A stretch of DNA of 64,000 bases, taken from Hymenobacter siberiensis. GTDB lineage: Bacteria; Bacteroidota; Bacteroidia; Cytophagales; Hymenobacteraceae. Position numbers and translations under genes: made by a program. The DNA lies in NCBI RefSeq assembly GCF_018967865.2, contig NZ_JAHLZY020000001.1, positions 930,001-994,000 of the forward strand, written 5' to 3'. Numbering within the stretch: the stretch's first letter is position 1; each line of letters begins with the position of its first letter. The notes under the pieces were generated by a model that was not told the DNA's origin, did not search any database, and worked only from the letters and a program-made list of their open reading frames with translations. Shown here one piece after another: positions 1-64,000 of the stretch.

Positions 1-1
1 C

Positions 2-235
2 ATCGACGAACTGTATAACAACCTGTTCACGCGGCCCGTTATGGCACTGTCGATGGGGTTGTACAAGTTTGTGGAAAACGGCGTTATTAACCCTGTGGTG
101 GGTGTTTTTGGCCGCGCTGTGAATGGCGGCGGCCAGCTGCTGCGCTACGTGCAGACCGGGGCCGTTGAAACCTATCTGATACTGATGGTTGTGGGTATTG
201 TGCTGATTCTGGGGCTGAATTTTGGCCGGTTCTAA
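2..235 (+). CDS. nuoL: NADH-quinone oxidoreductase subunit L, C-terminal end (partial)
   Basis: The frame is open from the window edge and encodes the last 77 residues of a membrane protein. The segment LRYVQTGAVETYL followed by a final hydrophobic helix ending NFGRF matches the C-terminus of NuoL, the antiporter-like proton-pumping subunit of respiratory complex I. The start codon and most of the protein lie outside the window. A rho-independent terminator follows within 30 bases, so this is the 3' end of a transcription unit, probably the nuo operon. Only the tail is visible, so the assignment rests on this motif and on the terminal helix. Confidence 0.8.
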   Translation: MDELYNNLFTRPVMALSMGLYKFVENGVINPVVGVFGRAVNGGGQLLRYVQTGAVETYLILMVVGIVLILGLNFGRF

Positions 236-263
236 AGCTGGAATTCGCTTGGTATTTTTTGGG

Positions 264-294
264 AAAGCCGCCTGTGAAAACAGGTGGCTTTTTC
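264..294 (+). terminator. Rho-independent terminator after nuoL
   Basis: An 11-bp stem (AAGCCGCCTGT with ACAGGTGGCTT, one G-T wobble), a short GAAA-type loop and a run of T. It closes the nuoL transcript. The remaining gap up to about 545 is AT-rich and must hold the ompA promoter, but I found no clean TAnnTTTG box. Confidence 0.85.
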
Positions 295-545
295 TGTAAT
301 AACCGGTCGGCTGGCCGGCTAAAAAATGGCCCTATTTAAGTGAATGAAACTTTTGATGGCTGGAGAAAGCCAAATATTTAGTTTGGCAAGTGCCTGATTT
401 ATAAAATATTTATGTTTTAATAATTAGGACTTGCAGGGTTAGGATAGCAACTTTTTTAGCTAAAAGTGGTATAGGACAACATCTGAAGCAACGTGGGCCG
501 ACTGGCTCGCGGCGAATGATACATCTATCTCCAAACCTAAAACTT

Positions 546-2141
546 ATGGCCTCAAAACCTAATCTCCTACGTGGCCTCGCCTTGGGAGCAGTCATGCTCG
601 GCATGGCAGCTCCGGGTGCTCAAGCCCAAACCGCCGACCGCAAAACGGCGCTGAGTGCAAACATCGGTTTGCTGCAGTACAGCGGCAACATGGGTTCCGA
701 CTTCTGGAACCGCTCCGGCAACGACCTGTCGGTGGGCGGCGGCGGCACCATCACGCGTTACCTGTCGCCATCGTTCGACGTGGCTGTGCTAGGCTACTAC
801 GAAACTTACAAGTACAGCAGTGAGCTGTACACAGGCTCCAACTTTGAGGCCCGTATCGGCATGGTGGACCTGGGTCTGAAGCTCAAGCTCAACAACGGTA
901 AGATTCTGAAAGAAGACGCCTTCATTCAGCCTTACCTGATGGGCGGCGCCGGCATGTTCCTGGCCAACAGCTCGGGCCAGGTTTCCGGTAAAGGCTTTGG
1001 GGTTACGCAGATTCGTCGGCCCGAGGTATTTGGCCTGGCCGGCCTGCGCTTTCGTCTGAGCGCTGCTGTGTATCTGGACCTGACTACCAGCCAGCACTAC
1101 CCCTTCACCGAGCGCGTAGACAACTTGAGTAGCCCCAGCGATAAGCTGTATGACCGGTTCCTGTTGCATCAGGCCGGTATTACGGTGGCACTGGGCAAGA
1201 TGCAGGACGAGGACAAAGACGGCGTTTCGGACAAGAAGGATAAGTGTCCCGGCACCCCGGCCGGCGTAGCCGTTGACCCCAATGGCTGCCCGCTCGACAA
1301 AGACGGCGACGGCATTCCCGACTACCAGGATAAGTGCCCCGACGTGAAAGGCGTGGCCGCCCTGCAGGGCTGCCCCGACCGTGACGGCGACGGCGTGACC
1401 GATGCTGACGACGCTTGCCCCGATACCCCCGGCAAAGCTGAGCTGAAAGGCTGCCCCGATTCCGACAACGACGGCGTAATCGACCAGAACGATAAGTGCC
1501 CCAACACGCCAGCTGGTGTGAGCGTGGATGCCAATGGCTGCCCGCTTGACCGTGACGGCGACGGTGTACCCGACTACCAGGACCGTTGCCCCGACCGTGC
1601 CGGCCCCGCCAGCAACAAAGGCTGCCCCGAGATTAAGGCTGAAGCCAAGAAAATCCTGAACGAAGCCACCAAGTATATCAACTTCGATTTCAACAAGGCT
1701 ACTCTTAAGGCCTCGTCGTATCCGAAGCTGGAGCAGATGGTGCAGATTATGAACGACTACCCGGACTACAGCCTCAGCATTGCCGGCCATACCGACAGCA
1801 AAGGCGCTGATAACTTCAACCTGGGCCTGAGCTACGAGCGTGCCAACGCTGCCCGTGCCTATATGCTGAGCAAAGGCATCCCGGCCGACCGTATTGAGGC
1901 TCGTGGCTACGGCGAAACCAAGCCGATTGCCGACAACGCTACGGCTGCTGGCCAGGCGCTGAACCGTCGGGTTGACTTCGACCCCTACCTCACCGGCGAA
2001 ACCAATGCCGCCGAAGTGAAGTATGGCGCGGCGCCCACCATCACGGAAATTAAGGCTGCCGGCAAGCCCGTACCGACCCGTGCTAACAAAGTAGTGCCCA
2101 AGAAAGCACCTGCTAAGAAGGCTCCGATGAAGCGCAAGTAG
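546..2141 (+). CDS. OmpA-family outer membrane protein with thrombospondin type-3 repeats
   Basis: A 531-residue envelope protein. The start at 546 is preferred over an in-frame ATG at 516 because it gives a compact signal peptide (LGAVMLGMAAPGAQA, cleavage before QTA). Residues of about 25-215 look like an eight-stranded OmpA barrel. About five Asp-rich thrombospondin type-3 repeats follow (DxDxDGxxD with paired CP motifs), which bind calcium in known relatives. The OmpA C-terminal domain, about 370-490, has the peptidoglycan-binding signature GHTDSKG...N..LS..RA and NRRVDF. The tail is Lys/Ala/Pro-rich. The likely role is linking the outer membrane to peptidoglycan. It is followed by a strong terminator. 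Confidence 0.93.
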   Translation: MASKPNLLRGLALGAVMLGMAAPGAQAQTADRKTALSANIGLLQYSGNMGSDFWNRSGNDLSVGGGGTITRYLSPSFDVAVLGYYETYKYSSELYTGSNFEARIGMVDLGLKLKLNNGKILKEDAFIQPYLMGGAGMFLANSSGQVSGKGFGVTQIRRPEVFGLAGLRFRLSAAVYLDLTTSQHYPFTERVDNLSSPSDKLYDRFLLHQAGITVALGKMQDEDKDGVSDKKDKCPGTPAGVAVDPNGCPLDKDGDGIPDYQDKCPDVKGVAALQGCPDRDGDGVTDADDACPDTPGKAELKGCPDSDNDGVIDQNDKCPNTPAGVSVDANGCPLDRDGDGVPDYQDRCPDRAGPASNKGCPEIKAEAKKILNEATKYINFDFNKATLKASSYPKLEQMVQIMNDYPDYSLSIAGHTDSKGADNFNLGLSYERANAARAYMLSKGIPADRIEARGYGETKPIADNATAAGQALNRRVDFDPYLTGETNAAEVKYGAAPTITEIKAAGKPVPTRANKVVPKKAPAKKAPMKRK

Positions 2142-2169
2142 ATTGCCCTCGTGGCAAGCGCTAACTAGA

Positions 2170-2200
2170 AAGGCCCGCTCGATGAGAGCGGGCCTTTTTT
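2170..2200 (+). terminator. Rho-independent terminator after the OmpA gene
   Basis: A perfect 10-bp stem, AGGCCCGCTC with GAGCGGGCCT, a 5-base loop and six T. It separates this gene from the convergent TonB-receptor gene, whose stop codon is 18 bases further on. A 13-base direct repeat (GTTTATATCGAAT twice) lies just after it, over the end of the receptor gene. Confidence 0.9.
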
Positions 2201-2217
2201 GTGTTTATATCGAATGT

Positions 2218-4860
2218 TTATATCGAATACGTTGCGGATAGATAATATAATCCGCCCACGCTTGGGCCGCCGAGGTAAGACACATAATACCGGTTGAGCA
2301 GGTTGCTGGCACCCAGCTTGAAGCGTAGGTTGGGCGCGGGCACGGAATAGCTGAGCTGAGCGTCGAGGGTGTGGTAGGCCGGCACGGTACCGTTCACCAG
2401 AAAAGTCTGGGAGTAGTAGTCCTGCTGCCAGCGGTAGTTGAGGCCGAAACCGAAGTTCTTGTAGGCGTTTTCGTTGCCCAGGCTCAGGTTGCAGGCCCAG
2501 CGCGGGGTGTTGAAGCCATCTTCGAGGCCGTCGCCGTTTTCGGTGCGGTCGAGGCGGGTATAGGTGGTGTTGGCCCCCACGAGGTAGCCACCGGGCAACT
2601 CGTAGCGCAGGCCCAGCGAGCCGCCATAGTTATACACCTGGCTCTGCGAGTTGGTCCAGAGGCGGTAGCGGGCCTGGGTAGGTGCCGGGCCGGTGAGGTT
2701 CGTGTTATTGAGCGCCGTGGCGATGGCGTTAAGGTCAGCATTGGCCGGCAGGGGTGCGCCGCCGCCGGAAGCTACCGGCACGTAGGCCTCTACCTGCGCA
2801 ATAAAATCGCGGTAGGAATTATAGTAAAAATCGACATCGGCCAGCAGCCGGCCGCCCGGCCCGAAAGTAGCCTTGTAGCCGGCCTCCAGCGAGCGTATGT
2901 GCTCGGGTTTGATGTAGGTGTAAGGGTTTTTCACCAGCAAGCCCTGGCTGGCGGCAATGGCCTGGGCGCGCGTCTGGCCCGGCGTGCCGTTGATGCCCGC
3001 CGTCACGGCCGCGTTGAAGCGGTCGATACTGCTGCGCAGGTAGCTGTTCTCAAACACGCCATCCGACATCACCCGCAGCCCGCCAATGCGCTTCACCTGC
3101 CCGCTGTTCACATTCGAGAAGCCCTCGAACAGGCTCGGGAATCGGTAGCCGCTCTGATAGCTGAGGCGGAAGTTCTGGCGCGGCGTGGGCGAGAGTACGG
3201 CCGTGAAGCGCGGGTTGATTTTCAGATTGAAATAGTCGTTTTTATCGGCCCGCAGCGTGGCCGTGAGGCGCAGCTTCTCGGCGAAGAACCGGCCGCCGGC
3301 CTGCACAAAACTGCCCGTTTTGGAGTAGGTCAGGTTGTCATTGAGTGGGTCTTTGCCGGGGTTGGGGTTGATGAAATAGTTGCCGTCGGGCACCACGATG
3401 TAGGTGCGGTGGTCGGCCCCGGCCAGCAGGTCGAGGGTGGCGGGCAGGTGCGCGCCGCCGCGCCGCAGGGCTTCGGCCAGGTTGGCTTGGGCCTCGGCGT
3501 GCAACAGGCTGGCCCGCACGCGCAGGGCCGCGCCCACGTCCCAGTTGTTCACGTCCTGCAGCTGGCTGAGGCGCTGGTTGAATGCCGTAGTACCGGGTTG
3601 GAGGCGGCCGGCATCGGCGGCGGCTCGGGCACTGGCCAGGGCCTGGGGCACGGGCTGGCCGCCGGCCGTGGCCGCGTTCCAGGCCGTGGCAAAGTCGCCG
3701 TACCAGGCATTGTCCGGCTTGTAGCTGCGGTCGATGTTCTCGCCCATCGAGCGCAGGTTGTAGCTGCGGCCGGTATTTTCCCGGGTGAAGTAGGCGCGGG
3801 CCTGCACCACGGGCGTGGTCAGGCTCAGAGCGTGCTGCTGCAAGCGGTAGTCCTGCAGCCGGAAGCGGTTGGAGCGCTGGTATACATTGTCGAAACCGGC
3901 TACGCGGTAGGTGTAGGCCAGCTCCGTGCCGGGCCGGAAGCGGTAGTGCAGCGCCGCGTCGGCCTTCAGGGTCTGCAGGTTGTAATCGACCAAATCCCGC
4001 TCGTCGTAGCCGGTGCGGGCCACCGAGTAGCTCTTGCCCCCCAGTGTGAGGTTGCGGCGGTCCGACGACTCGTTGCCGTAGCGGTTCACTTGGTCCTGGG
4101 CCGGGTTGCTGGCCCCAAACAGGCCGGTGGTGGCGTTGCCGTTGGGGTTGATGTCGGTCTGGTCGTGGGCCACCCAGTCGTAGCCGCGCAGAAAAGTGCC
4201 GTTCATCTTGAGCGCCAGCTTATCGGCCACCAGCACCCTGGCGTAACGCAGGCTGGTTTCGGAGAAGATTTTGGCCCCGCTATACGGGTCGCCAACGTGG
4301 TTGACGCCGGTTTTCTGCTGCACGCTCAGGCCCTCGGAGCTGAAGGGGTTTTTCGTCCGGAAGTTGGCTAGCCCGTTGATGGCGTTCAGCCCATAGAGAG
4401 CGGCGGCCGTGCCGGGCACAATCTCCACCGCCATGATATCCAAATCGCTCGGCCCCAGGATATTCCCAATCGGCCCGCCGATGTGCGGGGCCTGGTTGTC
4501 CACGCCATCCACGAGCTGGGCAAAGCGCACGTTGGTGGTGTTGGTGAAGCCCCGAGCATTTATCACCTTGAAAGCCAGGCTGGGCGTAATCACCTGCACG
4601 CCTTTGAGGTGCTCAATGGCATCGAAAAACGACGGTGCGGGCGTGAGCCGCAGCGCCCGCGCGTTGAGCTTTTCCACCGTCACCGGCGACTGCAAAAAGC
4701 CCTCCTCGACTTTGGAAGCGGATACCACTATTTCCTCCAAATCAACTTTCTGGTGGGTCGTATCGGCCGGAGCTATCTGCTGGCCCTGCGCGGCAAAAAC
4801 GGGTAGCCAGGCCGCCGCAAACAGCACCGGGTGGGGGCCAAAGAGTAAACAGGAACGCAT
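2218..4860 (-). CDS. TonB-dependent outer membrane receptor, probably ModE-regulated
   Basis: An 880-residue receptor. The ATG at 4860 starts a good signal peptide (HPVLFAAAWLPVFAAQG); the frame stays open further upstream but would run into the regulator gene. After the signal come a TonB-box-like EEIVVSASK, then a plug domain, about 45-170 (NARGF, VDGVDN, VEIVPGTAAALYG, INGLANF), and a long beta-barrel with alternating aromatic strands to the end. There is no N-terminal carboxypeptidase-like extension, so it is not SusC-type. Ten bases upstream of the start is a ModE-type operator, and the upstream co-oriented gene is a ModE-like regulator. From this I infer uptake of molybdate, tungstate or a chelate of them. 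The substrate cannot be read from the sequence. Confidence 0.9.
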   Translation of the reverse strand: MRSCLLFGPHPVLFAAAWLPVFAAQGQQIAPADTTHQKVDLEEIVVSASKVEEGFLQSPVTVEKLNARALRLTPAPSFFDAIEHLKGVQVITPSLAFKVINARGFTNTTNVRFAQLVDGVDNQAPHIGGPIGNILGPSDLDIMAVEIVPGTAAALYGLNAINGLANFRTKNPFSSEGLSVQQKTGVNHVGDPYSGAKIFSETSLRYARVLVADKLALKMNGTFLRGYDWVAHDQTDINPNGNATTGLFGASNPAQDQVNRYGNESSDRRNLTLGGKSYSVARTGYDERDLVDYNLQTLKADAALHYRFRPGTELAYTYRVAGFDNVYQRSNRFRLQDYRLQQHALSLTTPVVQARAYFTRENTGRSYNLRSMGENIDRSYKPDNAWYGDFATAWNAATAGGQPVPQALASARAAADAGRLQPGTTAFNQRLSQLQDVNNWDVGAALRVRASLLHAEAQANLAEALRRGGAHLPATLDLLAGADHRTYIVVPDGNYFINPNPGKDPLNDNLTYSKTGSFVQAGGRFFAEKLRLTATLRADKNDYFNLKINPRFTAVLSPTPRQNFRLSYQSGYRFPSLFEGFSNVNSGQVKRIGGLRVMSDGVFENSYLRSSIDRFNAAVTAGINGTPGQTRAQAIAASQGLLVKNPYTYIKPEHIRSLEAGYKATFGPGGRLLADVDFYYNSYRDFIAQVEAYVPVASGGGAPLPANADLNAIATALNNTNLTGPAPTQARYRLWTNSQSQVYNYGGSLGLRYELPGGYLVGANTTYTRLDRTENGDGLEDGFNTPRWACNLSLGNENAYKNFGFGLNYRWQQDYYSQTFLVNGTVPAYHTLDAQLSYSVPAPNLRFKLGASNLLNRYYVSYLGGPSVGGLYYLSATYSI

Positions 4861-4869
4861 AAAAACAAA

Positions 4870-4893
4870 CGTTATATCCGTAAATATATAACG
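4870..4893 (-). promoter_or_regulatory. ModE-box-like operator upstream of the TonB receptor
   Basis: Perfect inverted 8-bp arms CGTTATAT (4870-4877) and ATATAACG (4886-4893) around an 8-base spacer, 24 bp in total. The Escherichia coli ModE operator, as I remember it, has the same CGTTATAT arm, the same overall length and a near-identical right arm (ACATAACG). The site fills the 49-base gap between the ModE-like gene and the receptor start and would overlap the receptor promoter or leader. Confidence 0.75.
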
Positions 4894-4909
4894 GATTGCT
4901 GCCTGCCAA

Positions 4910-5269
4910 CTACTCGTGCAGTCGGTTTGTTTCGCGCGCCATGAATTCCTGAAAACGGGCTTGCAGGGCCTGGAACTCCACAATGGCGGCCTGGCCGGCG
5001 GCCGTCACCACTGCCCCGCCGCCTTTGGAGCCGCCGGTTTGGGTGCTCACCAGCGGGGTGGTAGCCTGCGCGTTCATGGAGCTCACCAAATCCCAGGCGC
5101 GCTTGTAGGACATGCCCATGGCCTGTGCGGCCTTCGAGATGGAGCCCAGCGCGGCAATGTGCTCCAGCAATTCCAGCCGGCCGATGCCGAGGAACCGGCC
5201 GTCGTCGGTTTCGAGCCAGAGGCGGCCGTTGAGGCGATAGGAGTGGGTGGGCCGCAGCAGGGATTTCAT
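4910..5269 (-). CDS. ModE-like winged-helix regulator, DNA-binding domain only
   Basis: A 119-residue protein matching the N-terminal DNA-binding domain of ModE: LLEHIAALGSISKAAQAMG, then SYKRAWDLVSSMN, then a Gly-rich TGGSKGGGAVVTAAGQ wing and a C-terminal helix. ModE is the molybdate-responsive repressor. The full-length protein has two C-terminal molybdate-binding (TOBE/Mop) domains, which are absent here, so how the metal is sensed, if at all, is unknown. The start at 5269 is preferred; an in-frame ATG at 5308 adds 13 unlikely residues. It lies immediately upstream of, and co-oriented with, the TonB receptor and the operator-like palindrome, which makes a self-contained regulatory unit. 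Confidence 0.88.
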   Translation of the reverse strand: MKSLLRPTHSYRLNGRLWLETDDGRFLGIGRLELLEHIAALGSISKAAQAMGMSYKRAWDLVSSMNAQATTPLVSTQTGGSKGGGAVVTAAGQAAIVEFQALQARFQEFMARETNRLHE

Positions 5270-5530
5270 CCGGCAATGATACACGCAACGGCCCCTTGCC
5301 GGAGCCATGCTACAGCAGTTGCTGCATCTGCCGGGTATTTTCCACCCCCACGGCCCCCGATGCCGTTGCTATCTTTCGGCTATACCCGTTAGCCCCGGCT
5401 TATTGCGTATTGTTACCGCCTATGAAAAAAAGCGGCACAATCTGGTTACAGGCCGCTGTGCTGATGGCGTTGGCCCGAACAAGGCAGCATTTTTCGGCTT
5501 AATGGTTTCAGATTAACCTTCCTTCTCCCA

Positions 5531-5932
5531 ATGTCAGTAATTGATAAAATAGCCTGGCTGCACCTGCGCGATGGTGCGGTGCTGAGCACCCGCAGCCACG
5601 GTAAAGACCGGTATTACTTCCCCGGCGGCAAGCGGGAGCCCGGCGAAACCGATGCCCAAACGCTGCTGCGCGAAATTGAAGAGGAGTTGACCGTGGCCCT
5701 CGACCCGGCCAGCCTGGTGCACGCCGGCACGTTTGAGGCCCCCGCCCACGGGCACCCGGCGGGCGTGCTGGTGCGCATGGCCTGCTACTACGCCGGCTAC
5801 AGCGGTACGCTGCAGCCGGCCGCCGAAATTGCGGAAGTAACGTGGCTGACTTACCGGCACCGCGCCCAGGTATCGGCCGTAGACCAGTTGATTTTTGACT
5901 GGCTGCAAGCGCAGGGGTTACTGGCCGAGTGA
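5531..5932 (+). CDS. Nudix hydrolase
   Basis: A 133-residue single-domain protein. The Nudix box reads GGKREPGETDAQTLLREIEEEL (residues about 31-52) and fits G-x5-E-x7-R-E-x2-E-E, the helix that binds magnesium and cleaves nucleoside-diphosphate-linked compounds. The N-terminal strand (KIAWLHLRDGAVLSTRSHG) and the length resemble small Nudix enzymes of the MutT type; the substrate cannot be predicted. It stands alone on the plus strand. The 220 bases before it hold no convincing gene: a 26-codon frame from 5422 lacks support. Confidence 0.88.
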   Translation: MSVIDKIAWLHLRDGAVLSTRSHGKDRYYFPGGKREPGETDAQTLLREIEEELTVALDPASLVHAGTFEAPAHGHPAGVLVRMACYYAGYSGTLQPAAEIAEVTWLTYRHRAQVSAVDQLIFDWLQAQGLLAE

Positions 5933-6034
5933 GGCAGCAGCAAGCTGAGGCGTAACCAATTCGGCATCAGGGAGTAAAAATAGAAGCCCTGCTGCGCCCC
6001 CATCCGGCCGCACGGGCTCACTTATTTCTCCGCT

Positions 6035-7375
6035 ATGATGTCAAAAAATGCGCCGCTATTGCTGGCCGGCCTGGGCCTGCTGGCCGCCTGCGCTGGACCC
6101 AGCAAACAGGAAAAGCAGGAAGCTGCCGTCAACACGCCGGCCCAAACTGTGACCACGCCCATGGCCGACTCCGTGTACCTGCCCGCGCCATACGCCACCA
6201 AATCCGTTTCCAACCGGGTGAATATTCAGCCCTGGCCGGCCGGTAAAACCCCCGTGGCCCCCGCCGGCTTCACGGTGGCGGAGTATGCCGGCCAGCTGGA
6301 TGGCCCGCGCTGGCTGTACGTGGCCCCCAACGGCGACGTGCTGGTGGCTGAAGCCAGTACCATTGCCATGAGCGTGCCCCTCAAAATAGTGGCCGCGCTG
6401 AAGCTCGACAAGTCCCGCTCATTGCGCGACCACAGCGCCAACCGCATCACCCTGCTGCGCGATACCAACCACGACGGCATTCCCGACTTGCGCACCACCT
6501 TCCTGGCCAACCTGAACCAGCCGTTTGGGATGCTGATTATGGGTAACTATTTCTACGTGGCCAACACCGATGGCGTGCTGCGCTTCCCGTACCAGCCGGG
6601 CGCTACCAAAATTACGGGCACGGGCCAGCGCATTCTGGGCCTGCCCCAAGGCGGCTACAATAACCACTGGACCCGCAACCTGCTGGCCGCGCCCGACGGC
6701 TCCAAAATCTACGTAACGGTGGGTTCGGCCAGCAACGTGCAGGAGCACGGAGCCGAGGAAGAAGTGCGCCGCGCCAACATTCTCCAGATAAATCCCGACG
6801 GCACGGGCGAAAAAGTATTTGCCAGCGGCCTGCGCAACCCCATTGGCCTGCAATGGCAGCCCGGCACCGGCAAGCTCTGGGCCGTGGTGAACGAGCGCGA
6901 CGAGCTGGGCGATGAGCTGGTGCCCGACTACTTCACCAGCATACAGGAGGGCGGCTTCTACGGCTGGCCCTACTCGTATTTCGGCCAGAATGAAGAGCCC
7001 CGCCGCAAAAACGAGCGGCCCGACCTGGTGAAAAAAGCCCTGGTGCCCGATGTAGCGCTGGGGGCGCATGTGGCGGCCCTCGGCCTCGCATTCTATGACA
7101 AGGACGCTTTCCCCGCCCGGTACCACAACGGGGCGTTCATTGGCGAGCACGGCTCTTGGAACCGCAAGCAGTATTCGGGCTATAAGGTTGTGTTCGTGCC
7201 CTTCGCCAATGGTCGGCCCGGCCAGCCGGAGGATTTTCTGACCGGTTTCCTGGCCGGTGGCGATTCGGGGGATGCCTACGGCCGGCCGGTGGGCGTGGCC
7301 ACGCTACCCGACGGCTCGTTGCTGGTGGCCGACGACGCCGGGGATAAAATCTGGCGCGTGCGTGTGGCCAAGTAG
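6035..7375 (+). CDS. Sorbosone-dehydrogenase-like (PQQ-type beta-propeller) lipoprotein
   Basis: A 446-residue protein with a lipoprotein signal (LLAGLGLLAAC, lipobox cysteine near residue 20), so probably anchored in the envelope. The rest is a six-bladed beta-propeller of the glucose/L-sorbosone dehydrogenase type: GPRWLYVAPNGDVLVAEA, TFLANLNQPFGM, LPQGGYNNHWTRN, ASGLRNPIGLQWQP, WAVVNERDELGDELVPDYF, GGFYGWPYSYFG, and a terminal PDGSLLVADDAGDKIWRV. Such proteins oxidise sugars using PQQ, but many relatives have no proven activity. Two adjacent ATG codons (6035 and 6038) can serve as start. A palindromic element lies downstream, before a convergent gene. Confidence 0.88.
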   Translation: MMSKNAPLLLAGLGLLAACAGPSKQEKQEAAVNTPAQTVTTPMADSVYLPAPYATKSVSNRVNIQPWPAGKTPVAPAGFTVAEYAGQLDGPRWLYVAPNGDVLVAEASTIAMSVPLKIVAALKLDKSRSLRDHSANRITLLRDTNHDGIPDLRTTFLANLNQPFGMLIMGNYFYVANTDGVLRFPYQPGATKITGTGQRILGLPQGGYNNHWTRNLLAAPDGSKIYVTVGSASNVQEHGAEEEVRRANILQINPDGTGEKVFASGLRNPIGLQWQPGTGKLWAVVNERDELGDELVPDYFTSIQEGGFYGWPYSYFGQNEEPRRKNERPDLVKKALVPDVALGAHVAALGLAFYDKDAFPARYHNGAFIGEHGSWNRKQYSGYKVVFVPFANGRPGQPEDFLTGFLAGGDSGDAYGRPVGVATLPDGSLLVADDAGDKIWRVRVAK

Positions 7376-7397
7376 CCCATTCAAATAGGCGCTAAAA

Positions 7398-7486
7398 AGC
7401 ACGTCATGCAGAGCGGAGCAGCTTTACTGCAATAGCATGGTTACTGTTGCAGTAAAGCTGCTTCGTTCCGCTCTGCATGACGTGCT
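7398..7486. repeat. Palindromic intergenic element (CATGAC family)
   Basis: Long inverted arms beginning AGCACGTCATGCAGAGCGGA and ending in their complement at 7486, with a short loop around 7430-7445. It sits between two convergent genes and can fold in both transcripts. It shares the outer GTCATGC...GCATGAC ends with several other elements in this window. Confidence 0.8.
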
Positions 7487-7510
7487 ATTCGGATAGGTGC
7501 CAAGTAAGCC

Positions 7511-8977
7511 TCAGTTCGCGGCGGGAAAGGGCTTTTGGTAATACAGCCGGGGCGTTTTGATAATGCCCCAATGGTACATTATTGCGGTGTTTATATCCGA
7601 GCTGCGATAGTCGGTAAGCGGTTCCCAGCTCATGAGGGGGCAGTCGGAGGGCAGCAGCACTACCGGCGCGGCCGACTGGGCCAGCGTGGCGAATTGCTGC
7701 CGCTCGCAGGTGTTGAAATCGCGGGCCCGGGGCTTGTCGGCCACCGTGAATATGGCTGCGAAAACGGCCATGGCCGCCGCGTAGCGCCGCCGGGCCACGG
7801 CTGGCAGGTGCGTAAGCAGGTAGTAGCCCGACAAGGCAAAGCAGCCAATCATGCCCAGAATAATGGGTAGAATGCTGTCGCGCCGGATAACGTTTTCCCG
7901 GTAGGCGCGGTAGCCACCCAATGGCAGCAGCAGGATGTATACCAGCGCAAACACGCCCAGCCATTGCAGCGCCCGCTGGGCTTTGGCTCCCAGTGGCGTG
8001 CGTACGGAGCGGGTTATTAGCCAGGCATTAACCAGCAGCATGATGAGCAGCAGAGGCAATCCCAGCTTGCCCGTGAGCTCATCGTAGACCCCAAAGGGCA
8101 ACCGGGCGTAGCGCTCGGGCAGGGGAATAACGGCCCACTCGTTTTCGGAATTATTCCGACCAATGTAGAGCGAATACAGGCTCAGGGCGCTGAACAGGAC
8201 AAACAAGCTGACCTTGCGCCAGGGCAGCGCCCCCACGGCCACCGTGGCCCGCCGAAACCAGCCCAGGCCACTAGCCAGCGTGGCAAAGTGCCCGCGCCAG
8301 GCCAGCAGCAGCGCCGTGGGGCACACCAGCAGCACCACGGCCGGAATAATCGGCCCGTTCAGGGCCAGTACCACCACCAGCCCCAGCAGCCCCGCATATT
8401 CCAGCGCCGACAAGCGCAACGGCGTGCCATGCAGCGCCGCCCGCAAAAACGGCAGAAAAAACAGCAACAGCAGGCTCATGGGCAGCGCATAGAAGGCCGC
8501 GTACGTCACCGACCAGTCGATGACGCCCATCTGGCCGCCGTAGCCCTCGGCCTGCAAAAGCGGGGTAATGAGGACTGCCGCCAGTAGAAACCTGCGGCAC
8601 AGCACGTTGCGGGAATTGCTGATGACCACGGCCAGCACGTACACCAGCAGCGTGTGCACGGCCAGCTTCAGCAGGGCGCCCGCCGCGTACACGCTGTCGA
8701 GGGGGCTGAGCGCGCCTTGCAGCAGCAGGGGTACGCGCCGGAAATACTCATGCAGGAGCAGGTGCGCGAAAAACCGGTTGGGGGCCGGGTAGCGCTCATG
8801 CCCCAGCAGCGCCCGCAGCCCAAACGGGTCGTGCAGCACCGTGCTGTAGGCCTTGCCCGGTAGCACAATGGCCGCGAGGTCGCCATCGAGGGGAAACTGA
8901 AAATATTGCCAGCCGGAGTACGCTAAATCGCCAATCAGAAAAAGGAGCAGGAGATAATGCCAGTTTCGCTTCAGCAT
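7511..8977 (-). CDS. Polytopic membrane protein of unknown function
   Basis: A 488-residue protein with about ten hydrophobic segments spread along its length, for example HYLLLLFLIGDLAYSG near the N-terminus, YAALLGLVVVLALNGPIIPAVVL in the middle and YAAAMAVFAAIFTVA near the end. A periplasmic loop follows the first helix (DGDLAAIVLPGKAYSTVLHDPFG) and a short soluble tail the last. The overall plan resembles polyprenol-linked glycosyltransferases or uncharacterised glucosyl-transferase membrane proteins, but I see no decisive motif. The start at 8977 is preferred over one 33 bases upstream because it sits directly before the first helix. It is not obviously part of an operon. Confidence 0.75.
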   Translation of the reverse strand: MLKRNWHYLLLLFLIGDLAYSGWQYFQFPLDGDLAAIVLPGKAYSTVLHDPFGLRALLGHERYPAPNRFFAHLLLHEYFRRVPLLLQGALSPLDSVYAAGALLKLAVHTLLVYVLAVVISNSRNVLCRRFLLAAVLITPLLQAEGYGGQMGVIDWSVTYAAFYALPMSLLLLFFLPFLRAALHGTPLRLSALEYAGLLGLVVVLALNGPIIPAVVLLVCPTALLLAWRGHFATLASGLGWFRRATVAVGALPWRKVSLFVLFSALSLYSLYIGRNNSENEWAVIPLPERYARLPFGVYDELTGKLGLPLLLIMLLVNAWLITRSVRTPLGAKAQRALQWLGVFALVYILLLPLGGYRAYRENVIRRDSILPIILGMIGCFALSGYYLLTHLPAVARRRYAAAMAVFAAIFTVADKPRARDFNTCERQQFATLAQSAAPVVLLPSDCPLMSWEPLTDYRSSDINTAIMYHWGIIKTPRLYYQKPFPAAN

Positions 8978-9063
8978 ACGGCGCAATTGGGGTAGAACGA
9001 GCCCGGCCACTGCGGCCGGGCCGGGCCAAATTTACACCAGGCCGGGCCGGCAAACCCTGGAAT

Positions 9064-10124
9064 CTAGGCCAGGCTGCGACTGATGCCCATTTCCAGCCCG
9101 CGCAGCTCGGCCAGCTCGCGCAGGCGGCCGATGGCCGAGTAGCCGGGATTGGTGTGCTTGTGCAGGTCGTCGAGCATCTGGTGGCCGTAGTCGGGGCGCA
9201 TGGGCAGGCTCATGTTGCGTCGGCGCATGGCCTGGATGAGCTCGCGCATCACGGCGTACATAATCCACGTCGCCTTCGAGGTGGTTGGCTTCGTAGAAGT
9301 TGCCATCGGCATCGCGCTGGGTGCTGCGCAGATGGATGAAGTGGATACGGTCAGCAAACCGGCGTATCATGGCGGGCAGGTCGTTATCGGCCCGCACGCC
9401 AAACGAGCCGGTGCAGAAGCACAGGCCGTTGGCCAGCGAAGGCACGGCGGCCGCCAGGGCGGCCACGTCTTCGCCGGTGCTCACCACGCGGGGCAGGCCC
9501 AGAATGGGGTAGGGCGGGTCGTCGGGGTGAATGGCGAGGTTGATGCCGGCCCGCTCAGCCACCGGCACAATTTCCTGCAGAAACAGAATCAGATGCTCGC
9601 GCAGCCGGGCCGCGTCGACGCCGTCATAAGCATCCAGCGCCTGCTGGAATTGCTCCAGCGTGAAGCTCTCCTCACTGCCCGGCAGGCCGGCGCTTCAGCA
9701 GCAGCGTATCGAAGGTCACAAAGGCCGCTTTACCGAAGCGCAGGGCGCGGGAGCCGTCCCCGACTTCGTAGGCCAAATCGGTGCGCGTCCAGTCCAGGAC
9801 GGGCATGAAATTATACGTCACCGTGTAGATGCCGCAGGCCGCCAGGTTGCGCAGCGACTCTTGGTAATTGATGATATAGTGCTGAAAATGGCCGGTGCGG
9901 GTTTTGATGCTTTCGTGCACGGGCACGCTTTCCACCACGCTTCACGTCAGGCCGGCGGCGCGGATAATTGCTTGGCGCTGCTGGATTTCAGCCCGCGTCC
10001 ATACCTCCCCGTTCGGGATGTGGTGCAGGGCCGAAACAACGTCGGTCGCGCCGGTCTGGCGGATGTCGGCGAGGCTTACGGGGTCGTTCGGGCCGTACCA
10101 GCGCCAGCTTTGGATAATGGGCAT
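9064..10124 (-). pseudogene. uxuA: Mannonate dehydratase, broken by a nonsense codon, a deletion and a frameshift
   Basis: The pieces align in order with UxuA, which dehydrates D-mannonate in hexuronate breakdown: [20 protein letters not shown] and [11 protein letters not shown] at the start, [13 protein letters not shown], then [54 protein letters not shown] and a normal C-terminus. Lesion 1 is an in-frame TGA near 9940 where TGG (Trp) is expected before [10 protein letters not shown]. Lesion 2 is a junction near 9690 joining LLLKR to [14 protein letters not shown] out of frame, with about 40 codons of the usual protein missing. Lesion 3 is one extra T near 9262 (GATTATG for GATATG). The gene cannot give a full protein. 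It lies downstream of a uxuB-like gene in the same orientation. Confidence 0.9.
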
Positions 10125-10152
10125 TGTAGGGGAAGAATTTGGGGGTTTACCA

Positions 10153-10270
10153 GAACGTCATGCCGAGCGCAGCCGAGGCATTTCGCGTGCCATCACTAAT
10201 CAATGACGTTGAAACGATTGGATTACTATTGCACGCGAGATGCCTTGGCTACGCTCGGCATGATGTTCTT
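10153..10270. repeat. Palindromic intergenic element (CATGAC family)
   Basis: Arms AACGTCATGCCGAGCGCAGC... and its near-complement ending CGCTCGGCATGATGTT, with a loop of about 40 bases. Arms and loop are closely similar to the element at 27261-27374 (both loops contain ACTAATCAA and GATTGGATTACTA), so these are two copies of one mobile or duplicated unit. It lies between the uxuB-like and uxuA genes, splitting the old operon. Confidence 0.85.
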
Positions 10271-10291
10271 TTTTCGTTCAAAATAAACGGA

Positions 10292-11083
10292 CTAGACGCC
10301 GCTGTAGGCATTAAAGCCGCCATCCACTACTACCGTCTCACCGTTCACAAACCGCGAGGCGTTGCTGAGCAGGTAAATCAGCGTGCCGGTCAGCTCCTCC
10401 GGCTCGCCGAAGCGCTGGAAGGGCGTGTGGCTGATAAACTTGGTGGCCCGCTCGGTGTGCGAGCCGTTGGCGGCGATGAGCAGGTCGCGGTTTTGCTCGG
10501 TGAGGAACACGCCCGGTGCGATGGCATTCATGCGGCTGCCGCCGCCGTAGCGCAGGCCCAGCTCGGTGGCCATCCAGGGTGTGTAGCCCAGCACGCGGGT
10601 GAGGGGCCGCTGTGCGGTGATGGAGGAAATATTAACGATGGAGCCCGTGCCCTGGTCGGCCATCACGTGGCCGAAAACGGTGGTCGGAATCACGGTGCCG
10701 AACAGGTTCAAATCAACGGCCCGGCGCGTGTCCTCGATGCCCACGTCGAACAGGTCCTGGCCGGGGCCGACGGTGGCGCCGGGCATATTGCCGCCGGCCG
10801 CATTCACCAGCCCATCAATGCGGCCCCAGGTGCTCCTAATGGTGTTGCAGGCGGCGTTCATCTGGCCGGTATCCAGCACGTCGCCGAGGATAACCAGCGC
10901 CTCGCCGTCCACGGCCCGGATGGCGGCGGCGCGCGCCTCGGTCCGCTCGGCGTTGCGGCCCAAAATGGCCACTTTAGCACCGGCCTCTGCCACGGCCAGC
11001 GACATCGACGCGCCCAGTACGCCGGTGGCCCCGGTGATAACGACGACTTTATCGGCGAGCAAGAATTGGGATAGGAAAGGCAT
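10292..11083 (-). CDS. Fructuronate-reductase-like SDR lacking the catalytic lysine, probably inactive
   Basis: A 263-residue short-chain dehydrogenase. The cofactor loop TGATGVLG (about 18-25), VNAAGGNMPGA, the catalytic-serine segment NISSITAQRPLTRV and the C-terminal NAIAPGVFLTEQNR and VVDGGFNAYSGV match the SDR-type D-mannonate oxidoreductases of hexuronate catabolism. The active-site helix should read Y-x3-K followed by a long helix; here it reads GYTPWMATEL. About a dozen residues including the lysine are gone, in frame. The reading frame is intact but the enzyme should be dead. It sits between a GH3 remnant and a uxuA pseudogene, which supports its original role and its decay. Confidence 0.82.
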   Translation of the reverse strand: MPFLSQFLLADKVVVITGATGVLGASMSLAVAEAGAKVAILGRNAERTEARAAAIRAVDGEALVILGDVLDTGQMNAACNTIRSTWGRIDGLVNAAGGNMPGATVGPGQDLFDVGIEDTRRAVDLNLFGTVIPTTVFGHVMADQGTGSIVNISSITAQRPLTRVLGYTPWMATELGLRYGGGSRMNAIAPGVFLTEQNRDLLIAANGSHTERATKFISHTPFQRFGEPEELTGTLIYLLSNASRFVNGETVVVDGGFNAYSGV

Positions 11084-11157
11084 AAGGTGTTGATATGTAG
11101 AAGTTGATGCTGGTCTGGTCTGACCGCCCTAGGGCGGTCAGACCGGGGCGGCGGCAG

Positions 11158-11451
11158 TTATGGCAGCAGCTCCAGCGCGCCCTCCAGCCGGATATCATCC
11201 GAGGCGCTGCCCACCATGAGGTTGAATTTGCCGGGCTCGGCCTGCCACTTCAGCTTGGCGTTGTAGAAGGACAGCTTGGCTTTGTCGATGGTGAAGGTCA
11301 CGGTTTTGCTTTCGCCGGGTTTAAGGCTGATTTTGCGGAAATCCTTCAGCTCCTTGAGCGGGCGTACTACGGAGGCCACGGGGTCGCGGAGGTATAATTG
11401 GGCCACTTCTTCGCCAGCTGTTTTTTCGGTGTTGGTGAGGGTGAAGCTGAC
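11158..11451 (-). pseudogene. Glycoside hydrolase family 3, C-terminal fibronectin-like remnant
   Basis: About 97 residues from VSFTLTNTEKTAGEEVAQLYLRD through RPLKELKDFRKISLKPGE and VTFTIDKAKLSFYN to a stop after LELLP. This is the fibronectin type III-like domain that ends beta-glucosidases and beta-xylosidases of family GH3. The catalytic domains are missing: upstream, the sequence changes abruptly at about 11452 into unrelated DNA. The orientation and position fit a former GH3 - uxuB - uxuA cluster for breakdown of uronic-acid-containing plant polysaccharide. Confidence 0.85.
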
Positions 11452-11651
11452 CCACCCTCGCTCGCCGCGTAGCGCAGCCGATGGCCCGCCGCCACGCGGC
11501 AAGCGAGGACCACTGAAACCGTGTGGTTTGGCCGTAGCTTGCGGCCGGCGTACTGGCAACGCTCCGCCTCCCGCCGGGAAGTTCCATCCAGTAAATTCCC
11601 TGCTTCGCTTTGGCACAACATCAATCAAATCCCCCGCTCCGCCCTGGGGCC
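11452..11651. other. Unexplained GC-rich segment between the GH3 remnant and the NmrA-like gene
   Basis: Open in several frames but without a recognisable domain. It begins exactly where GH3 homology stops and ends where the NmrA-like protein begins. It contains a small hairpin (ACCAC...GTGGT, about 11510-11530). It could be a dispersed repeat or an insertion scar that replaced the body of the GH3 gene and the upstream region of its neighbour. Confidence 0.4.
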
Positions 11652-12545
11652 GTGCCGGCCCCCATCGTGCTGGCCGGGGCCACCGGCGACCTTGGCTTCC
11701 GCATTGCCCAAGAGCTGCTGAAGCGTGGTGCAGCCGTGCGGGCGCTGGTGCGGGTGGGCAATATCAAGCCGGAAGTCACGGCCCTGCAGGACCTGGGGGC
11801 CGATATTGTACCGGTTGATTTCAACAGCGTCACGGCCCTCACCAAGGCCTGCGCGGGCGCGGCCTGCGTGGTGTCAGCCCTGTCGGGGCTGCGCGAGGTG
11901 ATTGTGGGCACCCAAAAGCGCCTGCTCGACGCGGCCGTGGCGGCCGGCGTGCCCCGCTTCATCCCGTCGGATTACTGCATCGATTACACCAAGCTGCCCG
12001 CCGGCTCCAACCGCAATCTCGACCTGCGCCGCGAGTTCAATCAGCGGCTCGACCAGGCCCCCATCCACGCCACGTCCATCCTCAACGGCATGTTCACCGA
12101 CCTGCTCACCGGGCAGGCCCCCGTGGTGCTCTTCGGTCTGAAGCGGGTGCTTTACTACGGCGATGCCGACCAGCCGCTCGACTTCACCACCACGGCCAAT
12201 ACCGCCGAGTTCACGGCCGCCGCCGCCCTCGACCCCACCACGCCCCGCTACCTGCGCGTGGCCGGCGAGGTAGCCAGCATCCGGGGCCTGCAAAAAGCCG
12301 CCACTGCCGCCACCGGCACTCCCTTCAAACTGTTGCGGGTGGGCGGCCTGTGGGTGCTGGGCACGATGATAAAAGTGACCAAAACCCTCATGCCGACCTC
12401 CGACGACGTGTTTCCGCCCTGGCAGGGCATGCAGTACCTGCACAACATGTTCACGGGCAGGCCCAAGCTCACCCCGCTCGACAATGCCCGCTACCCCGAA
12501 ATTCGCTGGACGCCGGTGCGCGAAGTACTGGCTGCCCGCAAATAA
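11652..12545 (+). CDS. NmrA-like NAD(P)-binding protein (atypical SDR)
   Basis: A 297-residue protein if the GTG at 11652 is used, giving PAPIVLAGATGDLGFRIAQ at the N-terminus with the dinucleotide-binding GxxGxxG loop. No ATG is available; a TTG at 11610 would add 14 residues from the unexplained upstream segment. SALSGLREVIVGTQKRLLDAA, GVPRFIPSDYCIDY and FNQRLDQAPIHATSILNGMF match the NmrA/isoflavone-reductase-like group, which includes redox sensors and reductases. The function is unknown. The missing ATG and the abrupt upstream junction suggest that the 5' end was altered. Confidence 0.78.
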   Translation: MPAPIVLAGATGDLGFRIAQELLKRGAAVRALVRVGNIKPEVTALQDLGADIVPVDFNSVTALTKACAGAACVVSALSGLREVIVGTQKRLLDAAVAAGVPRFIPSDYCIDYTKLPAGSNRNLDLRREFNQRLDQAPIHATSILNGMFTDLLTGQAPVVLFGLKRVLYYGDADQPLDFTTTANTAEFTAAAALDPTTPRYLRVAGEVASIRGLQKAATAATGTPFKLLRVGGLWVLGTMIKVTKTLMPTSDDVFPPWQGMQYLHNMFTGRPKLTPLDNARYPEIRWTPVREVLAARK

Positions 12546-12627
12546 AAACCGCCCCCGCTCCATCCGTTTCCGGGCGGGGCGGGGGCGGCCAAAAACCCCG
12601 GGCTTCATCAGCCCCGGGCGGCAAACA
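12546..12627. terminator. GC-rich hairpins between convergent genes
   Basis: Two GC-rich inverted repeats (CCGCCCCCGCTCC with its near-complement, then CCCGGGCT...AGCCCCGGG) fill the 82 bases between convergent stop codons. They probably end both transcripts; there is no long T run. Confidence 0.5.
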
Positions 12628-13299
12628 CTATTCTACCACCAGGCGGGTGGTCTGGGTCAGGGTGCCGGTCTCCAGCTTCACCAGGTAGATACCCGAGGCG
12701 AGGTTCTGCAGGGGCAGGCTCTGGCTTTGCAGGCCGGCGTTCTGGCGTACGGCCGAGAACTGACGTACCGACTGGCCCATCAGGTTCTGCACCGTGATGG
12801 CGGCCGTAGCCGTAGCGGGCAGCTCGTACGATACGCTGGCCGTTCCCGAAGCGGGGTTCGGCGAAACGGCCATTTTCAGGATAGCTGCGCTGGCCGACTG
12901 GGTAGCCGTAACGATAGAAAACGAATAAGCACCGCTCTGGTCGTTGAAGCGAACGGTGTAGCGGCCAGCCGGGGCTACCGGGATGTTGGCACCATTGTAC
13001 GTAACAGCGGCGGGGGTGCTGGTCGGGAACGCCGTTGAGCCCCAGCTGTTAGCCCAGAGGTTGTCGGCGCGGAACTTCATCTCGTTTGTCGAGAATTGCA
13101 TGGTAATCGTCCAGTCGTGGCCGCCGGCCACCGTCCGGGTCATCGCAATAGAGTTGTCCCAGCCGGTAGCTGCACCGGTTGGGCTCGTAGCCGTGCCGAT
13201 AACACCGATGGTGCCGTATGACGCCAGTTGTGCCATCGAAACGGTGGCCGAGAACAGGAAAGCCAGCAAAAAGCCGAACTTAAGCGTAGATTTTTTCAT
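12628..13299 (-). CDS. Secreted SusE/SusF-like domain protein with type IX sorting domain
   Basis: A 223-residue protein. The ATG at 13299 gives a signal peptide (KKSTLKFGFLLAFLFSATVSMAQ). The middle part, WTITMQFSTNEMKFRADN..WANSWG and IPVAPAGRYTVRFNDQSGAYSF, resembles the starch-binding repeats of SusE/SusF-type lipoproteins. The last 80 residues are a Por-type C-terminal sorting domain (VSPNPASGTASVSYELP, ITVQNLMGQSVRQF, GIYLVKLETG, RLVVE), so the protein should be exported across the outer membrane by the type IX system. No enzyme domain is visible; a carbohydrate-binding surface role is an inference. Confidence 0.85.
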   Translation of the reverse strand: MKKSTLKFGFLLAFLFSATVSMAQLASYGTIGVIGTATSPTGAATGWDNSIAMTRTVAGGHDWTITMQFSTNEMKFRADNLWANSWGSTAFPTSTPAAVTYNGANIPVAPAGRYTVRFNDQSGAYSFSIVTATQSASAAILKMAVSPNPASGTASVSYELPATATAAITVQNLMGQSVRQFSAVRQNAGLQSQSLPLQNLASGIYLVKLETGTLTQTTRLVVE

Positions 13300-13338
13300 A
13301 TGGGTAATGGTTGAAAATGTTGGTTGGGAATTGTGCAC

Positions 13339-13346
13339 CAAAAGTA
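13339..13346 (-). promoter_or_regulatory. Bacteroidota -7 box, T9SS cargo gene
   Basis: TACTTTTG on the minus strand fits TAnnTTTG, 40 bases before the start codon. No clear TTG lies at the usual distance upstream. Confidence 0.4.
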
Positions 13347-13961
13347 AGTCGGAATTGTGTTTTATTGTACCCGGCGTGATACAAAAATTTTGGCCTGAAT
13401 GAGCAATGCTATGCTAAGATATATTCCGTCAACCTATCTCACGGCCCGAAAGTAGTTGGCTTACATACCTTCTCAGGGCCGTTTGGAGGAGGTACAAACG
13501 TTTGCACTTTGGAGGGGCTTTTGCCAATAAAATATTGCTATCCGGCAAAATAAAAAGGCCGTTTTCTGAATTTTTGCTCGAATTGTGTGCGCTGTCAAGC
13601 GAAATTGCCTCACGGTGCTGCCGCAAAGAGCCCTCCCCGCCGCCTGCCGCCAGCCTGCCCGGTGGCTGCTGGTAGAAAAAACCAGCAGCTTCACCTGCAT
13701 TGGCGTAAGCTCACAAACGTGTGCCGGGAATGCCGGGGCAGTGCCTCCCGGTCCCGCGCGCTGCTTGCCAATGCCTTGTGTCCGGGACGCTTGCTGCTGT
13801 GCGCCAATGGTGGCACTACTCCGCTATAGTGTCGGGCACGCGCTACAAGCGTGCGTCATTGTGGAGAGGCGTGCGGCCAGCCGGCAACTTCTGCCCCCGC
13901 AACGCAGTATCTCTGTATAAACGGCAAACCAGGCTTTACTGCCTTCTTAATTCTCCCGCTT
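13347..13961. other. 615-base gap with no supported gene
   Basis: Short frames on both strands show no signal, motif or start context. A CAAACGTTTG palindrome near 13495 and a small hairpin GCACGC...GCGTGC near 13838-13856 are the only structures seen. The region probably holds the promoter of the gene at 13962. Confidence 0.5.
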
Positions 13962-14534
13962 ATGAGCAACGTGCACATTTTTTCCGCCGATACGGAAGCC
14001 ACCCTCTGGCAGGAGGTAGCCGCTAATATTACCCAGGAAGGCAACTTGTTCGACTACACCGCCGAGTTGATTCAGGACGGCTACCACATGCAGCTGGATA
14101 TCGAGATTGACCTGGGCGGCGGCTTCGAGGGCGGTTTTCAGAGCACTCGAATGGCCGCCCTGGTGCCCAACCATACCCCCCTGCACTTTGCCCTGCACGA
14201 GCAGGACTGGCTGCACGAGTTGGGCAAGCTGCTGGGCATGACCGATGTGGAATTGGGCGACCCGGAGCTGGACGCCGCCTTCATCATCACCACCAACGAT
14301 GTGGCCGCCCTGCGCGAGCTGCTACTGCCCGATGCGGCCCTGCGCCAGACCCTGCTGCGCCACCAGCAATGCCGCCTCACGCTGGCGCCCGCCTCCCACG
14401 AGGCCGGTGCCAACGTGTACCTCACCTTCACCAAGGAAACGGCCCTCACCGACCCCGCCGAGCTGCGGGAGGTTTACCACGCGCTCTATACCCTGCTGCG
14501 GAAAATAGCCCCACTGCCGCACCCCACCATGTAG
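13962..14534 (+). CDS. Conserved-looking cytoplasmic protein of unknown function
   Basis: A 190-residue acidic protein without signal peptide or membrane segment. The ATG at 13962 is chosen because upstream in-frame sequence (back to 13851) is not protein-like. Alternating strands and helices can be seen: YHMQLDIEIDLGGGFEGGF, HFALHEQDWLHELGKLLG, DVELGDPELDAAFIITTNDVAALRELL, then VYLTFTKE and a C-terminal helix REVYHALYTLLRKIA. I do not recognise the family. It precedes a toxin-antitoxin-like pair but is separated from it by 220 bases of GC-rich repeat. Confidence 0.7.
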   Translation: MSNVHIFSADTEATLWQEVAANITQEGNLFDYTAELIQDGYHMQLDIEIDLGGGFEGGFQSTRMAALVPNHTPLHFALHEQDWLHELGKLLGMTDVELGDPELDAAFIITTNDVAALRELLLPDAALRQTLLRHQQCRLTLAPASHEAGANVYLTFTKETALTDPAELREVYHALYTLLRKIAPLPHPTM

Positions 14535-14639
14535 GGTCGCCTTACGCTTTCCTGATAGTTGAACTCCCGAGTACAATATCTACGCCAATCGCAGCCACCC
14601 AACCCCGCTCCTGCGCGCGCCAGGCGCTACTCCCGCCCC

Positions 14640-14704
14640 GGCCTCTTACCCGCCCCCCCGCCAGCTACGCCCGCCGCTGAAGAAACCTGAGCTTCTGTGT
14701 AACT
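14640..14704 (+). repeat. GC-rich repeat, copy upstream of the VapBC-like pair
   Basis: A C-rich stretch ending CGCCGCTGAAGAAACCTGAG then CTTCTGTGTAACTTAGC. A closely related end (CGCCGCTGAGAGAAACTGAA, CTTCTATGTAGCTTG) lies at 15578-15615 on the far side of the toxin gene, so the pair is bracketed by direct repeats. Confidence 0.65.
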
Positions 14705-14712
14705 TAGCTTTG
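14705..14712 (+). promoter_or_regulatory. Bacteroidota -7 box, antitoxin gene
   Basis: TAGCTTTG fits TAnnTTTG and lies 42 bases before the antitoxin start. It sits at the end of the GC-rich repeat; the equivalent place in the downstream repeat copy reads TAGCTTGC. Confidence 0.45.
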
Positions 14713-14754
14713 GAAGCAGCATCGTTTCACTCCGTCATCCAGCATCTGCCCGTT

Positions 14755-14997
14755 ATGGCTACCACACTCGTTTTAGAGCCAACCAACGATTCCGACCTGC
14801 ACTTGCTGTTGAGCCTGGCGCAACGGCTGGGCGTAAAAGCCACCGCCACGCCTTCAGTCGCCGTTATTTCGGAAGAAGAGCGGCGGCGGCGCTTTTTGGC
14901 GCTGGCAGGTTCCTGGCAGTCCGACGAAAGTGGGGATGAAATCAATAAGATGCTCACGGAATCGCGGCACTTCCGCGACCGCGATGTAGAGCTATGA
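14755..14997 (+). CDS. VapB-like antitoxin of a type II toxin-antitoxin pair
   Basis: An 80-residue charged protein. The ATG at 14755 is preferred over an in-frame start at 14710, which would sit on the -7 box. The C-terminal half, SEEERRRRFLALAGSWQSDESGDEINKML then RHFRDRDVEL, has the form of the toxin-binding arms of antitoxins that partner PIN toxins. No ribbon-helix-helix or AbrB motif is evident in the N-terminal part. Its stop overlaps the toxin start by four bases (ATGA), the usual coupling of such pairs. Confidence 0.78.
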   Translation: MATTLVLEPTNDSDLHLLLSLAQRLGVKATATPSVAVISEEERRRRFLALAGSWQSDESGDEINKMLTESRHFRDRDVEL

Positions 14998-15410
14998 GTT
15001 TCTACCTGCTGGATACTAATATCTGCATTCATTTCACCAAAAACGAATACGGCATTGTCGAAAAGCTGGATAGTATCGGCTTTGATAACTGCTTCATCAG
15101 CGAATTGACAATCGCCGAAATGCTGTACGGCGTAGCCAACAGCGCCCCAAACAAACAGGCCGCTAACCGACAGGCCTTGAATGAGCTTCGTATTGCGTTC
15201 GAAGGGCATATACTGCCCATTGCGGACTGCTTCGAATACTACGCCGCCGAGAAAACCCGCTTGCGTCGCGCCGGCCGCCCTGTCGATGATTTCGACCTGA
15301 TGATAGGCTGCACGGCTCTCCGGCACGACCTCCTGCTGGTTACGCGCAATACCAGGCACTTCGCTGATATATCGGGCTTGGTGCAGGAAAACTGGATTGA
15401 CAATCCATAA
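14994..15410 (+). CDS. vapC: PIN-domain ribonuclease toxin (VapC family)
   Basis: A 138-residue single PIN domain. The N-terminal strand YLLDTNICIHF carries the first acidic residue (D7); SELTIAEMLYG supplies the second (E42); DDFDLMIGCTALRHDLLLVTRNTRHF holds D98/D101 and the conserved TRN..HF segment. VapC toxins cleave tRNA or rRNA in a magnesium-dependent way and are held inactive by their antitoxin. All catalytic acidic residues are present, so the toxin should be active. It is translated from a start overlapping the antitoxin stop. Confidence 0.92.
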   Translation: MSFYLLDTNICIHFTKNEYGIVEKLDSIGFDNCFISELTIAEMLYGVANSAPNKQAANRQALNELRIAFEGHILPIADCFEYYAAEKTRLRRAGRPVDDFDLMIGCTALRHDLLLVTRNTRHFADISGLVQENWIDNP

Positions 15411-15420
15411 GTCGCCCCCC

Positions 15421-15615
15421 CGCCGCCCCGCCCGCTGCCCCCGCCGCTGGAACGATACCACCGCTTCTGCGCCACAGTAGCCCCAACCGCCGCCTTCACC
15501 CCCAACGCCCCCGCCCGCTGCCCACGCCGCTGGAACGATACCACAGCTTCTGCCTCACGGCCGCCGCCCGCTGCCCGCGCCGCTGAGAGAAACTGAAGCT
15601 TCTATGTAGCTTGCT
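15421..15615 (+). repeat. Three degenerate tandem copies of a GC-rich repeat
   Basis: Copies at about 15421-15470, 15508-15557 and 15561-15612. Each runs CCCGCCCGCTGCCC then CGCCGCTG; the first two continue GGAACGATACCAC then GCTTCTGC. The last copy ends like the one upstream of the antitoxin (14640-14704). The repeat borders an abrupt shift to AT-rich DNA at about 15620. Confidence 0.7.
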
Positions 15616-15651
15616 CCTGCTTTCTACCAAGATTTACTTTCAAGCATATTC

Positions 15652-16422
15652 GTGGTTACCGGAATACTAAAGCTGTTCAGCTCATTAGTGCTTAATGCTT
15701 TTGCGCATTATAATTTCAGCAATAGGATTGAATATGCTAAGCTCAGATTGAGATGGCATAAGCCTCCCGAAGTCAAACGTATAGTTGATGGGTCAATATG
15801 CATACGGCAGACATTCGTTTTATCGCTGAAAACCAGCCTGAATAGGCAAAGCGTTATCAAAAAGAGATTTAATAATGAGAAACTAGGTTACACTATTCAT
15901 GATGGTGTCATCTGGCAGGCTGCCTACAAATTCACTAATGTAATAAGTGTGAGGTCAGCTGACTACCTTTCAAAAGGCAGTATTGGGTGCTGGCTTGGGC
16001 ATTATTCGATTTGGACAGAAGCAGTTAGTCGAAAGCTTGAGTATTCAATGATTTTTGAGGATGATATAATCCTTGCTGAAAATTTTAACAGCGAGCTAAA
16101 CCATGCATTGAAATTGGTACCTTCTGATTTTGATATATTATTTCTAAATTCCGGGAATAATTACCCGCATAATAAACGTGTTATTATAAATGGACAAGCC
16201 TTCATTCCATATCAAATTAGAAATGGGGCTTACGGATACATCGTTAGCTATAATGGTGCAAGAAAACTTTTAAACATGGTTCCAACTGTACAAGTGACAC
16301 GAGGTGGCGTAGATTCTGCAATTGGCTCGTTAATTCGCGATAGGCGGATTCTTGCATATCACTTTAATGAGCCACTATGCTGGGTTGATTACTCATTTTC
16401 CAGTTCTACCAAATTTAGATAG
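15652..16422 (+). CDS. Glycosyltransferase family 25 (LPS/surface glycan)
   Basis: A 256-residue protein read from a GTG at 15652. The GT25 hallmark is clear: KGSIGCWLGHYSIWTEA followed by YSMIFEDDIIL, with the acidic EDD of the sugar-nucleotide site, then FDILFLNSG and NGAYGYIVSYNGARKLL. Enzymes of this family add galactose or glucose to lipooligosaccharide or surface glycans. The first 45 residues look less typical, so an internal start is possible. Base composition is strikingly AT-rich compared with clpB and the upstream genes, which suggests horizontal acquisition. One base separates its stop from the next start. Confidence 0.85.
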   Translation: MVTGILKLFSSLVLNAFAHYNFSNRIEYAKLRLRWHKPPEVKRIVDGSICIRQTFVLSLKTSLNRQSVIKKRFNNEKLGYTIHDGVIWQAAYKFTNVISVRSADYLSKGSIGCWLGHYSIWTEAVSRKLEYSMIFEDDIILAENFNSELNHALKLVPSDFDILFLNSGNNYPHNKRVIINGQAFIPYQIRNGAYGYIVSYNGARKLLNMVPTVQVTRGGVDSAIGSLIRDRRILAYHFNEPLCWVDYSFSSSTKFR

Positions 16423-16423
16423 C

Positions 16424-17152
16424 ATGGAATCCTTCTTTTCAAGTCAAACCATAAGTGTTATCTCACTAGCATTGCTAATAGTTGGGTTTTCAAAATTCAT
16501 TATTTATTATAAAGCTTTCAACGTTCCAATCGTTGACTATATCGACCCAAGTGAGATAATAACTCTATTCGCAGATAATATAGCAACAGCGAGTGTGATT
16601 GTGTTGATTCTGGCCATTCCATATGTTGGCATCATTCTGCCTTACAACCTTTCGGGAATTGATATTGGATTAGGCTTCTTTCAAAGGCTGAGTATGCATG
16701 TTAGCCTTCTGCTGCCTGTAATATTTATAGGCTTTGTATTCCTTCTTGTGTTTTTGTCGATTCTTTGGAGAAGACCTAAAATAGAGAAGTTTGAACTTGT
16801 TAGGTACGTTTGTGCATGGCCTGTTATTACCATGCTGGTGCCAATGGCAGCCCTAGAATCAAGTGCATATCCCGGTATTCAGTCGCTTCAGCAGTACGTG
16901 ATAATACTCTCTTTGATAATAAGTTTCACGTCTCTGATTCTACTCGCAACGTGGAATGAGATTCAAAAAGTGAAAGCGGGTTATTTCAGTAACGTAGAGG
17001 TTGAATTTGAAGGCAATACACTAACATCTAGTAATACTGAATTTTACATTGGAAAAACCAAGTCTTATTTGTTTTTCTATTCGACTAACGATAAAGCATC
17101 AACTGCCTATTCAACAGGGAAGCTAAAGAGAATCAAATACACACCCCAATAA
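16424..17152 (+). CDS. AT-rich four-helix membrane protein, unknown
   Basis: A 242-residue protein starting one base after the glycosyltransferase stop. Four hydrophobic helices are visible: ISLALLIVGFSKFIIYY, ATASVIVLILAIPYVGIIL, HVSLLLPVIFIGFVFLLVFL and VIILSLIISFTSLILLA, followed by a soluble C-terminal domain of about 65 residues (VEVEFEGNTL, FYIGKTKSYLFFYS). I do not recognise the family. It shares the AT-rich composition of the preceding gene, so the two probably arrived together and are co-transcribed. Confidence 0.7.
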   Translation: MESFFSSQTISVISLALLIVGFSKFIIYYKAFNVPIVDYIDPSEIITLFADNIATASVIVLILAIPYVGIILPYNLSGIDIGLGFFQRLSMHVSLLLPVIFIGFVFLLVFLSILWRRPKIEKFELVRYVCAWPVITMLVPMAALESSAYPGIQSLQQYVIILSLIISFTSLILLATWNEIQKVKAGYFSNVEVEFEGNTLTSSNTEFYIGKTKSYLFFYSTNDKASTAYSTGKLKRIKYTPQ

Positions 17153-17290
17153 TGACAAATTGTTAGTTTATACATTATTGAAATTCGCGTTTTCCCGCCA
17201 AAAAGTCCGAAAATCCCTTCTCGCACCTCATTTGCTAGTCCCTTCGTAGCGACTTCCTGACCCGAAGCACCCACCTAGCGACTAACGAAA

Positions 17291-19900
17291 ATGGACTTTA
17301 AAAACTTCACCATCAAGGCACAGGAGGCCGTGCAGAAGGCCACCGAAATAGCCGGGGGCAACCAGCAGCAGGCCGTCGAAACGGGCCATTTGCTGAAGGG
17401 CCTCTTCCAGAGCGACGAAAGCGTCTTCTCGTTTCTGGCCAATAAGCTGGGCGCCAACCTCAACATCCTCACGCCGCGGCTCGATGCCATTGTGGCTGCC
17501 TACCCCAAGGTGAGCGGCGGCTCGCCCTACTTCGCCAACGAGGCCGCTGCCGCCGTGCAGCGCGCCAACGCCGCCATGAAGGGCATGGGCGACGAGTTCG
17601 TGTCCGTCGAGCACCTGCTGCTGGGCATCCTTAGCGGCAAGGATGCCGTGGCCACCCTGCTCAAAGACACCGGCTTCAACGACAAGGACTTGAAGGCCGC
17701 CATTCAGGAGCTGCGCGGCGGGCGCAAAGTCACCAGCCAGAGCGCCGAAGACCAGTACCAGAGCCTGAACCGCTACGCCACTAACCTCAACGAACAGGTG
17801 CGGCGCGGCAAGATGGACCCCGTGATTGGCCGCGACGAGGAAATCCGCCGCGTGCTGCAAATCCTCTCGCGCCGCACCAAAAACAACCCCGTGCTGCTCG
17901 GTGAGCCCGGCGTGGGCAAAACTGCCATCGTGGAGGGCCTGGCCCAGCGCATCGTGGCCGGCGACGTGCCCGAAAACCTGCGCGACAAAGTCATTATGAG
18001 CCTCGACATGGGCCTGCTAGTCGCAGGGGCCAAGTACAAGGGCGAGTTTGAGGAGCGCCTCAAGGCCGTCATCAAGGAAGTGACCGATTCCGATGGCCAG
18101 ATTGTGCTCTTTATCGACGAGATGCACACCCTCATTGGGGCCGGCGGCGGGGGCGAGGGTGCCATGGACGCCGCCAACCTGCTCAAGCCCGCCCTGGCGC
18201 GCGGCGAGCTGCACGCCATCGGGGCCACCACGCTCAAGGAATACCAGAAGTATATCGAGAAGGACAAGGCCCTGGAGCGCCGTTTCCAGGCCGTGACCGT
18301 GGACGAGCCCAACCAGGAAGACGCCATCAGCATCCTGCGCGGCATCAAGGAGAAGTACGAGCTGCACCATGGCGTGCGCATCACCGACGACGCTGTGATT
18401 GCCTGCGTAGAGCTAAGCTCGCGCTACATCACCGACCGTTTCCTGCCCGACAAGGCCATCGACCTCATGGACGAGGCCGCCGCCAAGCTCCGCATCGAGT
18501 TGAATTCCATGCCCGTGGAGCTCGACGAAATCCAGCGCCGCATCATGCAGCTCGAAATTGAGCGCGAAGCCATCCGCCGCGAAGATAACCGTGACCGCGA
18601 AGCCATTCTCAGCAAGGAATTGGCCGACCTGAACGACAAGCGCGACACCCTAAAGGCCCGCTGGGAAAGCGAAAAAGGCATTCTGACGGGCATTCAAACC
18701 CAGAAAGAAGCCATTGAGCAGTTCAAATTAGAGGCTGAACAAGCTGAGCGTCAGGGCGATTATGCTCGGGTAGCGGAGCTGCGCTACGGCAAGATTCAGG
18801 AAGCCGAAGCCAAGCTGAAAAACTTGCAGGAAGAAGCCGCCGCCAACAAGGATGGCGGCACCATGCTCCAGGAGGTCGTCACGAGCGAGAGCATCGCCGA
18901 AGTGGTGGCCAAGTGGACGGGCATTCCGGTGAGCAAAATGCTGCAATCGGACCGTGAGAAGCTGCTCCAGCTCGAAGCCGAATTGGGCAAGCGCGTGGCC
19001 GGCCAGGCCGAGGCCATTGCGGCTATTTCCGATGCCGTGCGCCGCTCCCGCGCCGGCCTGCAGGACCCCAAGCGGCCGATAGGCTCGTTCATTTTCCTGG
19101 GCTCGACGGGCGTGGGCAAAACCGAGCTGGCCAAGGCTCTGGCCGAGTACCTGTTCAACGACGAGAATTCGATGGTGCGCATCGACATGAGCGAGTTTCA
19201 GGAGCGCCACGCCGTGTCGCGCCTCATTGGGGCGCCTCCCGGCTACGTGGGCTACGACGAGGGCGGCCAGCTCACGGAGGCCGTGCGCCGCAAGCCCTAC
19301 TCGGTGGTGCTGCTCGATGAAATCGAAAAAGCGCACCCCGACGTGTTCAATATTCTGCTGCAAGTGCTCGACGACGGCCGCCTCACCGACAACAAAGGCC
19401 GGGTGGCCAACTTCAAGAACACCATCATCATCATGACCTCGAACACCGGGGCCGACATAATCCAGAAGAACTTCAAGGAGCTCAACGAGTTCAACCACGA
19501 CGAAGTAGTCGACCGCACCCGCGACGAAGTCATGGAGCGCCTCAAGCAGCACATGCGCCCCGAGTTCCTGAACCGCATCGACGAAATCGTGATGTTCCAG
19601 CCCCTCAAGCGCAAGGAAATCCGCAAGATTGTCGATATCCAGTTCCGCCAAATCCAGCAGCGCCTGGTCGAGGCCGGTATCCAGCTCGAAGCCACCAGCG
19701 AAGTGCTCGACTACCTGGGTGAAGCCGGCTACGACCCGCAGTTTGGTGCGCGGCCATTGAAGCGCGTGTTGCAGCGCGTGATTCTGAACGAGCTGTCGAA
19801 AGACATCCTCTCCGGCCGCGTCTCGAAAGATTCGGTGGTAGAAGCCGTGCTGGAAGACGGCGCGGTGAAGTTCGAGAACGTGGAGATGCCGGCGGTGTAA
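17291..19900 (+). CDS. clpB: ATP-dependent disaggregase ClpB
   Basis: An 869-residue Hsp100 chaperone, the normal length. The N-terminal Clp repeat domain ([23 protein letters not shown]) is followed by AAA module 1 with Walker [14 protein letters not shown] near residue 205 and Walker [16 protein letters not shown]. The long coiled-coil middle domain spans about 410-530 ([20 protein letters not shown]). AAA module 2 has Walker [15 protein letters not shown] near 606, [13 protein letters not shown] and the sensor-2 segment [13 protein letters not shown]. With DnaK it rescues aggregated protein in the cytoplasm. A strong terminator follows, so it is monocistronic. I saw no obvious heat-shock promoter or CIRCE element upstream. 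Confidence 0.97.
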
Positions 19901-19926
19901 TTGCCGGTTGGTTGGTTTAGAATGGG

Positions 19927-19963
19927 AAAGCCCCGTCAGCGTCTTGCTGGTGGGGCTTTTTAT
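19927..19963 (+). terminator. Rho-independent terminator after clpB
   Basis: AAAGCCCC (19927-19934) pairs with GGGGCTTT, with an inner CAGC/GCTG helix, and the stem runs into TTTTTATT. Confidence 0.9.
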
Positions 19964-20014
19964 TGTTTAGTGATTCTAAGTAATCGCGCAAAAGTAACCG
20001 TAGCAAAAAAGGCG

Positions 20015-20102
20015 GTCATGCTGAGCTTGTCGAAGCATCTCTACCGCTTCGTTGAACGGCCCTTGTGAAGCGGTAGAGATGCTTCGACAAGCTCAGCATG
20101 AC
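20015..20102. repeat. Palindromic element, 36-bp perfect arms (CATGAC family)
   Basis: The left arm 20015-20050 starts GTCATGCTGAGCTTGTCGAA; the right arm 20067-20102 is its exact complement ending GCTCAGCATGAC; the loop is 16 bases. It overlaps the 3' end of an IS-disrupted gene and supplies its present stop codon, so the repeat probably entered or extended that reading frame. Confidence 0.9.
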
Positions 20103-20233
20103 GTTCTAGAATCAATACGCTTACTTCTGCACGACTACTTAATTGTTTGAAATACTCTCGCTTGAGTCTGCGACGAATTGCATTTGGTAATGTCTTGTTC
20201 TTTTCAAAATTACTTACAATTTTAGCTTCTTTG
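20041..20233 (-). pseudogene. 3' part of the small secreted-protein gene split by the IS4-family element
   Basis: Continues the frame of the piece at 21441-21769 once the 1207-base insertion and one copy of the target duplication are removed: FSVSKEAKIVSNFEK, then PNAIRRRLKREYFKQL. The helix RRRLKREYF matches IDVQRRLHGSF of the two-repeat paralogue at 25632-26555. The last 20 or so codons (ERHAELVEASLPLHKG) are read from the palindromic repeat, so the true original stop is uncertain. Confidence 0.8.
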
Positions 20234-21440
20234 TACTCTACCCTACTAAAAGTCAGGCAAGGCAAAAAAACGGGGCGGCCCGACCTTTGAGGTTCCTACA
20301 CGCTCAACTCGTTCCGCCCCATGAAGCAACGCCTCATCGCCAAAATTACGACCGTTTTACAACACCTGCCGGTGGTGCGCAACCTGGCTCGCCAAAAGTT
20401 TGTGAGCCAGTTCATTATCGCGCTGATAAAAAGCCGCAACGTCCAATTCTGCGAGGTGGCCCAGCACTTGAACGATGCCGTCAAGTTGGCCTCGAACGAA
20501 ACCCGGATTCAGGATTTTTTCCGCGAAACGGACCTGAACTATCTGGTGCTGGCGCAGTTAGTGCTGGGCCTGCTGCCGGCCCAGGGCAAGCTGCGCCTGT
20601 GCCTGGACCGCACGGAGTGGGATTTCGGCCAGTGCCAGGTCAATATCCTGCTCGTGACCGTGGGTCAGGGCGCGTTTCACGTGCCCCTCTACTGGGAACT
20701 GCTCGACAACCGCAGCGGCAATTCCAACGCGGCTGACCGCATCGCCCTGCTCCGGGTCTGCGTCCAGGTGCTGGGCAAAGACCGGATTGGCCTGGTGCTG
20801 GGCGACCGCGAATTCGTGGGCCATGCCTGGTTCAAATGGCTCAAGGACAACGGACTGCCTTTTGTTATGCGTCTACCCCGGCACCATCTGCTCACTCACC
20901 CGAGTGGCCGCCGGCAAGCCATTACGGACCTGGGCCTGGCCGTCGGACAGACCCGGCGCTTCGCCCAGTGCCAGGTCGACGGGGTCTGGGGACAGGTCTG
21001 GGTCAAGGCCTTGACGGACGGGGATTTCCTCTTTCTTTTTGGCAACGTGGGCCTGCCGTACATGGGGCAGCTCTACGCCAAGCGCTGGACCATCGAGCAG
21101 TGCTTTCAGAACCTCAAAGGCCGGGGCTTCAACCTGGAGGCCAGTCACTTGCGCTGCCACCTGAAGTTGCGCAAGCTCGTGGCCCTGGTCAGTCTGGCGT
21201 ACGCCTTTTGCCTGGGCGTGGGCACGGTAGCCGACCGGAAAAGCCAGCCCATCGGCCGCAAAAACCACGGCTACCGAGCCATGAGCCTTAGCCGACACGG
21301 CTTAAATATCCTGCGCCAGCTCAGCCGCCCCGGTACCGGGGCGGCTGAGAAGCTCGCCCGAATGGTGGAAACAGTATTGCGCTGGTTTTGCTGGCAAATT
21401 ACTCGATATCAATTCACTAGAAAAATAGTAGGGTAGAGTA
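20234..21440 (+). mobile_element. Complete IS4-family insertion sequence
   Basis: A 1207-bp element. The terminal inverted repeats are perfect over 15 bp: TACTCTACCCTACTA at 20234-20248 and its complement at 21426-21440. They are flanked by a 9-base direct duplication GCTTCTTTG (20225-20233 and 21441-21449), extendable to 11 if the outer TA is counted as target. The intact transposase, perfect ends and unmutated duplication point to recent insertion. The target is a small secreted-protein gene on the minus strand. Confidence 0.93.
20321..21436 (+). CDS. IS4-family DDE transposase
   Basis: A 371-residue transposase. The catalytic triad is visible: first Asp in RLCLDRTEWDFG (D96), second Asp in VLGDREFVGHAWF, and Glu in YAKRWTIEQCFQNLKGRGF, which fits the family Y-x2-R-x3-E-x6-K (YREK) motif exactly. 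The N-terminal VSQFIIALIKSRNVQFCEVA and NETRIQDFF resemble the IS4 DNA-binding region. The coding region runs almost into the right terminal repeat. Nothing is missing, so the element is predicted active. Confidence 0.93.
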   Translation: MKQRLIAKITTVLQHLPVVRNLARQKFVSQFIIALIKSRNVQFCEVAQHLNDAVKLASNETRIQDFFRETDLNYLVLAQLVLGLLPAQGKLRLCLDRTEWDFGQCQVNILLVTVGQGAFHVPLYWELLDNRSGNSNAADRIALLRVCVQVLGKDRIGLVLGDREFVGHAWFKWLKDNGLPFVMRLPRHHLLTHPSGRRQAITDLGLAVGQTRRFAQCQVDGVWGQVWVKALTDGDFLFLFGNVGLPYMGQLYAKRWTIEQCFQNLKGRGFNLEASHLRCHLKLRKLVALVSLAYAFCLGVGTVADRKSQPIGRKNHGYRAMSLSRHGLNILRQLSRPGTGAAEKLARMVETVLRWFCWQITRYQFTRKIVG

Positions 21441-21769
21441 GCTTCTTTGCTTACACTAAATCGCACAATCTTTCCAAAACCAATTATGGCCGGTATTCCA
21501 CCAAAAATAACTACAAAAACACCTGCTGGTACGGTGCCAACCGTGCTAATAGCAATGCGCGTGAAAATCACGGCGCCTCCAGTCAAAATAAAGCCGCCGG
21601 TGCGATGGCTTTTAAACAACTGATGAATGGCTTGTACCGTGTCGGATGAGACAGCAGGCGAAGTTGTTACAATTGGTGTAGAAGTAAGCGGCTGCGTATT
21701 CTGAGCCTGCGCAAAAGCGGAAGTAGAAATGCCAAAAATTAGTGCCGAAACGAGTAGGTGTTTATGCAT
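21441..21769 (-). pseudogene. 5' part of the small secreted-protein gene split by the IS4-family element
   Basis: Starts with a signal peptide (HKHLLVSALIFGISTSAFAQ), then SSDTVQAIHQLFKSHRTGGFI, two hydrophobic stretches (GGAVIFTRIAISTVG and GVFVVIFGGIPAIIGFGKIVRF) and SVSKEA at the insertion point. The pattern D-x-x-x-A-[IV]-[HQ]-x-L-F followed by two Gly-rich membrane segments is shared with both halves of the protein at 25632-26555, so this is a one-repeat member of that uncharacterised family. The function is unknown. Confidence 0.82.
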
Positions 21770-21919
21770 TTCAAGTTTTAATAAAAGGAAGACTAATTCC
21801 TGCAAGCTACAGATTGGTAAGGTAGTGCGGCCTAGCCGACTACGCTGCCCGCCGCAGTGCGCACCGCTCCACGCGCTCGCGGTAGCGCCGGGTGCGGTAC
21901 ATTTGGTGCAACACCGCAA

Positions 21920-22118
21920 CGCCAATCTGGCGCGAGTTTAGGTGCAGCCGTAACTCGTGAACAGCCATGATATGGAGGCTGTGCCTCCACTGCCGCAACG
22001 CGGCAATGGCCAGCCGCGCCGCCAGGTAGTTTCAGGGCAAGCCGTTCTGTTGCGAGGCACAGCCTCGCCCGGTGTTCAGGCACGAGTTACGCTGCGCTAA
22101 ATTCGCGCCAGTTGCAGA
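21920..22118. repeat. Large imperfect palindrome (about 200 bp)
   Basis: The left arm, about 21923-21962 (CTGGCGCGAGTTTAGGTGCA then GCCGTAACTCGTGAAC), pairs with the right arm, about 22074-22114 (GTTCAGGCACGAGTTACGCT then GCGCTAAATTCGCGCCAG). Two smaller hairpins, GGAGGCTGTGCCTCC and GCGAGGCACAGCCTCGC, lie inside. The region 21770-22122 contains no supported gene; this element explains most of it. Confidence 0.75.
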
Positions 22119-22122
22119 ACAG

Positions 22123-22476
22123 CTAAGCGGTATAGCGCTGCCACGTTACGTAGCAGATGTAGCCGTTGAGCAGCATGAACAGGAAGGATGGTAGCGATAG
22201 CCAAAAACCGTCGCCGATTTTCATTCGCACACCGAAGCCCAGCAGCATGAGTAGCGCTAGCCCTCCCGAAGCGAGCAGCAGAATGAGCGGGGAAACCAGG
22301 CCCACGAGCAACCCAATGGCTCCCAGCAACTCCAGTATAGCCGTCAGTGGCCCAAACTTCTGCAGCCCGTAGCGCACAAACTCCTGCTGCAGGTGCGCCG
22401 ATTTGAAATAACTGATGCCGTAAAAAAGAAAGGAGATACTGGAAATCCAGGTGAGAATAGTAATCATTAGGTTCAT
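22123..22476 (-). CDS. DoxX-like membrane protein (second of a pair)
   Basis: A 117-residue protein with four hydrophobic helices: ITILTWISSISFLFYGISYF, GPLTAILELLGAIGLLVGLV, LILLLASGGLALLMLLGFGVRM and FLFMLLNGYICYVTW. The motif FVRYGLQKFGPL..LELLGAIGLLVGL matches DoxX-family small membrane proteins, whose biochemical role is poorly defined (some act in redox or sulphur stress). Its start overlaps the stop of the upstream DoxX-like gene by four bases, so translation is coupled. Confidence 0.8.
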   Translation of the reverse strand: MNLMITILTWISSISFLFYGISYFKSAHLQQEFVRYGLQKFGPLTAILELLGAIGLLVGLVSPLILLLASGGLALLMLLGFGVRMKIGDGFWLSLPSFLFMLLNGYICYVTWQRYTA

Positions 22477-22823
22477 ACAGAAATCACACCTGCGTAAGCC
22501 GCGGCCACAAACAACGACAAAACCAGCAGCAGGAGGGAGGGTACATATTTGTACCAGGGGTTGCGCACTTTAATGTGGGCCAATTGCGCGCATAACATCA
22601 AAAAAGCCATTATCAGGGCCGGCACCAGCACCAGCTGCGGAAACCAGATGCCGGCCACCAACAGCGTAGCCAACGAGATTTTGGTTGCGCCCACCATGTT
22701 GCGTACCAAATCCGGCAGCCCATACTGCTTGAATTCCTTAACGATGTTATCGAAACGGAATACCCACACCACAACAATGGAAATGGCGATGATGATTTGG
22801 GCGAGTACAATTATTACACTCAT
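22473..22823 (-). CDS. DoxX-like membrane protein (first of a pair)
   Basis: A 116-residue four-helix protein (VLAQIIIAISIVVVWVFRF, ISLATLLVAGIWFPQLVLVPALI, VPSLLLLVLSLFVAAAYAGV). FKQYGLPDLVRNMVGATKISLA is equivalent to the DoxX signature of its neighbour, so the two are diverged duplicates. It is read first and overlaps the next gene by ATGA. It is divergent from an AraC-type regulator that now lacks its 5' end, which may once have controlled it. Confidence 0.78.
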   Translation of the reverse strand: MSVIIVLAQIIIAISIVVVWVFRFDNIVKEFKQYGLPDLVRNMVGATKISLATLLVAGIWFPQLVLVPALIMAFLMLCAQLAHIKVRNPWYKYVPSLLLLVLSLFVAAAYAGVISV

Positions 22824-22953
22824 ATTCGATATTATTTAAAAAGTACGCATCGTCGCAGGCCATCACGGCAGCCCCCTTCTGGCAGACGCTTCCCGTCTTG
22901 CGGTAGAAGTTACACTGAGCTTACATCCTGGTATACACTCTACGGGCTCGGTT

Positions 22954-22961
22954 TATATTTG
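22954..22961 (+). promoter_or_regulatory. -7 box upstream of the MITE
   Basis: TATATTTG fits TAnnTTTG, facing the AraC fragment. It may be the original promoter of that regulator, now separated from the coding sequence by the MITE. Confidence 0.35.
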
Positions 22962-22992
22962 GTTGATTGTCAATATTACTTCTTTCTCAATA

Positions 22993-23237
22993 TAGGGCCA
23001 TTGTACCAAATGCACAGTTAGCGTTGCTATAGTTGAGCTAATATTCATAACGCATTGACCAATAACACGATTTGAACAAGGCGAGTTGTGAGGAGGCTGT
23101 TGTAACTATTTGAGCAGCCAGTAAATCATTTCACCGAATCTTGGCGCTGGAAAGGGCCATTCGATTCGGCAATCGACACATGTTTTTTTTAAGCTCAATC
23201 AGAAAACGCTAACTACGCATTTGGTGCAATGACCCTA
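22993..23237. mobile_element. MITE related to the ISAs1-family element at 50890-52079
   Basis: 245 bp bounded by inverted repeats of about 31 bp: TAGGGCCATTGTACCAAATG... at 22993 and ...CATTTGGTGCAATGACCCTA ending at 23237. The same ends, with a few mismatches, bound the degenerate ISAs1-like element 28 kb away. The interior has no coding capacity. I saw no clear target duplication. A partial second copy of the end (TTTGGTGCGATGGCCCTAC) follows immediately. Confidence 0.85.
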
Positions 23238-23238
23238 T

Positions 23239-23529
23239 TTGGTGCGATGGCCCTACCTGGAGAAGGACTACCACTACCTGTCGCACCTGTTCTCCGCGTC
23301 CGAAGGCCTCACGATTGAGAAGTTCATCATTCGCCAGAAGGTGGAGCGGGCCAAGGAGTTGATTGGGTACGGCGAGCTGCCCATGGCCGAAGTAGCGCAG
23401 CAGCTGGGCTACAGCAGCCCGGCGCACCTCTCGCGGCAGTTCCGGCAACTGACCGGCCTTACCCCCACCGAGTTTCAGCGCCTGGGCCCCGCCAGCCCCG
23501 CCCGCCGGAGTCTGGATTCGTTGATTTAG
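23239..23529 (+). pseudogene. AraC-family regulator, 5'-truncated at the MITE
   Basis: About 90 residues of an AraC-type double helix-turn-helix: EKDYHYLSHLFSASEGLTIE, FIIRQKVERAKELIGYG, then MAEVAQQLGYSSPAHLSRQF and TGLTPTEFQRL. The sequence is most like short AraC proteins that carry an N-terminal heavy-metal-associated-type domain. That N-terminal domain is missing, and the remaining frame begins inside a repeat of the MITE terminus. No normal start codon is available. It is best seen as a truncated gene rather than a working regulator. Confidence 0.75.
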
Positions 23530-23573
23530 GGCTGGAAATCAGGCTGGAAATCAGGCTGGAAATCAGGCTGGCA
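23530..23573 (+). repeat. 12-base tandem repeat
   Basis: GGCTGGAAATCA repeated three times plus a partial fourth unit, directly after the AraC fragment stop. Confidence 0.85.
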
Positions 23574-23646
23574 AATAGTAGAAAACCATCGAATCAAAAT
23601 ACCCGGCTTGGGTGTTATGGGCGCTCACCAGAACTTCATCTTGACT

Positions 23647-24255
23647 ATGTCTCGCTTTCGTTTACCCCTGCTTGCCTTTGCCCTGCTGGGGCTGTTTTTT
23701 TCGTCCTGCATGAAAGGTCATGACATGGACCCGGCCCACCAAAGCGTGTACATGACCATTATGATGGACATGATGACGAAAATGGATGTCCAGGCCAAAA
23801 CCCAGGACCCCGACCACGACTACGCCTCCCAGATGGTGCTGCACCACGAGGCGGCCATCAAAATGGCGCAGGAAGAGCTGAAAAGCGGCTCGAACCAGGA
23901 GATGAAAACGACGGCTCAAACCATCGTCAACAAGCAGCAGGCCGAGATTGCCCAGTTTAACGCCTTCCTCGGCGGCCACCAGCCGCAGCAGCCACTCGTG
24001 CCGCAGTTCAGCCAGATTCAAAAAGCCAATATGGACAAGATGATGGCCAGCAGCGACAAGCGCACCATTACGGGCCGGGCCGACTACGACTTTGCCCAGC
24101 TGATGGTGGACCACCACCAGGCGGCCATCGACAACTCCGAGGCCCTGCTGGTGCACGGCCGCCAGACCACGACCCGCAACCTGGCCCAGGCCATCATTGC
24201 CGACCAGCGCCAGGAAATCAAGGAATTGCAGGACTGGCTCGCGCGCAACAAGTAA
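23647..24255 (+). CDS. DUF305 ferritin-like lipoprotein
   Basis: A 202-residue lipoprotein. The ATG at 23647 is preferred: it starts a signal FRLPLLAFALLGLFFSSC with the lipobox cysteine. Two copies of the DUF305 signature follow: DYASQMVLHHEAAIKMAQEEL and DFAQLMVDHHQAAIDNSEALL, each with the HH pair in a Met- and His-rich helix. DUF305 proteins are four-helix, ferritin-like, and often found with copper or silver resistance genes; metal binding in the envelope is a reasonable inference. No copper genes are adjacent here. Confidence 0.88.
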   Translation: MSRFRLPLLAFALLGLFFSSCMKGHDMDPAHQSVYMTIMMDMMTKMDVQAKTQDPDHDYASQMVLHHEAAIKMAQEELKSGSNQEMKTTAQTIVNKQQAEIAQFNAFLGGHQPQQPLVPQFSQIQKANMDKMMASSDKRTITGRADYDFAQLMVDHHQAAIDNSEALLVHGRQTTTRNLAQAIIADQRQEIKELQDWLARNK

Positions 24256-24288
24256 CGCCCCGCCACCGCGTCCGCGTGTCTCGTTCGG

Positions 24289-24969
24289 CTATATGTTGAC
24301 AGGAATAAGGCAAGGGCCCTGCTCGGATTTTCCGGCGGGGCTTTTTCCTTGCTGATGGACTTGATTTGGGGTTAAGTAGTTCAGGGCCAGGTGTGGGCGT
24401 TCCTCGTTGTAGAGGTGCACGGCTTGGTCGACGAGCAAACGGACCTGGGCCAGGTCGTCGGGGAGCACGAAGAGGAATTCGTCTTTTAAAATGCCGTTGA
24501 CCCGCTCGGCTAGCGCATTCTGGTAACAGTCGTAGCCGTCGGTCATCGAGCAGCGCAGTTTCGCCTTCTTCAGCGCCGCCTGGTAGGCGTCGGAGGCGTA
24601 CTGGCTGCCGCGGTCGGAGTGGTGGATGCAGCCGGTGGCGGCCCGGCCGGCTTCGCGTACGGCCCGGTCCAGGGCGGCCAGGCAGCCGGTGGTCTTGGTG
24701 TAGCTGCGTTTTTTGGGTACGAGCAAGCCGCGTTGGCGCAGCAGGGTGAACAAGGCATTGCGCCCGCAGGCCACGCCTTGGACCCGCAACAGGGGCGTGA
24801 TTTTGTGGAGCACTTTTCGCGTGCCCAGGCGCGGGAGCTTGATGCGTACGGTGCGCACCTGCTCGAGTACCTGCTCGGCGCGCACCGCCTGCCGGGCCTG
24901 GCGCTGGCGGCGCTGGTAGAGGCCTTGCCGGCTCACGCCGTAGAGCTGGCAACTGCGCTGGGTGCTCAA
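24289..24969 (-). pseudogene. IS3-family transposase orfB with its first catalytic Asp deleted
   Basis: 226 residues in one open frame. The N-terminal CQLYGVSRQGLYQRRQRQ and LPRLGTRKVLHKI are the usual HTH_21 part; IHHSDRGSQYAS and YDCYQNALAERVNGILKDEF hold the second Asp and the Glu of the DDE core, and YNEERPHLALNYLTPNQVH follows. Between KKRSYTKTTG and the second Asp only about 20 residues remain where about 70 are expected, so the strand with the first Asp (W-x-x-D-I-T-Y) is gone. The frame runs three bases past the inferred IS end before stopping. Confidence 0.85.
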
Positions 24970-25429
24970 GGCTTTGTCGGCCCCCAGGCGGCGAACGGCC
25001 GCCGGAAAGACTTTTTTGGCAGGGGGATGCCGTGGTCCTTCTCCACCACCTGCAGCATCGTGCGCAGCAACAAATTCAGGTCTTACTATCTTTTAACTGC
25101 TTCTCGTACTGCTTTTTCTGTTCACGTCAAGCAGTTTCCAACTGCTTGACATGCTGTTCCGGAGTCGGGTCCACGGCGGGGACGCCGCCGGGGGAAGTGG
25201 GTCCGGCGGCCTTAAAAGTTACGAAATGGCTGGCATACCGCCGGCACCAGGTCAGCACCGTGCTGCGGCCCTGGATGCCGTAGCGCCGCTGGGCTTGGTT
25301 GTAGCTCAGCTCGCCGCGGCCGACTTCGCCCACCACGGCCAATTTAAAGGGCAAACTGTAGTCGCGTTGACTACGCCGCACACGCGGCCAGAAGGGTTTT
25401 CCATGACATCTTCGGAAAAGGTGTCAACA
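24294..25429 (-). mobile_element. IS3-family element, internally deleted relic
   Basis: Contains orfA-like and orfB-like pieces on the minus strand. TGTTGACA at 24294 and its complement TGTCAACA ending at 25429 are the probable ends; agreement beyond 8 bp is weak and no target duplication is convincing. Both reading frames are damaged, so the element cannot move by itself. Confidence 0.7.
25127..25381 (-). pseudogene. IS3-family orfA fragment
   Basis: 84 residues from a GTG: SLPFKLAVVGEVGRGELSYN then QAQRRYGIQGRSTVLTWCRR, the helix-turn-helix and leucine-zipper start of an IS3 OrfA. The frame stops after VKQLETA, where homology continues in the same frame past the stop (EKAVREAVK), followed by further stops. 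The fusion frameshift to orfB cannot work. Confidence 0.75.
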
Positions 25430-25523
25430 AATACCCGGACGGGACAGCCCACAACTGCGGGTCGCAGAAATGCGTCGAAATACTCATCCCGCAAGCTACT
25501 GCCCACCCCCCACAAGACCCCAC

Positions 25524-25556
25524 AAAAAACGCCGGCCTACTGGCCGGCGCTTTTTG
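25524..25556. terminator. Bidirectional terminator
   Basis: GCCGGCC TACT GGCCGGC with A-tract on the left and T-tract on the right, so it can act in both directions: for the minus gene beyond it and for anything entering from the IS side. Confidence 0.8.
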
Positions 25557-25631
25557 GAAGATGTGGGTAAGGACAAGACCAGCATTGGTCAGGGCTTTTT
25601 TTGTGGATAAACGGGCGCGGAAGTTGGCGTA

Positions 25632-26555
25632 TTACCGATGGCCCCGGCGCTCCATTTTTTCGCGGTAGGTGCGGCCGGCCTCAATGTGCTTGGGCTTAAG
25701 CTGGGCGCGCAGGGCGGGCGGGAGCGGATGGCCGGCCAGGTACTCGTCGTGCAGCAGCTTAAACTTGGCGTCGGAGTAGGGGGCATTGTGCAAGAACATG
25801 TACGTGACGCCGCCCGTCATCAGCAGCAGGCCGAGGGCTATCTGGCCCGCCGGCGGGTCGCTGCTCTGGGTCTGGATGTATGGCGAATTCGGGACGCCGG
25901 TTTTGGTGGCACCAGTCATCAGGCGGAGGCCGGGCAGGGCGAGCAGGATGGGCAGCTGCCCGACCAGCCGCTTGGCATTGAACAGGCCCTGCACGGCATC
26001 GAGCGTATCCTGCCGGGCGTCGGCCAGCGTCCGGGGCGGAGCTTCGGCCGCTGGAGTACCGGAAACCGGGGCCGGAACAGCGCCGTCGGCCGCCGGCGCA
26101 CCAGTAGGGGCAGTACTGTAGGCAAGCAGCGGATTCGGCGCGGAGGCCGTGCCGTGCAGGGGTGCAAAGCTGCCGTGCAGCCGGCGCTGAACGTCGATGG
26201 GTAAGTGGCCGGTGGCGGCCAGCTTCCGCAACACCCGGCGCTCACGTCCCCACCCGAACTGGATTAGCTTTTTGGTGCCCAGCACTGCCAGGGCCGAGCC
26301 GATGACGACACCGGGTACCCAGACGCCGGCACTGGTGGCCTGCTGGGCGGGAATGATGGAGGCCGCCGTGCCCGCCCCGCCAAACGCCAGCCACCCAAAC
26401 CCGCCGCCGCGCCGGCTCTGAAACAGCTCGTGCACGGCCCGGGCCGAGTCCTGGCGCGTGAGGTAGAAAGTGCCCGGGGCCGGGTTGGCCGGGGCCTGGG
26501 CCCGGGCCGCGCCGAGGGGAAGCAGCAGTAAAAGCAGTTGGTAGCGTTTCAGCAT
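25632..26555 (-). CDS. Secreted/membrane protein with an internal duplication, unknown family
   Basis: A 307-residue protein with signal peptide (YQLLLLLLPLGAARA). It is built from two copies of one module: DSARAVHELFQSRRGGGF, a Gly-rich hydrophobic pair, then LRKLAATGHLPIDVQRRLHG; and DTLDAVQGLFNAKRLVGQ, a hydrophobic pair, then LLHDEYLAGHPLPPALRAQL. A Pro/Ala-rich linker (about 137-175) joins them. The same module occurs once in the gene split by the IS4 element 4 kb away. The ending H-x-L-P-x-x-[LV]-x-x-x-L is shared by both copies. The function is unknown. Confidence 0.78.
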   Translation of the reverse strand: MLKRYQLLLLLLPLGAARAQAPANPAPGTFYLTRQDSARAVHELFQSRRGGGFGWLAFGGAGTAASIIPAQQATSAGVWVPGVVIGSALAVLGTKKLIQFGWGRERRVLRKLAATGHLPIDVQRRLHGSFAPLHGTASAPNPLLAYSTAPTGAPAADGAVPAPVSGTPAAEAPPRTLADARQDTLDAVQGLFNAKRLVGQLPILLALPGLRLMTGATKTGVPNSPYIQTQSSDPPAGQIALGLLLMTGGVTYMFLHNAPYSDAKFKLLHDEYLAGHPLPPALRAQLKPKHIEAGRTYREKMERRGHR

Positions 26556-26619
26556 AATATAGAAAAGGAAGTGGAAAAACGGTACAAGTTAGGAAGGCGT
26601 CCCCCAAATCTGAAGCCGC

Positions 26620-26627
26620 TAGCTTTG
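26620..26627 (+). promoter_or_regulatory. -7 box with very short leader, HupE-like gene
   Basis: TAGCTTTG ends five bases before the ATG at 26632. With the usual spacing, transcription would start at or next to the start codon, giving a leaderless mRNA. Confidence 0.45.
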
Positions 26628-26631
26628 CCGC

Positions 26632-27228
26632 ATGGCTTCCGTTTTTCAGACCTACCTGCAACTCGGCTTTTTGCATATCTGCACGCCGCGCGCGGCCGAC
26701 CACCTCACGTTTTTGCTGGCCCTGTGCGCGCCCTACGTGCTGGCCGACTGGCGGCGCGTGCTGGCGCTGGTTACCAGCTTCACGGTGGGGCATTCGCTCA
26801 CGCTGGCGCTGGCCACGCTGGGGCTGGTTGCGTTCAGGCCAGCTCTCATCGAGGCGCTGATTCCGGTCACTATCATGGTTACGGCGCTGTGGAACCTGCG
26901 CGGGGCGGGCCAGCTCATCACCCGGCGTACGTCGGTGCTGGCGGTGGCTCCCAATGCGCTGGCGCTGGGGTTTGGGCTGATTCACGGGCTGGGATTTTCC
27001 AACTATCTGCGGGCGCTGCTCGGGGCCAACAGCCGCCCGCTGGAGGAGCTGCTGGCCTTCAACGTAGGCGTGGAGCTGGGGCAGGTGCTCATCGTGGCGA
27101 CCATTCTGCTGGTTGGGGCGGTGCTGCTCGGCAGCCTGCGCGTGGCACGCCGCGACTGGCTGCTGACCACCAGCGGCGCGGCCCTGGGCATTGCTACGGT
27201 GCTGCTGCTGCAGCTGCTGTGGCCGTAG
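26632..27228 (+). CDS. HupE/UreJ-family membrane protein
   Basis: A 198-residue protein with six hydrophobic helices. The family pattern is present: FLHICTPRAADHLTFLLAL (His...D-H-x-x-F near the N-terminus), FTVGHSLTLALATLG, GLIHGLGFSNYLRALLG and FNVGVELGQVLIV. HupE and UreJ relatives are nickel or cobalt permeases, and the conserved His/Asp residues are thought to bind the metal. No hydrogenase or urease genes are nearby, so the substrate is open. It is divergent from the duplicated secreted-protein gene. Confidence 0.86.
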   Translation: MASVFQTYLQLGFLHICTPRAADHLTFLLALCAPYVLADWRRVLALVTSFTVGHSLTLALATLGLVAFRPALIEALIPVTIMVTALWNLRGAGQLITRRTSVLAVAPNALALGFGLIHGLGFSNYLRALLGANSRPLEELLAFNVGVELGQVLIVATILLVGAVLLGSLRVARRDWLLTTSGAALGIATVLLLQLLWP

Positions 27229-27260
27229 GGGCGGGGGCAGGGATTAAAGCGACGAAAAAG

Positions 27261-27374
27261 AACGTCATGCCGAGCGCAGCCGAGGCATCTCGCGTGCCAC
27301 TACTAATCAAACACGTCTTCACGATTGGATTACTACCCCACGCGAGATGCCTCGGCTGCGCTCGGCATGACGTT
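27261..27374. repeat. Palindromic element (CATGAC family), twin of 10153-10270
   Basis: Arms AACGTCATGCCGAGCGCAGC...GCGTG and the complement ending GCTCGGCATGACGTT, with a loop of about 38 bases that resembles the loop of the element at 10153-10270. Confidence 0.9.
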
Positions 27375-27498
27375 TCGATGGCTCTTCCATTTTCCCTTGT
27401 TGCCCACTCGCCGCGCCCTTCCGCAACCTTGCCGTAACTTTAAGCGACCTTATTGGTCGCCAGTTTTCAATCTGATTTCTTCACTTCACGCTTTTTCT

Positions 27499-29859
27499 AT
27501 GCGTCGTCTTTTATTCGCCGGCTTGGTGCTGGCCGTGGCAGGGCAGGCACCCGCCATTGCCCAAACTACCAACTCCGGCACCGACAAATTTGCGCAGCTC
27601 GAAACGATGCTGCCCACGCCCAACAGCTACCGCACCGCCAGCGGTGCGCCCGGCACCGACTACTGGCAGCAGCGGGCCGACTACGACATCAAAGTCACCC
27701 TCGATGATGCCAAGCAGGCTCTCACCGGCCGCGAAACCATCACCTACACCAACCTCTCGCCCGATGCGCTGCCCTACCTCTGGGTGCAGCTCGACCAAAA
27801 TATCTACGAGAAAAACTCGATTGCCAACGCCACGCAAGTCGGCCAGCTGCAGGACAAGATGACGTTCCAGGCGGTGGATGGCATGATGTCGGGCTTCGAT
27901 GGCGGTTTCAAGATTGAGAGCGTGACCGGCAAGGACGGTCGCGCCCTGCACACCGTGACGAACAATACGATGATGCGCATCGACCTGCCCAGTCCGCTGC
28001 TGCCGCGCCAGGCCGTATCGTTCCAGGTGAAGTGGCACTATAACATCACCGACCAGTACAAGCAGGGCGGGCGCAGTGGTTTCGAGTACTTCGAGGCCGA
28101 CAAGAACTACCTCTACGAGATGGCTCAGTTCTACCCCCGCATGGCCGTGTACTCCGATAACCAGGGCTGGCAGCACAAGCAGTTTCTGGGCAATGGCGAG
28201 TTCACGCTGCCCTTCGGCGATTACAAGGTGAGCATCACCGCGCCGGCCGACCACATCGTGGGCGCTACCGGCACGCTGCAAAATGCCGCCCAGGTCCTCA
28301 CCGCCACCCAGCAGAAGCGCTGGGAGCAGGCCAAATCGGCCACCAAGCCCGTGCTCATCGTGAGCCAGGACGAGGCCGTGAAGAACGAAAGCAGCCGCGC
28401 CACCGGCACCAAAACCTGGACGTTTGCCGCCAAAAACGTGCGCGACTTCGCCTGGGCCAGCTCGCGCAAGTTCATCTGGGATGCCATGCAGATTAAGCAG
28501 GATGGCAAGCCCGTGATGTGCATGAGCTACTACCCCAAGGAGGGCAACCCCCTGTGGGGCCAATACTCGACGCAGGTGGTGGCCCACACCATCAAAACCT
28601 ACTCGAAATACACCATTCCCTACGCGTATCCGGTGGCCATTTCGGTGCACGGTCCGGTGGGCGGTATGGAGTATCCGATGCTGTGCTTCAACGGCGGCCG
28701 GCCCGAGAAAGACGGTACCTACTCGCAGCAGGTAAAATACGGAATGATTTCAGTGATTATCCACGAAGTGGGCCACAACTTCTTCCCCATGATTATCAAC
28801 TCCGACGAGCGGCAGTGGACGTGGATGGACGAGGGCCTGAACTCGTTCGTGCAGTTCCTTACCGAGCAGGAGTGGGAGCGCAACTACCCCAGCCGCCGCG
28901 GCGAGCCCCGCAACATCGCGGCCTACATGGCCACTGCCGACAACCTGCAATCGCCGATTATGATTAACTCGGAGTCGGCCCTGCAATTTGGCAACAACGC
29001 TTACGGCAAGCCCGCCACGGCCCTCAACATCCTGCGTGAGACTGTGATGGGCCGCGAGCTGTTCGACTACGCCTTCAAAACCTACGCCCAGCGCTGGGCC
29101 TACAAGCACCCCACGCCCGCCGACCTGTTTCGCACCATGGAAGACGCTTCGGCCGTGGACCTCGACTGGTTCTGGCGCGGCTGGTTCTACACCACCGAGC
29201 ACACCGACATTGCCTTGGAATCGGTGAAATCCTACAACGCCAGCACCCGCAACCCGCAGGTCGAAAACGCCCGTTTGCAGCAGCAGAAGGCCGCCGCGGC
29301 GCAGTCCATCACAGCCCAGCGCAACGCCACCGACATCCCCAAAACCCTGGTCGATGACAAGCCCGAGCTGAAGGACTTCTACAACAACTACGACCCGCTG
29401 GCCGTAACGCCCGCCGACCAGCAGCGCTACACCGCCATGCTCGGCACCCTAACGCCCGAGCAGCAGCAGCGCCTCAACGACTCGCAGAGCAACTTCTACG
29501 AGCTGAGCCTGCGCAACGTGGGCGGCCTGGTAATGCCCGTCATCGTGCAGATGACCTTTGCCGACAACACCCAGGAAATCCAGACCATCCCGGCCGAAAT
29601 CTGGCGCAAAAACAACGCTCAGGTTACCAAGGTCATCGTGACCAAGAAGCCCGTCATTAGCTTCGTTATCGACCCCTTTCAGCAAACGGCCGATACCGAT
29701 TTGAGCAACAACGCCTTCCCCCGTCAGCCTGCCGCCTCGCGCTTCGAGCTGTTTGAGCAGCCGCTGCCGCAGGTCCAGCCCAACCCCATGCAGCAGCCCA
29801 AAGCCGCCGCCAGCCCCATGCAGAAGCTGGAGCAGAAGCCGGTGGGCAGCGGCCAGTAA
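27499..29859 (+). CDS. M1-family zinc metallopeptidase, secreted
   Basis: 786 residues from the ATG at 27499, which opens a signal peptide (LLFAGLVLAVAGQAPAIAQ); an upstream in-frame ATG lies inside the palindromic repeat. The zinc site is HEVGH at 422-426 with the third ligand E445, exactly the HExxH-x18-E spacing of M1 aminopeptidases. GGMEYPMLCFNGG stands in place of the GxMEN substrate-binding loop, as in the divergent Bacteroidota M1 group. The N-terminal beta domain (YDIKVTLDDAKQALTGRETI) is typical. The last 60 residues are Gln/Pro-rich and probably disordered. It likely trims peptides in the periplasm. Confidence 0.93.
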   Translation: MRRLLFAGLVLAVAGQAPAIAQTTNSGTDKFAQLETMLPTPNSYRTASGAPGTDYWQQRADYDIKVTLDDAKQALTGRETITYTNLSPDALPYLWVQLDQNIYEKNSIANATQVGQLQDKMTFQAVDGMMSGFDGGFKIESVTGKDGRALHTVTNNTMMRIDLPSPLLPRQAVSFQVKWHYNITDQYKQGGRSGFEYFEADKNYLYEMAQFYPRMAVYSDNQGWQHKQFLGNGEFTLPFGDYKVSITAPADHIVGATGTLQNAAQVLTATQQKRWEQAKSATKPVLIVSQDEAVKNESSRATGTKTWTFAAKNVRDFAWASSRKFIWDAMQIKQDGKPVMCMSYYPKEGNPLWGQYSTQVVAHTIKTYSKYTIPYAYPVAISVHGPVGGMEYPMLCFNGGRPEKDGTYSQQVKYGMISVIIHEVGHNFFPMIINSDERQWTWMDEGLNSFVQFLTEQEWERNYPSRRGEPRNIAAYMATADNLQSPIMINSESALQFGNNAYGKPATALNILRETVMGRELFDYAFKTYAQRWAYKHPTPADLFRTMEDASAVDLDWFWRGWFYTTEHTDIALESVKSYNASTRNPQVENARLQQQKAAAAQSITAQRNATDIPKTLVDDKPELKDFYNNYDPLAVTPADQQRYTAMLGTLTPEQQQRLNDSQSNFYELSLRNVGGLVMPVIVQMTFADNTQEIQTIPAEIWRKNNAQVTKVIVTKKPVISFVIDPFQQTADTDLSNNAFPRQPAASRFELFEQPLPQVQPNPMQQPKAAASPMQKLEQKPVGSGQ

Positions 29860-29913
29860 TCCACCTCACCCGGTTCCCTCTTCGCAGGAAACGGGGCAAG
29901 CTGGAACTACATT

Positions 29914-29961
29914 GACAAACAAGAAGCCCATTGCTGTTCAGCAATGGGCTTCTTGTTTGTC
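29914..29961. terminator. Perfect 48-bp palindromic terminator
   Basis: A 23-bp perfect inverted repeat starting GACAAACAAGAAGCCCATTG with a two-base centre. GC-rich core, A/T-rich flanks on both sides: a bidirectional terminator between the convergent M1 peptidase and cytochrome b genes. Confidence 0.85.
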
Positions 29962-30010
29962 AGGCTCTCCCTCTCCGCAGGCTTCGTGCATCAAGCTAAC
30001 GGGTGGGGAG

Positions 30011-30682
30011 TTACGCCTTGCTGTTCGGAGCCTCGCCGCCCACCATGCGCGAAACCAGGCCGTGGTCCTCCTTGGTTTCGGCCCACACCACGCCCACCAC
30101 GTGCAGCGCAATGAAGCCCATAATGAGGTACATCGTCACGTTGTGGATTTCTCCGGCGGTGTGGTGCATGGGGCCGAAGAAGGCCGTGTCCTCGTATATC
30201 ATGATGAGGCCGGTGGCCACCATGATGGTGAGGAAGATATAAAACAGCGCGTAGGTAGTTTTGGCAAATAGAATTTTACCGGCCTTGCTCTTATCGGCGG
30301 GCGGGGCGAGGCGGTAGCGGCGCAGAATCTCCATCAGCCGGGCCGAGAAGCGCAGCTCCGACGGCCCCGTGAGCTGCAGGCCCAGCCGCAGCACCCACAG
30401 GGCCACCAGCGTCCAGCCAAAATAGATGTGCCAGGTCCAGATGCGCTCGCTGATGATGTGCGCAAAAGCCCCGCCCTGCTTCGCGGTTATCGTGACGTTG
30501 GCCTTACTCATGGCCTGCTGAAACTCGGGCACCGCCGATTTGGATTTGACTATCACCTTCTGAAATAGAATGGTAATCAATTGCAGGCTAATTAGTAAGG
30601 TATTGGCCCAGTGCCAAAACCGCAACGGGGCGCGGTAGTCTTTAATGGGGGCTTCGACGGCGGGGGCAACGGCTTGGTACAT
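30011..30682 (-). CDS. Cytochrome b561/b6-domain membrane protein (hydrogenase-type cytochrome b)
   Basis: A 223-residue integral membrane protein. The ATG at 30682 is preferred because a start 39 bases upstream would overlap the aminotransferase gene. Four helices carry candidate haem ligands: RFWHWANTLLISLQL, RIWTWHIYFGWTLVALWVL, FYIFLTIMVATGLIMIYEDTAFFG followed by MHHTAGEIHNVTMYLIMGFIALHVVGVVW. This is the pattern of di-haem cytochrome b subunits of Ni/Fe hydrogenases and related oxidoreductases. No catalytic partner is adjacent; the gene starts 22 bases after an aminotransferase, so the electron donor is unknown. Confidence 0.85.
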   Translation of the reverse strand: MYQAVAPAVEAPIKDYRAPLRFWHWANTLLISLQLITILFQKVIVKSKSAVPEFQQAMSKANVTITAKQGGAFAHIISERIWTWHIYFGWTLVALWVLRLGLQLTGPSELRFSARLMEILRRYRLAPPADKSKAGKILFAKTTYALFYIFLTIMVATGLIMIYEDTAFFGPMHHTAGEIHNVTMYLIMGFIALHVVGVVWAETKEDHGLVSRMVGGEAPNSKA

Positions 30683-30704
30683 AGCTGCGGTGGAGAATAA
30701 ATGA

Positions 30705-31949
30705 TTAAGCAGGGAGAGCAATGGCAGCTTCTACGGCCGCGGCGGGCACGGGTTCGATGCGGCCGGGGTAGGCCAGCAGCGCGTGCGCCAGGCAGTTGAG
30801 CGCCGCCGCCAAATCGGTCTGGTTGATGACGTAGGCCAGGCGCACTTCCTGCCGGCCCAGGCCCGGGGTATGGTAGAAACCGTTGGCCGGCGACAGCATC
30901 AGCGTCTTATTGTCGAGGGTGAAAGCTTCGAGCAGCCACTGGCCAAACCTCTCGGCATCGTCCACGGGCAGGCGCGCCACCACGTAGAAGGCCCCGCCCG
31001 GCACCGGGCACACCACGCCCGGCATGGTACGCAGGGCATTCACAGTGAGGTCGCGCCGGGCCTGGTATTCGGCCCGGGTTTCGTCGAAATAGGTGGCGGG
31101 TAGGTTGCAGGCGGCTTCGGCGGCAATCATTTCCAGTACCGGCGGGCAGACGCGCATTTGCCCGAAGTGAAACGCAGCCTGCCAGATGTTGGGGTTGCGC
31201 GTGACGAGCGCGCCTACGCGGGCCCCGCAGGCGCTGTAGCGTTTCGAAATCGTGTCGACCATCACTACGTGCTGCTCGCTGCCGGCCAGGCTTAGAGCAC
31301 TGGTAGCGTGGGCGCCGTCGTAGCAATATTCGCGGTAGGCCTCATCCGAAAGCAAGTACAAATCGTGCTGCTTGCAGAGGTCCAGCAGGGCTTCCAGCTC
31401 ATCGCGGCGGTACACGTAGCCGGTGGGGTTGCTGGGGTTGCAGATGAGGATGGCCCGGGTTTTGGGGGTAATAACGGCCTCAAAATCAGCTATCGGGGGT
31501 AGCGCAAAGCCGTCCTCGATGTGCGCCGTCACGGCCACGATGCTCACGCCGGCCGCGATGGCAAAGGCCGTGTAAGCACCATAAAAGGGCTCGGCCACAA
31601 TCACCTCATCGCCCGGGTTCAGGCAGCTGAGCATGGCGAAGAGAATGGCTTCGCTGCCCGCCGTGGTCACCATAATATCCTCGAAACGCGCCGGAATGCC
31701 GGCGCGCTGGTAGTAGGTTTCCAGCTTGCGGCGGTAGCTGTCGGTGCCCGCGCCGGGGGCGTAGCCCAGCACCGCGATGTCGGCATTGCGCACGGCAGCC
31801 AGCATTTCGGGCGGCGTCAGCACATCGGGCTGGCCAATGTTGAGGGGATAAACGATTTTGCCCAGTTGGCGGGCGGCGTCAGCATAAGGCAGCAGCTTGC
31901 GAAACGGCGAAACGGGCATGGCCTGCCCGCGCTTGGATATTTCTGGCAT
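30705..31949 (-). CDS. Class I/II pyridoxal-phosphate aminotransferase
   Basis: A 414-residue fold-type I aminotransferase, probably aspartate-aminotransferase-like. IGQPDVLTPPEML, GYAPGAGTDSYRRKLETYY, TTAGSEAILFAMLSCLNPGDEV, CNPSNPTGYVY, the PLP-pyridine Asp in LLSDEAYREYCYDG and the Schiff-base lysine in DTISKRYSACGARVG are all in order. The C-terminal PGGAFYVVARLP and EVRLAYVIN also fit. The substrate cannot be fixed. The next gene downstream (a cytochrome b) starts 22 bases later, so the two may be co-transcribed although their functions are not obviously linked. Confidence 0.92.
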   Translation of the reverse strand: MPEISKRGQAMPVSPFRKLLPYADAARQLGKIVYPLNIGQPDVLTPPEMLAAVRNADIAVLGYAPGAGTDSYRRKLETYYQRAGIPARFEDIMVTTAGSEAILFAMLSCLNPGDEVIVAEPFYGAYTAFAIAAGVSIVAVTAHIEDGFALPPIADFEAVITPKTRAILICNPSNPTGYVYRRDELEALLDLCKQHDLYLLSDEAYREYCYDGAHATSALSLAGSEQHVVMVDTISKRYSACGARVGALVTRNPNIWQAAFHFGQMRVCPPVLEMIAAEAACNLPATYFDETRAEYQARRDLTVNALRTMPGVVCPVPGGAFYVVARLPVDDAERFGQWLLEAFTLDNKTLMLSPANGFYHTPGLGRQEVRLAYVINQTDLAAALNCLAHALLAYPGRIEPVPAAAVEAAIALPA

Positions 31950-32028
31950 AAAATCAAATTAAATCTCCGGCCGGCGCGGCATCGGCCACCAGCTTACTTG
32001 GTTGGCTAAATATACGGCTTGCAGTCTC

Positions 32029-32994
32029 TCACAAGCACTTCTTATACAGATTATACAGAATCCGGTTGTCGGCATCGCTGAGCGGCATACCTACGTTTTG
32101 CTGAATAAAATGCAGTTTGAACGCCCGGATGGCCGCTGGCAAATCCCGCGTGTCGTACCCGATAATGCGCAGCGCCTCGCGGGGGCTGAATACCGTAATC
32201 GGCCCGTTCAGCCGCGCCAGTTGGGCATCCACTTTGCTGGTGTCCACGGGCAGAATGGTGGCCATCGGCACGTCGTCCGGGGCCGGCAGGGGCGGGGTAA
32301 GCAGGCGGCCGGCCAGGGCGGCGGCGCTGTCGGCCACGAAGGGGCTGGGCAGCGGTCCGGCATCGTACCACAGGCCGAAGCCGTTGGCAGACAGTCGCTT
32401 CCAGGGAAACAGGGCGCTGGGGTCATTCTTGCGGCTGGGCGCAATATCGGCATGGCCGATGAAGTTGGCCGTGGGAATACCGTAGGCTTTTTTCAGGCCG
32501 CCCAGAATGTGCATCAGGCTGGTAACCTGGGCTTCGGCAAATGGCTCAATGCCGTTGTTATCCAACTCAATTCCGATGGACGCGGAGTTGATGTCCGTAG
32601 TGTTGCCCCAGCGGGCCACGCCGCCGTGCCAGGCCCGCAGGTAGTCGTTGAGCATGTGGTACACCCGGCCGTCGCGCCCAATCACGTAGTGGGCGCTCAC
32701 CTGCGTGCTGGGCATGGTAAAGGTCTTGAGCGTCTGGGCGGTGGAGTCCTGCGCCGTGTGGTGAATGACGACGTAGTTGGGCTTGCGCAGGTTGAAATTG
32801 GTGGTGCCCACCCAGTACTTGCCCAGCAGGCTGTCGCCGCCCGGCGTGGTGCCCGGCATGGCGCGCAGGGCTTCGGCATAGGCCTTCACCTGGGCTTTAT
32901 ACGACTTGTTGGTGGCGGCGTAAGGATTCTTCTGGACGGCGCAGGCGGCCAGGGCGGCAGCGCAGGCCAGGCCCAGGCAGTGGCGAAGGGTCAT
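32029..32994 (-). CDS. N-acetylmuramoyl-L-alanine amidase (amidase_2), lipoprotein
   Basis: A 321-residue protein with a lipoprotein signal (CLGLACAAALAAC, lipobox LAAC). The zinc amidase domain spans about 65-200: VVIHHTAQDS supplies the first His, WHGGVARWGNTTDINSASIGIE the central part, and IGHADIAPSRKNDPS the last His and Asp. This is the AmpD-like type that cuts the bond between muramic acid and the stem peptide. A further domain of about 100 residues (VDTSKVDAQLARLNGPITVF...) is of unknown role. It probably acts in cell-wall recycling at the inner face of the outer membrane. Confidence 0.92.
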   Translation of the reverse strand: MTLRHCLGLACAAALAACAVQKNPYAATNKSYKAQVKAYAEALRAMPGTTPGGDSLLGKYWVGTTNFNLRKPNYVVIHHTAQDSTAQTLKTFTMPSTQVSAHYVIGRDGRVYHMLNDYLRAWHGGVARWGNTTDINSASIGIELDNNGIEPFAEAQVTSLMHILGGLKKAYGIPTANFIGHADIAPSRKNDPSALFPWKRLSANGFGLWYDAGPLPSPFVADSAAALAGRLLTPPLPAPDDVPMATILPVDTSKVDAQLARLNGPITVFSPREALRIIGYDTRDLPAAIRAFKLHFIQQNVGMPLSDADNRILYNLYKKCL

Positions 32995-33076
32995 CGGGGA
33001 AAGTGAAGTTTCGAGAGGAAGCGGCGGATTAGCGGTCCAAATTTCCGCAAAAAAGCCGGTGGCTCAACGTCCGCCG

Positions 33077-33859
33077 TCAATTGGTTTGGGTCTTGCGAAA
33101 CAGAAAATGCGGAAATACCGTGATGCCGATGGTGGCGTAGCCCCGGTTTTGCTTAAGGTCGCGCACCCCGGGGTCGTAAGTCTGGTTCGGGTCTTTTTCG
33201 TTGTAGCCAAATGTGCTCGACGTGCCCCAGCCTGCCTGCAGCTGCACGGGCCGGTTTTCGGCAGGGCCCATGCCGAGCCGCACCCGCATAAACACCATCG
33301 GCTCGCTGCGGGTCATGCTGCTTAGGTCAAGTGGGCTGCCGAGATTGGTCAGATGCGTGAAATTTACCTGCGTAACGCGGTAGGCGGCTCCAAACGATAA
33401 GGCGTCGCTGGCTTGCAAGATGCCGTAGGCTTCACCAAATACTTTGTTGTAGCGCGCATCAAATTCGTACTTAGTAGGATAGCCAAACAGAAAGCCGCCC
33501 TTGGAATACGCTGCCGTGCTTTGCGCCTGCCCGATGCCGCCCAATGCGCCCACCAGCCATTGGTCGCCCAGCCGCCAGTAGGTGCCTACGGCCAGGTCGT
33601 ACTGGTGCCCGCGATAGTAGGTGCTGTCCCGCGAATTATCGCGCAGGTTGCTATAAGCCGCCCGCACCAGCAAGTGCCGCACCGGCGAGTAGCTCGCCGC
33701 CACATCGGCCCGGCCATTGAGGTAGGTGCTGATGGTGAATTCGCCTTGATTTTTATCGGTAATCTGCGGAGCCGCGCACTGCATGGGCATGTACACGACG
33801 CAACTCGTCAGGAAGAGGCTGAAGCCCGTACTCAGGAAAAGTAGTAGCCGTTGGCTCAT
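33077..33859 (-). CDS. Outer-membrane beta-barrel-like lipoprotein, unknown
   Basis: 260 residues from the ATG at 33859, giving a lipoprotein signal LLLFLSTGFSLFLTSC; the frame extends 114 bases upstream but through a terminator. After VVYMPMQCAAPQITDKNQGEFTIS the sequence alternates hydrophobic and polar residues in strand-like fashion (LLVRAAYSNLRDN, YDLAVGTYWRLGDQWLVGALGG, FGAAYRVTQVNFTHL, VQLQAGWGTSSTFG), ending with a strand (ATIGITVFPHFLF). This fits a small outer-membrane barrel similar to many uncharacterised Bacteroidota proteins. The function is unknown. Confidence 0.72.
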   Translation of the reverse strand: MSQRLLLFLSTGFSLFLTSCVVYMPMQCAAPQITDKNQGEFTISTYLNGRADVAASYSPVRHLLVRAAYSNLRDNSRDSTYYRGHQYDLAVGTYWRLGDQWLVGALGGIGQAQSTAAYSKGGFLFGYPTKYEFDARYNKVFGEAYGILQASDALSFGAAYRVTQVNFTHLTNLGSPLDLSSMTRSEPMVFMRVRLGMGPAENRPVQLQAGWGTSSTFGYNEKDPNQTYDPGVRDLKQNRGYATIGITVFPHFLFRKTQTN

Positions 33860-33917
33860 GAGTTCGGTAGAAAATAGGTGGGGTTTCGGGTCAGAGGGAA
33901 GGTAGGAAGTTAAGCAC

Positions 33918-33952
33918 AAAAAAGCCCCCGCAACTTTCGTTGCGAGGGCTTC
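33918..33952 (-). terminator. Rho-independent terminator after rny
   Basis: On the minus strand: GCCCTCGCAAC GAAA GTTGCGGGGGC then TTTTTT. It separates rny from the downstream lipoprotein gene. Confidence 0.88.
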
Positions 33953-33993
33953 CGTGGTTTCTTTTCGACGCACAAGCTAAAGCTTATGCCACG

Positions 33994-35682
33994 TTACTTG
34001 GCGTAGGCCACGGCGCGCATCTCCCGAATCACGGTGATTTTAATCTGGCCGGGGTACTGCATCTCCTTCTCAATTTTCTGCGAAATCTCGAAGCTCAGCT
34101 CAGCGGCGCGCTCGTCGGTCACGTTTTCGGCGTCTACCATCACGCGCAGCTCGCGGCCGGCCTGGATGGCGAAGCACTGGTTTACACCTTTGAAGCCGTT
34201 GGCCGTTTCTTCCAGCTGCTTCAGGCGCTTGATGTAGCTCTCCATCATCTCGCGGCGGGCACCGGGGCGCGAGCCCGAAATGGCATCGCAGGCCTGCACC
34301 AAAGGCGAAATCATGGCTGTCATCTCAATCTCATCGTGGTGAGCACCAATGGCATTTACCACGTCGGGGTGCTCTTTCCACTTCTTGGCCATCTCCATGC
34401 CCAGAATGGCGTGGGGCAGCTCCGGCTCCTCGGTGCTCACCTTGCCGATGTCGTGCAGCAGGCCGGCGCGCTTGGCTTTCTTCACGTCGAGGCCCATCTC
34501 GGCGGCCATGGTGGCGCAGAGGTTGGCTACTTCGCGGCTGTGTTGCAGCAGGTTCTGGCCGTACGACGAGCGGAAGCGCATGCGGCCCACCATCTTAATC
34601 AGCTCGGGGTGCAGGCCGTGAATGCCCAGGTCGATGATGGTTTTCTCGCCGATTTCGACGATTTCCTCCTCGATGTTCTTGCGGGTTTTGGCCACAATCT
34701 CCTCCACGCGGGCCGGGTGAATGCGGCCGTCCTTCACCAGCAAGTGCAGCGAGAGGCGGGCAATTTCGCGGCGCACCGGGTCGAAGCCCGAGATGATGAT
34801 GGCCTCCGGCGTGTCGTCCACAATGATTTCAACGCCCGTAGCTGCTTCCAGCGCCCGAATGTTGCGGCCTTCGCGGCCAATGATTTTGCCCTTCACGTCG
34901 TCGCTTTCAATGTTGAAAATCGACACGCAGTTTTCAATGGCGTGCTCCGACGCGGTGCGCTGAATGGTTTCAAGCACAATCTTCTTCGCATCCTTGGTGG
35001 CCGTCAGTTTGGCCTGAGCCACGGTATCCTTCACAAAGGAGCTGGCCTGAATCTGGGCTTCGTTCTTGAGGCTCTCTACCAGCTGCTCGCGGGCTTCGGC
35101 GGCGGTCAGGTTGGCAATGGTTTCGAGCTGGCGCTGCACCGAGTGCAATTGCTCGTCGGCATCGCGCTGCTTTTCTTCCAGCTCGGCCATCGTTTCCTCG
35201 TGGTCGGTGCGGCGCTTTTCGGCCTGGCTTTCCAGCTTATCGCGCAGCTGCTGGGTGTCGGTCTGGTTTTTCTCGCGTTGGCGGTCGAGGTCGCTTTCCT
35301 TTTTCTGAAGCTGTTCGAGCTGGCGCTGCGTGGTTTCGGTGAGCATCTTGATGCTCTGTTCCTGCTCCACCACGCCCTGGCGGCGCTGGGTCAGCTCGCC
35401 TTCCAGCTCGGCTTTGAGGCGACGGCTTTCTTGGTCAAACTCGTTGCGCAGCGTCTTGAACTTGTTCTTCGACTGCTCCAGGCGCTCATCGGCCTGCTTT
35501 ATTTTCTCGTCGCGAAGACGGTTGCCTTTCTCCTCCGCGTCGCGGAGGATTTGCTGGGCGCGGGCCTGGGCCTCGCCTTCATGGTCCAGCCGGGCTTTGC
35601 CGGCCAGCTGCCTGCCCACTACGATGCCCGCCACAAGGGCGACCACTGCGGTCAGCAAACAGTATAATATGATGGATGACAT
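33994..35682 (-). CDS. rny: Ribonuclease Y
   Basis: A 562-residue protein of normal length. An N-terminal membrane helix ([18 protein letters not shown]) is followed by a long coiled coil (about 30-220), a KH RNA-binding domain ([20 protein letters not shown]), and an HD domain with the metal ligands in [12 protein letters not shown] and [15 protein letters not shown]. RNase Y is the membrane-bound endonuclease that starts mRNA decay. Upstream lie zapA and a small coiled-coil gene in the same direction. A hairpin ends four bases before the start codon. A 575-codon frame lies antisense over the whole gene but is only a shadow. Confidence 0.96.
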
Positions 35683-35686
35683 GTAA

Positions 35687-35718
35687 TTATGGTTTTTGGG
35701 GTGGGGTAAAAACCATAA
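35687..35718 (-). promoter_or_regulatory. Hairpin in the rny leader next to the start codon
   Basis: A perfect 11-bp inverted repeat, TTATGGTTTTT and AAAAACCATAA, around a C-rich 10-base loop; on the minus-strand RNA it ends four bases before the ATG. It would cover the ribosome-binding region and could serve autoregulation of RNase Y. Confidence 0.6.
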
Positions 35719-35813
35719 CCAGGTAGAACAATTTTGCCCGGGCCGGGCGGAAGCGGCCGATTGCCGCGCCGCCCTGCCGGGCCAACGAGTTGTGTGCGTG
35801 CCGGGCGGGGGTA

Positions 35814-36107
35814 TTACCCCGTCAGCACCACGCCGGATAGTAGCTCGTCGAAACGAGCCAGCCGTTCGGTTAGCGCCGCATCGGTGCCATCCTTTTCCTT
35901 GCTCACTTTCAATTGGTCGGCCATTGTAGCCAACGCAACCATGGCCAGCAGGTCCTGTTTGTCCTGAATGCCGTAGCCTTCCCGGAATTCGCGCAGCTTG
36001 TCGCCCAACAGGCGGCCAGCCAGGCGCAACCGTTCCTCATCCTGCACGTCAACGCGCATGGGATAGTCCCGGTCAGCAATCCGAATTTTTATGGCTAATT
36101 CGCTCAT
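35814..36107 (-). CDS. zapA: Cell division protein ZapA
   Basis: A 97-residue protein. The N-terminal strand-rich part ([16 protein letters not shown], then [19 protein letters not shown]) and the C-terminal helix ([18 protein letters not shown]) match ZapA, which bundles FtsZ filaments at the division site. The last part ([17 protein letters not shown]) would form the coiled coil. It is followed by 131 bases and then rny, and preceded by a coiled-coil gene, an order common in Bacteroidota. No TM or signal, so cytoplasmic. Confidence 0.88.
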
Positions 36108-36147
36108 AGGGCGAAAGTTAAGGCAGTGGGGGTGAGGGTCGTTCGGT

Positions 36148-36444
36148 TTAGTCTCTCAAATAGGCAAGACACTTGTCCAGTTCGCGGATGTATTCGTTGA
36201 GGCGCAGTTTAAGTTCGTTGGCGTGGGTGGGTTCCCCAGCTATGGTGTGTACAAGTTTAACGATATTTTCCTGGTTTTGGCGCTCTTTTAGCAGGCGGTC
36301 TTTCTCGCGCACGTCGGCGCGGAGCTGCTGCACGGTGGTGTTGGCATCGGCCAGGTCCTCGCGCAATTGCTGATAGGCAGCCACTAAGGTGGTAATCTGC
36401 CGCTCCAGGCGGTCGAGTTGCGCAAGCTGTTGGGATGAGGCCAC
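36148..36444 (-). CDS. Small coiled-coil protein upstream of zapA
   Basis: 98 residues if read from a GTG at 36444. The next upstream start (36573) adds 43 unlikely residues, partly from a palindromic repeat. The protein is almost wholly helical with heptads (LAQLDRLERQITTLVAAYQQ, LREDLADANTTVQQLRADV, REKDRLLKERQ) and ends with KLRLNEYIRELDKCLAYLRD. The size, coiled coil and position 40 bases before zapA suggest a division-associated partner in the manner of ZapB, though sequence similarity to ZapB is not evident. The name is therefore left open. Confidence 0.7.
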   Translation of the reverse strand: MASSQQLAQLDRLERQITTLVAAYQQLREDLADANTTVQQLRADVREKDRLLKERQNQENIVKLVHTIAGEPTHANELKLRLNEYIRELDKCLAYLRD

Positions 36445-36568
36445 GGGCGAATAAATTTTGGGTGAAGATAAAGCGGCGGGCCGAAAGCTACGCTTTACCC
36501 GGCGCTTGCTCGCGGCTTGTGCCTCAGCAAGGTTTGCGTTTGAGCCGGAAAGGAACGCAAAACAGCGC

Positions 36569-36664
36569 GTCATGCTGCGCTTGCCGAAGCATCGCTACCG
36601 CAGTAGTAATCCATCGGTTAGGACTAGCTGCACGGTAGCGATGCTTCGGCAAGTGCAGCATGAC
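36569..36664. repeat. Palindromic element (CATGAC family)
   Basis: Arms GTCATGCTGCGCTTGCCGAA then GCATCGCTACCG, and the complement ending GTGCAGCATGAC, with a loop of about 30 bases. Lies between the M16 peptidase gene and the coiled-coil gene. Confidence 0.88.
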
Positions 36665-36699
36665 GTTCAATCGGGCGTTACGACGACCGACCTGCTGGG

Positions 36700-39600
36700 T
36701 TAATTTTTACCCTTCTTGGTTTTGGTTTTGATTTTGCCGCCGTCGTCAAACTGCTTCTTCATCTTTTCATCCGTCGGCGCGGCCATCTGGGTGGGGGCGG
36801 GCATGGGCATCTTCATTATTTCGGCAGCCACGGGCTTGCCTTCCATGTCCAGCTGCACTACGGGGTAGCCCAGGGCCTGCAGGGTGGGCAGCTGCTTGTC
36901 GTCGCCCACCACCACGATATACATTTTATCGGCGGGCAGATATTGCTTGGCAATGGCCTGCACGTCTTCCTTTTTCAGGTTTTTCAGAATATCGGTCTGC
37001 TGGTTGACGTAGGTGGGCTGCAGGTCATATTCTACGAGGCGGGACAGGAAGCCGGCTTTCTGCTGGCCAGTCTCGTACTTGAGGGCATCACTCTGGCCCA
37101 CTGAGGTTTGCAGGAAAGCCAGCTCCTCGTCGGAAATACCGTTCTGGTAGTTCTGAATCTCGCTCATAAACTCCTTTACCGAAGCAGCGGTGGCATCGGC
37201 GCGCACGCCGGCCTGGGCCGTGAATGGACCCGCGTAGCGCGTACCACGGAAGCCCGAGTTGGCCCCGTAGGTGTAGCCCTTGTTCTCGCGCAGGTTCAGG
37301 TTGATGCGGGAGTTGAAGGCGCCGCCGAGCAGGAAGTTGGCCAGGCCGGCTTTGTAGTAGGCGCCGGTGGCGTCATACTTCATGTCGGTGAGGTAGCCCA
37401 CCCGGATTTCGGACTGCGCCGCGCCGGGCTTGTTCACGAAGTAGACGGTCGTTTTGTCGGGCTGCACGCCGGCCATGTCGGCCGGGATGGTCACGTCCTT
37501 CTTCGCCCAGTTTTTTAGGAAGCCGAGCTGTTTGTCCAGCGTGGCCTGGTCCACGTCGCCCACGGCCACGAGGTAGCTCACGTTGGGCGAGTAGTAGGTG
37601 TTGTAGAAGCTCTTCACATCGTCGAGCGTGATGCTGCCCACCGAGGTCGTAGTGCCCGCCACGGCCGTGCCGGCAATGTTATTGGAGCCGTAAACCAAGC
37701 GGTTGTAGGTGAGGTCGGCCACCACGGCGGGCTGGTTGGCGAAGTTGGCAATCAGCTCTATCTGCTGCTTTTTCACGCGGGCAAAGTCGGCCGCGTCGAA
37801 GCGCGGGTGCAGCAGGCGCTGTTCCAGCAGGGCCATGGTGGCGGGCAGGTTCTTGGTCAGGCTCTGCACGTACACGGTGGTTTCGTTGTCGCCGGCGTTA
37901 ACCAGCACTCTGGAGCCCAGCTTGTCGAGTTCCGTGGTGAACTGCTCGCCGGTGTACTTCTCCGAACCTTCGTTCAGCATGCTGGCCGTGAGCTGGGCCA
38001 GGCCAGCCTTGGCGGGCATGGCCTGCTCGAGGCGGTGGCCGCCCCGAATGGTGAGGCGCATGGTGATGGCCGGAATCTCGGTGTTCTTGGTACCCACGAT
38101 TTTCAGGCCATTGGGCAGGGTTTCCTGGTACAGCGCGGGCACCTTCACTACGGGATTGGCCCCGGCGGCGGGCTGCTTGCTGCGGTCGAAGGTGTCGATG
38201 GGCTTCACGTATTTCAGGCCGGCGTAGCCGTAGTCGGGAGCTTTGTAGCCCGACTTATCAACGGTGAAGTTGTCGGGCTTGGCGGCGGCCGCGCCGCCGG
38301 TTTTGGGCAGCACGCTCAGAATCACGGCGTGCTTGCCGCGTACGTACTTGTCGTACACGCGCTGCACATCGGCCTTGGTAAGGGCCTTCAACTCCTTCAT
38401 CTCTACGGTGAGGTAGTTGGGGTTGCCGTAGAAGGTTTGGTTGGCGGCCAGCAGGCTCACCTTGCCCTGCACGCTGGCCAGGGCATTAATAACCTGGGCT
38501 TCGGTCTGGGCCTTAAAGCGCTGCACGTCGCCGTCGTTTACACCACGCGTTTCAAACTCTTTCAGGGTGTTGCGGATGATGTATTCGGTGCTGTCGAGGG
38601 CTTTGCCGGGCAGGGGCAGGGCGGTAATCGTCAGGGCCCCGGCCAGCTCGTAGTTCTGCTGGTAGGCCTGGGCCTGCACGGTTTTCTGGTTTTTCACCAG
38701 GTTTTTGTAGAGCAGCGAAGTTTTGCCGCCGCCCAGAATATCGGCCAGGGCATCGAGCGCCACGGCGTCGGGGTGGCCCTGGGGCACGGTCGGGAACCAC
38801 ATCTGCAGCATCGGGAAGCGGATGTTGTCGGAGTAGCTCACGTAGCGGTCCTGCGCCAGCACCGGGGCGGGTAGCTTCTGCACGGGTACGGCCGGCCCGC
38901 GCTTGATGGGGCCGAAATACTTCTCCACCATCTTCACTACTTCAGCGGGCTTCACGTCGCCGCCCACCGTCAGGGTGGCGTTGTTGGGGCCGTACCAGCG
39001 CAGGAAGAAGTTCTTCAGGTCGTTCACGTCGGAGCGGTCCAGGTCTTCGAGGTAGCCGATGGGCGACCAGGAGTAGGGGTGGCCGTAGGGGAACATCGTG
39101 CGAATGAGGTACTCCTGCGACTGGCCGTAAGGCGTATTGTCAACGCGCTGGCCGCGCTCATTCTTCACCGTCGAGCGCTGAATCTCGAATTTCTTCTGGC
39201 TCACGGCGTCGAGCAGGAAGCCCATGCGGTCGGCTTCGAGCCAAAGGCCGGTTTCGAGCTGGTTGCTGGGCAGCGTTTCGAAGTAGTTGGTGCGGTCGGT
39301 AGTGGTGCTGCCGTTGAGGGTGCCGCCGGCGGCCGTCACCAGCTTGAAGTGCTGCTGGTCGCCCACGTGGTCGGAGCCCTGAAACATCATGTGCTCAAAG
39401 AAGTGCGCGAAGCCCGATTTGCCAATCTGCTCCCGCGCCGAGCCCACATGGTAGGTCACATCGACGTGCACCAACGGGTCGGAGTGGTCTTCGGCCACCA
39501 CCAGGGTGAGGCCGTTGGGCAGCACATACTTCTCGTAGGGAATGACGAGCTGGCCGGGCTGCTTGGTTACCTTCTCGATGAGCTTGGTGCCGCTGGGCAG

Positions 39601-39711
39601 GGTTGCCAGCGCCGTTTTGGCAGCCGGGGCTTTGGTGGCGGGTTTTTGCTGGGCAAAGCTGACGCTGGTCATCAGCGCCAGACCCAGGGTGGACAGGAAA
39701 CGAAGGTTCAT
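36700..39711 (-). CDS. M16-family (insulinase/pitrilysin-like) zinc peptidase, secreted
   Basis: A 1003-residue two-module peptidase with a signal peptide (FLSTLGLALMTSVSFAQ). The inverted zinc motif is H103-F-F-E106-H107 in FAHFFEHMMFQG; the distal Glu lies in the helix after TVKNERGQRVDNTPYG. A second, non-catalytic M16 module follows from about 530 (LPNGLKIVGTKNTEIPAITM), with the R/Y pair region LRENKGYTYGANSGF. Such long forms digest peptides inside a closed chamber, here probably in the periplasm. The last 15 residues are Lys-rich. A related M16 gene starts at 61351. Confidence 0.93.
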   Translation of the reverse strand: MNLRFLSTLGLALMTSVSFAQQKPATKAPAAKTALATLPSGTKLIEKVTKQPGQLVIPYEKYVLPNGLTLVVAEDHSDPLVHVDVTYHVGSAREQIGKSGFAHFFEHMMFQGSDHVGDQQHFKLVTAAGGTLNGSTTTDRTNYFETLPSNQLETGLWLEADRMGFLLDAVSQKKFEIQRSTVKNERGQRVDNTPYGQSQEYLIRTMFPYGHPYSWSPIGYLEDLDRSDVNDLKNFFLRWYGPNNATLTVGGDVKPAEVVKMVEKYFGPIKRGPAVPVQKLPAPVLAQDRYVSYSDNIRFPMLQMWFPTVPQGHPDAVALDALADILGGGKTSLLYKNLVKNQKTVQAQAYQQNYELAGALTITALPLPGKALDSTEYIIRNTLKEFETRGVNDGDVQRFKAQTEAQVINALASVQGKVSLLAANQTFYGNPNYLTVEMKELKALTKADVQRVYDKYVRGKHAVILSVLPKTGGAAAAKPDNFTVDKSGYKAPDYGYAGLKYVKPIDTFDRSKQPAAGANPVVKVPALYQETLPNGLKIVGTKNTEIPAITMRLTIRGGHRLEQAMPAKAGLAQLTASMLNEGSEKYTGEQFTTELDKLGSRVLVNAGDNETTVYVQSLTKNLPATMALLEQRLLHPRFDAADFARVKKQQIELIANFANQPAVVADLTYNRLVYGSNNIAGTAVAGTTTSVGSITLDDVKSFYNTYYSPNVSYLVAVGDVDQATLDKQLGFLKNWAKKDVTIPADMAGVQPDKTTVYFVNKPGAAQSEIRVGYLTDMKYDATGAYYKAGLANFLLGGAFNSRINLNLRENKGYTYGANSGFRGTRYAGPFTAQAGVRADATAASVKEFMSEIQNYQNGISDEELAFLQTSVGQSDALKYETGQQKAGFLSRLVEYDLQPTYVNQQTDILKNLKKEDVQAIAKQYLPADKMYIVVVGDDKQLPTLQALGYPVVQLDMEGKPVAAEIMKMPMPAPTQMAAPTDEKMKKQFDDGGKIKTKTKKGKN

Positions 39712-39833
39712 TTGTGCGGAAAAGGTGAAAGAATGAGGATTGCGGCCGCAACTTACGGCCGCGCAGGCAATGGCCGGGCGGCTTGCGCTACGGCCAGGTT
39801 TATCGGCTGCCTGCTGGAAGCATTACAGTTTCA

Positions 39834-39914
39834 GCCCGCAGAAGGCGCAGAAGTCGCAGAAGTCGCAGAACGTTCTGCGGCTTCTGCGCAAGCTTCTGCG
39901 ACTTCTGCGGGCTA
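39834..39914. terminator. Long hairpin between pheT and the M16 peptidase gene
   Basis: An imperfect 35-bp-arm hairpin made of GCAGAAG units on one side (GGCGCAGAAGTCGCAGAAGT) and CTTCTGC units on the other, centred on AACGTT. It is itself a short tandem repeat folded back. It probably ends the pheT transcript. Confidence 0.65.
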
Positions 39915-39928
39915 GAAGTGTCAGAACC

Positions 39929-42364
39929 CTACTTCCGAATCAACGCGCCGGCCTGCTTCTCGAACTGCTGAATCAGCTTCTGCATCACCTGGTCGATGGC
40001 CTGCTCGCTGAGCGTTTGGCTGAAATCCTGCAGGGTGAAGCTCACCGAGTACGACTTTTTGCCCGCGCCCAGGTTTTCGCCAGCGTATACATCGAACACG
40101 TTGATGCTTTGCAGCAGCTTCTTCTCGGTGCGCCGGGCAATCTGCTGGAGCTGGTCAAACGTCACCGTCGAATCCACCACGATGCTCAAATCGCGGCGCA
40201 CTTCCGGGAATTTCGACAGCTCGCGGGCCACCAGCGTGGGCTTGTACTTCTTCGAAAGCGCATCCCAGTCCAGCTCGGCATACCACACCGGCTGCGTCAC
40301 GTCCAGCCGCTTCAGCACCGAGGCCGACACCGCGCCCAGCTGCGCTACCGGCTGGTTGTGCACCAGCAGCGCGAGGCCGCCGGCCAGGTACTCATGCTGC
40401 ACCGGCTGCGAAGCTGCGCCACCGAAGCCCAGTGCCGCCAGCACCTGCTGCACCGCCCCGCCCAGGTCGTGGAACGCCGCCTTTTCTGACTTCTGCTGCC
40501 AGGTTTCGCCGTCGGCGTTACCCGTCAGGTAAATCACCAGCTTGTTCTTTTCCAGGTGCTTGCCGTTCTCATTCTGCAAGTAGGTTTTGCCGAACTCGTA
40601 CAGCTTCAAGTCGCGCTGGCGGCGGTTGATGTTGTGCCGGATAACCTCCAGGCCCGAGTGCAGCAGCGTGGGCCGCATCACGTTCAAATCAACGCTGTTG
40701 TAGTTCAGAATGCGCACCAGCGCGTTGTTCGGCTCGGCCTCTTTCTCGAAATACAGCGAGTTGGTGAGCGAGTTGGTGAGAATTTCCGAGAAGCCCTGGC
40801 CGCTGAGCAGCGAGGCGATTTTCACGCGCGTCACCTCGGGGTCAGGATTTGGGAATTTGGCCAGGAACGAGGCCGAGTTGTTGGGGCGTAGGGCCACGTT
40901 GTTGTAGCCGTAGATGCGCAGGATTTCCTCAATCACGTCAGCCTCGCGGGTCACGTCCACTTTGTGGGGCGGCACGGTCAGCGTCCAGGTGTCCTGGTCG
41001 CCGGCGTCGGGGTTCTCCTCGCTGATTTCGATGTCGAGGTCCGTCAAAATCTGGCGGATGCGCTCGGGGGCGATGTACTGGCCCACCAGCCGCTCCACGC
41101 GGGGCAGGCGCAGGCGCACGGTGGCCGGTAGCACGGGCGCGGGGTACTCGTCCACGATAGGGGCGGCAACGGTGGCACCCGCCACTTCCTGCAGCAGCAG
41201 CGCGGCCCTTTGCAGGGCTATTATCACCATATTCGGGTCGGTGCCGCGCTCGAAGCGGAACGAAGCATCGGTTTTCAGCTGGTGCGTCTGCGAGCTGCGG
41301 CGCACGGCGGCGGGGCCGAAGTAGGCGCTTTCCAGGAACACGTGGGTAGTGCCGTCGTTCACGCCCGAGGTCTTGCCGCCGAACACGCCGGCCAGCGCCA
41401 TCGGCACGCCGTTGGCATCGGCAATCACTAAGTCCTCGGCTTTCAGGCTGCGCTCGGTGCCATCCAGCGTTACGAATTTCTCGCCGGCTTCGGCGCGCTT
41501 CACGCGAATCTGGCCGCCGGTAATCTGTTTGGCATCAAAGGCATGCAAAGGCTGGCCCAGCTCGTGCAGCACGAAGTTGGTCACGTCCACCACATTATTA
41601 ATAGGCGAGAGGCCGATGCTGCGCAGGCGGCGCTGCAGCCACTCGGGCGAGGGGCCAACGTGCACGTTCTCCAGCAGCAGGCCGGCGTAGCGGGGGCAGG
41701 CTATTTCATCTTCAATGTTGACAGCAATATTATTGGCTGCCGAAACCGGCGCCGCGAAGCCGCTCACATCCGGCAAATGGCAGGGCTGGCGCAGCAGGGC
41801 GCGCAGCTCGCGGGCCACGCCGTAGTGCGAGGCGGCATCGGCGCGGTTGGGCGTGAGGCCGATTTCATACACCGTATCGGAGCCCAGGCCGAAGTAGTCG
41901 GCGGCGGGCGTGCCGTTGGGCAGCTCGGTGGTCAGCACCATAATGCCGGCGTGCGATTGGCCCAGGCCGATTTCGTCCTCGGCGCAAATCATGCCTTCGG
42001 AGGCCGCGCCGCGAATCTTGCTTTTCTTGATTTTGAACGGCTCGCCGCTGCTCGGGTACAGCATGGTGCCTTCGAGGGCCACCACTACGCGCTGGCCGGC
42101 GGCTACGTTGGGGGCACCGCACACAATCTGGCGGGGCGTGGCGTCGCCCACGTCCACGGTGGTCAGGCTCAGCTTGTCGGCATCGGGGTGGGGCTCGCGG
42201 GTGAGTACGGTGCCCAGCACTAGGCCGCGCAGGCCGCCGGGAATGCTTTCCAGCTCCTCGGCGCTCTCCACTTCCAGGCCTGAGCCGGTGAGCAAGGCAC
42301 TAATCTCGGCGGCGGGTTTGTCGGTCGGAATGAGGGTTTTAAGCCAGTCGAGGGAAATGCGCAT
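39929..42364 (-). CDS. pheT: Phenylalanyl-tRNA synthetase beta subunit
   Basis: An 811-residue protein of normal length. The N-terminal tRNA-binding EMAP-like domain, about 40-155 (LVLGTVLTREPHPDADKLSL), is followed by the B3/B4 editing domain (IGLTPNRADAASHYGVAREL), B5 (VRLRLPRVERLVGQYI), the core (VRILNYNSVDLNVMRPTLLHSGLEV) and the C-terminal ferredoxin-like anticodon-binding domain (SKFPEVRRDLSIVVD, SFTLQDFSQTLSE). With PheS it charges tRNA-Phe. pheS is not in the window. It heads the minus-strand core block that runs down to rny. Confidence 0.97.
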   Translation of the reverse strand: MRISLDWLKTLIPTDKPAAEISALLTGSGLEVESAEELESIPGGLRGLVLGTVLTREPHPDADKLSLTTVDVGDATPRQIVCGAPNVAAGQRVVVALEGTMLYPSSGEPFKIKKSKIRGAASEGMICAEDEIGLGQSHAGIMVLTTELPNGTPAADYFGLGSDTVYEIGLTPNRADAASHYGVARELRALLRQPCHLPDVSGFAAPVSAANNIAVNIEDEIACPRYAGLLLENVHVGPSPEWLQRRLRSIGLSPINNVVDVTNFVLHELGQPLHAFDAKQITGGQIRVKRAEAGEKFVTLDGTERSLKAEDLVIADANGVPMALAGVFGGKTSGVNDGTTHVFLESAYFGPAAVRRSSQTHQLKTDASFRFERGTDPNMVIIALQRAALLLQEVAGATVAAPIVDEYPAPVLPATVRLRLPRVERLVGQYIAPERIRQILTDLDIEISEENPDAGDQDTWTLTVPPHKVDVTREADVIEEILRIYGYNNVALRPNNSASFLAKFPNPDPEVTRVKIASLLSGQGFSEILTNSLTNSLYFEKEAEPNNALVRILNYNSVDLNVMRPTLLHSGLEVIRHNINRRQRDLKLYEFGKTYLQNENGKHLEKNKLVIYLTGNADGETWQQKSEKAAFHDLGGAVQQVLAALGFGGAASQPVQHEYLAGGLALLVHNQPVAQLGAVSASVLKRLDVTQPVWYAELDWDALSKKYKPTLVARELSKFPEVRRDLSIVVDSTVTFDQLQQIARRTEKKLLQSINVFDVYAGENLGAGKKSYSVSFTLQDFSQTLSEQAIDQVMQKLIQQFEKQAGALIRK

Positions 42365-42538
42365 CTGTAGTTGTCCGTTGCTAGTTGTTCGTTGTCAGGG
42401 AGCAAAGGTACAAAGCGAGGCAAGGCGTCTGGGAGGATGTGCCCGGGAGATTTCCAAAACACAGAAGGCTAAGCGGAGAGTCACCGGCAGCAGATTGGGA
42501 GAGCGAGTTGCAGGACAATGCCGAACGGTTTTGTGCCT

Positions 42539-42687
42539 TCAGAACGGCGACCTTTTCCGCACCTGGCCATGGAGCGATTTCTCACCGGCCGCCGCTGTAG
42601 GTTTCGCGGCCGTTGGTGAGGTCAGTGAAAGGAGTGAGGCGGGGAGAGTCGCAGCTGCTGTGGCGCGTTATCGATGCTGAATTTGAT
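42539..42687 (-). pseudogene. DUF1684 remnant with two internal deletions
   Basis: Three short pieces in order: IKFSIDNAPQQLR, then PFTDLTNGRETYSGGR, then AGEKSLHGQV. They match VKFNINNSPQQLR, PFTDLTNGHETYGGGR and AGEKSFHE of the intact DUF1684 gene at 43892-44503. The stretches between them are missing and the frame shifts. The remainder of the gap 42365-42788 shows nothing recognisable. Confidence 0.75.
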
Positions 42688-42788
42688 TATGAGTCCACTT
42701 AAAGCCTAAGGAGCTGCTTAAAGGTCAAGCTGAGTGCAGCCGAAGCATGACCGGTTTAACGGTATCAACTCAAACTGCTGATTAGACC

Positions 42789-43688
42789 CTACATCAGGTA
42801 ATAGGCTTCGGCGGGTATGGGAGTAGGTACATCTTCTCTCTCCAGCAGCTCCCGCAGGTTTATCTCAATGGTGCGGGCAATGGCCGTGACGGGCGTATCG
42901 GTGGGCAGGTTGCTGAAGGGGTCCTGCATGTAGCGGGCGGTACGCTCGACCAGGAAGAAGATAACGGCGAACATAACCAGAATCGGTATTTCCCAAAGGC
43001 CGTTGGTTTCAACCAGGCTGAGCGATAAGGTGCCCAGAAACAGATAGATAAGAAAGTGTACCAGCCGCCGATAGTTGGTCGGAAATACCGTGCTTTTGAT
43101 GCGCTCGGCTCGCCCCATCGAGTCGCAGAGGCGTACCAGCGTATCATCGAGCTGCACTTGCTGATAGGGATTGATGGCCTCCTGCTCATACAGGATTTTG
43201 AACTGCTGGGTATGCAGCGACAACAGCGCCAGCGACTTGTTGGCCTGGCGCCCCGCGTAGGCCAGCTCCTGCGCTGGCAGGTAGCGGGCAAGCGTGGCCA
43301 TGGGGTCCTGGCCCCGTAGCGTTTCGCCCAGGCCGTAGCACCACGCCATCTGCCGGCAGGCCAGGCTGTTCAACAGTCCCTCCGACAGATACTCTGCCTT
43401 TACAAAGGTGCGCGCCTGCAGTACCAGCGTGCGCGAATCGTTGACGATGGCACCCCATATTTTGCGCGCCTCCCACCACCGCTCGTACGACTGGCTGATG
43501 GTGAAGGCCAGTAGCAGCGAGATGGCGCTACCCAGAATGGAGGGCAACGACAGCGGAATGGGTGGTAAATAAGCGGAGAGGTACGTTTTGAGCAGCAGGA
43601 ATACCGCCGAGATGAGCAGCACCAGTGCCATGTCGGGCCCAATACGTCGTAGAATAAAGCGAACAGGAAGTTTTTTGTCCAGTAGCAT
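42789..43688 (-). CDS. Bestrophin-family membrane protein (UPF0187)
   Basis: 299 residues from the ATG at 43688. Typical prokaryotic bestrophin features: IGPDMALVLLISAVFLLLKTYL, SLPSILGSAISLLLAFTISQSYERWWEARKIWGAIVNDSR (with the conserved helix after the first membrane segment), then YRRLVHFLIYLFLGTLSL and FFLVERTARYMQDPFSNLPTDTP with the acidic gate region, ending near INLRELL. Bestrophins are pentameric channels; bacterial members tend to pass cations. It is flanked by an intact and a broken DUF1684 gene, so it sits inside an old tandem duplication. Confidence 0.9.
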   Translation of the reverse strand: MLLDKKLPVRFILRRIGPDMALVLLISAVFLLLKTYLSAYLPPIPLSLPSILGSAISLLLAFTISQSYERWWEARKIWGAIVNDSRTLVLQARTFVKAEYLSEGLLNSLACRQMAWCYGLGETLRGQDPMATLARYLPAQELAYAGRQANKSLALLSLHTQQFKILYEQEAINPYQQVQLDDTLVRLCDSMGRAERIKSTVFPTNYRRLVHFLIYLFLGTLSLSLVETNGLWEIPILVMFAVIFFLVERTARYMQDPFSNLPTDTPVTAIARTIEINLRELLEREDVPTPIPAEAYYLM

Positions 43689-43891
43689 AGGCAATCTGAA
43701 GATAGTGTAGGCCTATTTCTACGGACTTGGGCAGCGTATAGCTAAAACCCGGCATTGAAGCAGTCAGCCAGTGCAAGCCTACTGTGCTGCTGTTCAACAT
43801 TCGCCGTCCCGAGAATTTGCCGGCCGGGCTGGCAGCAATGGCTGCCGCCAGCCCGGCCTTCCCGCTGCTGAGCGCCAACGAAGGGCTGCCA

Positions 43892-44503
43892 TTACTCGTG
43901 AAACGATTTTTCGCCGGCCGGAATGGCGACCTGCAGCCGGTTTTCGGCGGGCGGTACCGGGCAGCTGTACTCGTTGTTGTAGGCGCAGTAGGGATTGTAG
44001 GCGCGGTTGAAATCGAGCTCGATTTCCGGTTCGTTCAGGCTGGGAATGGGGGCGTCGAGGTAGCGGCCGCCGCCGTAGGTTTCGTGGCCGTTGGTGAGGT
44101 CGGTGAAGGGGATAAATAGCGTGGAATCGCGGCCATTGGCTTTTAAATACACCCGTAATTGTTGGGGTGAATTATTGATGTTGAATTTCACCACGCCCCA
44201 ATTCAGGTATTTCTCGGCTTTGTTATCGCTCATTTGAATAAGCGTGGTATCCGGGGTTTCGGTGCGCGAAATATCGGCGTGTGGCACGAAAGCTAAATCG
44301 GCTGCATAATATTTCAGGCTGTCAAACTGTGCTTTTTGCGCGGCAGAAATTGGCGATTCTTCCGACTGCCGAAAAGTGCGGTTTTTCTCGCTGCGAAATT
44401 TATTTAATTGCGCTAAATAGACGCTGTTATTTGGTTTCGCGTCGTTTAGCGAATAGAAAATAATGCCGATAATAGCGGCAGCGAGGGCAAGTTTTTTAAT
44501 CAT
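43892..44503 (-). CDS. DUF1684 protein
   Basis: A 203-residue protein with an N-terminal signal or anchor helix (KKLALAAAIIGIIFYSLND). The DUF1684 signature is clear: LFIPFTDLTNGHETYGGGRYLDAP, ELDFNRAYNPYCAYNNEYSCPVPPAENRL and IPAGEKSF. The biochemical function of the family is unknown. The start codon region is AT-rich compared with the rest. A decayed paralogue lies 1.3 kb away beyond the bestrophin gene. The 200-base gap before the bestrophin shows nothing recognisable. Confidence 0.9.
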   Translation of the reverse strand: MIKKLALAAAIIGIIFYSLNDAKPNNSVYLAQLNKFRSEKNRTFRQSEESPISAAQKAQFDSLKYYAADLAFVPHADISRTETPDTTLIQMSDNKAEKYLNWGVVKFNINNSPQQLRVYLKANGRDSTLFIPFTDLTNGHETYGGGRYLDAPIPSLNEPEIELDFNRAYNPYCAYNNEYSCPVPPAENRLQVAIPAGEKSFHE

Positions 44504-44526
44504 TAATTTTTGTTTTAAAATCGGCT

Positions 44527-44611
44527 GTCATGCCGGGCGTAGCGAAGCATCCCGTTACCGCTGAATAATGCGTGCAGACGTGAAAAGATGCTTCGCTGCG
44601 CTCAGCGTGAC
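44527..44611. repeat. Palindromic element (CATGAC family), degraded
   Basis: Starts GTCATGCCGGGCGTAGCGAA and ends TTCGCTGCGCTCAGCGTGAC; the arms carry several mismatches and the loop is about 30 bases. It touches the 3' end of radC. Confidence 0.75.
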
Positions 44612-44614
44612 AAC

Positions 44615-45370
44615 TTACAGCATGCCTTCGTCGGCGAAGCTGTAATAGCCCTGGTCGGAATAAATGAGGTGGTCGAGAATGGGTAAATCCAGGAAATTAC
44701 CGGCTTCCTTCAGCTTTTTGGTGAGCTGAATGTCGGCGGCGCTGGGGTTGCGGTTGCCGCTGGGGTGGTTGTGTACCAGAATAATGCTGCTGGCCAGCTG
44801 CTCCAGGGCTTCCTTGAAAATCATTTTGGGGTCGGCCACGGTGCCGGCCACGCCGCCCCGGCTGATGGCGGTTTTGCGCATCACCACGTTGGCACGGTTG
44901 AGGAGAATTACCCAGAATTCCTCGTGCGGCAGGTCCATCAAATTCGGTCGAATCAGATTATAAATGTCGCGCGAGCAGGTGATGGTGGTGCGCGGGGTGG
45001 CATCGGCCTCCTTGCGGCGGCGGCCCAGCTCCAGCGCGGCCACTATCGTAATGGCCTTGGCCGGGCCGATGCCGGGGTGGCGGCAAAGCTGCTTCACGCT
45101 CTCGCGGGCCAGGGCATTGAGGTCGTTGCCCACGCCTTGCAGCATGAGCATGCCCACATCCACCGCCGAGAGCCTGGTGGTGCCCGAGCCCAGCAGAATG
45201 GCAATCAGCTCGGCATCGGAGAGGGCGGCGCGGCCTTTGGCCATTAGCTTTTCGCGGGGCCGGTCATCCTCGGCCCAGCTCTTGATGCCGGATGCGGTGG
45301 GGGCGGCATAGGGCAGGGGCGTACCCGGCAGGGTAGGAGCGGCGTGGGGCTGCTTGTCAGGCGTGGGCAT
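44615..45370 (-). CDS. radC: RadC-family JAMM protein
   Basis: A 251-residue protein. An N-terminal UPF0758 helix-hairpin-helix part (DDRPREKLMAKGRAALSDAELIAILLGSG, CRHPGIGPAKAITIVAALELGRR) precedes the JAMM/MPN domain with its metal ligands in the motif SIILVHNHPSGNRNPSAAD. Despite its name, RadC has no proven DNA-repair role; its JAMM fold suggests a metallo-hydrolase. The first 30 residues are Pro/Ala-rich. It ends next to a palindromic element. Confidence 0.93.
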   Translation of the reverse strand: MPTPDKQPHAAPTLPGTPLPYAAPTASGIKSWAEDDRPREKLMAKGRAALSDAELIAILLGSGTTRLSAVDVGMLMLQGVGNDLNALARESVKQLCRHPGIGPAKAITIVAALELGRRRKEADATPRTTITCSRDIYNLIRPNLMDLPHEEFWVILLNRANVVMRKTAISRGGVAGTVADPKMIFKEALEQLASSIILVHNHPSGNRNPSAADIQLTKKLKEAGNFLDLPILDHLIYSDQGYYSFADEGML

Positions 45371-45410
45371 GGGTGGCAGAAGGTAAAAAGCGTATTAGAG
45401 CAGTTTGGGG

Positions 45411-45531
45411 GTAGAGACGCAATATCTGGCGTCTCATCGTTGAACGACCGGAACCACGCCGCCTACGACTCCTGCATTGCGCAGTCATAACAACATCAGC
45501 AACGACGAGACGCCAGGTATTGCGTCTCTAC
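45411..45531. repeat. Palindromic element, GTAGAGACGC type
   Basis: The left arm 45411-45442 begins GTAGAGACGCAATATCTGGC; the right arm 45500-45531 is its complement with two mismatches, ending TATTGCGTCTCTAC; the loop is 57 bases. A different family from the CATGAC elements. It fills the divergent gap between radC and the phosphoesterase gene. Confidence 0.85.
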
Positions 45532-45649
45532 CTCATTCACGGACCTCGAATTTTCTTTAAATGTAAAGCAAAAGCGGGCCGGGTGCGTTTAAGCCCCGAA
45601 GCTGCCGCTGCATTGGTGCGCGGCGGCGTAATCTGAATAGAAGGTTTGT

Positions 45650-46888
45650 ATGCGTAATCCGTTGGTTTTATGGTTAGTGCTGGCCGTGGTGGTGCTGGCT
45701 GAATGGTATGGTTATCAGGCAGTACGCACGGTAGTGCAGCACCTTTCGCCCGGTGTCCGGCGGGCGGCGGCCATCAGCTACTGGCTGCTCACGGTGGGTA
45801 GCTGGATGATTGCGGCCTGGGCCGGCTCGACCCGGCAAACGGGCAATATTCAACTCAAAAGCTACCTCATGAGCCTGCCCGTGCTGCTGCTGGGGGCCAA
45901 GCTGGTGATGTTTATCCCGCTGCTGCTGGAAGACGTGACGCGGCTGGGCCGCTGGGCCATGAGCTCGGCCAGCCGGCCGGCGGGCACGGACGTGGTGGCC
46001 ATTCCGCGCAGCGAATTTCTGGCGAAGCTGGCGCTGGGCATCGGGGCTATTCCTTTTTTTTCGCTGCTGTGGGGCATGGTGAAGGGCGGCACGGACTACA
46101 CCGTGCGCCGCGTGACACTGCGCTATCCCAACCTGCCGCCGGCGTTCGACGGCTTTAAAGTGCTGCAAATCTCGGACTTGCACACCGGCAGCTTCAACTC
46201 GACGGAGCCGCTGGAGCGGGCCGTGGCCATGATAAATCGCCAGGGTGCCGACTTGATTCTGATGACCGGCGACCTGGTGAACAACCGCGCCACCGAGGTG
46301 GAGCCGCATATTCCGGCCCTCGCGGGCATCAAGTCGGAACTGCCCATTTTTTCCAGCCTCGGCAACCACGACTATGGCGATTACGTGGCCTGGAAAACCC
46401 CCGCCGACAAGCGCGCCAACCTGGAGCGCCTGATGCAGAACCACGCCAAAATTGGCTGGACGCTGCTCAACGACACCAGCCACACCATCACGCGCGGCAC
46501 CGATAAAATATCGGTGCTCGGCGTGCAGAACTGGAGCAGCCACGCCAACTTCCCCAAGCACGGCAACCTGGCCCAGGCCCACGCCGCCAGCGGTGACGCG
46601 CCCTTCAAAATCCTGCTCTCGCACGACCCCTCGCACTGGGAAGCGCAGGTGCTCAATTACCCCGATATCGACCTCACCCTCAGCGGCCATACTCACGGCA
46701 TGCAGTTCGGTGTGAACCTGCCCTTTCTAAAATGGAGCCCCGTGAAATACGTGTATAAGCAGTGGGCCGGCCTGTATGAGCAGGGCCGTCAGAAGCTGTA
46801 CGTGAACGTGGGCCTGGGCTTTTTGGGCTACCCGGGGCGGGTAGGTTTCCTGCCCGAAATCACGGTGTTTGAGTTGCGCCGGGCGTAG
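45650..46888 (+). CDS. Membrane-anchored metallophosphoesterase
   Basis: A 412-residue protein. Three or four N-terminal membrane helices (VLWLVLAVVVLAEWYGYQAV, ISYWLLTVGSWMIAAWAG, LMSLPVLLLGAKLVMFIPLLL) precede a calcineurin-like domain with all metal motifs: ISDLHTG, MTGDLVNN, GNHDYG, LSHDPSHW and SGHTHGMQFG. This is the YkuE/YpbG-like arrangement; such enzymes hydrolyse phosphodiesters, possibly in lipids or UDP-sugars. The substrate is unknown. It is followed by a small palindrome that can end the transcript. Confidence 0.9.
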   Translation: MRNPLVLWLVLAVVVLAEWYGYQAVRTVVQHLSPGVRRAAAISYWLLTVGSWMIAAWAGSTRQTGNIQLKSYLMSLPVLLLGAKLVMFIPLLLEDVTRLGRWAMSSASRPAGTDVVAIPRSEFLAKLALGIGAIPFFSLLWGMVKGGTDYTVRRVTLRYPNLPPAFDGFKVLQISDLHTGSFNSTEPLERAVAMINRQGADLILMTGDLVNNRATEVEPHIPALAGIKSELPIFSSLGNHDYGDYVAWKTPADKRANLERLMQNHAKIGWTLLNDTSHTITRGTDKISVLGVQNWSSHANFPKHGNLAQAHAASGDAPFKILLSHDPSHWEAQVLNYPDIDLTLSGHTHGMQFGVNLPFLKWSPVKYVYKQWAGLYEQGRQKLYVNVGLGFLGYPGRVGFLPEITVFELRRA

Positions 46889-46902
46889 AATTGGTGTGGA
46901 AA

Positions 46903-46946
46903 AAAAGAACGTCATGCTTCGGCGGCGCTCCGCATGACGTTCTTTT
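46903..46946. repeat. Short palindrome of the CATGAC family, terminator-like
   Basis: AAAGAACGTCATGC and GCATGACGTTCTTT around a 14-base loop: only the outer ends of the larger elements remain, with A- and T-tracts that make it a plausible terminator for the phosphoesterase gene. Confidence 0.75.
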
Positions 46947-47045
46947 AACGGTGAATTAAACCTGAAATAACATCCACTACGCCATTACCATAAAGCGCCC
47001 CCAAACCACTTTCGGTTTGCTTTTCAACTCCCCTTTTCTCAACAC

Positions 47046-47702
47046 ATGAAAAATTCCCTATTGATTCTCGCCGGCGCTGCCGCTCTCTCCCTGGCCTCCT
47101 GCTCGCAGGAAAAAACCACCGAAGTGACCACCGTACCCGCCGACGGTACTACCACCACGACGATTACCACAACCACCGGCCCGATGACGGATGCCCAGAT
47201 TGAGGCCCGCGCCCAAAAAATCGCCGATAAAATGGTGGCTGATATGAAAATCATGGACGAGGCCACGAAAACCAAAATCCGCACCGTGTACGTGAACCGC
47301 TACAAGCGCATGAACGAGCTGCGCAGCAAGTACACCACCGACACCACCGGCATGGCCGCCGCCATGCGCGACGCCAACACGGCGCAGGATACCGAGTTCA
47401 AGTCGGTTTTCACCGACCCCACCCAGTACCAGGCCTACGAGTCGAGCCGCTCGACCTACGACGACAGCAACTACGCGAACGATAACTCGTCGGCCTCGTC
47501 GATGTCGGATACTACCGGCGCGGCTTCGTCGTCGATGACCACCACGGAAAGCTCCACCACCACGACCACTGATAACGGCATGACCAGCGGCATGGAGGTA
47601 TCGAAACTGAAGGCCAAAGCCGAGGACGGCAGCAAAATCAAGATGAAGGAAAACGGCAAGGTGAAAATGAAAGACGCCGACGGTACCAAAGTCAAAAACT
47701 AA
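47046..47702 (+). CDS. Thr/Ser-rich lipoprotein, unknown
   Basis: A 218-residue lipoprotein (signal LILAGAAALSLASC). A low-complexity Thr stretch follows, then a helical region with DAQIEARAQKIADKMVADM and VYVNRYKRMNELRSKYTTD, which resembles small periplasmic helical proteins. Next is a Ser/Thr-rich linker, and the end repeats a short motif: DGSKIKMKENGKVKMKDADGTKVK. The end motif recalls K-[VI]-K-[MI]-K strands also present in the tiny secreted protein at 50651-50812. No known family is recognised. A terminator follows at once, so it is a single-gene transcript. Confidence 0.75.
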   Translation: MKNSLLILAGAAALSLASCSQEKTTEVTTVPADGTTTTTITTTTGPMTDAQIEARAQKIADKMVADMKIMDEATKTKIRTVYVNRYKRMNELRSKYTTDTTGMAAAMRDANTAQDTEFKSVFTDPTQYQAYESSRSTYDDSNYANDNSSASSMSDTTGAASSSMTTTESSTTTTTDNGMTSGMEVSKLKAKAEDGSKIKMKENGKVKMKDADGTKVKN

Positions 47703-47738
47703 CGGTTTGGTCGATATAATCGGCCAAATTATCGCTAA

Positions 47739-47772
47739 AAGGCCCGCACCTGCAACGGTGCGGGCTTTTTTT
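47739..47772 (+). terminator. Rho-independent terminator
   Basis: GGCCCGCACC TGCAA CGGTGCGGGC and seven T. Confidence 0.92.
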
Positions 47773-47818
47773 GGCTCGTTGGGTTGCTACTTTGTAGGAG
47801 CGTTGCGTTTAAGGATTA

Positions 47819-48517
47819 ATGGTTTTAAAAGTAAAGTATTGTGTGCCGGCCCCTTGGCCAAAGCTGGGCCGGGTGCTGGGCCTGCTGGCGGCGCTGTGGC
47901 TGCTGGCTGGCCGGGCCCAGGCCCAGCTGGCCCCCACGGTGCGCCTGAGTGGCAGCGTGTCGGAAGCCCAGACGCGGCTGCCCATTCCGGGGGCTACGGT
48001 GCAGGTGCTGCGCACCAGGCGCGGTGTGGTGACCACCACCACCGGCGATTTCAGCATCGATGCCCTGCCCACGGATACCGTCCAGTTTCGGGCGCTGGGC
48101 TATAAGACGCAGCGCATGGCGCTGGGTAGTACGGGCTTGTCGCAGCTGGTGGTGCGCATTCAGCTGGCCCGCGACAGCGTGCGCCTGGGCGAAGTGCAGG
48201 TAGTGAGCGACCGGCCCGACCGCGCCATTATCAACCGGGCGCTGCGCAACATCAAGCGGCCCGCGCCGCCAGTGGTGAGCGGGGCCAGGCGCCCGCCCAA
48301 GCCCAAGCCGCTCTTTGCCGTCGATTCCACAGCTCCCAAAGCGCCCATTCCCACCATTGCCAGCCCCGTGAGCCTGCTCTACGACCAGTTTTCGCGCGAG
48401 GGCAAGCAGCGCCGCAAAATGGAGCAGATTGAAGCCGAGCAGCGCGCCGAAAAAGCCCGCAAGGCCCGCGCCGAGTACAACAAGGCCTTTCTGGACAATC
48501 GCGGCTACCAGCCTTAA
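47819..48517 (+). CDS. Carboxypeptidase-regulatory-like domain protein
   Basis: A 232-residue secreted protein (signal LGLLAALWLLAGRAQAQ). Residues about 42-125 form a CarboxypepD_reg-like beta-sandwich: RLSGSVSEAQTRLPIPGATV, TTTTGDFSIDALPTDTVQFRALGYK, VRIQLARDSVRLGEVQV. The C-terminal third is basic, Pro-rich and then helical (RKMEQIEAEQRAEKARKAR). This is the N-terminal plug-extension domain of SusC-like receptors found on its own; such free-standing proteins are common in Bacteroidota and have no established role. A TACTTTG close to a -7 box lies about 30 bases upstream. Confidence 0.82.
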   Translation: MVLKVKYCVPAPWPKLGRVLGLLAALWLLAGRAQAQLAPTVRLSGSVSEAQTRLPIPGATVQVLRTRRGVVTTTTGDFSIDALPTDTVQFRALGYKTQRMALGSTGLSQLVVRIQLARDSVRLGEVQVVSDRPDRAIINRALRNIKRPAPPVVSGARRPPKPKPLFAVDSTAPKAPIPTIASPVSLLYDQFSREGKQRRKMEQIEAEQRAEKARKARAEYNKAFLDNRGYQP

Positions 48518-48524
48518 GAGAAGT

Positions 48525-48603
48525 TAAGAGTTGGGAGTTGAGAGTGAACAGTTTTTAGTGAGCAATTGAATAACAACTGTTCACTCTCAACTCCTAACTC
48601 TTA
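48525..48603. repeat. Palindromic element, 29-bp arms
   Basis: TAAGAGTTGGGAGTTGAGAG... (48525-48553) and its complement with one mismatch (48575-48603), loop 21 bases. A separate sequence family from the CATGAC elements. Confidence 0.85.
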
Positions 48604-48648
48604 TCCCCCCCGATAACTGCCGGCTGCATTTCCGCGTAAGCCCAATGT

Positions 48649-49635
48649 ATGAAAATTGGGTATCCTTGCGTGAACGAGGCGATGGATTGCAGCTCCGGCA
48701 ATACTTTCCGGCTGGCATCGTATTCAGAAGAGCGACTGGTTGCGGCCGTAACGGCCAACCTGGCCTGCCTGCGCCGCATGCTGGAATGGAACGTGGCTCA
48801 GGGCCTGCTCTTTTTCCGCATCGGCTCCAGCATTGTGTCCTTCGGCTCGCATCCCATCAATACGTTTGACTGGCAAACGCACTTTGCGGCCGATTTCCGG
48901 GCTATTGGCGACTACATCAAGGTTCATAACCTGCGGGTGAGCTTCCACCCCGACCAGTTTGTGGTGCTGAACTCGCCCAGCCCCGATATTGTGCAGCGCA
49001 GTATTCAGGAGCTGGTGTACCAGGGTTCGATGCTGGACTTGATGGGGCTCGATGGCACGGCCAAGCTCCAGATTCATGTGGGCGGGCTGTATGGCGAGCG
49101 GGAGCTGGCCATAAGCCGTTTTGCGGCGGTGCACGCCGCCCTGCCGCCGGCCGTGAAAGCCCGCGTGGTGGTTGAAAACGACGACCGGCTGTTTTCCCTG
49201 CGCGACTGCCTGGCGCTGCACCAGCTCACGGGCGTACCCATTCTGTTCGATAATTTCCACCACGAATGCCTCAACCACGGCGAGCCCATGGCCGAGGCCC
49301 TGCGCCTGGCCGCCGCCACTTGGCACCCCACCGCCGACGGCGTGCCCCTGATGGACTATAGTTCGCAGGCCCTGGGTGAGCGCAAAGGCAAGCACACCAA
49401 CGACCTGGTAGATGAGCAGTTTTGCGAATTCCTCACCCACCTGCACGGCCTCGATTTCGACCTGATGCTGGAAATAAAAAACAAGGAAGCCAGCGCCCTG
49501 CGCGCCGTGGCCATTTTGCGCGAGCTGGGCCTGAGCGCCGCCGCGCCCGATGCCAGCAGCCCGCCCCTCGCGCTGCCCCCCGACCCCAACGCGCCCGCCA
49601 AAGCCAGGCGTGCTAAAAAAGAAACTCCCAGTTAG
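48649..49635 (+). CDS. uvsE: UV damage endonuclease UvsE/UVDE
   Basis: A 328-residue TIM-barrel nuclease. IGYPCVNEAMDCSSGNTFR at the start, NLRVSFHPDQFVVLNSPS, LQIHVGGLYGERELAISRF, VVENDDRLFSLRDCLALH, GVPILFDNFHHECLNHGEP and DLMLEIKNKEASALRA carry the conserved His, Asp and Glu metal ligands of UVDE. The enzyme nicks DNA 5' of UV photoproducts, an excision pathway separate from UvrABC. The last 30 residues are Pro/Lys-rich. It stands alone, fitting a UV-exposed lifestyle. Confidence 0.94.
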   Translation: MKIGYPCVNEAMDCSSGNTFRLASYSEERLVAAVTANLACLRRMLEWNVAQGLLFFRIGSSIVSFGSHPINTFDWQTHFAADFRAIGDYIKVHNLRVSFHPDQFVVLNSPSPDIVQRSIQELVYQGSMLDLMGLDGTAKLQIHVGGLYGERELAISRFAAVHAALPPAVKARVVVENDDRLFSLRDCLALHQLTGVPILFDNFHHECLNHGEPMAEALRLAAATWHPTADGVPLMDYSSQALGERKGKHTNDLVDEQFCEFLTHLHGLDFDLMLEIKNKEASALRAVAILRELGLSAAAPDASSPPLALPPDPNAPAKARRAKKETPS

Positions 49636-49719
49636 CGCGGTTTCAACTGCGTACGGCATCAACGGGCGTTTGCGCCCTTCCTACCCTCATATCCTCACAC
49701 CCTTATACCCCAAAAAACC

Positions 49720-50070
49720 ATGCCTTCTGACCACCTTCTCGCTACCGTTAGCGCCTTGCGCAATGGCCTCACCAGCCTGCCCCTGGGCTCGGCCATGGAC
49801 AATACCGAAACCTGGCAGCAGCAGTTTCTGCAGAGCGGCGAGCCCGGCCTGCAGGACATTGCCCGCGAAATCGGCAACCTCCAGTCGCTGCTCAGCAGCG
49901 GCGTACTGAGCAGCACGGCCATCGGCAACTCGCTTTCGATGCTGGGCGACCAGACCGGCGAAATCAGCGCCAGTGCTCCGGCCGACCTGAAAAAGCCGCT
50001 CACCGAGCTGGCCGACCTGCTGCGCCGCCACGGCGGCGACCTGCTGGCCCACGCCGCCAAAAAGGCGTAG
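49720..50070 (+). CDS. Small cytoplasmic helical protein, unknown
   Basis: A 116-residue all-helical protein: DHLLATVSALRNGLTSLP, GLQDIAREIGNLQSLLSSGV, IGNSLSMLGDQTGEIS, LKKPLTELADLLRRHGGDLLAHAAKKA. No signal or membrane segment. I do not recognise the family. It starts 84 bases after uvsE and is followed by a strong terminator, so it may be the last gene of a uvsE transcript. Confidence 0.7.
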   Translation: MPSDHLLATVSALRNGLTSLPLGSAMDNTETWQQQFLQSGEPGLQDIAREIGNLQSLLSSGVLSSTAIGNSLSMLGDQTGEISASAPADLKKPLTELADLLRRHGGDLLAHAAKKA

Positions 50071-50091
50071 CAGCCGCGCGCCCATCAACCA

Positions 50092-50127
50092 AAAAGCCCC
50101 GCCGGATATTAGTCCGGCGGGGCTTTT
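50092..50127. terminator. Rho-independent terminator
   Basis: AAAAGCCCCGCCGGA and TCCGGCGGGGCTTTT, 15-bp perfect stem with a 6-base loop; A and T tracts allow termination from both convergent genes. Confidence 0.92.
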
Positions 50128-50144
50128 GCGTTCGGTAGCCTGGA

Positions 50145-50558
50145 CTATTTGGGCGTGTTCGGGTTGTAGGTAGGCACGGTGTTCTGCTCGATGTTGCTGC
50201 TGCTGCTGCGGCGCGAGCGGGTGGGCACTACGTCCGTAGACTGGCGCGGCTGGTCGGCCCGCCGGATGGGCTGCTCGCGGATATCGGGCACGGCGTTGGG
50301 CGACTGTTCCGGGGTGGCGGCGGGCCAGAAGCCCCGGCCATCGAGCTGGCGGGTGGGCTGGGCATCGCGGTTGGTGGGCGTGCGCTGCATGGTGGGCGGC
50401 CCCTGAATGGTGCTTTGGTTGAGCGCCGGGTTCACGGGGGGCACGGTGGTCTGGCCCTGGCTGCCGCCGCGCACAGGGGCCGAGGGGTCGAAGGGAACGG
50501 TTTGGGCCTGGGCCGTGGTGGCAAATAGCAGGCCGGCTAGTAAGAGGGAATATTTCAT
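50145..50558 (-). CDS. Secreted disordered Pro/Gln/Arg-rich protein
   Basis: A 137-residue protein with a clean signal peptide (KYSLLLAGLLFATTAQAQ). The mature part is rich in Pro, Thr, Gln, Asn and Arg with no predicted secondary structure (PPVNPALNQSTIQGPPTMQR, SRRSSSSNIEQ). No domain is recognised. It might be a periplasmic linker or a rapidly evolving secreted protein. It is followed, on the same strand and upstream, by another tiny secreted protein gene. Confidence 0.65.
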   Translation of the reverse strand: MKYSLLLAGLLFATTAQAQTVPFDPSAPVRGGSQGQTTVPPVNPALNQSTIQGPPTMQRTPTNRDAQPTRQLDGRGFWPAATPEQSPNAVPDIREQPIRRADQPRQSTDVVPTRSRRSSSSNIEQNTVPTYNPNTPK

Positions 50559-50650
50559 AGCGGGGTGGGGGAATGGGGAATAAAAAAAGCCGGCTGCTTC
50601 GGTAAGAACCAGCCGGATGCCAACTCGTTACGGCATTGAGCCGCAAAAAG

Positions 50651-50812
50651 TTACTGCATTATAGACTGGCCTTTTATCTTGACTTTGCCGTTGGTTATAT
50701 TGCCCTTGGTTTTGGTGCGGCGGCCCGAGGTGGTGCCCATGATGCCGCCGGTGGTTGTTTGCGCAAAGGCCGCGTTGCTAAGGCCAAAGCTCAATAATGC
50801 GGGGAAATACAT
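50651..50812 (-). CDS. Tiny secreted protein (53 residues)
   Basis: Reads MYFPALLSFGLSNAAFAQ, a short signal peptide, then TTTGGIMGTTSGRRTKTKGN and ITNGKVKIKGQSIMQ. Upstream in-frame codons (ATA ATC ATA AAA) may extend the signal if a TTG is used. The K-V-K-I-K end resembles the C-terminal motif of the lipoprotein at 47046-47702. The evidence is the signal peptide and codon pattern only. Confidence 0.5.
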   Translation of the reverse strand: MYFPALLSFGLSNAAFAQTTTGGIMGTTSGRRTKTKGNITNGKVKIKGQSIMQ

Positions 50813-50889
50813 TTTTATGATTATCAATGGGTTATTTGAAAGCGGGTGTGGTTGGAAGTTCTTATTTGGGAAAGTGCCCGCTTGCAGAG

Positions 50890-52079
50890 TAGGGCCATTG
50901 CACTAAACGAGCAGTTAGCTTATCGAAGTCGTTTCCTCTTGCGGAAGCTGGGCCAGTAACTGAAGCAGGAATTTATCATCGCGGGCGGCTTTTTTGCGTT
51001 TGCGTTTCAGGCTCATGACCAGCGGGGAGCGTCGCAGCAGCGTCAAGGCCAGCTTGTGCATGGTCGAGAGGTTGCGTGGCGCGTGGTCGCGTCGGCACTG
51101 GCAGGCATCTTCGGCAAAGGGTACGTCCAGGTGCCAATGCTGCTGATTTTCAATACTCTAGTATCCACGAATGTACCCCGCTAGCGTGGCCGCACTCGCT
51201 CCGGCCAGCGAGCAGAGAAAATAACGCGTGGCCTGTTGCGCCTGCCCTGCCACCCAGCGCGTGGTCTGCTGGCAAACCAGCGTTTGCAAGCCCGGCCAGT
51301 CGGCGCCGGCATCCACCAGCCCCCAGTGTTGGCTGACCCAGACCCGGCGCAGCTCCCCGCGCCCATGTCCCTTGTCGCGCTGCTGGTGGGCGGCGGGCCG
51401 GGCGAGCAAGGGGGCAAAGTGGGCAGCTACCTGCCGGTGTAACTCGCCCTGATTCTGCTTGAGCGGCCAGCACGTAATCTGCGCCTTTCGCCACCAGCTC
51501 CGCCGCCACCGCCCGCTGGCAGCCCATCGCATCGAGGGTGACCACGCTGCCCTTGACCTCCACCAGGTCGAGCACCTGCGGAATGGCCACCAGCTCATTG
51601 CGCTTGGTTTCCACCGCCGTCTGCGCCAGGCACAGGCGCTGCTCGGCGGCCCAGACGCTGACGAGCTGGACCGGGGCCTGCCGTTTGCCTGCGGGCGTGG
51701 TGCCGCGCAGCTGCTTCCCGTCGATAATCAGGTGCCGACCGGCCAGCAAGGTCACGATAGCCTGCCCCCACTGGCTCAGGCAACGTTCCAGCTCGGTGGG
51801 CACCAGGTGGCGAAAGACGCGGTTGAGCGTGTCGTGGGACGGGATGCCGGCCGGCAAGTCCATGAACTCACGCAACGTGGCCTCTTTGTCACAGGCGTAA
51901 TCGTAAATATCTTCAAATATCTCACAGTCAGCTAGCAAACCACGGAGCACGAGCAGCAAAATGTCGCTTAATTCGTGCAAACAGCGGCCTTGCACCCGGT
52001 AATCCGTTACTTCCTCAAAAAACTCAGCATAGTCCACCCCGCAAAATTCGCTAACTACGCGTTTGGTGCAATGACCCTA
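50890..52079 (-). mobile_element. Degenerate ISAs1-family insertion sequence
   Basis: About 1190 bp bounded by imperfect 30-bp inverted repeats: TAGGGCCATTGCACTAAACG... at 50890 and ...CGTTTGGTGCAATGACCCTA ending at 52079, four mismatches between them. The same ends bound the MITE at 22993-23237. I see no target duplication. The transposase is broken, so the element is immobile unless helped by an intact copy elsewhere in the genome. Confidence 0.88.
50915..52037 (-). pseudogene. ISAs1-family transposase, broken by a frameshift and a stop
   Basis: The start DYAEFFEEVTDYRVQGRCLH then SDILLLVLRGLLADCEIFED, LIIDGKQLRGTTPAG and TLDAMGCQRAVAAELVAKGADYVLA is a classical ISAs1 transposase with the catalytic Asp in IDGK. 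Near 51465 one extra base (GCCGCTC for GCGCTC) shifts the frame; homology continues as LKQNQGELHRQVAAHFAPLL. At 51158-51160 a TAG replaces the Trp codon of RGHW in YIRG..SIENQQHWHLDV, after which homology runs on to a stop at 50915 (AEDACQCRRDHAPRNLSTM, ALTLLRR). Confidence 0.9.
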
Positions 52080-52472
52080 TTAGCGGTAGCGGCCCGCTTG
52101 TCAAACTCGAATCAGTGGGCAACGACGTTTATTTCCGCAAGCGGAAGTAACCAATCCCAACAGCGGGAGTTTCCACGCAAAATGGAGCCATAACGGCTGC
52201 CAATCGAATACTTGTTGCCTGATTAAAAATGCTTTACCGCGAAAGCTGACGGGGTGTTAACGGCCCGTCGGCTGCGCCAAAAACCTGATATAATGGAGCT
52301 GGGGCACCGCCCAGGCTGGTCTGCAAACCAGCCCGGATGGGAGCGGTATGGCCCGGCCACCTGGTGAGTGTGCGCCGGCTGCACCCCGCCCCGCTCCATT
52401 GACTCAGGGTGGCTATCAGGCTGCAAAACCCTTTCCAATAGGTCTTCGAACCACCCTCAACTGTCCTTCGCC
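52080..52472. other. 393-base gap; possible tail of a gene cut by the IS
   Basis: Directly after the IS end, a frame reads SGSGPLVKLESVGNDVYFRK then RK and a stop at 52148-52150, which could be the C-terminus of a truncated gene. The rest shows only a GC-rich region with no supported gene and probably the former promoter of the DUF5916 pseudogene. Confidence 0.35.
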
Positions 52473-53948
52473 ATGTTGCACCCTTTCTTTCTGCGCGTCT
52501 GTTTTTTTGTTTTTGGAATGCTGAGCCTGGCTTTTGTGCCGGCCCTGGCCCAAACCCCGGCGGCTACTGCGGCGGCGGCGGCCGCTACGGCCGCGCCCAA
52601 GCGCCAGCTGGCGGCCTTGCGCATCGCCCAGCCCATCAAGCTCGATGGCGTGTTGGACGAGGCCGCGTGGCGCGAGGCCCTGCCGGCCACCGATTTTATC
52701 CAGAACCGCCCCAAGCCTGGCCCCCACGAAAAACACCCCACCGAAGTGCGCATGCTGTATGATGACGCCGCGATTTACGTGGGCGCGGTAATGCACGATG
52801 TGGCCGCCGACTCCATCCCCCGCGAGCTGACGGCGCGCGACAACACCGGTAATTCCGACTTCATCGGCATCTTCCTCGATACCTACCACGACCAGCTCAA
52901 CGGTTACGCATTCATCGTGACCAGCAGCGGCGTGTAGCTCGATTCGCGCTACTCGCCGGCCGGCGGCGAGGACTTCAACTGGAACGCCGTGTGGGAAAGC
53001 CGCACCGCCCTGCGCGGCACCGACTGGGTGGCCGAAATGCGCATTCCGTACTCCGCCATCCGTTTCAGCACGGCTGATGTGTAGCAGTGGGGGCTGAATT
53101 TTATGCGGCAGCGCAAGCGCGACAACGCGGTGTATTTCTGGAACGAGGTGAAGCCGCAGGTCGACAGCTTCGTGAACCAGTGGGGCGAACTCACGGGCGT
53201 GCAGGGCGTGAAACCGCCGTTGCGTCTCTCGCTCACGCCCTACGTGTCGGGCTACGTGAACCACAACCCGCTGAGCGCCGACGGCACCAAGCGCCTGACC
53301 ACGCGCTTCAACGGCGGGGCCGACGTGAAGTGGGGCATCAACGAAAGCTTCACCCTGGATGCCACGCTGGTGCCCGATTTCGGGCAGGTGCAGAGCGACA
53401 ACCAGGTGCTCAACCTCTCGCCGTTTGAGGTGCAGTTCAACGTGGACTGGAGCCTGCGCCAGAACCAAATCGACTACGTAAACGGCGGCCTCGACAAGGC
53501 CGAACCCCTCGACCAGCCCTTCGCCGGCCAGATTCTGCTGGGCCGCCGCAACGTGGCCACGGTGGCTAACGTGGCCACAGTAGCCTACACGTTCACCAAC
53601 CGCATGTCGTTCACGCTGCGCCTGCGCCACTACACCAGCAACGTGCGCTACCTCGATTTTACCACCCTCGGCAAGAACGCGGAGGAGCAATCCGCCGCCT
53701 ACCAACTCAACCGCGACAACACCTACAACGCCTTCAACGTGGACGCGGTGTACTCGTGGTGGTTTGCGCCCGGCTCGCAAATCAGCGTGGTCTGGAAAAA
53801 CGCCGGCTCCACCTATTTGCAGGCCAATGAGGCCACGCCGCAGTTCTTCGATAATTTCAACAACACCATCAACACGCCGCACAATAACTCGCTGTCGGTG
53901 AAGGTGCTGTATTATTTGGATTATCTGGCGTTGCGGAAGGGTCGGTAG
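52473..53948 (+). pseudogene. DUF5916 (CBM9-like N-terminus) outer-membrane protein, two stops and a large deletion
   Basis: One frame throughout. Signal (LRVCFFVFGMLSLAFVPALAQ), then a CBM9-like domain (IKLDGVLDEAAWREALPATD, LYDDAAIYVGAVMHD, SDFIGIFLDTYHDQLNGYAF) and the DUF5916 barrel (TRFNGGADVKWGINESFTLD, PDFGQVQSDNQVLNLSPFEV, NAFNVDAVYSWWFAPGSQIS, LSVKVLYYLDYLALRK). TAG at 52935-52937 replaces Gln in SSGVQLDS, and TAG at 53082-53084 replaces Gln in ADVQQWG. After FEVQFN the usual few hundred residues are absent and the sequence joins VDWSLRQNQIDYVNGG in frame. The intact protein would be about 800 residues or more. Confidence 0.88.
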
Positions 53949-53958
53949 TTCGCCAGCC

Positions 53959-54093
53959 GTAACCTCACTCCCTAACCCCCTCTCCAAAAAAGAGGGGGGA
54001 CTAGTTTTTTATCGGAGGGCTGGTTATTAGTATTTTAGAGTTAGAAGCTAGTTCCCCCTCTTTTTTGGAGAGGGGGTTAGGGGGTGAGGTTAC
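53959..54093. repeat. Palindromic element, 46-bp arms
   Basis: The left arm 53959-54004 (GTAACCTCACTCCCTAACCC...GGGACTAG) and the right arm 54048-54093 (CTAGTTCCCCCTC...GGTGAGGTTAC) differ at only a few positions. Immediately after it, 54094-54120 reads GCAGGCTGCGCCCGGCATGA then CGTTCTTT, the right half of a CATGAC-family element whose left half is missing. Confidence 0.88.
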
Positions 54094-54153
54094 GCAGGCT
54101 GCGCCCGGCATGACGTTCTTTGCAGTCGCAGCAATTCCCTTTTATCGTCCCCT

Positions 54154-54948
54154 ATGCCGGCAAACCCTGCCCTCGAAGTCCGCACCGTCGTGCTCACGCG
54201 CTACGTGACGCCCCTGCGCGAGGGCGGCTCGCTGCCGGCCCTGATGGAGGCCGACGACAACTTCCTCTACGTGGTGAAATTCCGGGGCGCGGGCCAGGGC
54301 GTAAAGGCCCTGATTGCCGAGCTCATTGTGGGCGAAATAGCCCGCGTGCTGGGTCTGCGCATGCCCGAGCTGGTGTTCTGCGAGTTGGATGAGAGCTTCG
54401 GCCGCACCGAGCCCGACGAGGAAATCCAGGACCTGCTGCAAGCCAGCACCGGCCAGAACCTGGCCCTGCACTACCTCTCCGGCGCCATCACCTACGACGC
54501 GCTGGTGACCACCGTGGAACCCGACCTGGCCTCGCTCATCGTGTGGCTCGATATGCTCACGTTGAACGTGGACCGCACCGCCCGCAACACCAACATGCTG
54601 ATGTGGCACAAGGAATTGTGGCTGATTGACCACGGCGCGGCCCTGTATGTGCACCACGCCGGCCCCGAGTGGGCCGCGCCGCGCCCCCGCCCGTTTCCGC
54701 AGATAAAAACCCACGTCCTGCTGCCCCAGGCCACCGAATTGGCCGCCGCCGATGCCCTCGGTCACGCCCGCCTCACGCCCGAAGTCATTCGGGCCATTGT
54801 GGCGCTGGTGCCCGATGCGTGGCTAACCCACGCCGCCGGCACGCCCGCCGAAGAGCGGGCCGCCTACGTCGGCTTTCTCGAAAACCGTCTGGCACAGTCG
54901 GCCGCTTTCATTCAGGAAATTAACGACGCCCACGATGCACGTATTTGA
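54154..54948 (+). CDS. HipA-like kinase-fold protein
   Basis: A 264-residue protein related to the C-terminal kinase domain of HipA. LYVVKFRGAGQGVKALIAEL holds the ATP-binding Lys and helix Glu; LTLNVDRTARNTNML has the catalytic D-x(4)-N; LWLIDHGAALYVHHA gives the metal-binding Asp in a D-H-G context. The separate HipA N-terminal domain is missing. HipA phosphorylates glutamyl-tRNA synthetase; the targets of these short homologues are unknown. The last 14 bases overlap the DUF3037 gene, a pairing that I recall as recurrent. No HipB-like antitoxin is present. Confidence 0.82.
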   Translation: MPANPALEVRTVVLTRYVTPLREGGSLPALMEADDNFLYVVKFRGAGQGVKALIAELIVGEIARVLGLRMPELVFCELDESFGRTEPDEEIQDLLQASTGQNLALHYLSGAITYDALVTTVEPDLASLIVWLDMLTLNVDRTARNTNMLMWHKELWLIDHGAALYVHHAGPEWAAPRPRPFPQIKTHVLLPQATELAAADALGHARLTPEVIRAIVALVPDAWLTHAAGTPAEERAAYVGFLENRLAQSAAFIQEINDAHDARI

Positions 54949-55309
54949 GTACGCCGTGCTGCGGGTGGTGCCCCGCGTGGAGCGCGAAGAATTCCTGAAC
55001 GTGGGCGTGGTGCTCTACTGCCGCGGCCTGGGCTTCTTGCAGGTACGTTGGCTGCTGCCCGAAGCCCGGCTCCACGCCTTCGCCCCGGCCCTCGACCAGG
55101 CCGAAGTAGCCGCCCGCCTGCGGGCCTTCGAGCAGATTTGCCAGGGCCGGGCCGCCGGGGGCGTTATCGGGCAGCTGCCGGTGGCCGAACGGTTCCGCTG
55201 GCTCACGGCCACGCGCAGCACGGTGGTGCAGTGCTCGCCGCTGCACCCCGGCCGCACCGCCGATGCGGCCGCCACGCTGGCGCGGCTGTTTGAGGAATTG
55301 GTGAGCTAG
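54935..55309 (+). CDS. DUF3037 protein, coupled to the HipA-like kinase gene
   Basis: A 124-residue protein: YAVLRVVPRVEREEFLNVGVVLYC at the start is the DUF3037 signature, then ARLHAFAPALDQAEVAARLR, IGQLPVAERFRWLTATRSTVVQCSP and a C-terminal helix LARLFEELV. The function is unknown. The start codon lies inside the last codons of the kinase gene, in another frame, so synthesis is coupled and the products may act together. Confidence 0.88.
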   Translation: MHVFEYAVLRVVPRVEREEFLNVGVVLYCRGLGFLQVRWLLPEARLHAFAPALDQAEVAARLRAFEQICQGRAAGGVIGQLPVAERFRWLTATRSTVVQCSPLHPGRTADAAATLARLFEELVS

Positions 55310-55636
55310 CTGTCCTCTCAGAAAATGTGAGGCATGGAACGCCAAGCAAATTCAAATAAGTGGCCGAGACAGCATCCCTAAACTGACAACACCGAGGTGG
55401 GTATTCCTGCTTGTTCCCGGACAACTCTGGGCATTGTGGGCGTTTACGAAACTCATCCCCTTTGTGCATTTCGTACACTTTGATTCATAGACGGGTTTCG
55501 TAAACTCGCTCGGCACTGGAGTAGCTTGCGGGCCACTCATTTTCGGGCCGCTGCTAGTAGTGTACCGAAAGGAGTGTATCATTGAACAATCGGCTTCTAG
55601 AGCGCACTCAGCCGGCGCCCGCTTTCCCCTGCTGCC
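55310..55636. other. 327-base gap with an inverted repeat
   Basis: No supported gene. GTTTACGAAAC (55442-55452) and GTTTCGTAAAC (55495-55505) form a perfect 11-bp inverted repeat separated by 42 bases, possibly paired operator half-sites in front of the gene at 55637. Confidence 0.5.
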
Positions 55637-56035
55637 ATGCGTGTGCTGTGTATCTTCCTCCTCTCGCTGCTTCCCTTGTTGGCGTCTCGGCCCGCGCCAC
55701 CTCCTTGCGGGCCTGGCATCTACTTGAGGAGTGGATTTGAGGGGTATTATGCGGTGTACTGGAACGGCCACCTCGTGGTCCACGGAACCTTCGAGTATAA
55801 CATGTCAATCGGCATGTCCATGCGCCGGCTGAAGAACGGCGAGATAGAGGACAAAATCGGCTTCTGTGTGGGCAAGGTGGCAGACCACAATGAATTGGTC
55901 GTCAAGAACCGCGCGGGTAAAATCATCTTTCGGCGGCTCTTGCAAAAACGGGAGGTGAAGCAAAATCTTTCACTGGATAAATACGAGAGCCTGGTGTCGC
56001 TAACGCTTGACAATCGCAGAACAATGCTGGAATAA
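55637..56035 (+). CDS. Small secreted protein, unknown
   Basis: A 132-residue protein with a signal peptide (VLCIFLLSLLPLLASRPA). The mature part is probably a beta-rich domain: GPGIYLRSGFEGYYAVYWNG, HLVVHGTFEYNMSIGM, NELVVKNRAGKIIFRRLL, YESLVSLTLDNRR. I do not recognise the family. The GC content is slightly lower than that of its neighbours. It is the last plus-strand gene before the convergent GH97 gene and its gap shows no terminator. Confidence 0.65.
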   Translation: MRVLCIFLLSLLPLLASRPAPPPCGPGIYLRSGFEGYYAVYWNGHLVVHGTFEYNMSIGMSMRRLKNGEIEDKIGFCVGKVADHNELVVKNRAGKIIFRRLLQKREVKQNLSLDKYESLVSLTLDNRRTMLE

Positions 56036-56134
56036 GCGGTGCTGCTTGCTCAAAAGAGTGCAAAGGAGATGTTTAAGAAAACAGTGATTTAAATAAGTTG
56101 ATAAGCTATTGCCTCAACTGGTGCTGCCTGCCCG

Positions 56135-58726
<2,592 letters not shown>

Positions 58727-58837
58727 AAATGGTAAAGAACGAGTCCCGTGGTCGCCTCGAAAGGCTAATCGGGTCGCGAAGGTACGTTGTAGAATGGAAA
58801 CGCAGGGGAAGCAGGGAAGGTTCCCCTTCTAACAGCT

Positions 58838-58972
58838 GTCATCCGGAGCGCAGCGAAGGACCTTATCACCGCTAAACGATGCGCAGTAACTCCTTTGTTT
58901 AGCCAAATCAAGCCGAATGTTCCCGGCAAAATGCGCAGCCGGGATAAGGTCCTTCGCTGCGCTCCGGATGAC
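58838..58972. repeat. Palindromic element, GTCATCCGGA type
   Basis: Perfect 30-bp arms, GTCATCCGGAGCGCAGCGAA... (58838-58867) and the complement ending GCTCCGGATGAC (58943-58972), with a loop of 75 bases. It lies in the divergent gap between tmRNA and dnaX. Confidence 0.9.
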
Positions 58973-59002
58973 ATATTGCTTCCAAAGCCGCCCTTTTCTG
59001 GG

Positions 59003-59010
59003 TAACTTTG
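59003..59010 (+). promoter_or_regulatory. Bacteroidota -7 box, dnaX
   Basis: TAACTTTG fits TAnnTTTG, 13 bases before the dnaX ATG; a TTG lies 24 bases upstream of it, a little further than usual. Confidence 0.5.
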
Positions 59011-59023
59011 CTACACATAGCTT

Positions 59024-61135
<2,112 letters not shown>

Positions 61136-61140
61136 AACGA

Positions 61141-61184
61141 GTAGGGGCGGGGACAAGCCCTACCGGGTACGACCCCGCCCCTAC
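61141..61184. repeat. Hairpin after dnaX
   Basis: GTAGGGGCGGGG and CCCCGCCCCTAC around a 20-base loop, starting six bases after the dnaX stop. No T run; it could still stabilise or end the transcript. Confidence 0.75.
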
Positions 61185-61306
61185 ATCGTCAAAATTCCGC
61201 AAACGATTGGGGGGAGGCTGCCACTGCTGCGCCAATCATCAGCTGACGCCGGAAAAATCTTGCAAGATAAGACGAAATTTTGTTTTTTATTCCCCTATCA
61301 GCCAGC

Positions 61307-61314
61307 TACCTTTG
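61307..61314 (+). promoter_or_regulatory. Bacteroidota -7 box, M16 peptidase gene
   Basis: TACCTTTG fits TAnnTTTG, with TTTG at 61279-61282 as the upstream element (24-base spacing) and the GTG start 36 bases downstream. Confidence 0.5.
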
Positions 61315-61350
61315 TTTTTTGAACCCCCCAGCTACCCGCTTGCGACATTC

Positions 61351-64000
61351 GTGAAAAACAACTTTTTGCTGCTATTTCCTGCCCTGGCGGTACTGGGCCT
61401 CACCACGCAATGCCAATCGAGCAAGCCGGCTGTTGCTGCTTCCGCCGCCGCCAGCGCTGCGCCGGCGGCCGCGCCCCTGGCCGCCAAAGAATACCGCTAC
61501 GAATCGGTGCCCGGCGACCCGCTGGGCGTGCGAATTTACAAGCTGGATAATGGCCTGACGGTCTATCTATCAGACTACAAGGATGCGCCGCGTATTCAGA
61601 CCTACCTGGCCGTGCGGGCGGGTTCTAAGAATGACCCCGCTACTGCCACCGGCCTCGCGCACTACCTGGAGCACATGGTGTTCAAGGGTACTTCGAAGCT
61701 GGGCACGCAGGATTGGGCCAAAGAAAAAATAGAGCTTGATAAGATTGAGGCGCTCTATGAAGTATACCGTGGGCAACGCAACGATGCCGCCGCCCGCAAG
61801 CGCACCTACCACCAGATTGACTCGATTTCGGGCGTGGCCGCTACTTATGCCGTACCGAATGAGTACGATAAAGTAATGGGTGCCATCGGTGCGAAAGGTT
61901 CCAACGCCCACACCTCGAACGAGGAAACGGTGTATCAGGAAGATATTCCCAGCAACCAGCTGGAGAAGTGGGCCGCCATCCAGGCCGAGCGGATGCGCGA
62001 GATGGTGCCGCGCCTGTTCCACACCGAGCTGGAGGCCGTGTACGAGGAGAAAAACCGGGGTTTGGATTCCGATTTCAATAAGGAGTTTGAGGCGCTGAAT
62101 GCCTCGCTCTACCCCACGCACCCCTACGGCACCCAAACGACCATCGGTACGATTGAGCACCTGCAAAACCCGTCGATTACGGAAATTAAGAAGTATTTCG
62201 GTGAGTACTATGTGCCGAATAACGTGGCGCTATGCTTGAGCGGGGATTTAGATTACGACCAGACTATTCGCCTGATTGATAAGTATTTCGGCGCGATTCC
62301 GAGCAAGCCGGTGCCGGTTTTCAACGCGCCGGTAGAGCAGCCGATTACGGCCCCGATTACCAAGGAAATTCTCGGGCCGCAGTCGGAAAACGTGATGATT
62401 GGTTACCGCCTGCCGGGCAAAGCGTCGAAAGATGCAGTGCGCCTGCGCATGCTGGATAAAGTTCTGACCAACGGCCAGGCCGGCCTCATCGACCTCGACC
62501 TGAACCAGCAGCAGCAGGTACTGGAAGCGTCGTCGTTTACGGACATGAACGACGACTATTCTACGCACGTCATCTACGGCACGCCGCGCGAGGGGCAGAA
62601 GCTGGAGGACGTGAAACGTCTGCTGCTGGGCGAACTGGCCAAGGTGAAAGCTGGCAACTTCCCCGATTGGCTGATTCCGGCCATCATCAACAACGAGAAG
62701 CTGACGCGCACCAAGAGCTACGAAAGCAACGAGGCCCGCGCCAGCGCCATGTACGAGGCCTTCATTGAGCGCATCGACTGGAAAGACTACCTCAAACAGC
62801 AGGACGATTTCGGCACCATTACCAAGGCCGAAATCGTGAAATTCGCCAACGATAATTACGGCCAGAACTTCGTGACGGTGTTCAAGCGCACTGGCACCGA
62901 CCCCAACAAGGTGAAGGTGGTGAAGCCCGCCATCACGCCTGTGCCGGCCAACCGCGACGTGGCCTCGGCCTACTACAAGCAGCTCACCGCGATGCCGAGC
63001 ACGGACCTGCAGCCTGTGTTTGTCGATTACAAAAAGGACATTCAGGAGACGGAAATCAAGCCCGGCCTGCCGCTGTACTACACGCACAACACCGAAAACG
63101 GCCTGTTCAACCTGTACTACGTCTTCGATCTGGGCAACAACCAGGACCCGCGCTGGGGCCTGGCCGCCGACTACCTGCAATACCTCGGCGCGGGCCAGTA
63201 CAGTGCCGCGCAGCTGCAGCAGGAGTTCTACAAGCTGGGCTGCTCGTTCAGCGTGAGCAGCGGGCCGGACCGCACCTTCGTCACCCTCAACGGCCTCGAC
63301 GCCAATCTGGAACCCGCGCTGAAACTGTTTGAGCAGCTGCTGCACGCGCCCAAGCCCGATGCCGCCGCCCTGAAAAACATGGTGGCCGGCATCCTCAAGC
63401 AGCGCCAGGATGCCAAGCTCGAAAAGCGCGTGATTCTGAATGCGGCGATGGTGAGCTACGTGAAATACGGCCCCAAAAACCCCTTCACGAACATCCTCAG
63501 CGAGAAAGAGCTGAAGGCGCTGAAGCCGGCGCAGCTCACGGCGCTGATTCAAAAGCTGCCGACGTATCAGCATCGGGTGCTGTACTATGGGCCGCGTCCG
63601 GGCAAGGGTGATACCATGACGATTGGAGATGTGCTCAAAGCAGAGCATAAAACGCCCGCCAAGCTCACGCCCGCCCCGGCGGCTAAGGACTTCGCCGAGC
63701 AGCCCCTGAAAGACAAAAAGGTCTATTGGGTCGACTATAACATGGTGCAGGCCGAAATCCTGTTTCTGACCAAGGGCGACCTGTATAGCAAGGAGCTGGC
63801 CCCCACGCTGGCGCTCTACAACGAGTATTTCGGCGGTGGCATGGGCAGCATCGTGTTTCAGGATTTGCGCGAGAGCAAGGCGCTGGCTTACTCCGCGTAT
63901 TCCGGCTACAACAGCGCCGACAAGCTGGGGCGTTCTAACTACAACCTGAGCTACATCGGCACCCAGAGCGACAAGCTGCCCGAGGCCATGGCCGGCATGG
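61351..64000 (+). CDS. M16-family zinc peptidase, lipoprotein (partial, runs off the window)
   Basis: Open from a GTG at 61351 to the window edge, 883 codons so far. The start gives a lipoprotein signal (NNFLLLFPALAVLGLTTQC); no ATG is available nearby. An Ala-rich linker follows, then YKLDNGLTVYLSDYKDAPRI and the zinc motif H104-Y-L-E107-H108 in GLAHYLEHMVFKGTSK, with the distal Glu in ELEAVYEEKNRGLDSD. The second half (QDLRESKALAYSAYSGYN) holds the R/Y substrate-binding pair. It is about as large as the M16 peptidase at 36700-39711 but has a lipid anchor instead of a plain signal. Confidence 0.92.
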   Translation, partial: MKNNFLLLFPALAVLGLTTQCQSSKPAVAASAAASAAPAAAPLAAKEYRYESVPGDPLGVRIYKLDNGLTVYLSDYKDAPRIQTYLAVRAGSKNDPATATGLAHYLEHMVFKGTSKLGTQDWAKEKIELDKIEALYEVYRGQRNDAAARKRTYHQIDSISGVAATYAVPNEYDKVMGAIGAKGSNAHTSNEETVYQEDIPSNQLEKWAAIQAERMREMVPRLFHTELEAVYEEKNRGLDSDFNKEFEALNASLYPTHPYGTQTTIGTIEHLQNPSITEIKKYFGEYYVPNNVALCLSGDLDYDQTIRLIDKYFGAIPSKPVPVFNAPVEQPITAPITKEILGPQSENVMIGYRLPGKASKDAVRLRMLDKVLTNGQAGLIDLDLNQQQQVLEASSFTDMNDDYSTHVIYGTPREGQKLEDVKRLLLGELAKVKAGNFPDWLIPAIINNEKLTRTKSYESNEARASAMYEAFIERIDWKDYLKQQDDFGTITKAEIVKFANDNYGQNFVTVFKRTGTDPNKVKVVKPAITPVPANRDVASAYYKQLTAMPSTDLQPVFVDYKKDIQETEIKPGLPLYYTHNTENGLFNLYYVFDLGNNQDPRWGLAADYLQYLGAGQYSAAQLQQEFYKLGCSFSVSSGPDRTFVTLNGLDANLEPALKLFEQLLHAPKPDAAALKNMVAGILKQRQDAKLEKRVILNAAMVSYVKYGPKNPFTNILSEKELKALKPAQLTALIQKLPTYQHRVLYYGPRPGKGDTMTIGDVLKAEHKTPAKLTPAPAAKDFAEQPLKDKKVYWVDYNMVQAEILFLTKGDLYSKELAPTLALYNEYFGGGMGSIVFQDLRESKALAYSAYSGYNSADKLGRSNYNLSYIGTQSDKLPEAMAGM

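Follow-up and report, generated by a model that had tools for sequence, protein, structure and literature searches.

Why the gene of a TonB-dependent receptor should directly follow a ModE-type regulator gene and a ModE-like palindrome is the question raised by this locus of Hymenobacter siberiensis. The locus is part of a stretch of 64,000 nucleotides (the window), and window coordinates are used throughout. The intergenic gap of 49 bases (4861-4909) is bounded on one side by the start codon of the receptor gene, at 4860 on the minus strand, and on the other by the stop codon of modE (4910-4912). Positions 4870-4893 of this gap carry CGTTATATCCGTAAATATATAACG, which can be written as arms and spacer in the form CGTTATAT-CCGTAAAT-ATATAACG, with perfect arms (8+8) and a spacer of 8 bases. 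An earlier reading of this DNA, made without database searches (the sequence-only reading), had reported a palindrome at this place in the gap, and it is exact when read from the sequence. The same reading had likened its arms and spacing to those of the E. coli ModE operator; both agree with the published consensus ATCGCTATATANNNNNNTATATAACGAT, derived from a footprinted E. coli matrix (PMC2700814).

The palindrome is the sole match within the 64-kb window at three or fewer mismatches, a loose threshold at which 5 of 100 dinucleotide shuffles of the window gave at least one match. The genome (4.83 Mb) possesses one perfect match, at 4870-4893, and three other places with three mismatches each. 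The reversed pattern, used as a control, also gave four places in the same genome, therefore only the perfect site stands out at the genome level.

The regulator gene (4910-5269, minus strand) encodes a protein of 119 aa, for which the domain search returned HTH_1 as the only domain. The match to the ModE_repress model TIGR00637 (7.8e-24, 83.6 bits) remained below the model cut-off of 98.5. The protein aligns with PDB 2ijl and with the N-terminal part of ModE (1b9m, 1o7l), and its start methionine is common to most orthologues (alignment A1). No other gene of this genome matches ModE at E <= 1e-5. The sequence-only reading had described the gene upstream of the receptor as encoding just the ModE DNA-binding domain, which is what the profile and structure matches indicate. 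The C-terminal TOBE domains of a full-length E. coli-type ModE are absent from the protein. A TOBE search of the window genome, PF08402 (TOBE_2) being outside the search, gave four matches, all below the cut-off (E 0.37-0.91), and 12 out of 14 control genomes had TOBE over the cut-off. A separate TOBE sensor protein is not supported, since none of the four genome matches reached the cut-off.

The regulator is of a known type. A ModE with the DNA-binding domain only is presumably a member of the ModE(S) class of the Agrobacterium type, whose activity reportedly depends on Moco or on Moco synthesis. Similar to ModE(S), the protein has a single HTH domain, with a ModE-type winged-helix DNA-binding domain (the TIGR00637 match being below its own cut-off), lacks the molybdate-binding TOBE domain, and has palindromic sites at Mo genes, which are predicted here. 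The nearest solved chain, 2ijl (135 aa), is named a molybdenum-binding transcriptional repressor. Different from ModE(S), the sole near-perfect target in the genome is here the gene of an outer-membrane TonB receptor and not modABC, and the host belongs to the Bacteroidota. Of the unusual way of sensing that the sequence-only reading had proposed, the lack of TOBE in the protein stands; the DNA-binding-domain-only form itself is a known class with relatives in Rhizobiales. The full-length ModE of E. coli shares the DNA-binding domain and the operator arms and spacing (consensus in PMC2700814), but here the protein has no molybdate-binding domain and the genome no TOBE over the cut-off.

The receptor gene (2218-4860, minus strand) encodes a protein of 880 aa with a Plug and a TonB_dep_Rec barrel domain, both over the cut-off, as expected for a TonB-dependent receptor. 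All NCBIfam matches of the receptor were below the cut-off; models of haem and catecholate receptors scored best, and the matches to the IreA, CfrA and CirA models were likewise below it. In the PDB, sequence similarity was found only to the colicin I receptor, over residues 40-195. Elsewhere in the window, an intergenic inverted repeat of about 95 bases was found at 7385-7500; it looks like a repeat of the REP/MITE type, with 68 genome matches among the 40 out of 146 candidates scored, a count in which both strands of one place can appear.

Of 200 family genomes searched for ModE, 109 had a match, at 111 places; the copy in G015 is broken, which leaves 108 genomes with an intact gene. Ninety of the 111 places were fetched. 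The receptor is located downstream on the same strand in 83 out of 90 loci, including that of the window, and all 83 gaps between modE and receptor possess the site (23 with 16/16 arm positions, 44 with 15, nine with 14, six with 13, and one with 12). Among Markov-resampled gaps, 25 out of 4150 reached 12 or more. The 81 distinct sites have arms with 0.9-2.0 bits per base and a mixed spacer with 0.1-1.5. Their flanks show mostly 0.0-0.3 bits; higher values were obtained for the bases adjacent to the arms (0.4-0.6) and for an AAC block located 16-20 bases upstream, which reaches up to 1.0. The scan of related genomes that the sequence-only reading had proposed as a check thus found the palindrome kept in orthologous gaps, in 83 of 83 family loci.

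Seven of the fetched loci have no adjoining receptor. In L034 the receptor starts 1.8 kb further on (L200) with a 15/16 site. The genomes of L038, L093, and L094 have their receptors elsewhere (L199, L202, L201). Locus L086 (genome G003) has no receptor, but a perfect site is present before modABC (L229). The remaining two, L088 and L089, are second modE copies.

In a further scan of named genomes, the best 80 of 413 relatives were kept, and the window-type receptor was present in 22 of these 80. All 22 have a site of at least 13/16 between modE and the receptor, and they include Ferruginibacter, Spirosoma, Arsenicibacter, and Emticicia; many of the Hymenobacter rows among the 22 are genomes already contained in the family count. 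Among the same 80 relatives, 21 loci, most of them from Mesorhizobium, have a site of 13-14/16 at a distance of about 3.05 kb upstream of modE. In L150, one of these 21, the site precedes a modABC-like run, named by reading.

The presence of the site follows that of modE. Sites with at most one mismatch were found in 103 out of 200 genomes, which correspond to 99 of the 108 with intact modE and four of the 92 without; the reversed-pattern control at the same threshold was found in 27 out of 200. Nine modE genomes lack any site at this threshold. Eight genomes possess the receptor without an intact modE, and among these, seven have no site (best 9-11/16) and one has a degraded site (13/16). A site is also retained by receptors whose genome carries modE at another place (L199 with 16/16, L202 with 14/16, L198 with 13/16, and L201 with 12/16). 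The receptor of L199 is located 3.2 Mb from modE in contig coordinates, and L198 is a second receptor copy. The possibility that the site merely serves the promoter of modE itself was rejected, as the site is situated past the modE stop codon, ahead of the receptor, and remains at the receptor in genomes that have modE at a different place. The palindrome CGTTATAT-N8-ATATAACG at 4870-4893, with a counterpart of 12-16/16 in 83 of 83 family gaps (its own counted), is very likely a true ModE operator, as predicted from sequence.

In Bacteroidota, TAnnTTTG is the -7 promoter element, with TTG expected at -33. On the minus strand, the gap can be read as TTG-N18-TATATTTA, with a possible -33 element TTG at 4907-4909 and a possible -7 element TATATTTA at 4881-4888, inside the operator and one base off TAnnTTTG. 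Among the family loci, 51 out of 83 have an exact TAnnTTTG that overlaps the site and is read on the receptor strand, and six out of 83 have one on the other strand; the window belongs to the 32 loci with no exact match on the receptor strand. The AAC block at positions -20 to -16, about 19 bases upstream of the operator and conserved over the 81 sites, is near the expected place of the -33 element, yet it is not TTG in most loci.

Similar sites were found before other genes related to molybdenum. Eight loci have a second site (13-15/16) ahead of a molybdohydroxylase operon (Pfam families checked on L046, the rest by likeness), and in L073 a second site precedes moaA (genome G199). Nine further sites were fetched (L229-L237). 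In L229 and L230 they stand before an Oxidored_molyb-type gene and modABC (families checked for L229; L230 has a ModB match), and in L232, L233, and L235-L237 before molybdohydroxylase operons, by likeness. The site of L231 stands before a CCP_MauG-like gene, the gene of another type of TonB receptor, split in two pieces, and an Oxidored_molyb-like gene, assigned by likeness to L154, and L234 was assigned to no gene class. A modABC locus fetched without a listed site (L238) had none. In at least 13 genomes, the distance between moaA and the receptor is 1.4-5.7 kb. In Leeuwenhoekiella blandensis (L141), a one-domain modE is part of the run moeA-modE-mobA-moeB-moaE-moaC-moaA, with a 15/16 site before moeA. 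The search for Moco riboswitches in ten loci gave nothing that reached any Rfam gathering score.

Since the sites also occur before modABC, moaA, moeA, and molybdohydroxylase operons, the receptor belongs to the molybdenum regulon, as judged by comparison of genomes. The view of the sequence-only reading that site, regulator and outer-membrane transporter form one unit is supported by their conservation and by these sites before modABC, Moco, and molybdoenzyme genes.

Several other arrangements were observed at these loci. A second type of TonB receptor occurs with CCP_MauG-type and Oxidored_molyb-type genes at a ModE-like site in L154, L143, L136, and L231; it has about 660-695 aa in the first three and is split in two pieces in L231 (families checked on L154 only). 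In Flectobacillus longus, modE and a 15/16 site are followed by the gene of a TauE/SafE permease (L130:8511-9251), which may carry oxyanions across the inner membrane. At L046:9164-9742, a small gene of the Crp-like type (cNMP_binding) separates the receptor from the molybdohydroxylase operon and directly precedes the second site; likely counterparts exist in L043, L061, L068, L035, and L049 (family checked on L046 only).

The window genome has moaA, moeA plus a nearby MOT1 molybdate permease, and three MoCoBD matches. No ModB over the cut-off was found in this genome (one weak match, 6.9e-4), whereas MOT1 was, and ModABC was rejected as the importer of the host. Across the 200 genomes, moaA was counted at E below 1e-60 (169 genomes), MOT1 at E below 1e-25 (97), and ModB over its cut-off (35); with curated cut-offs instead, moaA is present in 163 and MOT1 in 127. 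No best MOT1 match fell between 1.9e-26 and 1.5e-8. ModB and MOT1 occur together in no genome at the strong-match thresholds, and given the 127 genomes with MOT1 at the low curated cut-off, this strict split holds only for strong MOT1 matches. One strong importer match was found in 107 of the 108 modE genomes, with ModB in 31 and MOT1 in 76; the remaining one (82% complete) has neither.

Regulator and receptor are present together in 107 of the 200 genomes, modE alone in one, and the receptor alone in eight. All 108 modE genomes possess a strong moaA match (106 over the curated cut-off, with G186 and G193 below). Both modE and the receptor are missing from all 31 genomes without a strong moaA match; 29 of these 31 belong to one genus, and such co-occurrence counts follow phylogeny and depend on the thresholds.

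Receptors about 42-46% identical to that of the window were found in a different genomic setting. Twenty-one places with such sister receptors were chosen among the matches listed, and in 20 of the 21 fetched (L205, L206, L209-L226) the receptor is located among genes for sulfate assimilation. All 20 belong to the genus of the window, and therefore they perhaps represent a single inherited arrangement. The operon comprises cysD, cysN, the gene of a tetrapyrrole methylase, cysJ, the receptor gene, cysI, and a fusion of a TauE permease with an NAD-binding domain. Gene families were checked for L206, L210, and L219, and some stretches are incomplete; L218 lacks cysJ and cysI. At the twenty-first place (L207:3446-10526), a divergent sister receptor is followed by a TauE permease, ChrB, and the chromate transporter ChrA. 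In a tree of 37 chosen rows (midpoint root), the 28 window-type rows are split from the nine sister rows at 100/100, and 49 alignment positions show a consistent difference between the two clades. Sulfate, molybdate, and chromate resemble one another as tetrahedral oxyanions, and together with the sister clade amid cys genes this similarity suggests a receptor family for such oxyanions.

From the computed operator, its conservation and dependence on modE, its place in a molybdenum regulon, the MOT1, Moco, and molybdoenzyme genes of the host, and the lack of ModB and TOBE over the cut-off, we infer binding by the regulator, repression rather than activation, the substrate transported and the signal sensed. 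We consider it fairly probable that the locus is an outer-membrane branch of the molybdenum regulon, in which the one-domain ModE represses a molybdate/tungstate receptor when molybdenum suffices. The regulator would bind the 24-bp palindrome overlapping the receptor promoter; as the bound protein would lie over that promoter, it is most naturally read as a repressor. With enough molybdenum, ModE would shut the receptor off, and because no TOBE was found, the signal is probably the Moco status rather than direct binding of molybdate to ModE. Under molybdenum shortage, the receptor would be made, and molybdate, tungstate or a small complex would cross the outer membrane with TonB energy. MOT1 (PF16983), or ModABC in some relatives, would then carry molybdate across the inner membrane; these proposed partners of the receptor act, unlike the receptor, at the inner membrane. 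The receptor itself is best read as a putative importer of molybdate or tungstate, and its clade is separate from that of the sulfate operons.

The ligand could instead be an organic substrate of a molybdohydroxylase, such as an aldehyde or N-heterocycle, with the receptor under ModE as its pathway needs Moco. The receptor of some relatives is indeed next to a molybdohydroxylase operon: an operon with 2Fe-2S, FAD, and MoCoBD genes follows within a few kb in L043, L046, L061, L068, L039, L060, L049, and L035, and the same arrangement exists in L190-L193 and L195, all without modE. We regard this explanation as unlikely, because the window has no such operon after the receptor, its three MoCoBD genes being elsewhere in the genome, and because of the short distances between moaA and the receptor, the sister clade amid sulfate assimilation, and the receptor tracking molybdate importers across genomes.

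TonB receptors are best known for chelates and are usually taken to serve large or scarce ligands. A Mo or W chelate of the molybdophore or siderophore type might accordingly be the substrate rather than the bare oxyanion, and the below-cut-off matches to IreA, CfrA, and CirA would agree with it. Nonetheless, an oxyanion is suggested by the composition of the sister operon (cysD, cysN, cysJ, cysI, and a TauE permease), and uptake of a chelate seems to us slightly less likely still than that of an organic substrate. That the palindrome is a chance or unrelated sequence between unconnected genes, as matches in the window shuffles might suggest, is almost certainly wrong and was ruled out by the single window match, the occurrence of the site in all 83 gaps despite their differing spacers and flanks, its tracking of modE, and its recurrence before other Mo genes.

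A dedicated outer-membrane route for molybdate, as proposed here, has a parallel in Pseudomonas aeruginosa, where a secreted ModA delivers molybdate through the outer-membrane protein IcmP (PMC11734730), the only such route met in the literature searched. The binding protein there is secreted by a T6SS, whereas here the proposed route is a ModE-linked TonB receptor. A search of open-licence literature, covering titles and the starts of abstracts among the matches listed, in which 'ModE' is confusable with 'model', named no ModE-controlled or molybdate TonB receptor, and no paper on TonB receptors with cysN and sulfate assimilation was found in it. The use of ModE on a TonB receptor and the Mo/sulfate split of the receptor family appear to be new within the literature searched.

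Taken more broadly, the molybdate/tungstate reading would make the receptor part of a Bacteroidota family of TonB receptors for bare tetrahedral oxyanions, with a molybdate/tungstate clade under one-domain ModE and a sulfate clade in cys operons, each with its own inner-membrane permease. We propose this tentatively, as a serious possibility somewhat short of probable, the sulfate link resting on one genus. Small anions such as molybdate and sulfate are commonly assumed to pass through porins by diffusion, yet some bacteria may pump small oxyanions across the outer membrane. The compact one-domain ModE, in a genome without TOBE over the cut-off, offers a setting for studying how molybdenum status can be read by a DNA-binding domain alone. 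With a receptor in the molybdenum regulon and a sister clade in sulfate operons, the uptake of oxyanions across the outer membrane of Bacteroidota becomes directly testable. If such a receptor family exists, the outer membrane of these bacteria would be tight enough that even small inorganic oxyanions need TonB-powered import.
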